The notes under the pieces: generated by a model
What the model was told of the DNA's origin: nothing
Seen by the model: only the letters and a program-made list of their open reading frames with translations
The model's database searches: none
Made by a program: the position numbers and the translations under genes
DNA from: an uncultured Hyphomicrobiales bacterium
Lineage (GTDB): Bacteria; Pseudomonadota; Alphaproteobacteria; Rhizobiales; Aestuariivirgaceae
DNA: 36,257 bases
NCBI GenBank assembly: GCA_903951595.1
Contig: CAJBCQ010000104.1
Coordinates: 1-36,257, forward strand
Direction: 5' to 3'
In this document: piece by piece, positions 1 through 36,257 of the stretch
Layout: the number at the start of each line of letters is the position of its first letter
How positions within the stretch are numbered: the stretch's first letter is position 1

Positions 1-930
1 GAAGGGGAAGGTGATCGACAGCGATAGCGGCAGATAGACGCCGGCTTTGGCTTGCGGCAGGGCAAGGCGCATGGCGGCGGGCACAGCGATATAGGAAGCG
101 CTGGCGCAGAGTGACATGAACAGGGCACCGGTTCCCACATCCAGGCCGATGAGCCAGCTCAAGCCCAATCCGACAGAAGCGCCTGTGAGGGGCATGTAAA
201 GCCCGAACAGGGCCACGCGCCAATTAAGCTCTTTCAGATGATGGGCTTGGCGGGAAACGAAAAGCCCCATGTCGAGCAGGAACAGGGCCAGAATGCCTTG
301 GAAGGGTGTGACGAGGAAGCCTTCGACCTTTTTCAGGCCGGATTCTCCGGTGAGTGCACCGACGATGAAGGAGCCGGTGAGCAACAGGATCGCGCCATTG
401 GTGAAGATTTCGCGCGCGAGTTTGGGGGTGGCCTGCTTGCCGACCTCAATGGTTTCGGGTGCGGAGCGGTGGGCGATATAGAGCGCGCTTAAAATGGCGG
501 GTGCTTCCATCAGGGCCACGACGGCTGGCATCCAGCCCTGATGGGTGATGCCTTGGGTGGCAAGGAAACTTACCGCCGTTACGAAGGTGACGATGCTGAC
601 CGAACCATAATGGCCGCCAACGGCAGCCGCAGTTGGTCGGTCGAGATTGGTGGTGGCGCGCAAGAGGGCGTAGCTCAGGAAAGGCTGGGCGAAGCTCATG
701 CAGATGCCAGCAAGAATGGTGGCAGCCATGATGAGATTGATCGAGGGTGAGGCGGCAATGGCTGCGCCGCCTTTGAAGCCAATCGCCATCATCAGATAGA
801 TCGCGAGATAGCGGCTGATGCTATCGGGCACATCGAGATCGGATTTTATATAGCCGGCGATGACGCCCAACGCGAAAAAGAGAATCGCGGGCGACAGCAG
901 GTTTTCTGAAAAAATCTCGATGAAATGCAT
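1..930 (-). CDS. SbtA-family (DUF897) sodium-dependent bicarbonate-type permease, 3' end outside window
   Basis: The minus strand is open without a stop from an ATG at 930 to the window edge, giving 310 residues, so the C-terminus is missing. The translation begins MHFIEIFSENLLSPAILFFA and is strongly hydrophobic, with about eight to nine apparent membrane segments. Blocks such as GFKGGAAIA, GGHYGSVSIVT and EAPAILSALYIA match the pattern of the SbtA/DUF897 family, whose cyanobacterial founder imports bicarbonate with sodium. A G-rich ribosome-binding-like stretch (GGGGG) lies a few bases before the ATG. Family membership is inferred from these blocks and the overall hydrophobic layout. The transported ion cannot be decided from sequence. 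No SbtB-like PII partner or carboxysome gene is visible in the window. Confidence 0.8.
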   Translation of the reverse strand, partial: MHFIEIFSENLLSPAILFFALGVIAGYIKSDLDVPDSISRYLAIYLMMAIGFKGGAAIAASPSINLIMAATILAGICMSFAQPFLSYALLRATTNLDRPTAAAVGGHYGSVSIVTFVTAVSFLATQGITHQGWMPAVVALMEAPAILSALYIAHRSAPETIEVGKQATPKLAREIFTNGAILLLTGSFIVGALTGESGLKKVEGFLVTPFQGILALFLLDMGLFVSRQAHHLKELNWRVALFGLYMPLTGASVGLGLSWLIGLDVGTGALFMSLCASASYIAVPAAMRLALPQAKAGVYLPLSLSITFPF

Positions 931-1025
931 CAGGTACCCCCATTACTGAGGGCACCCTTAGACGGGAAAGGCTGAAAGCTCAAGCTCGGCTGTCCGCCCA
1001 AGACGGCAAGCCGAGCATGAGTCGA

Positions 1026-1214
1026 TCAGTGACGGCTTTTTCCGGCCAACGTGGCTTCCAGACGGTTAATTTCGTCCTTCAGTTTCAGTTTTCGGCGTTT
1101 CAATTCGGCGATGGTGAGATCGTTATATCCAGGGGCATTCATTTCCTGCTGGATCTTGGTTTCGAGGGCTTTGTGCTTGGCAGACAACTCACTGATATGC
1201 GCTTGAAGGGACAT
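1026..1214 (-). CDS. DUF465 / YdcH-family small protein
   Basis: This 62-residue product (MSLQAHISELSAKHKALETK...) is a short, highly charged helical protein. The heptad-like spacing of hydrophobic residues and the tail motif IAELKRRKLKLKDEINRLE are typical of DUF465 (YdcH family) proteins of Proteobacteria. Their biochemical role is unknown. It is transcribed divergently from a second DUF465 gene that starts at 1391, with 176 bases between the two start codons. It sits just upstream, in the same orientation, of the SbtA-like gene, but a gap of about 95 bases argues against tight coupling. The ATG at 1214 is the only sensible start. Functional assignment is by family only. Confidence 0.85.
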   Translation of the reverse strand: MSLQAHISELSAKHKALETKIQQEMNAPGYNDLTIAELKRRKLKLKDEINRLEATLAGKSRH

Positions 1215-1390
1215 TCACGCCTCCGGCTATAAGTGGATCGACGACAAAAGTGTGACACAGCTTGTGGTGATTGTCGAAGGGCCATGTGCATTTTTTGATG
1301 AGTGAAACGTGAATTTGTAAGCGGCAGTTGCATCATCTTGTTTCAGCCGCAACAATGACCTTGCAAGACAGGCTTGAGGGAGCAGCTCAG

Positions 1391-1591
1391 ATGGATGAAG
1401 ATCAGGCAAAACAAGGCAAATTGCTGATGCTGCGCCAGCAGCACCGGGATTTGGATGCCGCCATTGAGAGCCTTGAGGAAAGTGTGGTCGCCGATCAGCT
1501 TCGGCTCAGACGCCTGAAAAAGCAGAAACTGATGCTGAAAGACGAGATCCAGAAGGTCGAAGACAGTCTTATTCCCAACATCATTGCGTGA
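1391..1591 (+). CDS. DUF465 / YdcH-family small protein (second copy)
   Basis: This 66-residue product (MDEDQAKQGKLLMLRQQHRD...) is a charged coiled-coil-like protein. Its motif RLRRLKKQKLMLKDEIQKVED closely parallels the motif of the divergent neighbour at 1026-1214. The open frame extends upstream to 1328, but the ATG at 1391 is preceded by GAGGGAG at 1376-1382, eight bases away, so I chose it. It lies 28 bases before purE and may share its transcript. DUF465 genes next to purE are common in Rhizobiales. No function is known beyond a probable helical dimer. Confidence 0.82.
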   Translation: MDEDQAKQGKLLMLRQQHRDLDAAIESLEESVVADQLRLRRLKKQKLMLKDEIQKVEDSLIPNIIA

Positions 1592-1619
1592 TTGGCCTGC
1601 AAAGGGCTAAAAGGCGGGC

Positions 1620-2114
1620 ATGAAAACCGCAGCCAAAGTTGCCATCATCATGGGAAGCCAGTCGGACTGGGCGACCCTGAAACATGCCGCCGATACGCTG
1701 GATGCTTTGGGCATTGCGCATGAGGCGCGCATCGTCTCGGCCCACCGCACGCCGGATCGGTTGGTGGCTTTCGCCAAGGGGGCAGAAAAAGCGGGCTTTC
1801 ATGTGATCATCGCCGGGGCAGGCGGGGCGGCGCATCTGCCCGGCATGGCTGCCAGCATGACGCGAATCCCCGTGCTTGGCGTTCCCATTGAAAGTGCGGC
1901 TTTGAAGGGTGTGGATAGCCTGCATTCCATCGTGCAGATGCCCGCTGGCATTCCGGTTGGCACGCTGGCCATCGGCAAGGCGGGGGCCATCAATGCAGCC
2001 CTTCTGGCTGCTGCCGTGTTGGCCTTGCATGACAAAAAAATAGCCGCCGCCTTGAATGATTGGCGCGAGCGCCAGACGCAAGGTGTTGCGGAATTTCCGA
2101 AAGACGAGGCCTAA
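1620..2114 (+). CDS. purE: 5-(carboxyamino)imidazole ribonucleotide mutase PurE
   Basis: The 164-residue product is the class I PurE mutase of de novo purine synthesis. It converts N5-CAIR, made by PurK, to CAIR in the cytoplasm. Family hallmarks are the N-terminal phosphate-binding MGSQSDW (residues 11-17), the SAHRTP motif with the catalytic histidine at about residue 42, the [12 protein letters not shown] loop (about 65-76) and the conserved GVP block. Length matches the family. The stop codon overlaps the purK start (TAATG at 2112-2116), which suggests translational coupling. No purine riboswitch is evident in the 28 bases upstream. Confidence 0.98.
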
Positions 2115-3187
2115 TGGTCGCCTTTCCACTTCCCCCCGGTTCCACCATTGGCATTCTGGGTGGGGGCCAGTTGGGCCGCATGCTGGCGCTGGCGGCGGCA
2201 AAATTGGGGCTGAAAACCCATATTTATTGCCCGGAAGCGGGAAGTCCGGCTTTTGATGTCGCGGCTGATTTCACCTGTGCGGCCTATGAGGACGCTGAGG
2301 CGCTTTCCCGTTTTGCCGCCAGCGTGGATGTCGTGACCTATGAATTCGAGAATGTTCCCGGCCAGACTGCGGCCATTCTGGGGGCTGCCGTTGCGGTGGC
2401 TCCGGCGGCTTCGATTCTGGCGATCACGCAGGATCGGCTGACCGAAAAGCGGTTCATCGAGGCGCAGGGCATTCCGGTTCCGGCCTTTGCCAATGTGGAA
2501 AGCCTCGATGATCTTCACGCCGCCATGGCCCTGCTTGGCACCCCTTGCGTGCTGAAAACCCGCACCATGGGCTATGATGGCAAGGGGCAGGCGAAAATCA
2601 TGAGCCCGGCTGAGGCCGAAGCGGCCTGGCACGCGATTGGCCGCAAACCGGCCATTGCGGAGGCTTTTGTGCCTTTTTCGGCGGAAGTTTCCGTCATTGT
2701 GGCGCGTGGGCGGGATGGGCAAACGGCCGTTTTCGATATTCCGCTGAACGAGCACAGAAACCACATTCTGCACAGGTCCAGCGTGCCCTCGGGGCTTTCG
2801 GAAGCGACTGAAAAAGCGGCCCGCGAGATTGGCCAGAAACTGGCGCAAAGCTTTGATTATGTTGGGGTAATGGCGGTTGAGCTGTTTGTTGTTGGCGACA
2901 GACTGCTTGTCAATGAAATCGCTCCGCGCGTGCATAATTCCGGCCATTGGACGGAATCAGCCTGCATGTCCTCGCAGTTTGAGCAGCATATTCGGGCCGT
3001 GGCGGGCTGGCCTTTGGCCGCCACGGAGCGTTTTGCCGATGTGGAGATGACCAATCTTATTGGGGCTGAGCTTGAGGATTGGGCCAAATTGGCCGCAGAA
3101 CCGGGGGCGGCTTTGCATCTATACGGCAAGGCTGAGGCGCGGCAGGGGCGCAAAATGGGCCATGTGAACCGCCTGAAACAGCGGTGA
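2114..3187 (+). CDS. purK: N5-carboxyaminoimidazole ribonucleotide synthase PurK
   Basis: This 357-residue ATP-grasp enzyme uses ATP and bicarbonate to carboxylate AIR, feeding PurE. The glycine-rich GILGGGQLGRM lies at residues 13-23. KTRTMGYDGKGQ is the ATP-grasp loop, and the metal-binding region includes VNEIAPRVHNSGHWT. An in-frame reading extends upstream to 2060 inside purE, but the ATG at 2114 overlaps the purE stop and is the natural coupled start. The pair forms a two-gene operon. The product ends about 90 bases before rpsU, which has its own promoter-like sequence. Confidence 0.98.
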   Translation: MVAFPLPPGSTIGILGGGQLGRMLALAAAKLGLKTHIYCPEAGSPAFDVAADFTCAAYEDAEALSRFAASVDVVTYEFENVPGQTAAILGAAVAVAPAASILAITQDRLTEKRFIEAQGIPVPAFANVESLDDLHAAMALLGTPCVLKTRTMGYDGKGQAKIMSPAEAEAAWHAIGRKPAIAEAFVPFSAEVSVIVARGRDGQTAVFDIPLNEHRNHILHRSSVPSGLSEATEKAAREIGQKLAQSFDYVGVMAVELFVVGDRLLVNEIAPRVHNSGHWTESACMSSQFEQHIRAVAGWPLAATERFADVEMTNLIGAELEDWAKLAAEPGAALHLYGKAEARQGRKMGHVNRLKQR

Positions 3188-3205
3188 ATTAGCCGTTTCT
3201 GCCCC

Positions 3206-3234
3206 TCGACAGGGCTTGAAGCGTCTGGTATGAC
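3206..3234 (+). promoter_or_regulatory. Putative sigma-70 promoter for rpsU
   Basis: TCGACA at 3206-3211 (five of six matches to TTGACA) is separated by 17 bases from TATGAC at 3229-3234. This places a start of transcription about 40 bases upstream of the rpsU start codon. It was identified by eye only. Confidence 0.5.
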
Positions 3235-3278
3235 CGCCGCCAATCAATGACATCAGACAATGACTGGGTGAAAAGCTA

Positions 3279-3533
3279 GTGCAAGTTCTCGTCCGCGACA
3301 ACAATGTTGACCAGGCCCTCAAGGCGCTCAAAAAGAAGATGCAGCGCGAGGGGATTTTCCGCGAAATGAAGCTGCGCGGACATTTTGAGAAGCCCTCCGA
3401 AAAGAAGGCGCGCGAAAAGGCGGAAGCCATCCGCCGCGCCCGCAAGCTCCAGCGCAAGAAGCTGCAGCGCGAAGGCCTCTTGCCCATGCCCAAGAAGGTG
3501 GAACGTCCTGAGCGCCCGATGGGCCGCGGCTGA
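3279..3533 (+). CDS. rpsU: 30S ribosomal protein bS21
   Basis: The 84-residue basic product (GTG start; [20 protein letters not shown]...) is ribosomal protein S21 of the small subunit, which helps with mRNA start-site recognition. The N-terminal [16 protein letters not shown] block and the [21 protein letters not shown] block are diagnostic. The lysine/arginine-rich tail ending in PMGRG is the longer alphaproteobacterial form. The GTG at 3279 is the only in-frame start that gives the conserved N-terminus. It is monocistronic here, with an upstream promoter-like site and a strong terminator directly downstream. Confidence 0.97.
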
Positions 3534-3555
3534 TCCTTCTTTATCGTCGAATTCG

Positions 3556-3584
3556 AAAAGGCCGCCTTTCGGGGCGGCCTTTTT
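3556..3584 (+). terminator. Rho-independent terminator after rpsU (probably bidirectional)
   Basis: An 11-bp perfect stem (3556-3566 with 3573-3583; core GGCCGCC/GGCGGCC) encloses a 6-base loop and ends in a T run on the plus strand. A matching A run on the left allows it to act also for the converging SDR gene on the minus strand, which ends at 3594. Confidence 0.85.
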
Positions 3585-3593
3585 GTTTGGGCG

Positions 3594-4364
3594 TCAGGTC
3601 TTGACCGGCACCGTATAATTCAGCGCCATGCGGCCACCATCGGCATAGAGGCTCTGGCCGGTGATGTAGCTTGCATCATCGCTGGCCAGGAAAGCGGCGA
3701 TGGCGGCGATTTCTTCTGGCTCGCCGATGCGGCCCAAGGGGGTGCGCGAATAGATGCGGTTCATCACTTCTGGATTATTGGCCACTGATTTTAGAATGTC
3801 GGTCATGATGGAGCCGGGGCCGATGGCATTGGTGCGGATGCCGTGCGGGGCCAAGGCCAGTGCCATGATTTTGGTGAGTTGCTTCAGGCCACCTTTGGAT
3901 ACCGTGTAGGGCACCTGATTGGGAATGGCCAATTCGGCATTTACCGAACTCATATTGATGATGGAGCCGGGCCTTTCGCCTGCCTTCACCTGCGCCACCA
4001 TCTGGCGGGCGCAAGCCTGTGCGGTGAGGAATGCGCCTTTCAGATTGACGCGGATGACGCGGTCAAAATCGGCTTCCGAAATGTCGAGGAAATCGGCGGT
4101 GACGATGATGGCGGCATTGTTGATGAGAATATCCACGCCGCCAAAAGCCTTCACGGTTTCGGCCACCAGATGGTTGACCTGTGCGCTATCTCCCACATCG
4201 CACGGGGTGAAGCGTTGGCCGATGGAATTGGCCGCATCGGCACCGGACGCGATGATGTCGCTCAGCATGACATGCGCCCCTTCCGCGGCCAGTCGCTTGG
4301 CGCAGGCAAGGCCAATGCCTTGGGCTGATCCGGTGACGATGGCGCGTTTGCCCTGAAGCTTCAT
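3594..4364 (-). CDS. Short-chain dehydrogenase/reductase (SDR) family oxidoreductase
   Basis: This 256-residue classical SDR shows the NAD(P)-binding TGSAQGIG at residues 11-18, NNAA at about 82-85, a catalytic serine at about 140 and the YxxxK pair Tyr153/Lys157. These define an NAD(P)-dependent alcohol/ketone oxidoreductase with a Rossmann fold. The substrate cannot be read from the sequence. The start ATG at 4364 has AAGGAG a few bases upstream; longer in-frame readings into the MFS gene are not credible. It lies 26 bases after the MFS transporter gene on the same strand and may be co-transcribed with it. The terminator at 3556-3584 closes the unit. Confidence 0.93.
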   Translation of the reverse strand: MKLQGKRAIVTGSAQGIGLACAKRLAAEGAHVMLSDIIASGADAANSIGQRFTPCDVGDSAQVNHLVAETVKAFGGVDILINNAAIIVTADFLDISEADFDRVIRVNLKGAFLTAQACARQMVAQVKAGERPGSIINMSSVNAELAIPNQVPYTVSKGGLKQLTKIMALALAPHGIRTNAIGPGSIMTDILKSVANNPEVMNRIYSRTPLGRIGEPEEIAAIAAFLASDDASYITGQSLYADGGRMALNYTVPVKT

Positions 4365-4390
4365 GGGGGGTCTCCTTGTTTGAAAATCCG

Positions 4391-5536
4391 TCAGTCTTGA
4401 TCTGCCGCGCGCGCGGCCCTTGCGGCAAGGGCAATCGCCACACCGGCAATCGCCACGATCCACAAGGCACCTGCCAGCCCCACGGCTTCAGCGGCAATGC
4501 CGATGGCGGGTGGGCCTGCCAGAAAGCCCGCATAGCCCAGTGTCGTTACCGCCGCGATGCCGCGCCCGGGTGCATGCGGTTCCAGCCTGCCGCCGCCGGA
4601 AAACAGCACGGGTGCCACATTGCCGATGCCGATGCCGGTGAAGATGAGCACGGCAATGGCGACAGCCGGATGTGGGGCGAGCAAGGCACCTGCCATCGCA
4701 AAGGCCATCATCCACGCACTCCAGCGCACAAGGCGCACAGCACCGAAGCGGGCGCGAAGCCAGTCTCCAGCAAAGCGAGAGATCGCCATGCCGCCGGAAA
4801 ACAGCGCATAGCCGAGAGCTGCCGTTCCGGCGTCCAGTTCAAATTTCTGGCGCAGGAAAATGCCACCCCAATCAATAATCGCACCTTCACCCATGAGGGC
4901 GAGGAAACACAAAATGCCCAGCCCGATGCTGGCGCGGGTGGGCCAGCCGAAATGGGTGGCTGAAAGGCCTTTATCCACGGAGGCGGGCAGCAGCATGGGG
5001 CGCACGTATAAGAGCACACCGGCTGAGAACAAGCTCACCATCACGCCTTGGGCTAGGGAGCCGAATTGTTGCACCAGCACGCCGCCCACCAAGGCACCGG
5101 CAAGGCCACCGAGCGAGAATGCGCCATGCAGGAAGCTCATCACCGGTTTGCCGATGCGGCGCTCTACCGCGATGCCATGCGCGTTCATGGCTACATCCAT
5201 GCTGCCCGTGACCATGCCAAACACGAAACCTGCGAGCATGAAGATGGTGACATCCGGCGCTGTTACGGGGCCGAGATAGAGAAGGCTAAACAGAACGCCA
5301 GCAAGGACGGTTACCAAGCGGCTGCCTAAGCGATTGATGAGGGCACCGGCGAGCGGCATGGCAATAATGGCACCTGTCGCCAGCGACAAAAGGGCGAGGC
5401 CAAACAGGCCCGGTCCGGTATCGAGCCGTTCTTTGGCAAGCGGGATTTGTGCCGCCCAGCTGCCCCAGATGACGCCATGCATGAAGAAATAAACGGCAAC
5501 CGCATTACGCGCGGCAAGGATGTTGGGCGCGCTCAT
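4391..5536 (-). CDS. Major facilitator superfamily transporter (YbjJ-like)
   Basis: This 381-residue integral membrane protein has about 12 hydrophobic segments and the paired-repeat look of the MFS. Near the N-terminus is FFMHGVIWGSWAAQIP, and the central loop contains VMSFLHGAFSLGGLAG. This pattern is seen in the YbjJ/fucose-permease-like branch. Its substrate is unknown. The start ATG at 5536 overlaps the stop of the upstream OmpA-like gene (TAATG on the minus strand), so the two are probably translationally coupled. A link between this transporter and the MotA/OmpA-like pair may be only operonic convenience. Confidence 0.9.
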   Translation of the reverse strand: MSAPNILAARNAVAVYFFMHGVIWGSWAAQIPLAKERLDTGPGLFGLALLSLATGAIIAMPLAGALINRLGSRLVTVLAGVLFSLLYLGPVTAPDVTIFMLAGFVFGMVTGSMDVAMNAHGIAVERRIGKPVMSFLHGAFSLGGLAGALVGGVLVQQFGSLAQGVMVSLFSAGVLLYVRPMLLPASVDKGLSATHFGWPTRASIGLGILCFLALMGEGAIIDWGGIFLRQKFELDAGTAALGYALFSGGMAISRFAGDWLRARFGAVRLVRWSAWMMAFAMAGALLAPHPAVAIAVLIFTGIGIGNVAPVLFSGGGRLEPHAPGRGIAAVTTLGYAGFLAGPPAIGIAAEAVGLAGALWIVAIAGVAIALAARAARAADQD

Positions 5537-6567
5537 TACCGCTCTGTCAATTTCAGCTCGATGCGGCGGTTGCGGGTTTTCGCCTCCTCATCCGTACCCG
5601 GATCGATGGGCTGGAATTCGCCGAAGCCAGCCGCAACAAGATGCTCGGGTGAAACCCCCTTGCTCACGAGATATTTCACCACTTCGATGGCACGGGCAGC
5701 CGAAAGCTCCCAGTTGGATTTGAACTGGCTTGTTTGGATGGGATCGGAGTCAGTATGACCATCCACGCGCAGGACCCAGCTGATATCGGCGGGGATTTCC
5801 TGTTCCAATTCGTTGAGGGCGATGGCGAGCTTGTCCATCTCCAGATTGCCGGTGAAATCCATGACGGCGGATCCTTTGGGGAACAGCACTTCGGATTGGA
5901 ACACGAAGCGATCGCCAACCACTTGGATTTCCTCGCGCTGGCTCAGGATTTTGCGCAGGCGGCCGAAGAATTCGGAGCGATAGCGCGCCAGTTCCTGCAC
6001 CTTTTGCGCCAGTGCCGTGTTGAGCCGCTTGCCGAGATCGGTGATCTGGGCCTGGGCTTCGGCATCCTTGGCTTCGGAAGCCTCAAGGGCTTCATTGAGG
6101 GCGGCAAGCTGGCGGCGCAGGGCTGCGATTTGCTGGTTGAGCAGTTCGACTTGTGCCAGAGCTGCGGCGGAGACTTCCTTTTCGCTTTCCAATTGCGATT
6201 CAAGCGAGCCCACATTGGCACCCGCTTCGGTTCCAACGGCGGCTTGGGTTTCGAGCATGCCGGCGAGCTTGGCGTTTTCGGCCTTGGCGGCGGCAAGGTC
6301 GTCGGTGAAGGCACCTAAGGATAATTCAAGCTCGGCCTTTTGTGATCGCTCCAGGGCCAGAAGCTGCGTCAACTCAGCGATCTGGGAGCGCAGTTTGACG
6401 AGGGCTGTATCTTGGCCGGAGATTTCACGCGCCAGCAGGAACTGGGCAACCATGAAGACCGACAGCAGGAAGGTGATGACGAGCAAAAGCTGCGCCATGG
6501 CGTCCACGAAGCCCGGCCAGTAAGGGGCTTCTTGCCCGCCCCGACGGCGCGATGCGAGGCCGGCCAC
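5536..6567 (-). CDS. MotB/OmpA-like peptidoglycan-binding protein with long coiled coil
   Basis: The 343-residue product has a short cytoplasmic N-terminus and one membrane segment at about residues 21-45. Asp22 sits at the start of this segment (WPGFVDAMAQLLLVITFLL), in the position of the ion-binding aspartate of MotB. Then come about 150 residues of heptad-rich coiled coil (about 50-205). The C-terminal OmpA-like domain (about 215-343) carries LRVDGHTDSDPI, SAARAIEVVKYL and RNRRIELKL, so it should anchor to peptidoglycan. It starts only 4 bases after the stop of the MotA/ExbB-like gene. The pair resembles a stator unit, but no flagellar, Ton or Tol genes adjoin it, and a separate tolQR lies at 22685-23863. 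Exact function is unknown. Confidence 0.88.
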   Translation of the reverse strand: MAGLASRRRGGQEAPYWPGFVDAMAQLLLVITFLLSVFMVAQFLLAREISGQDTALVKLRSQIAELTQLLALERSQKAELELSLGAFTDDLAAAKAENAKLAGMLETQAAVGTEAGANVGSLESQLESEKEVSAAALAQVELLNQQIAALRRQLAALNEALEASEAKDAEAQAQITDLGKRLNTALAQKVQELARYRSEFFGRLRKILSQREEIQVVGDRFVFQSEVLFPKGSAVMDFTGNLEMDKLAIALNELEQEIPADISWVLRVDGHTDSDPIQTSQFKSNWELSAARAIEVVKYLVSKGVSPEHLVAAGFGEFQPIDPGTDEEAKTRNRRIELKLTER

Positions 6568-6571
6568 GGGC

Positions 6572-7612
6572 TCAGTCCTCCTTCACGCGCGGGCGGGCGG
6601 CAACTGGCGAGAAGCGGGCCATCATCTTGCGAATTTCGCTTTGCTGATCGGACTGGGATTGCGCCCATTGGCGCACGATTTTCTGTTCTTCGCGCATTTG
6701 CTGCACGAGGCCTTGCACGGCGGTCGCCAGCCGTTCCACGGCTTGCGCGTCACTGCCACCACCTGTGGCATTGCCGTTGCTGGCGATGCTGGCTTCCAGC
6801 GTCTTGTTCATGCGCTCAATGCCTGCCTGTAGTTCGCGCAGGTCAAGGCGCAGGTAATGAGGCACGCTGACTTGCGTGCTGGCGCCATCACCGGCTTCAA
6901 TATCGGTGATGGAGGAGAGCCAGTTTTCCAGATCATTGTAGAAGCGGTTCTGGGCCTGTGTGGATTGCAGGTCGAGAAAGCCCAGCACGAGAGAGGCGGC
7001 CAGACCGAAAAGCGAGGACGAGAAGGAGGTGCCCATGCCGCGCAAGGGTGCCTCAAGGCCGTTCTTGAGTTCTTCGAAAACAGAGGCAGAGCCAGATGCG
7101 TTGATGTCGAGCGAGCGGATGGCACCGGCCACAGAACTCACCGTGTCCAGAAGGCCCCAGAAGGTGCCGAGCAGGCCGAGGAAAATGAGAAGGCCGATGA
7201 GGTAGCGTGACAGATCACGGCTTTCATCCAGACGCGCGGCCAGAGAATCCAACAGCGAGCGCATGGACAGCGGGCTGAGGACTGTCACCCCTTGCCGATC
7301 GCGCAACAGGCCCGCCATGGGGGCGAGCAAGCGGGGGGTATGGGGCACTTCATAGCCCGGATCGGCGATGCGGAAGCTGTTCACCCAGCTCACTTCGGGC
7401 CATAGCCGTGCGACTTGCAGAAAGGCATGGGCGATGCCGAATAGCAGCACCAGCACGATAAAGCCGTTAAGGCCCACCGCATTGGTGAAGGCGCGCTGGA
7501 CTTGCGGGAACAGGATGGCCACGAGGATGGCCACCACAAGGAGGAAAACCGACATGCGAATCAAATAGATGCGCGGCAGGTCCAGAACAGCGGATTCAGA
7601 ACGAGTGGCCAT
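6572..7612 (-). CDS. MotA/TolQ/ExbB-family proton channel-like protein
   Basis: This 346-residue protein has four apparent membrane segments, at about 19-36, 49-68, 137-160 and 192-217. The third and fourth carry the MotA/TolQ/ExbB signature (LIGLLIFLGLLGTFWGLLDTV, then GMGTSFSSSLFGLAASLVLGFLD). The C-terminal 125 residues are cytoplasmic and partly coiled-coil-like (about 255-330), longer than in ExbB or TolQ. It begins at ATG 7612, preceded by GGGGAGAAAC, and leads directly into the OmpA-like partner. Family membership is clear; whether it energises envelope maintenance or something else is not. The architecture recalls the ZorA/ZorB stator of Zorya defence, but no zorC, zorD or zorE gene is nearby. 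Confidence 0.9.
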   Translation of the reverse strand: MATRSESAVLDLPRIYLIRMSVFLLVVAILVAILFPQVQRAFTNAVGLNGFIVLVLLFGIAHAFLQVARLWPEVSWVNSFRIADPGYEVPHTPRLLAPMAGLLRDRQGVTVLSPLSMRSLLDSLAARLDESRDLSRYLIGLLIFLGLLGTFWGLLDTVSSVAGAIRSLDINASGSASVFEELKNGLEAPLRGMGTSFSSSLFGLAASLVLGFLDLQSTQAQNRFYNDLENWLSSITDIEAGDGASTQVSVPHYLRLDLRELQAGIERMNKTLEASIASNGNATGGGSDAQAVERLATAVQGLVQQMREEQKIVRQWAQSQSDQQSEIRKMMARFSPVAARPRVKED

Positions 7613-7699
7613 GTTTCTCCCCGGTGAACTTGTGTCCGGCTTTTTTTCTGGGTGAAGTCTAGGGCCAAAACGGGGCAGCGGGAAGGGTCTGGCTTGGGG

Positions 7700-8500
7700 T
7701 TATGCCTTTGCGTCTTTGAGGAGTTTACGCATTTCCACAATGAGATCGGCATTGGCGGCCAGAACATCGCCGCGCGCCATGGGGTCGGCTTGGCTGTCGA
7801 TATCGGTCACAAAGCCGCCGGCTTCGCGCACCATCAGCATTCCGGCGGCGAGATCCCAGGGTTTGAGGCCGCGTTCCCAATAGCCATCATAGCGGCCAGC
7901 CGCGACATAGGCGAGGTCGAGGCAGGCGGAGCCGGAACGGCGAAGGCCGGCCACACGGCCTTGCATGGCGGTCAGTTCAGCGCGGAATTGCGCGTTGCCC
8001 TCATTGCCCCGATGCGGCAGGCCGCAGCAGATCAGTGCGTCATGGATATCGCGGCGGGCGGCCACGCGCAGGCGGCGGCGGTCATTGAGGAAAGCACCGC
8101 GACCGCGCTCGGCGGTGAACAGTTCATCGGAAATCGGGTTGTAGATGAGGCCTGCTACCACTTCGCCTTGCCGTTCGAGGGCAATGGCGGTGCTGAAAAA
8201 CGGCACGCCGTGGATGAAATTGGTGGTGCCGTCGATGGGGTCCACGATCCAGCGGTGCTTGGCGGGGTCGGTTCCTTCCAAGTCACCGGTTTCCTCGCCA
8301 AGGAAGCCGAAAAGCGGGCGGGCTTTCAGCAATTCTTCGCGGATGATCTTTTCGGCCTTGCGGTCGGAGGCGGTGACGAAATCACCCGGGCCTTTGACCG
8401 AAACCTGGAGGTTTTCCACCTCGCCGAAATCACGCTGGAGGCCGCGAGCGGCCTTGCGGGCAGCGTTGATCATGACAGTGAGGATGGGGGACAAGGACAT
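7700..8500 (-). CDS. Inositol monophosphatase family protein (SuhB-like)
   Basis: This 266-residue enzyme belongs to the lithium-sensitive, magnesium-dependent phosphatases. Metal-binding signatures are GEETGD (about residues 68-73), WIVDPIDGTTNF (about 84-95) and the late LKPWDLAAG motif. These predict hydrolysis of inositol-1-phosphate or a related sugar phosphate or phosphonucleotide; the true substrate is not decidable. An in-frame TTG at 8521 offers a seven-residue longer form, but the ATG at 8500 gives the standard MSLSPILTVM beginning. It is on the same strand as the MotA/ExbB-like gene, 87 bases upstream of it. This neighbourhood is recurrent in Rhizobiales to my knowledge. Confidence 0.92.
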   Translation of the reverse strand: MSLSPILTVMINAARKAARGLQRDFGEVENLQVSVKGPGDFVTASDRKAEKIIREELLKARPLFGFLGEETGDLEGTDPAKHRWIVDPIDGTTNFIHGVPFFSTAIALERQGEVVAGLIYNPISDELFTAERGRGAFLNDRRRLRVAARRDIHDALICCGLPHRGNEGNAQFRAELTAMQGRVAGLRRSGSACLDLAYVAAGRYDGYWERGLKPWDLAAGMLMVREAGGFVTDIDSQADPMARGDVLAANADLIVEMRKLLKDAKA

Positions 8501-8563
8501 GGGAACCTGAATGGCTTTCAACCGGAGGCCGGAACCTAGTGAGGGCGTGGCCGAAAAGCAAGG

Positions 8564-9472
8564 TCAGCCGCCGGTGGGCCCCTTGGGCAATTGCGGTTTG
8601 AAGGCGGCTGCACGGGCTTCGGCTTCAGCTTTGCGGGTGGCATCGAGGGCTGAGACATAGCGGTCGAGCCAATCATCGGTGCGTCCGGCCTTGGCGGCGA
8701 TGAAGTGCCATTTGGCAGCTTCCACCGGGTCCGGTTCGAGGCCGCGGCCCGAGGCGAGGATGCGGGCCAGCCGGTTCTGGGCAAGCGGGTTGCCCGCACG
8801 CGCGGCCACCCGGATCCATTTGGCACCAACTGGCTCGTTTTTCTGAACGCCGACGCCCTGAAAGGCCATAATGCCATAATCGAGGGCTGCATCCGGCAGG
8901 CCCTGCATGGCGGCTTTGAAGATGAGCTGGCCTGCCTTTACGGCATCCTGCGGCACACCTTTGCCTTCGGAATAGATGACGCCGAGATTATATTGGGCTT
9001 CCGCGAAATTCTGGTCGGCGGCTTTGGTAAACCAGGCGATGGCAAGCGGCCAGTTGGGTTCGTCGCCATCAGCACCAGCCGCAAACAGGCCCATATTATG
9101 CTGGGCGGCGGGGTTGCCACCATCGGCGGCGTTACGCATCCATTTGCGGGCCAAGGCGGGGTCGGGTTCGCCGAGGCTGTTGTCGAGATATAGGGTGGCC
9201 AGCGAAAGCTGGGCGCCGGGATGGCCCAGATCAGCGGCTTTGGTGAACCATTCGGCAGCTTTTTTGGCATTTTTGGTGACGCCATTGCCGGTCAAATAGG
9301 CCGCACCCATTAAAGCCATGGCACCGGCATCACCATTCTTGGCGAGAGGTTCGGCAAGTTTAAGGGCGGCTTTGTAATCCTCAGCCGCATAAAGCTTGGC
9401 CGCTTCCTCGATGCCTTGGGCCAAGGCGGGCGAGGCCATGAGCAGCAAGATGGCGAGAAGGCGATTTTTCAC
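8564..9472 (-). CDS. Secreted Sel1-like repeat (TPR-type) protein
   Basis: The 302-residue product begins at a GTG (9472) that overlaps the ThiE-like stop as GTGA. This start exposes a classic signal peptide (VKNRLLAILLLMASPALA, cleavage near residue 18). The mature part is built from about six Sel1-like repeats of roughly 36 residues, for example GDAGAMALMGAAYLTGNGV, GHPGAQLSLATLY, NFAEAQYNLGVIYSEGKGV and GNPLAQNRLARILASGRG. Such solenoids mediate protein-protein contacts, often in the periplasm. An open frame runs further upstream to 9541, but those residues lie inside the ThiE-like gene and lack signal-peptide character. The binding partner is unknown. Translational coupling to the gene before it is likely. 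Confidence 0.9.
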   Translation of the reverse strand: MKNRLLAILLLMASPALAQGIEEAAKLYAAEDYKAALKLAEPLAKNGDAGAMALMGAAYLTGNGVTKNAKKAAEWFTKAADLGHPGAQLSLATLYLDNSLGEPDPALARKWMRNAADGGNPAAQHNMGLFAAGADGDEPNWPLAIAWFTKAADQNFAEAQYNLGVIYSEGKGVPQDAVKAGQLIFKAAMQGLPDAALDYGIMAFQGVGVQKNEPVGAKWIRVAARAGNPLAQNRLARILASGRGLEPDPVEAAKWHFIAAKAGRTDDWLDRYVSALDATRKAEAEARAAAFKPQLPKGPTGG

Positions 9473-10062
9473 GGGGCATGTTCCGCAATGAGGCGGTTTA
9501 AACGATCCACCATGCGGCGGGCTGCATCCGGGCTTTGCCACATGGAAGCATCTGGGCGCACGAAATCGGCGCCGGCACGGATGACAGCGGGGGCATCTTC
9601 CAGTGATAATTCATTCGTGCAGACGCAAGGCACTTCAAAAAGGCCGGACCACCAGCTGATGAGCTCCTCGCCGGGGGTGGAGGCAAGGGCGACATAATCG
9701 GCCCCCGCTTCGCCCAATGTCATGGCATTGTGGCGGGACGTGCCGCAATCAGCCCCCGTGATGGCGGAGGTGCCGAGCTTGGTGCGGGCGGCGGTATAGG
9801 CGGCGGGGTCTGCGTCAATCTCCACGCCATCGGCGCGCAGCGACAAGGCGAGGGCTGCATCCTTGCCGATGATGGCGGCAATGCCCCGGCGCTGGGCGGC
9901 CTCGACCAGCGTGTCGGCATCCTTGTGGATGGCCAATTCATGCCGGATGAGCAGGGCGGCGATGTCACCGCCTTCCGCAGCGGCATTGAGGATCTGGATC
10001 ATGGCAGCTAGGTCATCGCGGACCGGAGCCACGAGATAAAGGCGGCAGCTTGGCATTGTCAT
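9469..10062 (-). CDS. ThiE-like (thiamine phosphate synthase superfamily) protein, degenerate active site
   Basis: The 197-residue product has a TIM-barrel layout of the thiamine phosphate synthase/TenI type. The segments IAAIIGKDAALALSLRADGVEI, CGTSRHNAMTLGEAGADYVA and AGADFVRP align in order with the ThiE core. The usual HLGQxD motif is replaced by VEIDAD (about 80-85), and the phosphate-loop GxSxH is only partly kept as CGTSRHN. Genuine thiamine phosphate synthase activity is therefore doubtful. It lies downstream of tkt-pgk-fba, separated from fba by 67 bases that contain a hairpin. It is not near other thi genes, and no TPP riboswitch was recognised. Rhizobial genomes have a comparable second thiE-type gene in this setting. 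Confidence 0.8.
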   Translation of the reverse strand: MTMPSCRLYLVAPVRDDLAAMIQILNAAAEGGDIAALLIRHELAIHKDADTLVEAAQRRGIAAIIGKDAALALSLRADGVEIDADPAAYTAARTKLGTSAITGADCGTSRHNAMTLGEAGADYVALASTPGEELISWWSGLFEVPCVCTNELSLEDAPAVIRAGADFVRPDASMWQSPDAARRMVDRLNRLIAEHAP

Positions 10063-10094
10063 GGCGGGTGCCCTTTTTACGCTGCGGCAATTTG

Positions 10095-10123
10095 CAGGCT
10101 TCCGGGTTTTGCCCGGAAGCCTG
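10095..10123 (-). terminator. Perfect hairpin between aldolase and ThiE-like genes, possible attenuator or weak terminator
   Basis: A 12-bp perfect inverted repeat (CAGGCTTCCGGG / CCCGGAAGCCTG) with a 5-base loop lies just after the aldolase stop. There is no T run on either side, so a classical rho-independent terminator is unlikely. Processing or partial attenuation before the ThiE-like gene is possible. Confidence 0.45.
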
Positions 10124-10129
10124 TTGAGG

Positions 10130-11155
10130 TCAAGCGGCCTTTTCGTGGGCGGGTGTATATTTGCCGAGGCAGGCTAAGCCGTTCATGCGGGCGCGGTGGG
10201 TGAAGGCGCGCTGGCCTGCGGCCAAATTCTCAGCCTTTCCGCCCCAAGCCTTCAGGCAAGCCGCCTGCAAAGCGCGGCCATAGGAGAAGGTGAGCTTCCA
10301 CGGCAGGGCCTGCATGTTCATCAGCGACAGATGATGGGTGGCAAGCTCGTCCGACTGGCCGCCGGACAGGAAGGCAATGCCGGGAACGGCACCGGGAACG
10401 GTGGCTTTCAGCACCTTTAGCGTGCGTTCGGCCACTTCTTCTGGGCTTGCTTGGGTTTTGCAGTTTTTGCCAGCCACCACCATGTTGGGCTTCAGCACAA
10501 TGCCTTCGAGATTGACGCGGGCATCATACAGATCATCGAATACGGTTTTCAGTACCCAATGGGTGACTTCATGGCAGCGGGCGGCATCATGGGTGGCGAC
10601 CGGGCCATCCATCAGCACCTCCGGCTCCACGATCGGCACAATGCCTGCCTGTTGGCACAGTGCGGCATAGCGGGCGAGTGCTTGCGAGTTGGCTTTCACG
10701 GCACCCCATGTCGGCAGGCCATCAGCCATGTCGATGACCGCGCGCCATTTGGCAAAGCGGGCACCCAGGTCGTGATATTCCTTCAGGCGGGCGGCGAGGC
10801 CATCGAGACCCTCGGTGATCTTTTCACCGGGAAAGCCCGGCAGATCGACCGCACCCTTGTCCACCTTGATGCCGGGAACGGCACCGGCAGCCTTGATCAT
10901 TTGGGCGAGCGGGGTTCCGTCCTTGGCCTTTTGGCGCAGGGTTTCATCATAGAGGATGACGCCGGAGATGTAGTTTGTCATGGCGTCCTTGGCCGAGAAC
11001 AGCAATTCGCGGTAATCGCGGCGGCTTTCTTCGGTGGAGACCAGGTTGATGTTGTCAAAGCGCTTCTTGATGGTGCTGGTGCTTTCATCTGCCGCCAGAA
11101 TGCCCTTGCCTGCCGCCACCATGGCGCTGGCAATATCCTCAAGCCGTTCGTTCAT
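10130..11155 (-). CDS. fba: Class I fructose-bisphosphate aldolase
   Basis: This 341-residue enzyme cleaves fructose-1,6-bisphosphate to glyceraldehyde-3-phosphate and DHAP by Schiff-base chemistry. Diagnostic segments are GKGILAADEST near the N-terminus, GIVPIVEPEVL, the Schiff-base lysine region GIVLKPNMVVAGK, and GIAFLSGGQSDELATHHL with PWKLTFSYGRALQ near the end. Length is typical of the bacterial class I enzyme. An in-frame ATG at 11179 exists, but AAAAAGGAC lies six bases before the ATG at 11155, which is therefore preferred. The gene follows pgk by about 30 bases in the same direction and forms part of a central-carbon operon. Confidence 0.96.
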   Translation of the reverse strand: MNERLEDIASAMVAAGKGILAADESTSTIKKRFDNINLVSTEESRRDYRELLFSAKDAMTNYISGVILYDETLRQKAKDGTPLAQMIKAAGAVPGIKVDKGAVDLPGFPGEKITEGLDGLAARLKEYHDLGARFAKWRAVIDMADGLPTWGAVKANSQALARYAALCQQAGIVPIVEPEVLMDGPVATHDAARCHEVTHWVLKTVFDDLYDARVNLEGIVLKPNMVVAGKNCKTQASPEEVAERTLKVLKATVPGAVPGIAFLSGGQSDELATHHLSLMNMQALPWKLTFSYGRALQAACLKAWGGKAENLAAGQRAFTHRARMNGLACLGKYTPAHEKAA

Positions 11156-11185
11156 AGAATTGTCCTTTTTTCCGTTCATCGCGCG

Positions 11186-12382
11186 TTAAACATAAAGGGC
11201 TGTCACACCCGGCAATGCCTTGCCTTCTAGCCATTCAAGAAATGCGCCACCTGCTGTGGACACGTAAGTGAAGCTTTCGGCGGCACCAGCCTGATTGAGT
11301 GCTGCCACCGTATCGCCACCGCCTGCAATGGAGATTAGCTTTCCTAATTTAGTCCTTGTGGCCGCATAGCGCGCTACGTCATTGGTAGCAGCGTCAAATG
11401 GTGGAATTTCGAAGGCACCGAAGGGGCCGTTCCAGACAAGCGTTGCGGCTTGATCGAGGGCGGCTTTGACGGCGGCGCGGGAATTGGGCCCTGCATCGAG
11501 AATCATCTCATCTGCACCCACATCATGCGCGTCGGCCAGGCGGCTTTCGGCACCGGCCTTGAACTGTTTGGCGAGCACCACATCCGATGGCAGCATGATC
11601 TTGCAGCCCTTGGCGGCGGCGTTGGCCATGATTTCGCGGGCGGTATCTAGCAGGTCATTCTCGCACAGCGATTTGCCGACCTTCACGCCTTGGGCGGCCA
11701 AGAAAGTGTTGGCCATGCCGCCGCCGATCACCAGCACATCGACCTTGGCGGTGAGATTGCCCAGAAGGTCGAGCTTGGTGGAAATCTTGGCACCCCCCAC
11801 CACCGCCAGCACGGGGCGCTTGGGGGTTTCGAGGGCTGCGGCCAATGCTTTGAGTTCGGCTTGCATGGCCCGGCCTGCCACGGCTTCAACATGATGGGCC
11901 ACGCCTTCGGTGGAAGCGTGCGCGCGGTGGGCGGCTGAGAAAGCGTCATTGACGAACAGATCGCCCAGCTTGGCCATCTTTTCAGCCAGTGCTGCATCGT
12001 TCGTTTCTTCACCTGCGGCAAAGCGGGTATTTTCGAGCAGGATCACATCACCGGGCTTGAGGGCGCTTGCGGCTTCTTCGGCTTTGGTATCCTGCCAATC
12101 GGTGAACACAAAGCGCACTTGTTTGCCCAAGGCTTGTGACAGTGCGGGAGCCACCGGGGCGAGTGACATTTCTGGCACCACCTTGCCCTTGGGGCGGTCA
12201 AAATGCGCCAGCAGAATGACGCTCGCGCCCTTGTCGCACAGTTCGCGGATGGTCGGAACCACGCGCTCAATGCGGGTTGCATCGCGCACCACGCCATTTT
12301 CGATGGGCACGTTCAAATCCACACGCAGCAGGACCTTCCTGCCTTCGAGCGCCACATCATCAAGCGATCTGAAAGCGGGCAT
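11186..12382 (-). CDS. pgk: Phosphoglycerate kinase
   Basis: The 398-residue product catalyses ATP formation from 1,3-bisphosphoglycerate, or the reverse in gluconeogenesis. Recognisable parts are the N-terminal substrate-binding [31 protein letters not shown] and the ADP-binding [17 protein letters not shown]. The C-terminal WNGPFGAFE and [13 protein letters not shown] nucleotide motifs are also present. In FDRPKG the more usual LGRPKG has a phenylalanine-aspartate pair, a variant also known in alphaproteobacteria. GGAG lies about nine bases before the ATG. It follows tkt by only 21 bases. The gap gene expected between tkt and pgk in many rhizobia is not there. Confidence 0.98.
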
Positions 12383-12403
12383 ATGCTTTATCTCCGTTAT
12401 GGT

Positions 12404-14407
12404 TCAGCGCGCGCCGAGACGGGTTTTGACGGCGGTGACCGCATGCTTGGCGGTGATGCCGAATTTCTCGTAAAGCACTTCGGCAGGCGCACTGGCGCCA
12501 AAGCCGGTCATACCGATGAACAGGCCATCGGCACCGATGAAGCGGTCCCAGCTCTGGCGCACACCGGCCTCAATGGCCATGCGGACTTTTTCCTTGCCCA
12601 AGAGCTTGCGCTTGTAATCTTCTGACTGCTGTTCAAACAGCTCCATAGAAGGCACCGACACAACGCGCGCACCTAAGCCTTGCGCGTCGAGTATTTCCTT
12701 GGCCTGCATGGCGATTTCCACTTCCGAGCCGGAAGCGAAAATCACGACTGCCGATTTCTTGGTGGCTGCCAATTCATAGGCACCGAGCGCACACATATTG
12801 GTGGAGGTGAATTCCGTACGCATGGGTTTGAGCTTCTGGCGGGTCAGCGCGAGGATAGAGGGCTGGGTGCGGCTGGCCAAGGCGATTTCCCAGCACTCGG
12901 CTGTTTCCATCGCATCACAGGGGCGCATCACCAGCAGGTTGGGAATGGTGCGAAGCGATGCCACATGCTCAACGGGCTGATGGGTGGGGCCGTCTTCGCC
13001 AAGACCAATCGAGTCATGCGTCATCACATAGACGACGCGCTGCTGCATGAGGGCAGATAAGCGAATGGCCGGGCGGCAGTAATCGGTGAACACAAGGAAG
13101 GTGCCGCCGTAAGGGATCACCCCGCCATGCAGCGCCATGCCGTTCATGGCCGCGGCCATGCCATGCTCGCGGATGCCGTAATACATGTAACGGCCGGAAT
13201 AATCAGATGCTGAGAAGCCGTTGGTGGTTTTGGTCTTGGTGTTGTTGGAACCGGTCAAGTCCGCCGAGCCGCCAAGGGTATCGGGCAAGAGCGGGTTGAT
13301 GACTTCCAAGGCATTTTGCGAGGCATTGCGCGAGGCGATGGCGGGCGGGTTGGCGGCCAGTTCCTGCTTATAGGCGCGCAGGCCTTCATGGAAGGCGGTG
13401 GGAAGCTCGCCGGATTGGCGGCGGTTAAATTCAGACTGGATGGCGGGGGTGGCGGCCGTGAGGCGGCCTTCCCAAGCGGCACGGTCCTTGGTGCCACGGC
13501 TGCCGGCATCGCGCCAGAGCTTCAAAATGGGGGCGGGCACTTCGAAGGGGGCGGCAGACCAGCCGAGCTTTTCGCGCGCGGCCTTGATTTCATCTGGGCC
13601 CAAGGGCGAGCCATGCACGCCAGCACCGCCTTGCTTGTTGGGCGCGCCATAGCCGATGATTGTTTTGCAGGCGATCATCACCGGGCGGTCGGCGGTTTGG
13701 GCCTTTTGCAGGCAGGCGGCGATGTCGTCGGGCTTGTGGCCGTCGCAGGCCAGGGTCATCCAGCCAGAGGCTTCGAAACGCTTGGCCTGATCGGTCGAGT
13801 CCGACATCGCAACCTTGCCGTCGATGGAGATGCCGTTGTCATCCCACAGCACGATGAGGTTTTTCAGCTTTAAGTGACCCGCCATGGCGATGGCTTCTTG
13901 GCTGATGCCTTCCATGAGGCAACCGTCGCCGACAAGGGCGTAGGTTTTATGCTCGACCAAATCCGTGCCGAACACGGCGTTCAAGTGGCGTTCGGCAATC
14001 GCCATGCCGACGGCATTGGCGATGCCCTGGCCCAAGGGGCCGGTGGTTGTTTCAATGCCTGTGGCATGGCCGAATTCCGGGTGGCCTGCGGTTTTGGCAC
14101 CCCATTGGCGGAAATTGCGGATTTCTTCCATCGTCATGTCGGCATAGCCGGTGAGATGGAGCAGGGCGTAGATCAGCATGGAACCGTGGCCGGCGGACAG
14201 GACGAAGCGGTCGCGGTCGGGCCAATGCGGGGCTTTGGGGTCGAATTTCAGGAATCGGGTAAACAGCACGGTGGCGATGTCGGCGGCCCCCATGGGAAGG
14301 CCGGGGTGGCCGGAATTGGCCTTCTGGACCGCATCCATCGAAAGGGCGCGGATGGCATTGGCCATTTGGATTTGCGTCGCGGCGTTCGCCATCGTGCTGT
14401 CAGTCAT
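12404..14407 (-). CDS. tkt: Transketolase
   Basis: This 667-residue thiamine-diphosphate enzyme transfers two-carbon units in the non-oxidative pentose phosphate or Calvin pathway. The N-terminal half shows DAVQKANSGHPGLPMGAADI, LSAGHGSMLIYALLHL, TGPLGQGIANAVG and the GDGCLMEGISQEA...DDNGISIDG cofactor/metal region. The pyrimidine-binding half contains YYGIREHGMAAAMNG and THDSIGLGEDGPTHQPVEH. Length agrees with full-length transketolase. The ATG at 14407 was chosen; an internal ATG five codons later is possible. It heads the minus-strand tkt-pgk-fba cluster and has a promoter-like element upstream at 14442-14469. Confidence 0.98.
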   Translation of the reverse strand: MTDSTMANAATQIQMANAIRALSMDAVQKANSGHPGLPMGAADIATVLFTRFLKFDPKAPHWPDRDRFVLSAGHGSMLIYALLHLTGYADMTMEEIRNFRQWGAKTAGHPEFGHATGIETTTGPLGQGIANAVGMAIAERHLNAVFGTDLVEHKTYALVGDGCLMEGISQEAIAMAGHLKLKNLIVLWDDNGISIDGKVAMSDSTDQAKRFEASGWMTLACDGHKPDDIAACLQKAQTADRPVMIACKTIIGYGAPNKQGGAGVHGSPLGPDEIKAAREKLGWSAAPFEVPAPILKLWRDAGSRGTKDRAAWEGRLTAATPAIQSEFNRRQSGELPTAFHEGLRAYKQELAANPPAIASRNASQNALEVINPLLPDTLGGSADLTGSNNTKTKTTNGFSASDYSGRYMYYGIREHGMAAAMNGMALHGGVIPYGGTFLVFTDYCRPAIRLSALMQQRVVYVMTHDSIGLGEDGPTHQPVEHVASLRTIPNLLVMRPCDAMETAECWEIALASRTQPSILALTRQKLKPMRTEFTSTNMCALGAYELAATKKSAVVIFASGSEVEIAMQAKEILDAQGLGARVVSVPSMELFEQQSEDYKRKLLGKEKVRMAIEAGVRQSWDRFIGADGLFIGMTGFGASAPAEVLYEKFGITAKHAVTAVKTRLGAR

Positions 14408-14441
14408 GGAAAAGTCCGATCCTCACAAAAGAATGGGCTGA

Positions 14442-14469
14442 GACATAGCACTGAGCTTTGTTGAGTCAA
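14442..14469 (-). promoter_or_regulatory. Putative sigma-70 promoter for tkt operon
   Basis: On the minus strand TTGACT (14469-14464) is followed after 16 bases by TATGTC (14447-14442), about 35 bases upstream of the tkt ATG. It is back to back with the promoter for the DUF4164-zapA unit. Identification is by eye. Confidence 0.5.
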
Positions 14470-14507
14470 TGGCGGGTGGGTTTGTCGCAGGGTCTTGGTG
14501 CATAAGG

Positions 14508-14536
14508 TTGACGCATCGGGTGAGGAAGCTGATAAT
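14508..14536 (+). promoter_or_regulatory. Putative sigma-70 promoter for DUF4164-zapA
   Basis: TTGACG at 14508-14513 and GATAAT at 14531-14536 are separated by exactly 17 bases, a strong housekeeping promoter pattern. The predicted start of transcription is near 14543, about 27 bases before the ATG of the DUF4164 gene. This also argues that the ATG at 14495 is not the gene start. Confidence 0.65.
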
Positions 14537-14569
14537 TCAGCTTTGGATTGCAGGGGTTTTAGAGATTCC

Positions 14570-14794
14570 ATGCCGGAAAAGACGAGAATCAGCTTGGCGC
14601 TTTCGCGTTTCGATGCCGCCTTGCGGGCATTGGAAGCCTCTGCCCGGCAAGCCCAGACGGCTGAACGCGGGGCCGCACAGGCGGAATTGCGTGAACTTCG
14701 CGGCCAGGCGGCGGATCTGGCTAAGAATAACCGCGAAGCCGGGCGGCGCATTGATACGGCTATCGCGAAAATCCGCGCAGCACTGGGTAGTTGA
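14570..14794 (+). CDS. DUF4164 family small coiled-coil protein
   Basis: The 74-residue product (MPEKTRISLALSRFDAALRA...) is an alanine/arginine-rich helical protein with heptad spacing, matching the small DUF4164 family found next to zapA in Rhizobiales. Its biochemical role is unknown, although its position suggests a link with cell division. An open frame extends back to 14495, but a good promoter covers that stretch, so the ATG at 14570 is preferred. The stop is 11 bases before zapA, and the two are almost certainly co-transcribed. Confidence 0.83.
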   Translation: MPEKTRISLALSRFDAALRALEASARQAQTAERGAAQAELRELRGQAADLAKNNREAGRRIDTAIAKIRAALGS

Positions 14795-14805
14795 GGTAGT
14801 TTCCG

Positions 14806-15165
14806 ATGGGTCAAGTTATCATTGCGGTCAATGATCGCAGCTACACCATGCAATGCGCCGATGGTGAGGAAGCCCAGCTTTCCACGCTTGCCGGGGTTCT
14901 GGACAAGGAAGTTACCCAGATTCGCGATCAGGTGGGTGCGGTTGGTGATTTGCGCCTGCTGCTGATGGCCGGGTTGATGCTTGCCGACAAGCTTGCCGAA
15001 GCTGAACGCCGCACGCAAGCCATGCGCGAGCAGATCGAAGGCTTGCGCCAATCGCGAAGCGAAGCTTTTCATCACGGCCGTTCGCTCGAGGAAGATTTGG
15101 CCGACCGGCTGGACGAGGCCTCCGAAAAACTGGAAGAATTGGCGATGGCTTTCAACGGCTCGTAA
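14806..15165 (+). CDS. zapA: Cell division protein ZapA
   Basis: This 119-residue protein matches ZapA, which bundles and stabilises FtsZ filaments at the division site. The N-terminal beta-rich domain includes VIIAVNDRSYTMQCADGEEAQL and is followed by the LLLMAGLMLADKL helix. A long C-terminal coiled coil (about residues 62-115) is dominated by Glu, Arg and Leu. In most proteobacteria zapA is followed by the 6S RNA gene and fau. Here that order is kept only after about 1.4 kb of inserted toxin-antitoxin genes. Confidence 0.92.
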   Translation: MGQVIIAVNDRSYTMQCADGEEAQLSTLAGVLDKEVTQIRDQVGAVGDLRLLLMAGLMLADKLAEAERRTQAMREQIEGLRQSRSEAFHHGRSLEEDLADRLDEASEKLEELAMAFNGS

Positions 15166-15261
15166 ATGTGCGCGCTGTCCTGCCCATCAGGCGGATTTTT
15201 CTGGGGCAGAGCGGATCAATGACCACGAGATAATCAGTCCGGTGTGATGGCGATTTGCCTC

Positions 15262-15290
15262 TTGATTTTTGTAAGGCATTACCTTACAGA
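15262..15290 (+). promoter_or_regulatory. HigBA promoter/operator with 6-bp palindrome
   Basis: A perfect inverted repeat GTAAGG-N5-CCTTAC (15271-15287) lies between a -35-like TTGATT (15262-15267) and a -10-like TTACAG (15285-15290; spacing 17). The palindrome overlaps the promoter core and ends ten bases before the higB start, as expected for autorepression by HigA or the HigBA complex. Confidence 0.65.
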
Positions 15291-15296
15291 TCATGT

Positions 15297-15575
15297 ATGA
15301 TCCGGACCTTGAGAAGCAAGCCATTGCGGAACCTGTTCAACAAAGGTGATGCGGCAGGCATCAAGCCGGAATGGTTGAAGCGGGTGCGGCTGATCTTGAA
15401 CGTCCTAGATGATGCAACCCGACCTGAGGATTTGGACATGCCCGGCCTTGGTTTTCATCCACTAACAGCGAACCTTTCGGGCCGTTATTCGGTCAAGGTG
15501 TCCAGAAACTGGCGCATTACATTTGGTTGGGACGAGGGGCCGGTGGACGTGGATTTGGAGGATTATCATGGATAA
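15297..15575 (+). CDS. higB: HigB/RelE-family toxin (type II)
   Basis: The 92-residue basic product (MIRTLRSKPLRNLFNKGDAA...) has the ParE/RelE-like fold pattern of HigB/plasmid-maintenance killer toxins. It shows LRNLFNKGD near the N-terminus, VLDDATRPEDLDMPG in the middle, and the C-terminal YSVKVSRNWRITFGWDEG plus VDLEDYH. Family members are ribosome-dependent mRNA endonucleases. The ATG at 15297 immediately follows the palindrome-bearing promoter; an upstream in-frame start at 15255 would place coding sequence through that promoter. The toxin gene precedes and overlaps the antitoxin gene by 8 bases, the reversed order characteristic of higBA. Confidence 0.92.
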   Translation: MIRTLRSKPLRNLFNKGDAAGIKPEWLKRVRLILNVLDDATRPEDLDMPGLGFHPLTANLSGRYSVKVSRNWRITFGWDEGPVDVDLEDYHG

Positions 15576-15873
15576 AGCACAACGTAGTGAGGCTTTCGCT
15601 CCTGCACATCCGGGTGAGCTTCTGGCTGAAGTGGTATTGCCTGCCACGGGCAAATCCCGCAGCGAGATTGCGCGCCTGCTCGGCATCTCGCGGCAGTCGC
15701 TGTATGACATCATCGATTGCAAACAATCGGTGACGCCAGCCATGGCGGTGCGGTTCGGCAAGCTGTTCGGCAATGGGCCGGATTTGTGGCTGAACATGCA
15801 GGCGCGGCATGATTTATGGATCGCCAAGCGGGATGTGGATGTGTCGGATATTCCAACTCTGGCGGTTGCTTGA
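15568..15873 (+). CDS. higA: HigA family antitoxin, XRE-type DNA-binding protein
   Basis: The 101-residue product carries HPGELLAEVVLPATGKSRSE followed by a helix-turn-helix (IARLLGISRQSLYDIIDCKQ, about residues 34-53) and ends with GPDLWLNMQARHDLW. These are all typical of HigA/VapI antitoxins. It should neutralise HigB and repress the operon at the palindrome 15271-15287. The start at 15568 overlaps the end of higB by 8 bases, which suggests coupled translation. The stop lies one base from the end of the converging HicB gene, so two complete modules meet tail to tail. Confidence 0.93.
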   Translation: MDKAQRSEAFAPAHPGELLAEVVLPATGKSRSEIARLLGISRQSLYDIIDCKQSVTPAMAVRFGKLFGNGPDLWLNMQARHDLWIAKRDVDVSDIPTLAVA

Positions 15874-15874
15874 T

Positions 15875-16231
15875 CTATAAGGTTGGGCCTGTGTCCTGCC
15901 CATCCAGATAACGCCGCAGTGCATCGCTGACCACGCTGTTGAGATTGAGGCCCCGGCGTTTTGCGTAGAGCATGGCGCGGCGGTGGAGATCACGGCCGGG
16001 GCGCACATTGAAGCTGCCTTTTAGTGGAATGTCGGCTTTTCGGCCTTCGGCTTGGCATAGGTTGAGATAATCATCCACGGCCTCTTGGAACGCCAGCTTC
16101 AGACTCTTGGCATCGCTGCCTTCATAGGTGACAAGATCGCGGATGAATTCAAGCCGGCCATGCAGCACCTCATCCACATCGCTGTATTCGATGGAGCCGT
16201 AATAGCCCTTATATTCCAAGATCGTGCTCAT
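15875..16231 (-). CDS. hicB: HicB family antitoxin
   Basis: This 118-residue protein has the HicB layout. The N-terminal partial RNase H-like domain has YKGYYGSIEYSDVDEVLHGRL and DLVTYEGSDAKSLKLAFQEAV. The C-terminal ribbon-helix-helix region is GSFNVRPGRDLHRRAMLYAK followed by LNLNSVVSDALRRYL (about 72-112). It is expected to bind and inhibit HicA and to repress the operon. The start codon overlaps the hicA stop (ATGA at 16228-16231), giving the normal hicA-hicB order. The end is head-on against higA with one base between the stops. Confidence 0.92.
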   Translation of the reverse strand: MSTILEYKGYYGSIEYSDVDEVLHGRLEFIRDLVTYEGSDAKSLKLAFQEAVDDYLNLCQAEGRKADIPLKGSFNVRPGRDLHRRAMLYAKRRGLNLNSVVSDALRRYLDGQDTGPTL

Positions 16232-16482
16232 ATCAGGTCTTCCTCCGCCAGCATGTGGACCAGCTCTTCTATCACATACATCTTCACGATGTTGCCGGGG
16301 TGCGGCTTGTGCAGCGCGATGGTTGGCGCTGTGGCATGAACGAAGCGCCTTCTGGAGCCGCCGGTTCTTCCTGCGGTTGCCTCGCGGTAGCCAAGCCCTT
16401 CCAGCAACCTGACAAGCTCATCCCAAGTGAAGTCTCTCGGTCTGTTTTTCAGCCGGGCAATAAGCTTGTCACGTTTGGTCAT
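16228..16482 (-). CDS. hicA: HicA family toxin, mRNA interferase fold
   Basis: The 84-residue product (MTKRDKLIARLKNRPRDFTW...) fits the HicA double-stranded-RNA-binding fold. It has WDELVRLLEGLGYREATAGRTGGSRRRFVH, then the TIALHKPHPGNIVKMYVIEEL strand-helix part. HicA toxins cleave mRNA using a histidine, usually in GSH. Here that motif reads GGSRRRF, while a later HKPHP motif is present, so the catalytic residue may be shifted or the toxin weakened. The ATG at 16482 has AAGGAA eight bases upstream. A longer reading to 16536 is unlikely. Confidence 0.88.
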   Translation of the reverse strand: MTKRDKLIARLKNRPRDFTWDELVRLLEGLGYREATAGRTGGSRRRFVHATAPTIALHKPHPGNIVKMYVIEELVHMLAEEDLI

Positions 16483-16503
16483 GTCGTCATTTCCTTCACG
16501 GCA

Positions 16504-16532
16504 AGCATGCACTGGATGGTGTGAAATTGCAA
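16504..16532 (-). promoter_or_regulatory. Possible promoter for hicAB
   Basis: On the minus strand TTGCAA (16532-16527) and CATGCT (16509-16504) are 17 bases apart, about 20 bases upstream of the hicA start. The -10 match is poor, and the GCATGC palindrome may instead be part of a HicB operator. This is a low-confidence assignment by eye. Confidence 0.3.
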
Positions 16533-16619
16533 CCATATTCAGTTGCTTTTTTTCAGCTGGCAGAACCGCTCATGATTTTCCCGGTGGCAATCGGGGCGGG
16601 GGGCGTTTATGGTTGGAAA

Positions 16620-16760
16620 TGGCGTTGCTGCCCGGTGCGAGAAGGTACATTTTCCCTGGGCCTATAACGATCTCTAGGGAGCTGTCCCTGCCTCGGGCCC
16701 TGGTCCTTGGCACATGGTTCCCACCTACTTAACGTAGGACCCGGGATCGCCACTTTCACG
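16620..16760 (+). ncRNA. ssrS: Probable 6S RNA
   Basis: The stretch between the toxin-antitoxin block and fau contains no credible gene but can fold end to end. TGGCG (16620-16624) pairs with CGCCA (16748-16752), and CCCGG (16631-16635) pairs with CCGGG (16741-16745). Inner segments rich in CCTGGG/CCTGG and GGGAGCTGTCCC give the long interrupted hairpin expected of 6S RNA, which binds sigma-70 RNA polymerase. The position directly upstream of fau (5-formyltetrahydrofolate cyclo-ligase) is the conserved place of ssrS in Proteobacteria. Ends are approximate. A covariance-model search would settle it. Confidence 0.72.
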
Positions 16761-16791
16761 GCCACGGCGGCTTCGCCACCTTACATTTGCG

Positions 16792-17403
16792 ATGAGTATG
16801 ATTTTGCCCGACACAAGTCCGCCGCCTGCTGATCTGGATGGCCTGAAACGGCAGGCGCGGGGGGCGGCTGGCAAGCGGCGCAACCAGTTGCATGAGGCGG
16901 GCAAGGACACCGCTGGCTTGGCATTGGCGGCCACGGGCCTTGGATTTACCGGGCTGAAGCCGCCGCGCATCGTTTCGGGTTTTTATCCTTTCCGCAGTGA
17001 AATCAGCACCTTGCCGCTTTTGGCGCGGCTGGCGGGGGAAGGTTGGCAAACCGCTTTGCCTATTGTGCTGGGGCCAGGGGTGCCGCTGTTATTTCGCGCT
17101 TGGGCACCGGGGGATGCGATGGGCAAGGGCGAGTGGGACATTCCCATTCCGCTGGATTCTGCCCCGGAAGTTGAGCCGGATGTGCTGTTTGTGCCGCTTT
17201 TGGCGTTTGACCGGGCCGGTTATCGGCTGGGCTATGGCGGCGGGTTTTATGATCGCACGCTGGCGAAGCTGCGCGCCATCAAGCCGGTTATCGCTATCGG
17301 CACGGCCTATGCGGGCCAGCAGGTAGACTTTGTGCCGCGCGGGGAATATGACGCACCGCTCGATTGGATTTTGACTGAGGAAGGCCCCATCGCGTGCGGT
17401 TGA
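16792..17403 (+). CDS. fau: 5-formyltetrahydrofolate cyclo-ligase
   Basis: The 203-residue product converts 5-formyl-THF to 5,10-methenyl-THF with ATP. The N-terminal basic segment LKRQARGAAGKRRN, the substrate-binding VSGFYPFRSEI, and the C-terminal DVLFVPLLAFDRAGYRLGYG...YDRTLAKL region are the usual family blocks. The glycine-rich GYGGGFYDRT motif binds ATP phosphate. The start ATG at 16792 is followed two codons later by another ATG, so the exact start is uncertain by two residues. The stop overlaps the next gene by 10 bases. Its position after the 6S RNA candidate follows the conserved zapA-ssrS-fau order. Confidence 0.94.
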   Translation: MSMILPDTSPPPADLDGLKRQARGAAGKRRNQLHEAGKDTAGLALAATGLGFTGLKPPRIVSGFYPFRSEISTLPLLARLAGEGWQTALPIVLGPGVPLLFRAWAPGDAMGKGEWDIPIPLDSAPEVEPDVLFVPLLAFDRAGYRLGYGGGFYDRTLAKLRAIKPVIAIGTAYAGQQVDFVPRGEYDAPLDWILTEEGPIACG

Positions 17404-18209
17404 TCTTTTTGGGCGATCTTGTGGGTCGGGCCGGCCGGGAGGCGGCCTTGGCTGCCATCCCGCAGCTTCGGGCGCGTTACAGCCCTGAATTGCTGATCGT
17501 GAATGCGGAAAATGCAGCGCATGGCTTTGGCATTACGGAGGAGATTTTCCTCGAATTGCGCGATGCGGGGGCGGATGTGGTTACCCTTGGCAATCACAGT
17601 TTTGACCAGCGTGAGGCCTTGGTTTTCATTGAGCGTTACCGCGAATTGCTCAGGCCTCTGAATTATCCGCCGGGCACGCCGGGGCGCGGGGCGGGGCTGT
17701 TTACCGGGGCAAGTGGCGCGCAGGTGTTGGTTATGAATGTCATGGGGCGCGTGATGATCGAGCCGCAGCTGGATGACCCGTTTGCCGCCACCGCGCGCGA
17801 GCTTGATTTGTGTCCGCTCAAAACCATGTGCGATGCTGTGTTCATTGATTTCCATGCCGAGGCCAGTTCCGAGAAAATGGCTTTCGCGCATTATGTGGAT
17901 GGCCGCGTGAGTGCGGTTGTGGGTACGCATACGCATGTGCCGACGGCGGATCATCAAGTGCTGCCGGGGGGCACCGGATTTCTTTCGGATGCTGGCATGT
18001 GCGGGGATTATAATTCGGTGATCGGCATGGACAAGGAAGAACCCATCAGCCGCTTCACCCGCAAGGTGCCCAACCAGCGCATGAGCCCGGCCATGGGGCC
18101 TGCCACGGTTTGCGGGGCGATGATCGATGTGGACGCAGCCACGGGGCTGGCGCGGCGCGTGCAGCCCATTCGCATGGGCGGCAGGCTTGAGGGCGTGATG
18201 CCGGAGTGA
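17394..18209 (+). CDS. YmdB-like (TIGR00282) metallophosphoesterase
   Basis: This 271-residue calcineurin-type phosphoesterase carries the metal ligands in order. These are GDLVGRAGR with Asp8, NAENAAHG near 39-46, LGNHSFDQ near 65-72, FIDFHAEASSEK near 143-154, and GTHTHVPTAD near 174-183. The family has been characterised as cyclic-nucleotide phosphodiesterases (YmdB of Bacillus). The physiological substrate in alphaproteobacteria is not established. GTG at 17394 is the start that yields the conserved MRLIFLGD beginning, and it overlaps fau by 10 bases, so the two genes are co-transcribed. The following yebC starts 42 bases later. Confidence 0.92.
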   Translation: MRLIFLGDLVGRAGREAALAAIPQLRARYSPELLIVNAENAAHGFGITEEIFLELRDAGADVVTLGNHSFDQREALVFIERYRELLRPLNYPPGTPGRGAGLFTGASGAQVLVMNVMGRVMIEPQLDDPFAATARELDLCPLKTMCDAVFIDFHAEASSEKMAFAHYVDGRVSAVVGTHTHVPTADHQVLPGGTGFLSDAGMCGDYNSVIGMDKEEPISRFTRKVPNQRMSPAMGPATVCGAMIDVDAATGLARRVQPIRMGGRLEGVMPE

Positions 18210-18251
18210 TACCAAACCCATTCAGGATTCGAGTGAGAAGGCGATAAAGCA

Positions 18252-19001
18252 ATGGCGGGTCATTCCCAATATAAGAACATCATGTTCCGCAAAGGAAAGC
18301 AGGACGCGGTGCGTTCCAAGCTGTTTTCCAAGCTGGGGCGTGAAATCACGGTTGCCACCAAGGCGGGGCTTCCTGACCCTTCGCTGAACCCGCGCTTGCG
18401 GCTGGCCATTCAGAATGCGCGGGCCGAAAACATGCCGCGCGACAATATCGAACGCGCCATCAAGAAGGCTTCCGGTGGCGATGCGGATGCTTATGAGAAT
18501 ATCCGCTATGAAGGCTATGGTGCCGGTGGTGTTGCCATCATCGTGGAAGCGTTGACGGATAACCGCAACCGCACGGCGGCGGTGGTGCGTTCGCTGTTTA
18601 CGAAATATGGCGGCAATCTGGGTGAAAGCGGCTCGGTGGCGTTCATGTTCAACCGCATCACCGAAATCACCTACAAGGCTGGCGTGGCTTCCGCCGATGC
18701 GATGCTCGATGGTGCGATTGAGGCGGGTGCTGATGATGTCGCCTCTGACGAGACATCGCATGTGGTGACATGCAGTTTTGAAGGCATGGGCGAGGTATCA
18801 TCTGCCTTGGCGGCCAAATTCGGCGATGCGGAATCGGTGAAAGTGGTGTGGCGGCCCAATATCACCACACCGGTGGATGATGAGAAGGCCGAAAGCATCA
18901 TGAAGCTGGTGGATGCGCTGGAAGATGATGATGATGTGCAGACGGTCTATTCCAATTTCGAAATGTCGGAAGACATGCTCAAGAAGCTGACCGCCGCGTG
19001 A
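18252..19001 (+). CDS. yebC: YebC/PmpR (TACO1) family protein
   Basis: The 249-residue product begins [20 protein letters not shown], the invariant start of the YebC/TACO1 family. It continues with [19 protein letters not shown] and [18 protein letters not shown], with [28 protein letters not shown] later. Such proteins are annotated as transcriptional regulators, but recent work ties several of them to translation of proline-rich stretches. The order yebC-ruvC-ruvA-ruvB is conserved in Alphaproteobacteria. The stop overlaps the ruvC start (GTGA). Phe12 in place of the common His of KNIMHRKG is a minor deviation. The nearby TolA is very proline-rich, though a functional connection is only conjecture. 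Confidence 0.96.
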
Positions 19002-19510
19002 GCCGGATCATCCGCATTCTGGGCATTGATCCGGGCTTGCGGAATACCGGCTGGGGGATGATTGCGAGCGAAGGCTCGCGGCTTTCCTTTTTGGCCTGCG
19101 GGTCGCTTCATTCGGATGCGGATTTGTCGCTCGCTGAACGCTTGCACCAATTACATAGCGGGCTGTGCGCGCTGATTGCCGAATGGCAGCCCGATGAGGC
19201 GGCGATTGAGGAAACCTTCGTCAACAAAGACGCCCGCTCGGCTTTGAAACTGGGCCAAGCGCGCGGGGTGCTGATGGTGCCACCTGCGGCGGCGGGTATT
19301 CCGGTCGCCGAATATGCGCCGAACCAGATCAAGAAGGCGGTGGTAGGGGCAGGGCATGCCGAGAAGGCGCAGGTTCAGCATATGTTGAAGGTGCTGCTGC
19401 CGAAAGCGGTGCTGAAATCAGCCGATGCGGCAGACGCGCTGGCGGTGGCGGTGTGCCACGCGCATATGAGGGGGGTGCGGGATTTGGCGGCGGTGGTGGG
19501 GCGGGGGTAG
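18998..19510 (+). CDS. ruvC: Crossover junction endodeoxyribonuclease RuvC
   Basis: The 170-residue product resolves Holliday junctions as a dimer. The acidic catalytic residues are present: Asp11 in [13 protein letters not shown], Glu71 in AAIEETFVN, and Asp143/Asp146 in [17 protein letters not shown]. Length and motif spacing are normal. Translation starts at a GTG that overlaps the yebC stop as GTGA, a coupled arrangement. In most relatives ruvA follows within a few dozen bases. Here ruvA begins 894 bases later, after repeats and a foreign-looking membrane gene, so ruvC and ruvAB may no longer share one transcript. Confidence 0.96.
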
Positions 19511-19538
19511 TTTACATTACTGCGGCCCTCCCGCCATC

Positions 19539-19625
19539 GTCAGCCCGGCCCCCGAGCCGGGCCAGGGCTTCGTTCCAATCAGAAAGCCCTGTCCCGGGTC
19601 TCCGCTACGCTCCGCCCGGGGTGAC
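19539..19625. repeat. Palindromic intergenic repeat element (REP-like)
   Basis: Directly after ruvC lies an element of about 87 bases with nested inverted repeats. CCCGGC/GCCGGG pair at 19544-19549 and 19556-19561, and CAGGGCTT/AAGCCCTG at 19563-19570 and 19584-19591. The outer ends GTCA (19539) and GTGAC (19625) are also complementary in part. It has the look of the abundant GC-rich palindromic intergenic elements of Alphaproteobacteria. No protein-coding gene is supported here. Confidence 0.7.
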
Positions 19626-19662
19626 ATCTTTAAGCTTGGACGCTGGCAGCGGCGTTGATCAG

Positions 19663-20064
19663 TTAATGGCTTCTCGTTCTATCCTTTATAAAATTTCTGA
19701 AAAACATAATTAGGTGACCAACCAAATGATCAAAGATGATCGCGCTTGGAAAAAACAGTGATCCAAAAATAAACAACAAGGTAGTCTCAAATATCGCTTG
19801 CCAATACGGGATGGAAAATGGCCCGATCCACCTTTCAGAAAGCGAAATTGCTGCTGCGATAGAGTTAAGAGCCAAAAAATAAATCAGTGACTTGCGTGGG
19901 AATTTCGTTCGCGCAGAGGCGTAGGCTATGCACCACCATGCCGCTACAATCGAGTGCGCATGCACAGCTGAGCTACCTTGTCCTACGAGTTGGGTAGCCA
20001 GATATCCAGCAATTCCTGCTGCCGAATAAACCAAGATTCCCACAAAAGCTGATGACATTCTCAT
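19663..20064 (-). CDS. Hypothetical small integral membrane protein (orphan)
   Basis: This 133-residue reading frame on the minus strand encodes a hydrophobic protein with about four membrane segments, roughly at 5-26, 38-50, 59-76 and 88-120. There is a basic C-terminus (KDRTRSH). I do not recognise a family. The stretch is visibly richer in A and T than its neighbours and uses different codons, which suggests acquisition by transfer. It interrupts the ruvC-ruvA junction and is flanked by palindromic repeats. No clear ribosome-binding site precedes the ATG at 20064; an alternative ATG lies two codons in. It could be a real cargo gene or a chance open frame. The regular alternation of hydrophobic stretches favours a real gene. 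Confidence 0.5.
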
Positions 20065-20199
20065 GACACATGTATCTCGATCGAATCATTTGGATCCGCG
20101 AATGGTCGATGCAAACGACATCGCTGTCGACGGAATACTTTGCCAAACCAGGTATTGCGAGCAACGGCTTCGCGGTGGTGATTGCCTGAGCTGCTTTTA

Positions 20200-20318
20200 T
20201 CCGTCTCCCTCGGGCTTGACCCGAGGGTCCTTTTCATTTGAACGTGGCAACAAGCTCCGGAGGTGTGAAAGAAAGCGAATTGGAAAAGGATCCTCGGGTC
20301 AAGCCCGAGGAAGACGGA
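20200..20318. repeat. Long inverted repeat, two 36-base arms
   Basis: Arms at 20200-20235 and 20283-20318 are reverse complements at 34 of 36 positions and are separated by 47 bases. Each arm itself contains the small palindrome CCTCGGG-CTTGA-CCCGAGG. The arrangement looks like two oppositely oriented copies of one palindromic intergenic element. It lies 87 bases upstream of ruvA and could form a large hairpin in RNA. Confidence 0.85.
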
Positions 20319-20404
20319 GGAAGTGGGCAGTCTATCGGGTGTTCTTGACTTGTTCACCTTTGCGCTCTAACCGTGAAAGGCATCACAGGGAGACTTCCAC
20401 GCGC

Positions 20405-21025
20405 ATGATCGGCAAGCTCAAAGGGCGTATTGACAGTTATGGTGCCGACCATCTGCTCATCGATGTGCAGGGGGTTTGCTATGTCGTTGCCTGTTCCACC
20501 CGAACCCTTGCCCAGATGCCGCCCAAGGGGGAATTTGCCGAAGTCATTACCGAGATGCTGGTTTCGCAAGAGATGATCCGGCTGGTCGGCTTTGCCTCTG
20601 GTGCGGAGCGGGATTGGTTTAAGCTGTTGCAGTCCGTGCAAGGGGTGGGCACTAAGGTGGCGTTGGCTATTCTTTCCACGCTTTCGGTGGCGGAATTGGG
20701 CAATGCCATTGCATTGGCCGACAAGGCGATGATCGGGCGCACGCCCGGGGTGGGGCCGAAATTGGCGGCACGGTTGGTCACGGAGCTTAAAGATAAAACG
20801 CCGCAATTTGGTGCGGTGGATGCCTCTCTCGCGCAGCTTTCAGGCGAGCTGGATGCGCCGCGGCCCACGGCGGCTTCGGATGCTGTCTCGGCCCTCGTCA
20901 ATCTGGGCTATGGCCAAGCGCAGGCAGGGGTTGCCGTGGCGATGGCGATGAAGAAGGCGGGGGATGAAGTGCTGCCCACTGAGAAGCTAATCCGCATGGC
21001 GTTGAAGGAGCTTTCCTCATCATGA
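20405..21025 (+). CDS. ruvA: Holliday junction branch migration protein RuvA
   Basis: The 206-residue product forms the tetramer that holds Holliday junctions and loads RuvB. The start [28 protein letters not shown] is the conserved OB-fold domain. The helix-hairpin-helix region contains [18 protein letters not shown] and [18 protein letters not shown], and a C-terminal three-helix domain (about 155-206) contacts RuvB. The frame is open for 114 codons upstream, but those codons cross the inverted repeat and show no homology. AGGGAG at 20387-20392 precedes the ATG at 20405. The stop overlaps the ruvB start by 4 bases. Confidence 0.96.
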
Positions 21026-22065
21026 CCACGCGCCTTGTATCCCAAGCTCCGCGTGAGGAAGACGCGCTCGATACGCATTTGCGCCCGCAAAGGCTCATGG
21101 AATTTGTCGGCCAGTCGCGCGCGAAGCAGAATTTGCAGGTGTTCATTGATGCTGCGAAAGCACGCGGTGAGGCGCTGGATCATGTGTTGTTTGCAGGCCC
21201 GCCGGGGCTTGGCAAAACCACGCTGGCGCAGATTGTGGCGCGTGAATTGGGCGTGAATTTCCGCGCCACTTCCGGGCCGGTGATTGCCAAGGCGGGGGAT
21301 TTGGCGGCGCTGCTCACCAATCTGGAAGATCGTGATGTTCTGTTCATCGATGAAATCCACCGGCTGAACCCGGCTATCGAAGAAGTGCTGTATCCGGCAA
21401 TGGAGGATTATCAGCTTGATCTCATCATCGGTGAAGGGCCAGCCGCGCGTTCGGTGCGCATTGATCTGGCGAAGTTTACGCTGGTGGGTGCCACCACGCG
21501 CACGGGGCTGTTGACGACGCCGCTTCGGGATCGGTTCGGCATCCCTGTGCGGCTTGAATTTTATAATGAGGCGGAGCTTCTGGATATTGTCTCGCGCGGG
21601 GCGCGGGTGATGCAGCTTAACATCACACCCGATGGCGCATCTGAAATCGCGCGCCGATCACGTGGCACGCCGCGCATTGCGGGCCGCTTGCTGCGCCGCG
21701 TGCGCGATTTTGCCGCCGTGGCGGGCAAGTCCACCATCGACCAGGATGTTGCCGATAAGGCGTTGCAGAGATTGGAAGTCGATGCGCGCGGGCTGGATAG
21801 TCTCGACCATCGCTATCTCACCTGTGTCGCTGTCAATTTCGGCGGCGGGCCTGTGGGCATTGAAACCATCGCCGCGTCATTATCGGAAAGCCGCGATGCG
21901 ATTGAGGAAATCATTGAGCCTTATTTGATGCAGCAGGGCTTTGTGAATCGAACCCCCAAGGGCCGTGTTCTGACCGCGGCTGCCTTCCGGCATTTAGGAT
22001 TAGCCGTGCCGCAAAAGCCCGAGATCATGCAAGGCATCCTGCCGCTGGAACCGGATGATGTCTGA
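21022..22065 (+). CDS. ruvB: Holliday junction branch migration ATPase RuvB
   Basis: The 347-residue AAA+ motor drives branch migration with RuvA. Walker A is GPPGLGKT (residues 59-66) and Walker B is FIDEIH (about 108-113). The sensor/arginine-finger area includes [18 protein letters not shown]. The winged-helix C-terminus shows [14 protein letters not shown] and [13 protein letters not shown]. Length is standard. It overlaps ruvA by 4 bases and ybgC by about 11 bases, so ruvA-ruvB-ybgC are tightly coupled. Confidence 0.98.
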
Positions 22066-22501
22066 CTGGCCGGATATTGCCGGGCGCAATCTGCCCGATG
22101 GCGGGCATGTGTTGCCCGTGCGCGTTTATTATGAGGACACGGATTTTTCTGGGGCCGTCTATCACGCCAATTATCTGAAATTCTGCGAACGTGCGCGTTC
22201 CGACATGCTTCGCATTTCGGGCATCCACCATGCGCAATTGCATGGCGCGGGGGCGGAGGGGCGGATGGGCTTTGTGGTGCGGCGCATGGAATGTGATTTC
22301 CTGAAACCGGCCCATATTGATGATCTGCTCGATGTCGAAACGCACATGCTGGAGGCCTCTGGCGCTCGGCTCGTTCTCAAACAAACGGTCAAATTGGGCG
22401 AAGATGTGATTTTTTCTGCCAATGTCACTCTTGCGCTCGTCGATGGGCGCGGGGTGCCCAAAAGGCTGCCCAATGACCTGCTGGAACGGCTGAAACGTTA
22501 A
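22055..22501 (+). CDS. ybgC: Tol-Pal system-associated acyl-CoA thioesterase YbgC
   Basis: The 148-residue hotdog-fold product contains [21 protein letters not shown], the YbgC signature with the catalytic aspartate at about residue 30. Further on are [10 protein letters not shown] and [16 protein letters not shown]. YbgC hydrolyses short-chain or malonyl-type acyl-CoA and is linked to phospholipid metabolism near the Tol-Pal machine. Two consecutive ATG codons (22055 and 22058) precede the conserved part. It overlaps the end of ruvB. A 183-base gap with a possible regulatory site follows before tolQ. Confidence 0.95.
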
Positions 22502-22537
22502 TATTTGCCCATTCCGACAGGCGTGGGCGGGCCTTGC

Positions 22538-22554
22538 GTAACCATACATTAACC
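22538..22554 (+). promoter_or_regulatory. Possible CtrA-type binding site upstream of tolQ
   Basis: GTAA-N7-TTAACC occurs at 22538-22554, one mismatch from the alphaproteobacterial cell-cycle regulator consensus TTAA-N7-TTAA(C). It is in the only substantial intergenic gap of the ybgC-tol block, about 130 bases before tolQ. The assignment is by pattern only. Confidence 0.4.
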
Positions 22555-22684
22555 ACATGCTGTTTGTTTGGCTTCACCATGCCATGCGCGCCGCCGGGGA
22601 TGACCCTTGGGGCATGCGTGGTCGCAGAATCGACATTTTTGCTTTGCTTAAAGGCAGGCAGCAGCGCCACAGGGGTTTGACGCG

Positions 22685-23392
22685 ATGGAAGTAAGTGCAG
22701 CGACGGCCGCCACGGATGCCGTGAATTTCGGCATCTGGCACATGTTCTGGCAGGCAGGTCTGGTCGTGAAGATCGTGATGCTGGGCCTTGTGGCGGCTTC
22801 GGTGTGGTGCTGGGCCATTGTTTTTGAAAAATTCGCGTCGTTCAAGAAGATCGACCGCAGCATGGATCAATTCGAGCAGCAATTCTGGTCGGGCCAGTCG
22901 CTGGAGGATCTGTATGCCGTCATGAGCCCGCGCAATAATACCGGCATGGCCGCCCTGTTCATGGCCGCCATGCGCGAATGGAAGCGCAGTCAGGAAAGTG
23001 TCATGCGCGCCGGTTTTGCCGGGGTGCAAACCCGTATCGACCGGGTGATGGATGTGCAGTTGCAGCGCGAGCTGGAACGGCTGGAAGCGCGCCTGTTATT
23101 TCTGGCCACCATCGGCTCGGCAGGGCCGTTCATTGGCCTGTTCGGCACGGTGTGGGGCATTATGACCTCGTTCCAAGCCATTGCCGTTTCCAAGAACACC
23201 AATCTGGCCGTTGTGGCACCGGGGCTTGCGGAGGCGTTGTTTGCCACCGCATTGGGGCTTCTGGCCGCTATTCCGGCGGTTGTATTCTACAACAAGTTTT
23301 CCTCCGACATCACGCGCATTGGTGCGCGGTTGGAAAACTTCGCGGATGAATTTTCCGCCATCATTTCCCGCCAGCTTGACGAGAGGGTTTGA
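22685..23392 (+). CDS. tolQ: Tol-Pal system proton channel subunit TolQ
   Basis: The 235-residue inner-membrane protein is the TolQ channel that, with TolR, converts proton-motive force into movement of TolA. Three membrane segments are visible, at about 24-46, 135-160 and 168-192. The conserved LLFLATIGSAGPFIGLFGTVWGIMTSFQAI and GLAEALFATALGLLAAIPAVVFYNKF lie in the second and third. The large cytoplasmic loop between the first and second is normal. It begins a tightly spaced tolQ-tolR-tolA-tolB-pal block. It is a separate gene from the MotA/ExbB-like one at 6572-7612 and clearly the true TolQ. Confidence 0.97.
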   Translation: MEVSAATAATDAVNFGIWHMFWQAGLVVKIVMLGLVAASVWCWAIVFEKFASFKKIDRSMDQFEQQFWSGQSLEDLYAVMSPRNNTGMAALFMAAMREWKRSQESVMRAGFAGVQTRIDRVMDVQLQRELERLEARLLFLATIGSAGPFIGLFGTVWGIMTSFQAIAVSKNTNLAVVAPGLAEALFATALGLLAAIPAVVFYNKFSSDITRIGARLENFADEFSAIISRQLDERV

Positions 23393-23395
23393 CCG

Positions 23396-23863
23396 TTGGG
23401 TGCAGCAGTAGGCGGCGGAAAGGTTTCCAAAAGCAGGCGCGGGCGGCGTTCGCTGCGCCATATGGGCATTGTGAGTGATATCAACGTCACACCTTTTGTG
23501 GACGTGATGCTGGTGTTGCTCATCGTGTTCATGGTCACAGCGCCCATGCTCACGGTTGGCGTGCCGCTTGAATTGCCTGAAACATCCGCCAAGGAAATGC
23601 AGGGCGATACCGAGCCGCTGACCGTTTCGGTGAAGGCGGATGGGGCTATCTTTCTGCAGGAAACCGAAATCACGCTCACGGAACTGGTGCCCAAGCTCGA
23701 AGCCATCTCCAAGAACGGCTATGAGGAGCGCATTTTCGTGCGCGCGGATAAGGCCATTGATTATGGCGCGGTGATGCAGGTGATGGCCGCACTGAATGCG
23801 GCCGGATTCCGCAAGATCGGCCTTGTCACCGCGTCTGATATAACAGCACCCGCAGCGCCTTAA
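23396..23863 (+). CDS. tolR: Tol-Pal system protein TolR (TTG start)
   Basis: The 155-residue product is the TolR/ExbD partner of TolQ. A basic N-terminus (SKSRRGRRSLRHMG) precedes INVTPFVDVMLVLLIVFMV, which contains the essential proton-path aspartate (about residue 36). A periplasmic domain follows with IFVRADKAIDYGAVMQVM. I chose the TTG at 23396 because GAGAGGG lies about eight bases upstream and the tail before the membrane segment is then of normal length. The next in-frame ATG (23462) would remove the basic tail. It starts 3 bases after tolQ. Confidence 0.95.
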   Translation: MGAAVGGGKVSKSRRGRRSLRHMGIVSDINVTPFVDVMLVLLIVFMVTAPMLTVGVPLELPETSAKEMQGDTEPLTVSVKADGAIFLQETEITLTELVPKLEAISKNGYEERIFVRADKAIDYGAVMQVMAALNAAGFRKIGLVTASDITAPAAP

Positions 23864-23871
23864 GGATTGAC

Positions 23872-24744
23872 ATGCGCCGCCCGGTTTGGAGCCTTACAAC
23901 ATCACTGCTGATCCATGCCGGACTGTTGGTCGCGGCTGTGGTGGTGTTGCCGCAGGCAACCTTGCCGCCGGTGGAGGAGCGCGATCCAATCTCGGTAGAG
24001 ATTGTTGAGGTAACCGATACTTCCACGCGCGTGGCCACAAAGCCGGATGCGCCGAAGGAACCGGAAACGCCGCCTGCACCGCCCAAGGAAGAACCCGTTC
24101 CCGAAAAGCCCAAGCCCCAGGCTGCTGTCGAGCCTGAGCCTTTGCCCGAGCCTGAGCCGGTGGTCGAGCCCGCACCCGTGCCTGATGAGCCCGCGCCGCC
24201 AAAGCCTGAGGTGGTTGAGAAGAAGGCGGAGGAAACACCACCTCCCGCCCCACCGCCGCCCAAGCCGAAGCCCAGGCCAAAACCCAAGCCCAAGCCGGAA
24301 AAGCCGAAGCTGAACGTGGATGAGCTTGCCGCTCTTTTGAACAAAATCCCCGATGAGCCGCCACCGGTGGAGCCTTCGCAAACCGATGGCGTGCCGGCTC
24401 AGGGCGACATCGAGCAGCTTCTGGGCAATGATGCGGCCAATTCGGCCGATCTCATCGACTATCTGTCGCAAGCCACCAGTAAATGCTGGAGCCCGCCCAC
24501 CGGGGTTGCCGAAGCGCAGGATCTGGTGATTTCGGTGAAAATCAATTTCGCCGAGGACGGGTCGGTCACCGGCACGCCGGAAGTGATGAACAATTCGCCC
24601 AATCCCCTGTTCGGGGTGGCCGCAGCGGCGGCCGTGCGCGCCGTGCTGATTTGTGCACCCTATGACAAACTGCCCAGAGACCGCTATGAAGAGTGGCGGG
24701 AGACGCAGATCAACTTCAACCCTGCCAAAATGTTTGCCCCCTGA
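23872..24744 (+). CDS. tolA: Tol-Pal system protein TolA
   Basis: The 290-residue product has a single N-terminal membrane anchor (about 8-27). A very long proline/glutamate/lysine-rich linker follows (about 60-145), including repeated PKP and PEP units. The C-terminal domain (about 150-290) has LIDYLSQATSKCWSPPTG and CAPYDKLPRDRYEEWRETQINFNP, characteristic of alphaproteobacterial TolA. TolA spans the periplasm to reach Pal and TolB. The linker is a polyproline-type rod in place of the long helix of the enterobacterial protein. It is 8 bases after tolR and 18 before tolB. Confidence 0.94.
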   Translation: MRRPVWSLTTSLLIHAGLLVAAVVVLPQATLPPVEERDPISVEIVEVTDTSTRVATKPDAPKEPETPPAPPKEEPVPEKPKPQAAVEPEPLPEPEPVVEPAPVPDEPAPPKPEVVEKKAEETPPPAPPPPKPKPRPKPKPKPEKPKLNVDELAALLNKIPDEPPPVEPSQTDGVPAQGDIEQLLGNDAANSADLIDYLSQATSKCWSPPTGVAEAQDLVISVKINFAEDGSVTGTPEVMNNSPNPLFGVAAAAAVRAVLICAPYDKLPRDRYEEWRETQINFNPAKMFAP

Positions 24745-24762
24745 CAAAGAAGAGCTTGCCCC

Positions 24763-26118
24763 ATGTTCACGAAATCCATGATTTCCCGCCGTTCATTGCT
24801 GGCCGCAGGTGCTGCGGCCCTTGCCCTTCCGGCGGGCATGTCCAGCCTGACGCGGCCTGCCGCTGCTGCCTTGGTGGTGGACGTAACCAAGGGGCAGGTG
24901 GCCCCCATGCCGATCGCCTTGCCGAGTTTCATCGGGGCGGATGCCACAACCGCAGAGCTTGGCGCCAACATCACGGGTGTGGTGGCAAGCGATCTTCAGA
25001 ACAGCGGGCTGTTTGCGCCTCTGCCGCAGGAATCCTATATCGAGAAAATCACCAATTTCGGCCAGCCGCCGCGCTTTGCCGATTGGCGCACCATTCAGGC
25101 GCAGGCCTTGGTGACAGGCCAGATTGTGGCGCAAGGTGATGGGCGCGTGCGCGCTGAATTCCGCCTGTGGGATATTTTCGCGCAAGCCCAGGTGATCGGG
25201 CTGCAATTCACGACAACGCCGAAAAATTTCCGCCGCATGGGCCATATGATTGCGGATGCGATCTATAAGGCGCTGACGGGTGAAGATGGCTATTTCGATA
25301 CGCGCGTTGTGTTCATCAGCGAAGAAGGCCCCAAGGACAAGCGGGTCAAGAAGCTGTCCATCATGGATCAGGACGGGTTCAACGTCCGCATGCTCACCGA
25401 TGGGGCTGACCTTGTGCTGACGCCGCGCTTCTCGCCGACGAGCCAGGAAATCACCTATATGTCCTTTGCGGGCGGCAATCCGCGCGTGTATCTGTTCAAT
25501 ATTGAAACCGGACAGAAGGAAATCGTGGGTGTATTCCCCAATATGACCTTCTCACCGCGCTTTTCGCCGGATGGTGAGCAGGTGATCATGAGCCTGCAAA
25601 ATGGCGGCAACGCGAATATTTATACTCTCGACATGCGCTCCAAAGCGACCCGGCAGTTGACCACAACGGCCGCCATCGACACCGCACCCAGCTATTCACC
25701 GGATGGCGCGCGTATCTGTTTTGAGTCCGACCGGGGTGGTGGACAGCAGATTTATGTCATGAATTCAGATGGTTCCGGCCAGCAGCGTATTTCTTCGGGC
25801 GAGGGGCGCTATTCCACCCCCGTCTGGAGCCCGCGCGGCGATCATATCGCTTTCACGAAGTTCACGGCGGGTGCCTTTTCCATCGGTGTGATCAAGCCGG
25901 ATGGTTCTGGTGAGAGAATATTAACCTCAGGTTTTCACAATGAAGGTCCGACATGGGCGCCGAACGGGCGGGTTTTGATGTTTTTCCGCGAGAGTCCGGG
26001 GGAAAACGGCGGACCGCAGCTCTACAGTGTGGACTTGACGGGCTATAATGAACGCCTGATCAAAACACCCGGATTCGCGTCTGACCCGGCTTGGTCGCCC
26101 TTGCTCAAGCAAGGTTAA
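24763..26118 (+). CDS. tolB: Tol-Pal system beta-propeller protein TolB
   Basis: The 451-residue periplasmic protein has an N-terminal domain (about 40-180) and a six-bladed WD40-like propeller. The propeller repeats include [33 protein letters not shown] and [13 protein letters not shown]. TolB binds Pal and participates in outer-membrane constriction at division. Its export signal reads [20 protein letters not shown], with twin arginines at residues 9-10 followed by a modest hydrophobic stretch. This resembles a Tat signal more than a Sec signal. It follows tolA by 18 bases. Confidence 0.97.
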
Positions 26119-26188
26119 AACGGCTAAAGCCATAGAGGGAGCAGGGTTTTACTTGGACTCGGCCCCAGATCAATTAGGAGTGAAGTGA

Positions 26189-26680
26189 ATGCTGCGCCGT
26201 TTTGCTGATTGGAAACTTGCCGTCGCCCTTATGGGCTTTCTGGCCCTTGCGGGCTGCACCAAGAAGAACACGCCCAACCTTGATGGCAGTGCCGGCCAGG
26301 CCGCACCCGGATCGGTTGGCGATTTCCAGACCAATGTGGGCGATCGCATTTACTTCCTCGTGGATCAGTCCACGCTGACCGAGGAAGGCCAGCAGACGCT
26401 GACGCGCCAGGCCGCTTGGTTGCAGCAATATCCCAATGTCACCGTGCAGATCGAAGGCCATGCCGACGAGCGTGGCACGCGTGAATATAACATCGCGCTG
26501 TCGGCCCGCCGCGCCACGGTGACACGTGAATTCCTGACCGCGCAGGGCATCGAAGCCGCGCGCGTTACCACTATTGCCTATGGCAAGGAACGCCCGGTCG
26601 CATTGTGTGATGCGGAAAGCTGCTGGGCGCAGAACCGCCGCTCCGTCACCGTTGTGACGGGTGGTGCCACGGGCGGCTGA
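26189..26680 (+). CDS. pal: Peptidoglycan-associated lipoprotein Pal
   Basis: The 163-residue outer-membrane lipoprotein has a signal peptide with lipobox LAGC (Cys23 becomes the acylated residue). It is followed by a short linker and an OmpA-like domain (about 50-158) with VDQSTLTEEGQQTL and QIEGHADERGTREYNIALSARRA. Pal anchors the outer membrane to peptidoglycan and binds TolB/TolA. AGGAG precedes the ATG. A strong terminator lies 26 bases after the stop, so this ends the main tol-pal transcript. Confidence 0.97.
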   Translation: MLRRFADWKLAVALMGFLALAGCTKKNTPNLDGSAGQAAPGSVGDFQTNVGDRIYFLVDQSTLTEEGQQTLTRQAAWLQQYPNVTVQIEGHADERGTREYNIALSARRATVTREFLTAQGIEAARVTTIAYGKERPVALCDAESCWAQNRRSVTVVTGGATGG

Positions 26681-26706
26681 TCGGTTTCAGCCAACGCGCC
26701 AAATCC

Positions 26707-26738
26707 AAGACCCGGTGCCGACTGCACCGGGTCTTTTC
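26707..26738 (+). terminator. Rho-independent terminator after pal
   Basis: A 12-bp perfect stem (AAGACCCGGTGC / GCACCGGGTCTT) with a 5-base loop is followed by a short T run. It separates pal from cpoB, which therefore probably has its own promoter in the following 113 bases or is reached by read-through. Confidence 0.85.
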
Positions 26739-26851
26739 GCATGTGGGGCTGATGCGCTCAGGTTCCGGCTTGCGAGCCCTTTTGCATTTTCGCTGCCGGG
26801 CCTATATGTTTCGGCGAAGTTCCGGCTCCCAGAAAAGGTGACCTGTCTGTC

Positions 26852-27688
26852 ATGTTGAAGTTCATCCGTGCCTTGCCCGTTGCCCTGTTGCTTGTCTTTG
26901 CGGTTGCCCATCCGGCGGGGGCGCAGGATGCAGCTCTCAGGCTTTCGCAGATCGAAGATCAGATGCGCCAGCTTGTGGGGCAGATCGAGACGCTGACGAT
27001 TGAGCTTCGGCAGACCAAGGAGCTGCTGGCGCGTCAGCAGGCGGATACGCAATTCAGGCTGAATGCGCTGGAAGGCGGCAAGGGGGCCGCTGTTGCCGGT
27101 GCCGGGCCGGTGGAGACAGCGCCCGGGCCGCAGGTTTTGGGCACGCTGGCAGTTCCTGCCGATCCGGCTGTGGCAGCCGGTGCCGCACCTGCCGCCCCCG
27201 TGGCGCAGGGTGCTGATAGCCTGCTTCCCGAAGCCGTTGGAGTAACGGGGCTGGATGGCACGCCGGTGGTCCCACTTGCGCCGGCCGCCTTGCCCGTACC
27301 CGACACGCCCGATGGGCTTTATCAGCAATCCTATGAAGCGTTGTTGCGGAGCCAGTTCGATGTGGCCCAGACGGGTTTTGGCGATTTCCTGAAACGCTAT
27401 CCGCAGCATGAGCTTGCCGGAGGGGCCAATTATTGGCTGGGCGAGAGCCTTTATTCGCAAGCCAATTACAAAGATGCCGCCAAGGTTTTTCTGGATGGAT
27501 TCAAGACTTACCCCGCCGACCCCAAGGCGGCGGATACGCTTTTGAAGCTTGGCATGTCGCTTAAACAGCTGGGTCAGAAGCCGCAGGCCTGCACGGTTTT
27601 CCAGTCGGTGAATGTGAAGTTCCCCAAGGCCGCGGACACGCGCAAGCGCGCGCAGGCTGAGGCCAAGCGCGCAGGCTGCGGTGCTTGA
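26852..27688 (+). CDS. cpoB: Tol-Pal system protein CpoB (YbgF)
   Basis: This 278-residue periplasmic protein has a Sec signal peptide (cleavage near AGA-QD at residue 24). An N-terminal coiled-coil trimerisation region follows (about 28-75; RLSQIEDQMRQLVGQIETL), then an Ala/Pro-rich linker (about 76-150). The C-terminal part has three tetratricopeptide repeats (YQQSYEALLRSQFDVAQTGF, ANYWLGESLYSQANYKDAAK, DTLLKLGMSLKQLGQ). CpoB links outer-membrane constriction to peptidoglycan synthesis. It follows the terminator behind pal and overlaps tilS by 8 bases. Confidence 0.95.
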   Translation: MLKFIRALPVALLLVFAVAHPAGAQDAALRLSQIEDQMRQLVGQIETLTIELRQTKELLARQQADTQFRLNALEGGKGAAVAGAGPVETAPGPQVLGTLAVPADPAVAAGAAPAAPVAQGADSLLPEAVGVTGLDGTPVVPLAPAALPVPDTPDGLYQQSYEALLRSQFDVAQTGFGDFLKRYPQHELAGGANYWLGESLYSQANYKDAAKVFLDGFKTYPADPKAADTLLKLGMSLKQLGQKPQACTVFQSVNVKFPKAADTRKRAQAEAKRAGCGA

Positions 27689-28637
27689 GGCCAGCGATGC
27701 GGGGCGCGTGCTTGCCCCGTTATCCGGCTTTCAAACGGTCGGCATTGCGCTTTCGGGGGGGGCGGATTCAACCGGGCTTTTGTGGCTTGCCGCCCATTGT
27801 GGATTTGCCACCCGTTTCAGCGCGTTGATCGTCGATCATGGGCTTCGGCCGGAATCAGAGGCGGAAGCCTTGCAAGCGGCGAGGGTGGCGCAAGAGCTTG
27901 GAATCGCTGCACATATTCTGAAATGGACGGAGGATAAGCCCACCACCGGCATTCAGGCAGCGGCCCGCCAAGCGCGTTACCGGCTGATGGCGCAGGCGGC
28001 GGGCAGGCTGGGGATTGAGGCACTGGCGACGGGGCATAATCTGGATGATGTGGCCGAAACTTTCCTGATGCGGCTGGCGCGCGGGTCTGGGCTGGATGGC
28101 TTGGCGAGCATCCCTGCCCAAACGGTTATTGAGGGCTTGCCGGTTTTTCGGCCTTTGCTGGATGTGCCGCATGCTGATCTTGTGGCTTTGCTCGGGCGCG
28201 AAGGCATCGGGTGGATTGAGGATCCAAGCAATCAATCGGCTCATTTCGAACGGGCAAGGCTTCGCGCGGTGCTGGGCGAGGCCTTGGCGGCTTTGGGCCT
28301 AAGTGCTGGAAAAATAGGGCTTTCTGCCCGCCGCTTGGGCCGCGCGCGCGCCGCATTGGAGATCGAGGCGGCCCGATTTCTGGCGCAAATTTCTGTTCGG
28401 GAAGATGATGGCTGGCGGTTCAGCCTTGAAGGCTATCGCGCAGGCATGGCGGAAATCCGCATCCGGGCGCTGTGGCTTGTGTTGGCGCAGGGCGAATTGG
28501 CGCAAATTGAGCGGCTGGATGATTGGATTCTGGCTGGGGATCGTCCGGCTACCACGCTTGGTGGGTTCGAAATCCGGCGCGGAACAGATTTTCTGCAAAT
28601 TAGGCCAGAAAACGCGCGCGGTATTCCGGTCTTGTGA
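27681..28637 (+). CDS. tilS: tRNA(Ile)-lysidine synthase TilS
   Basis: The 318-residue enzyme attaches lysine to C34 of the minor isoleucine tRNA with ATP, changing it from reading AUG to reading AUA. The PP-loop motif SGGADS lies at residues 25-30. Later blocks ARQARYRLM, ATGHNLDDVAETFLMRLARGSG and FRPLL...WIEDPSN are characteristic. The start is a GTG within the end of cpoB. The C-terminal region after about residue 210 is shorter than in E. coli TilS, as usual in Alphaproteobacteria. The tilS-ftsH order is widely conserved. Confidence 0.95.
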   Translation: MLEASDAGRVLAPLSGFQTVGIALSGGADSTGLLWLAAHCGFATRFSALIVDHGLRPESEAEALQAARVAQELGIAAHILKWTEDKPTTGIQAAARQARYRLMAQAAGRLGIEALATGHNLDDVAETFLMRLARGSGLDGLASIPAQTVIEGLPVFRPLLDVPHADLVALLGREGIGWIEDPSNQSAHFERARLRAVLGEALAALGLSAGKIGLSARRLGRARAALEIEAARFLAQISVREDDGWRFSLEGYRAGMAEIRIRALWLVLAQGELAQIERLDDWILAGDRPATTLGGFEIRRGTDFLQIRPENARGIPVL

Positions 28638-28638
28638 G

Positions 28639-28670
28639 CTTGGCAATGTCTTTGTGCGTACCTATGTTAG
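28639..28670 (+). promoter_or_regulatory. Probable sigma-32 (RpoH) heat-shock promoter for ftsH
   Basis: CTTGGC at 28639-28644 and CCTATGTTAG at 28661-28670 are separated by 16 bases. This matches the alphaproteobacterial RpoH pattern (CTTG near -35, CYTAT near -10). It begins one base after the tilS stop and lies about 50 bases before ftsH, a known heat-shock gene. A GATAAT at 28673-28678 could serve a second, housekeeping promoter. Confidence 0.65.
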
Positions 28671-28722
28671 GTGATAATACGCTGGGCTTTTCCAAGCCCC
28701 ATGCCCGCTGAAAGGACTTTCG

Positions 28723-30645
28723 GTGAATAATTTTCGAAATTTTGCTGTTTGGGTAATCATCGCGCTTTTGCTGTTTGCCCTGTTCAACCTGTTCCAGGGC
28801 CAGTCTCAGCGGGCCGGGTCCACGGATATGAGCTACTCGCAATTCGCCGATAAGGTGGAAACGGGCGAGGTTAAATCCGTGACCATTGCGGGCGATATCA
28901 TTTCCGGCCAGTTGGCGGATGGCCGCCAGTTCCAGACCTTCGCACCCACCGACCCTAATCTCATCACGCAGCTGCGTGCAAAGGGTGTCGATATTCGCGC
29001 CAAGGCACCCTCGGATGACTCGGTGTTTCTGAGCATTCTGATTTCGTGGTTCCCGATCCTTCTGATGATTGGTGTTTGGGTGTTCTTCATGCGCCAGATG
29101 CAGTCTGGCGGCGGCAAGGCGATGGGCTTTGGTAAATCCAAGGCGAAGCTACTGACCGAAAAGCATGGCCGCGTGACATTTGAAGATGTGGCGGGTGTGG
29201 ACGAGGCCAAAGAGGACCTCGAAGAAATCGTCGAATTCCTGAAAGACCCGCATAAGTTCCAACGCCTTGGCGGCAAGATCCCCAAGGGGGCGTTGCTGGT
29301 CGGCCCGCCGGGTACGGGCAAGACGCTTCTGGCGCGCGCCATTGCGGGTGAGGCCAATGTGCCGTTCTTCACGATTTCCGGTTCGGACTTTGTGGAAATG
29401 TTTGTGGGTGTTGGTGCATCGCGCGTGCGGGATATGTTCGAGCAGGCCAAGAAGAACGCGCCCTGCATCATCTTCATCGACGAAATTGACGCTGTGGGTC
29501 GCCATCGTGGTGCGGGCCTTGGCGGCGGCAATGATGAGCGTGAGCAGACGCTGAACCAGTTGCTTGTCGAGATGGACGGGTTTGAAGCCAATGAAGGTGT
29601 GATCCTGATTGCGGCCACCAACCGGCCGGATGTTTTGGATCCCGCACTTCTGCGCCCCGGTCGTTTCGATCGTCAGGTGGTGGTGCCCAATCCGGATGTG
29701 ATGGGGCGCGAAAAGATTTTGCGCGTTCACATGAAGAATGTGCCGCTGGCACCGGATGTGGATGCCAAGGTGTTGGCGCGTGGGACGCCGGGGTTTTCGG
29801 GTGCTGATCTATCGAACCTTGTGAATGAAGCGGCATTGCTGGCTGCCCGGCGCAACAAGCGTGTGGTGACGCATGCTGAGTTTGAATATGCCAAAGACAA
29901 GGTGATGATGGGTGCGGAACGCAAATCCATGGCCATGTCGGAAGAAGAAAAGCGGCTTACCGCCTATCATGAAGCCGGCCACGCTATTGTTGCGATGAAT
30001 GTGCCCGCCGCTGACCCCGTGCATAAAGCCACCATCATCCCGCGCGGGCGCGCATTGGGCATGGTGATGCAGTTGCCGGAAGGCGACCGCTATTCGATGA
30101 AGCTGAAGCAGATGACCTCGCGGCTTGCCATCATGATGGGCGGGCGTGTGGCCGAGGAGCAGACCTTCGGTGAGGAGAATGTGACCTCGGGCGCGCAGTC
30201 TGACATTGAACAGGCCACCAAGCTTGCCAAAGCCATGGTGACGCGCTGGGGCTATTCCAAGGAACTGGGCTTTGTTGCTTATGGCGACAATCAGGAAGAA
30301 GTGTTCCTCGGCCATTCGGTTGCGCGCAACCAGAATGTGTCGGAAGCCACTTCGCAGCTCATCGACAAGGAAGTGCGTCGTTTGGTGGATGAGGCCTATA
30401 CCAGCGCCAAGAAGATCCTGAAAACGAAGTCGAAGGATTTGGAAGCACTGGCCAAGGGGCTTCTTGAATATGAAACGCTGACGGGCGATGAGATCAAGGA
30501 TCTCATCAAAGGCAAGCCGCCGCATCGTGACAGCGGAGCATCCGCACCGCCACCTGCGGAAGCGACACCTTCGGTGCCCCCGACGGGTGCTACAAAGCGC
30601 AAGAAAAACCCGCCCGGCGATATGGAGCCGCAGCCGCAAGGATGA
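28723..30645 (+). CDS. ftsH: ATP-dependent zinc metalloprotease FtsH
   Basis: This 640-residue inner-membrane protease degrades misfolded and regulatory proteins such as RpoH and LpxC. The first membrane segment is at about 6-25, a periplasmic part covers about 26-100, and a second segment is at about 101-124. Walker A GPPGTGKT is at 194-201, Walker B is in [11 protein letters not shown], and the second region of homology includes [21 protein letters not shown]. The zinc site HEAGH is at 416-420. The tail after about 600 is proline/lysine-rich and variable. The start is GTG. Its end overlaps folP by 4 bases. Confidence 0.99.
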
Positions 30646-31691
30646 CCAAGCTTTATCTACGCCCCCAGGGCCTCGTTTATGCAAACGAGGCCCTTCATCT
30701 TGTTAAGGCAGGCTTGGCGGGAAGGCTGGCTGGTGGCTTTGTTGGTTTCACCGCTGTCGAAGTGATCACGCGGGATCGTCGCGAATGGCGGTCTTACGCG
30801 GATATTGCGGCAAGCCGCGATGCAGCAGTGCGCGAGGTGCTTTCACGCATTGAAATGGCCAGAGGCGATTTCGCCGGGCTTTCGATGGCAAGCCCCGTCA
30901 TTATGGGCATCATCAATGTAACGCCTGACAGTTTTTCTGATGGGGGCCAGGCTAGCGAACACGAAACCGCCATTGCCCAAGGCCGCCGACTTTGGGCGCA
31001 GGGTGCGCGTATTCTGGATGTTGGGGGCGAGTCCACGCGGCCCGGCTCTGATCTTGTTCCGGGTGCTGAAGAATTGGCCCGTGTGCTGCCGGTTATCTCG
31101 GCGCTGGCTGGGGAAGGCTTTCGGCTTTCGGTGGATACGCGAAAGCCGGAAGTGATGCAGGCGGCGGCTAAGGCGGGGGCAGCGATCCTCAATGATGTGA
31201 GTGCGCTTGGCTTTTCACCCGAAAGCCCTCGCGTTGCCGCAGGGCTGCAATTGCCACTGGTGCTGATGCATGCCCAGGGCGACCCTAAGACCATGCAGGT
31301 GAACCCGGTTTATGAGGATGTGGCGCTGGATGTTTATGATGCGCTGGAAGGCTTCATCGCGCGTGCGGTTGGCGCCGGGGTGCCGCGTTCGCATCTGGCC
31401 ATTGATCCTGGCATCGGCTTTGGCAAAAGCTTCAATCACAATCTAGAAGTGCTAAACCAGCTCACCCTCTATCATGGATTGGGTGTTCCGCTTTTGCTGG
31501 GGGCTTCACGCAAGGCTTTCATCGGGGCGATTACGGGCGAAAGCCAAGCGGGGCTTCGCATGGCAGGCTCGGTGGGGGTGGCGATTGCTGCGGCAGCGCA
31601 GGGCGCGCAGATCATCCGCGTGCATGATGTGCGCGAGAGTGTGCAGGCGCTGGCCACTTGGATGGCGGTTAACGCGCGGGTCACTATTTAG
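30642..31691 (+). CDS. folP: Dihydropteroate synthase FolP
   Basis: The 349-residue product condenses p-aminobenzoate with the pterin pyrophosphate in folate synthesis and is the sulfonamide target. The TIM-barrel core begins at about residue 87 with [15 protein letters not shown]. It continues with [44 protein letters not shown] and [11 protein letters not shown]. About 85 residues precede the core ([20 protein letters not shown], then [11 protein letters not shown]). This extension is of a type I recall from other alphaproteobacterial FolP proteins and is not a start-site error, since the ATG overlaps the ftsH stop as ATGA. Confidence 0.96.
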
Positions 31692-31731
31692 GACTTATTT
31701 TCACCCAAGTCATTGGGCTTTGGAGCAAAGC

Positions 31732-33078
31732 ATGCGGCGCGATTTCTTTGGCACGGACGGCATTCGCGGCGAGGCGAATACATGGCCCATGACGGCCGAA
31801 ACCGCCTTGCGCGTTGGCATGGCAGCAGGAAGCCTGTTCATGCGTGGCGGCCATCGGCACCGCGTGGTGATCGGCAAGGATACGCGGCTTTCCGGCTATA
31901 TGCTGGAACAGGCGCTGACGGCTGGATTGCTGTCGGTGGGCATGGATGTGTTTTTGTTCGGCCCACTTCCCACCCCTGCCGTGGCGATGCTGACGCGCAG
32001 CTTGCGGGCTGATGTTGGCATTATGATTTCAGCTTCGCATAATCCGTTCCATGATAATGGCATCAAGCTGTTTGGCCCGGATGGCTATAAGCTTTCCGAC
32101 GCGCAGGAAAAAGAGATTGAAGCCTTGGTGGATAAGGGGGCTGAAGCGGCTCTCACCAAGCCGCGCGATCTGGGCCGTGCCAAACGCATTGAGGACGCGC
32201 AGGCGCGTTACATTGAATTTGCCAAGCGCACGGTGCCCAAGGATTTGACGCTGAGCGGCTTGAAGATCGTTGTGGATTGTGCCCATGGCGCGGCCTATCG
32301 CGTGGCGCCCACGGCGCTTTGGGAAATGGGTGCGGAAGTCATCGTGATTGGCGACAAGCCGGATGGTTTCAACATCAATGATCAATGCGGCTCTACCCAT
32401 CCACAAATTGTTGCAGCGCGCGTGAAGGAAACGGGTGCTGATCTTGGCATTGCGCTGGATGGCGATGCGGACCGTGTGATCCTTGTCGATGAAAAAGGCC
32501 AGGTGATTGATGGCGATCAGCTGATGGCGCTGGTGGCTGGTTCATGGGCGGCAGATGGCAGGCTTTCTGGTGGCGGTCTTGTTGCGACCGTGATGAGCAA
32601 TCTGGGATTGGAACGCTATATCGAGTCCTTGGGATTGAAGCTTCATCGCACCAAGGTGGGGGATCGTTATGTGGTGGAACATATGCGCGCCCACGGTTTC
32701 AATGTGGGTGGTGAACAATCCGGCCATATTGTGCTGTCGGATTTTGCCACCACGGGTGACGGATTGATTGCGGCTTTGCAGGTGCTTGCTGTTATCAAGG
32801 GTTCGGGCAAGCCTGCCAGCCAAGTGCTGCGGCTGTTCACACCGCTGCCCCAGCTTTTGAAGAATGTGCGCTTTACTTCCGGCCAACCGCTGGAAGATGT
32901 GCATGTGAAGCAGGCCATTGCAGAGGCGCAAGCAAAGCTGCATGGCAAGGGGCGGCTGGTCATCCGTGCTTCGGGAACCGAACCTCTTATCCGTGTCATG
33001 GCAGAAGGCGATGATGATGGGTTGGTGCGTCGTTGCGTGGATGATATTTGTGCTGCACTTGAAGCGGTGAAGTCTTAA
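31732..33078 (+). CDS. glmM: Phosphoglucosamine mutase GlmM
   Basis: The 448-residue enzyme interconverts glucosamine-6-phosphate and glucosamine-1-phosphate for peptidoglycan and lipid A synthesis. [12 protein letters not shown] opens the protein. The phosphoserine loop ISASHNPF has the catalytic serine at about residue 102. The magnesium loop is [13 protein letters not shown], the sugar-binding loop is GGEQSGHI, and the C-terminal phosphate-binding motif is [19 protein letters not shown] precedes the ATG; longer frames upstream run through the end of folP and are not credible. The ftsH-folP-glmM order is common to Proteobacteria. Confidence 0.98.
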
Positions 33079-33124
33079 TTTTCGTTCATATTTGCAGGCC
33101 TTCTTTGCCATATTTGGGCAGGCA

Positions 33125-33141
33125 GTAACCAACTGCTAACC
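33125..33141 (+). promoter_or_regulatory. Weak CtrA-like site upstream of the beta-barrel gene
   Basis: GTAA-N7-CTAACC at 33125-33141 differs at two positions from TTAA-N7-TTAA. It lies about 100 bases before the outer-membrane protein start, in a 164-base gap without any gene. This is a low-confidence pattern match. Confidence 0.25.
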
Positions 33142-33242
33142 GTATCTGCAAGCTACCTTCCAAAAGCCGCATTTTGGGCTGGTTCCGAACATAGGCTTTG
33201 CTTAGCTAAAGCTCTCCTGTTTGTCTCAAGAAGGTGTTCATC

Positions 33243-33824
33243 ATGAAGAATTTCCGTGTGTCCCGTTTGAAGTCATTTGCGCTGGCCGGGGCTGTCGCCA
33301 TGTGCGTTTCGAGTGCAGCGATGGCAGCTGACATGGATACCGATTACACGCCACCGCCGTCTGAAGGTGGCTGGTATTTGCGTGGTGATCTCGGCTGGTC
33401 TTGGCTCAACTGGGATGGTGGCGAAAATGATGGCGCCATGACGGGTGGCGGTGGCCTTGGCTATGCCTATGGCAATGGCGTGCGCGCAGATATGCGGGTG
33501 GATTACTCAGGCGAGTATAAGTCTGGCACGGATCTGGCCCCGCAGGATTTCACCACCACCACGGCACTCATGAACGCCTATTATGATTTTCCTGTTTCTG
33601 ACACGGCCAGCCCCTATGTGGGTGCCGGCCTTGGCTGGGGCTGGGCTGGTGACGGCAAGGCCGGCGATGATGATGGTTTTGCCTGGTCGCTCATGGCGGG
33701 TCTGAACCTGCGTATGACGGACTCGATCATGGCTGATGTCGGCTATCGCTATCGCAACATTGGCGTGAGCGGTGACAATCTGAACGATCACGCTGTACTG
33801 GCTGGTATGCGCTTCTCGTTCTGA
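33243..33824 (+). CDS. Outer-membrane beta-barrel protein (Omp25/RopB-like)
   Basis: The 193-residue product has a signal peptide (MKNFRVSRLKSFALAGAVAM..., cleavage after AMA near residue 28). The mature part alternates glycine/aromatic strands, such as GGWYLRGDLGWSWLNW, SPYVGAGLGWGWAGDG and SIMADVGYRYRNIGVSG. It ends VLAGMRFSF with the terminal phenylalanine expected for outer-membrane insertion. The size fits an eight-stranded barrel of the Omp25/RopB group of Rhizobiales. AAGAAGG eight bases upstream supports ATG 33243 over a GTG three codons earlier. It is a single-gene unit closed by a terminator. Confidence 0.88.
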   Translation: MKNFRVSRLKSFALAGAVAMCVSSAAMAADMDTDYTPPPSEGGWYLRGDLGWSWLNWDGGENDGAMTGGGGLGYAYGNGVRADMRVDYSGEYKSGTDLAPQDFTTTTALMNAYYDFPVSDTASPYVGAGLGWGWAGDGKAGDDDGFAWSLMAGLNLRMTDSIMADVGYRYRNIGVSGDNLNDHAVLAGMRFSF

Positions 33825-33842
33825 GTGGTGCCTTTGTGAATC

Positions 33843-33877
33843 AAATGGCCGGGCCTTGGTGCCCGGCCATTTCTGTT
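33843..33877 (+). terminator. Terminator between the beta-barrel gene and serA
   Basis: A 12-bp perfect stem (AAATGGCCGGGC / GCCCGGCCATTT) with a 6-base loop lies between two converging genes, 18 bases after the outer-membrane protein stop. Short T-rich stretches on both sides suggest it can act in both directions. Confidence 0.78.
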
Positions 33878-33909
33878 TGGCGCTTCGAAAAGCTGGGAAA
33901 CCCCGCGCG

Positions 33910-35496
33910 TTAAAACGCCAGCGGCTTTGCCTGTCGCACATTGGGCAGGTTTTGCACTTCGGCAAGCACGGCGGGTGCAATGGCTTCGTCGATTTCCACC
34001 AAGGCAATCGCATCACCGCCGCGTTCTTGGCGGCCGAGATGGAAGGTGGCGATGTTCACGCCCGCCCGCCCCAAGGCCATGCCGAGGGCACCAATGAAAC
34101 CGGGCTTATCGGCATTTGTTACATAAAGCATGTGGGGGCCGAATTCAGATTCGAGGTTGATGCCCTTGATCTGGATGATGCGCGGCTTGCCGTCGGAGAA
34201 AACGGTGCCTGCCACCGAGCGTTCTTGATCTGCCATGCGTATGCTCACGCGGATATAGCTATCATAAGTGCCGCGCTGCGTTTGGCGCACCTCGTTGACC
34301 TGACAGCCGCGTTCACGGGCAGCCACGGGGGCTGATACCATATTCACATCGCCCAGCATTGGTTTGAGCACACCCGACAGGGCAGCGGAGGTGAGGGCGC
34401 GGGTGTTCATCTCGGCCACTTCACCGGCATATTCGATGGTGATGGCATCGAGGGCTGAATCGGTAAGCTGACCGGCAAAGGAGCCAAGCTTTTCGGCCAG
34501 AGCGATAAAGGGCTTGAGGCGCGGGGCTTCGTCTGCCGTGATGGAAGGCATGTTGAGCGCGTTGCTGACGGCACCGCTGATCAGATAATCGGCCATCTGC
34601 TCGGCAATCTGGATCGCCACATTCTCCTGTGCTTCGGTGGTGGCGGCACCCAGATGCGGCGTGCAAACGACATTTTCGTAACCGAATAGTGGGTGGGCTT
34701 GGGCTGGTTCGACTTCGAACACATCCAGGGCTGCACCGGCCACATGGTGCGAGTCCAAGGCGGCTTTCAATGCGTCTTCCACAATCAAGCCACCGCGCGC
34801 GCAGTTGATGATGCGGACACCCTTTTTCATTTTGGCGAAGGCGGCAGCGTCGATGATGTTGCGGGTCTTGTCGGTGAGTGGGGTATGCAGCGAGATGAAA
34901 TCAGCCCGGCGCAAGAGTTCTTCCAGTTCCACTTTCTCAACACCAATCGCAATGGCGCGTTCAGCTGACAGGAAGGGATCAAAGGCGATGACCTTCATTT
35001 TGAGGCCAAGCGCGCGGTCGGCAACGATAGAGCCGATATTGCCGCAGCCGATGAGGCCCAGGGTTTTGTTGAATAGTTCGACACCCAGAAAGCGGTTCTT
35101 TTCCCACTTGCCCTGTTGGGTGGAAAGATTTGCCGCCGGAATCTGGCGGGCCAATGCCATCATCATGGAAAGCGCGTGTTCGGCGGTGGTTACTGCATTG
35201 CCGAAGGGCGTGTTCATCACGATGATGCCGCGGGCTGTGGCGGCGGGCAGGTCTACATTATCCACGCCAATGCCAGCCCGACCGATCACTTTCAAATGGG
35301 TGGCGGCGGCTACGAGTTTCGGGGAAACCTTGGTGGCCGAGCGGATGGCAAGCCCGTCATATTGCGGAATGGCGGCCAAAAGGGCGTCTTTGTCCTTGCC
35401 CAAGTCTGGCAGGTAATCCACCGCAATGCCGCGCTCGCGGAAAATTTCCACGGCGGCTTCGGAGAGTTTGTCGGATACCAGAACGCGCGGGCTCAT
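33910..35496 (-). CDS. serA: D-3-phosphoglycerate dehydrogenase SerA
   Basis: The 528-residue enzyme catalyses the first committed step of serine synthesis, NAD-dependent oxidation of 3-phosphoglycerate. It is the long form. A substrate domain and a Rossmann domain contain [34 protein letters not shown] with a catalytic arginine, and [16 protein letters not shown] with the catalytic histidine. An intervening domain follows (about 315-450), then a C-terminal ACT domain (about 455-528), as in serine-regulated enzymes. AGGAG precedes the ATG at 35496; a longer reading into serC is not credible. It overlaps serC by 4 bases (ATGA). Confidence 0.98.
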
Positions 35497-36257
35497 AGGG
35501 ATTTCTCCTGAATATGACGATAGGCCCAGGTGAGCCATTGCGTGAGGATTTGAACGTCTTGCGTTTCCACCGTTGCCCCGCACCAGATGCGAAGGCCCGC
35601 AGGCGCATCGCGGTAAGAGCCGATATCGAAGGCCACGCCTTCGGCTTCCAGCAATTTTGCCATGCGTTTGGGTGTGGCTTCATCGCCATCAATGGTCAGG
35701 CAGACGGAGGTGTTCGATGCGGTAGCGGGAACCTTGGCGAGATTATGCGCCCAAGGGGTTGCCGCGATCCAATCCGTGATGGCCTTGGTGTTGGCATCTG
35801 CCCGCGCGATGAGGCCTTTCAGGCCACCAACGGATTTTGCCCAAGACAGGGCCGCGATCCAATCTTCCACGCAGAGCATGGAAGGGGTGTTGATCGTTTC
35901 GCCCTCAAAAATTCCACGATTGAGTTTGCCACCGGACATGAGGCGGAACAGTTTGGGCATGGGCCAAGCTGGTGTGTGGTTCTCCAGCCGTTCCACAGCG
36001 CGGGGGCCGAGGATGATGACGCCATGGGCGCCCTCACCGCCCAGCGCCTTTTGCCAGGAGAAGGTGGTGACATCGAGCTTGTCGAAAGCGAGCGGCTGGG
36101 CAAAGGCGGCGGAAGTGGCGTCGCAGATGGTGAGGCCTTGGCGATCATGCGGAATCCAATCAGCGTTCGGCACGCGCACGCCCGACGTGGTGCCGTTCCA
36201 GGTGAACACGACATCGCGGGTGAAATCGACGGATGTGAGATCGGGCAATTCGCCATA
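35493..36257 (-). CDS. serC: Phosphoserine aminotransferase SerC, 5' end outside window
   Basis: The frame is open from the window edge to a stop at 35493, giving the C-terminal 254 residues of a PLP-dependent class V aminotransferase. Visible motifs are [20 protein letters not shown] and the Schiff-base lysine in [32 protein letters not shown], with [10 protein letters not shown] near the end, also fits. These match the alphaproteobacterial-type SerC, which converts 3-phosphohydroxypyruvate and glutamate to phosphoserine. The upstream residues ([12 protein letters not shown]) continue the protein, so the true start lies beyond 36257. It is directly coupled to serA, which acts just before it in the pathway. 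Confidence 0.96.

Follow-up and report, generated by a model that had tools for sequence, protein, structure and literature searches.

The closest described counterparts of the locus analyzed here are the HigBA and HicAB toxin–antitoxin (TA) modules, the TAS islands and the ZapAB–SsrS–FAU1 array. HigBA modules share with the first module of the locus a leading toxin gene, a gene overlap, a palindromic operator (a likely one in our case) and sequence relatives with solved structures. HigA of P. aeruginosa binds a palindromic operator with the core TTAAC..GTTAA, as given in the available part of PMC6987408, whereas the core in the window reads TGTAAGG..CCTTACA. HicAB modules are comparable with the second module in the leading toxin gene, the HicA fold, a HicB of the ribbon-helix-helix type and an upstream inverted repeat. 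Unlike characterized HicAB, which have a catalytic His, the HicA found here carries Arg44 and an invariant LHxPHP, and the sequence search returned no solved chain for its subfamily. Closely spaced TA modules of different classes are already known (PMC2701414, available portion), and the locus resembles the TAS islands of that portion in the adjoining of two TA pairs of unlike class; in contrast to them, it comprises just two modules, both at a single variable junction, and the genome's remaining HicA and HigA genes are found on other contigs. The flanking genes keep the order zapA, 6S RNA, fau of the proteobacterial ZapAB–SsrS–FAU1 array described in the accessible text of PMC7641849. According to that text, ssrS lies beside ZapA in beta- and gammaproteobacteria and not in alphaproteobacteria, whereas zapA–6S adjacency proved common, and often interrupted, in the alphaproteobacterial order of the window.

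The window, the whole stretch of 36,257 nucleotides analyzed here, constitutes a single contig in a draft assembly of 2.7 Mb and 264 contigs, and all comparison genomes lie outside its genus. Our reading, which we consider probable, is that higBA and a hicAB of divergent type, two unrelated type II modules, were gained horizontally at a permissive zapA–6S site, each as a self-contained and autoregulated unit and not as parts of a composite element. The left flank is zapA (14806..15165, plus strand; PF05164, 65.8 bits). It is followed on the same strand by higB, encoding a RelE-like HigB toxin (15297..15575; PF05015, 45.6 bits against a cut-off of 27), and the antitoxin gene higA (15568..15873; TIGR02607, 82.8 bits against 47.7), whose product has HigA relatives in the PDB; HigB likewise matched PDB HigB chains by sequence (E 4e-11). 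On the minus strand, the toxin gene hicA (16228..16482; PF07927, 38.4 bits against 27) precedes the antitoxin gene hicB (15875..16231; PF05534, 44.1 bits against 21), which has relatives of at most 85% identity; the hicA assignment is also backed by alignments and fold. To the right lie the 6S RNA gene ssrS (16622..16777, plus strand) and, directly after it, fau, encoding 5-formyltetrahydrofolate cyclo-ligase (16792..17403, plus strand; PF01812, 102.1 bits; TIGR02727, 137 bits).

These coordinates and family scores agree with the tail-to-tail arrangement of higB–higA and hicA–hicB between zapA and 6S/fau that had been described in an earlier note on this DNA. The last stops are indeed one base apart, that of higA occupying 15871–15873 and that of hicB 15875–15877, and the toxin/antitoxin order is normal, with the toxin gene leading in both modules and overlaps of 8 bp in higBA and 4 bp in hicAB. 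All four proteins pass their family cut-offs, PF05015 and TIGR02607 together with an antitoxin gene downstream of the toxin placing the first module in HigBA, and PF07927 and PF05534 with the toxin gene first placing the second in HicAB. The 6S candidate, whose failure would have spoken against the earlier reading, scored 61.4 bits with RF00013 against a gathering threshold of 46.4, and 127.6 bits with the covariance model of the family. The open reading frame list and the family scan revealed only the four TA genes in the zapA–6S gap.

To analyze the genomic context, the DNA around other zapA genes of the family was collected; zapA is present in 61 of 69 family genomes, the window's own included, and the sample comprised 61 loci (L031–L091, two from one genome). 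For 6S RNA, a covariance model of 13 sequences was run on 60 of these loci and then on L091, with matches in 46; none was found in the other 14 of the 60, nor in L091. The zapA stop lies 44–213 bp from 6S in 19 of these 46 loci and 394–4691 bp in 17 (L040, which has N runs, being entered as 394 bp), and 6S is on the opposite strand in the remaining 10; the counts omit the 14 loci without 6S and L091, two of which, L042 and L084, reach no further than 257 bp from zapA. In other families of the order, a 6S match was present in 18 of 20 further loci and, in all of these 18 but L252, L255 and L240 (that makes 15), followed the end of the ZapA match by no more than about 250 bp, with distances computed by hand and several ZapA matches partial. 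The compact site in relatives of both family and order suggests that the compact zapA–6S order is likely ancestral and that the TA block of the window was gained, which supports the earlier proposal that the modules are inserted. The same note had named the presence of these genes in close relatives as ancestral content as the contrary case; in 60 family loci, the zapA–6S junction showed nothing related to any of the four TA proteins (E 1e-3). Composition was dropped as a sign of recent gain, since the GC and GC3 differences between modules and neighbors are too small for a recent transfer to be visible. In genus g3 (L066, L087, L088, L089, L090 and L091), most loci with ample flank showed no 6S match near zapA.

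The zapA–fau distance spans 172–6528 bp in 41 loci, the window included, and exceeds 600 bp in 22 of them; 15 more family loci have at least 3 kb downstream of zapA but no fau. The control junctions, with the window again counted, measured 399–733 bp for tkt–zapA (47 loci) and −9 to 27 bp for fau–ymdB (39 loci), a small control limited to neighboring pairs in which fau and ymdB overlap. Second in variability was ymdB–yebC, with about 4 kb in 7 of 24 family loci. The zapA–6S–fau interval was thus the most variable of the comparable neighboring junctions, in line with the insertion hot spot suggested before. As a separate observation, the ~4 kb ymdB–yebC loci (L040, L054, L057, L060, L065, L070 and L071) are similar in size throughout.

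Twenty open reading frames, picked from 155 listed in the inserts of relatives, were scanned against Pfam; 16 gave a match, to gamma-glutamyltranspeptidase, FeoB, CYTH-CHAD, autotransporter and MTTB families among others, and none of the 20 to a mobile-element family. This mixed cargo, together with the lack of TA relatives at the 60 loci, indicates that the variability of the junction is not specific to TA genes, and we read zapA–6S, from these comparisons, as a site that tolerates gene gain and rearrangement in the family of the window. A TA module pair as such adds little to this and is a local curiosity, ordinary modules among the unrelated cargo of relatives; of wider relevance is the spacer itself, tight in many relatives and, within one bacterial family, apparently open to the gain of genes. 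The 6S gene is reversed relative to zapA in genus g10 (L064, L067, L069, L079, L081) and genus g5 (L044, L045, L047, L072, L075), which suggests that the region is also a rearrangement breakpoint. A purK-like reading frame was spotted by eye downstream in the g5 loci L044, L045 and L075.

Each module has an operator-like palindrome upstream. The palindrome TGTAAGGCATTACCTTACA (15270..15288, plus strand), likely the HigA operator, has a related form upstream of higB in relatives, with the loose pattern in 15 and the strict pattern in 11 of 23 stretches (window plus 22 relatives), against shuffled means below 0.04. The inverted repeat GCAACTGAATATGGTTGC (GCAAC..GTTGC; 16529..16546, minus strand), likely the HicB operator, recurs upstream of hicA in relatives, 20 of 24 stretches (window plus 23 relatives) fitting the loose and 16 the strict form. 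The counts cover the loci with a placeable toxin start, 22 of 29 for HigA and 23 of 80 for HicB, and, as the patterns were drawn after viewing the sequences, they describe and do not test. By analogy with HigA of P. aeruginosa (PMC6987408, available part), both palindromes fit operators likely bound by the antitoxins. Promoter-like sites had also been attributed to each module; a consensus scan detected no sigma-70-type site upstream of higBA or hicAB, and what stands of this claim is the palindrome at each, common to relatives. Seven T follow the likely hicAB operator on the plus strand (window 16529–16553), just upstream of the 6S gene, and because of this T run the operator appears terminator-like on that strand. 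A 6S promoter motif derived from our own pattern fits 29 of 47 stretches and was dropped as a sign of an intact 6S promoter in the window, which falls outside the pattern.

We hypothesize that higBA and hicAB would each work as a self-contained, autoregulated unit, in which the antitoxin, alone or with the toxin, would occupy the module's own palindrome and repress it. Upon loss of the antitoxin, HigB would be expected, from its family membership, to cleave mRNA on the ribosome, and HicA to attack RNA. The literature search found no published description of HigB active-site residues. The tail-to-tail placement may allow two short units to fit one gap.

An integron cassette is recognized by an attC-like pair of core sites 40–150 bp apart. 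No such pair occurs within 15000–16800 on either strand, no long repeats flanking the insert were found, and the zapA–6S gap of the window holds no integrase or transposase gene beside the TA cargo. These results weigh against the possibility that a small mobile island or an integron-like cassette array delivered both modules at once, as would be suggested by the presence of modules of different class in a single gap and by the known clustering of unlike TA modules in genomes (PMC2701414, available portion). The pairing is also not conserved: a test of co-occurrence of the two modules elsewhere, proposed in the earlier note, found HigBA near HicB in 1 of 80 HicB loci (L205), where it is weakly related and placed head to head (divergent), and no pairing in 29 HicB and 29 HigA order-level loci besides the window's own, within flanks of about 1.5 kb. 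No plasmid record covers the insert, the 6 records that match at the DNA level covering parts of higA only. In the order sample of 397 genomes, HicB relatives are present in 34, the window's own included, with a best identity of 41%, and those at ~79–85% identity are scattered over Roseomonas, Azospirillum, Hyphomicrobiales and gammaproteobacterial records, a pattern that points to horizontal transfer; HigA relatives occur in 192 of the 397 genomes, with a best identity of 69%. Four other contigs of the window's genome carry additional genes of these families, two for HicA and two for HigA. A composite TA island was rejected in view of the lack of shared pairing, integrase and attC, and single delivery is very unlikely; we infer instead that the modules were acquired separately. 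The original observation is thus right and its insertion reading, at a junction compact in relatives, is supported, whereas the reading as a TA-bearing genomic island is not.

How the second gain might have come about is suggested by the search for a target duplication, which revealed a perfect 13-bp direct repeat, TGTCCTGCCCATC, bracketing higBA, with the left copy at 15176..15188 and the right copy at 15892..15904, inside the last codons of hicB. By this route, which we consider possible but doubtful, hicAB would have settled beside zapA before higBA entered the last hicB codons, either with duplication of a 13-bp target or through recombination at a 13-bp stretch of homology, leaving hicB with a new short tail. 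An equally long repeat arose near the higA stop in 5 of 20,000 dinucleotide shuffles, and anywhere in 15874–16621 in 40 of 20,000, and the tail of HicB diverges from those of its relatives at the repeat. However, the repeat was spotted by inspection as one among 12 direct-repeat families, and rejoining the flanks at it yields a hicB of 147 aa that lacks a proper end, reading on antisense into zapA without meeting a stop codon. The alignment of the left gap to hicB is weak, its gapped score being reached by 97 and its ungapped score by 19 of 3,000 shuffles, and the hicB ends of relatives exceed the shuffled 95% point in just 3 of 26 cases; past the 13-bp repeat, a remnant of hicB in the zapA–higB gap is thus not supported. 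A dispersed repeat left of higB was considered separately and discarded, as its 16-bp match in the ruvB–tolQ gap has a whole-genome E of 0.3 and is attributable to chance. Retention of the modules through joint action with 6S RNA or zapA in growth arrest would fit the position of the hicA start, 139 bp before 6S and divergent from it, and the terminator-like inverted repeat with its T run, which could shield 6S. Against this coupling, which we regard as extremely improbable, stand the functionally mixed cargo of the junction and its lack of related TA genes in the 60 other family loci; the present findings give no sign that the modules act on 6S RNA or zapA.

Separate gain of two self-contained modules remains our preferred reading, and the least ordinary part of the locus is its HicA. 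Two overlapping sets of relatives were aligned, 36 and 29 drawn from 80 loci, each with a HicA match of full or almost full length. Gly42, Ser43, Arg44, His58, Pro60, His61 and Pro62, among others, are invariant in the window HicA and the 29 relatives, and the combination of Arg44, His58 and His61 recurs in 37 of 37 sequences of the set with 36 relatives. The catalytic His where strand β2 begins, required at this column in characterized HicA toxins (available parts of PMC11594946 and PMC12297915), is absent, with Arg44 in its place in 30/30 and 37/37 sequences, whereas the two other HicA of the same genome have His there. The subfamily includes the window HicA (16228–16482, minus strand) and relatives in L152–L231 and at L266:554–808.

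The HicA structure was predicted with a pLDDT of 92.3, and both Foldseek matches at probability 1.00 were HicA. The model aligned with 5yrz_B (Z 6.8, rmsd 1.8, 56 aligned) and 6g26_E (Z 6.3, rmsd 2.3, 60 aligned), Z values below 8 making the fold match by itself modest. As HicA structures nevertheless rank first, the HicA fold appears to be kept and the catalytic residue not, and we file the window HicA, from alignments and model, in a divergent HicA subfamily and not with the canonical catalytic-His type. The protein may be active as a toxin, either through a shifted active site or by other chemistry. A literature search found no published HicA subfamily without this His, although one may still exist in print; PMC10865869 contains none of the residue terms sought. 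A combined scenario, in which a widespread HicA subfamily has an active site rebuilt around Arg44 and the His58/His61 of LHxPHP, zapA–6S is a true hot spot and higBA is nested in the hicB tail, seems unlikely as a whole; if the rebuilt active site is real, the RNA chemistry or target of this HicA may differ from those of every characterized HicA, a prediction that is directly testable. The HicA of phage mEp234 likewise lacks the His in its GSGRKF stretch and carries HEPHP.
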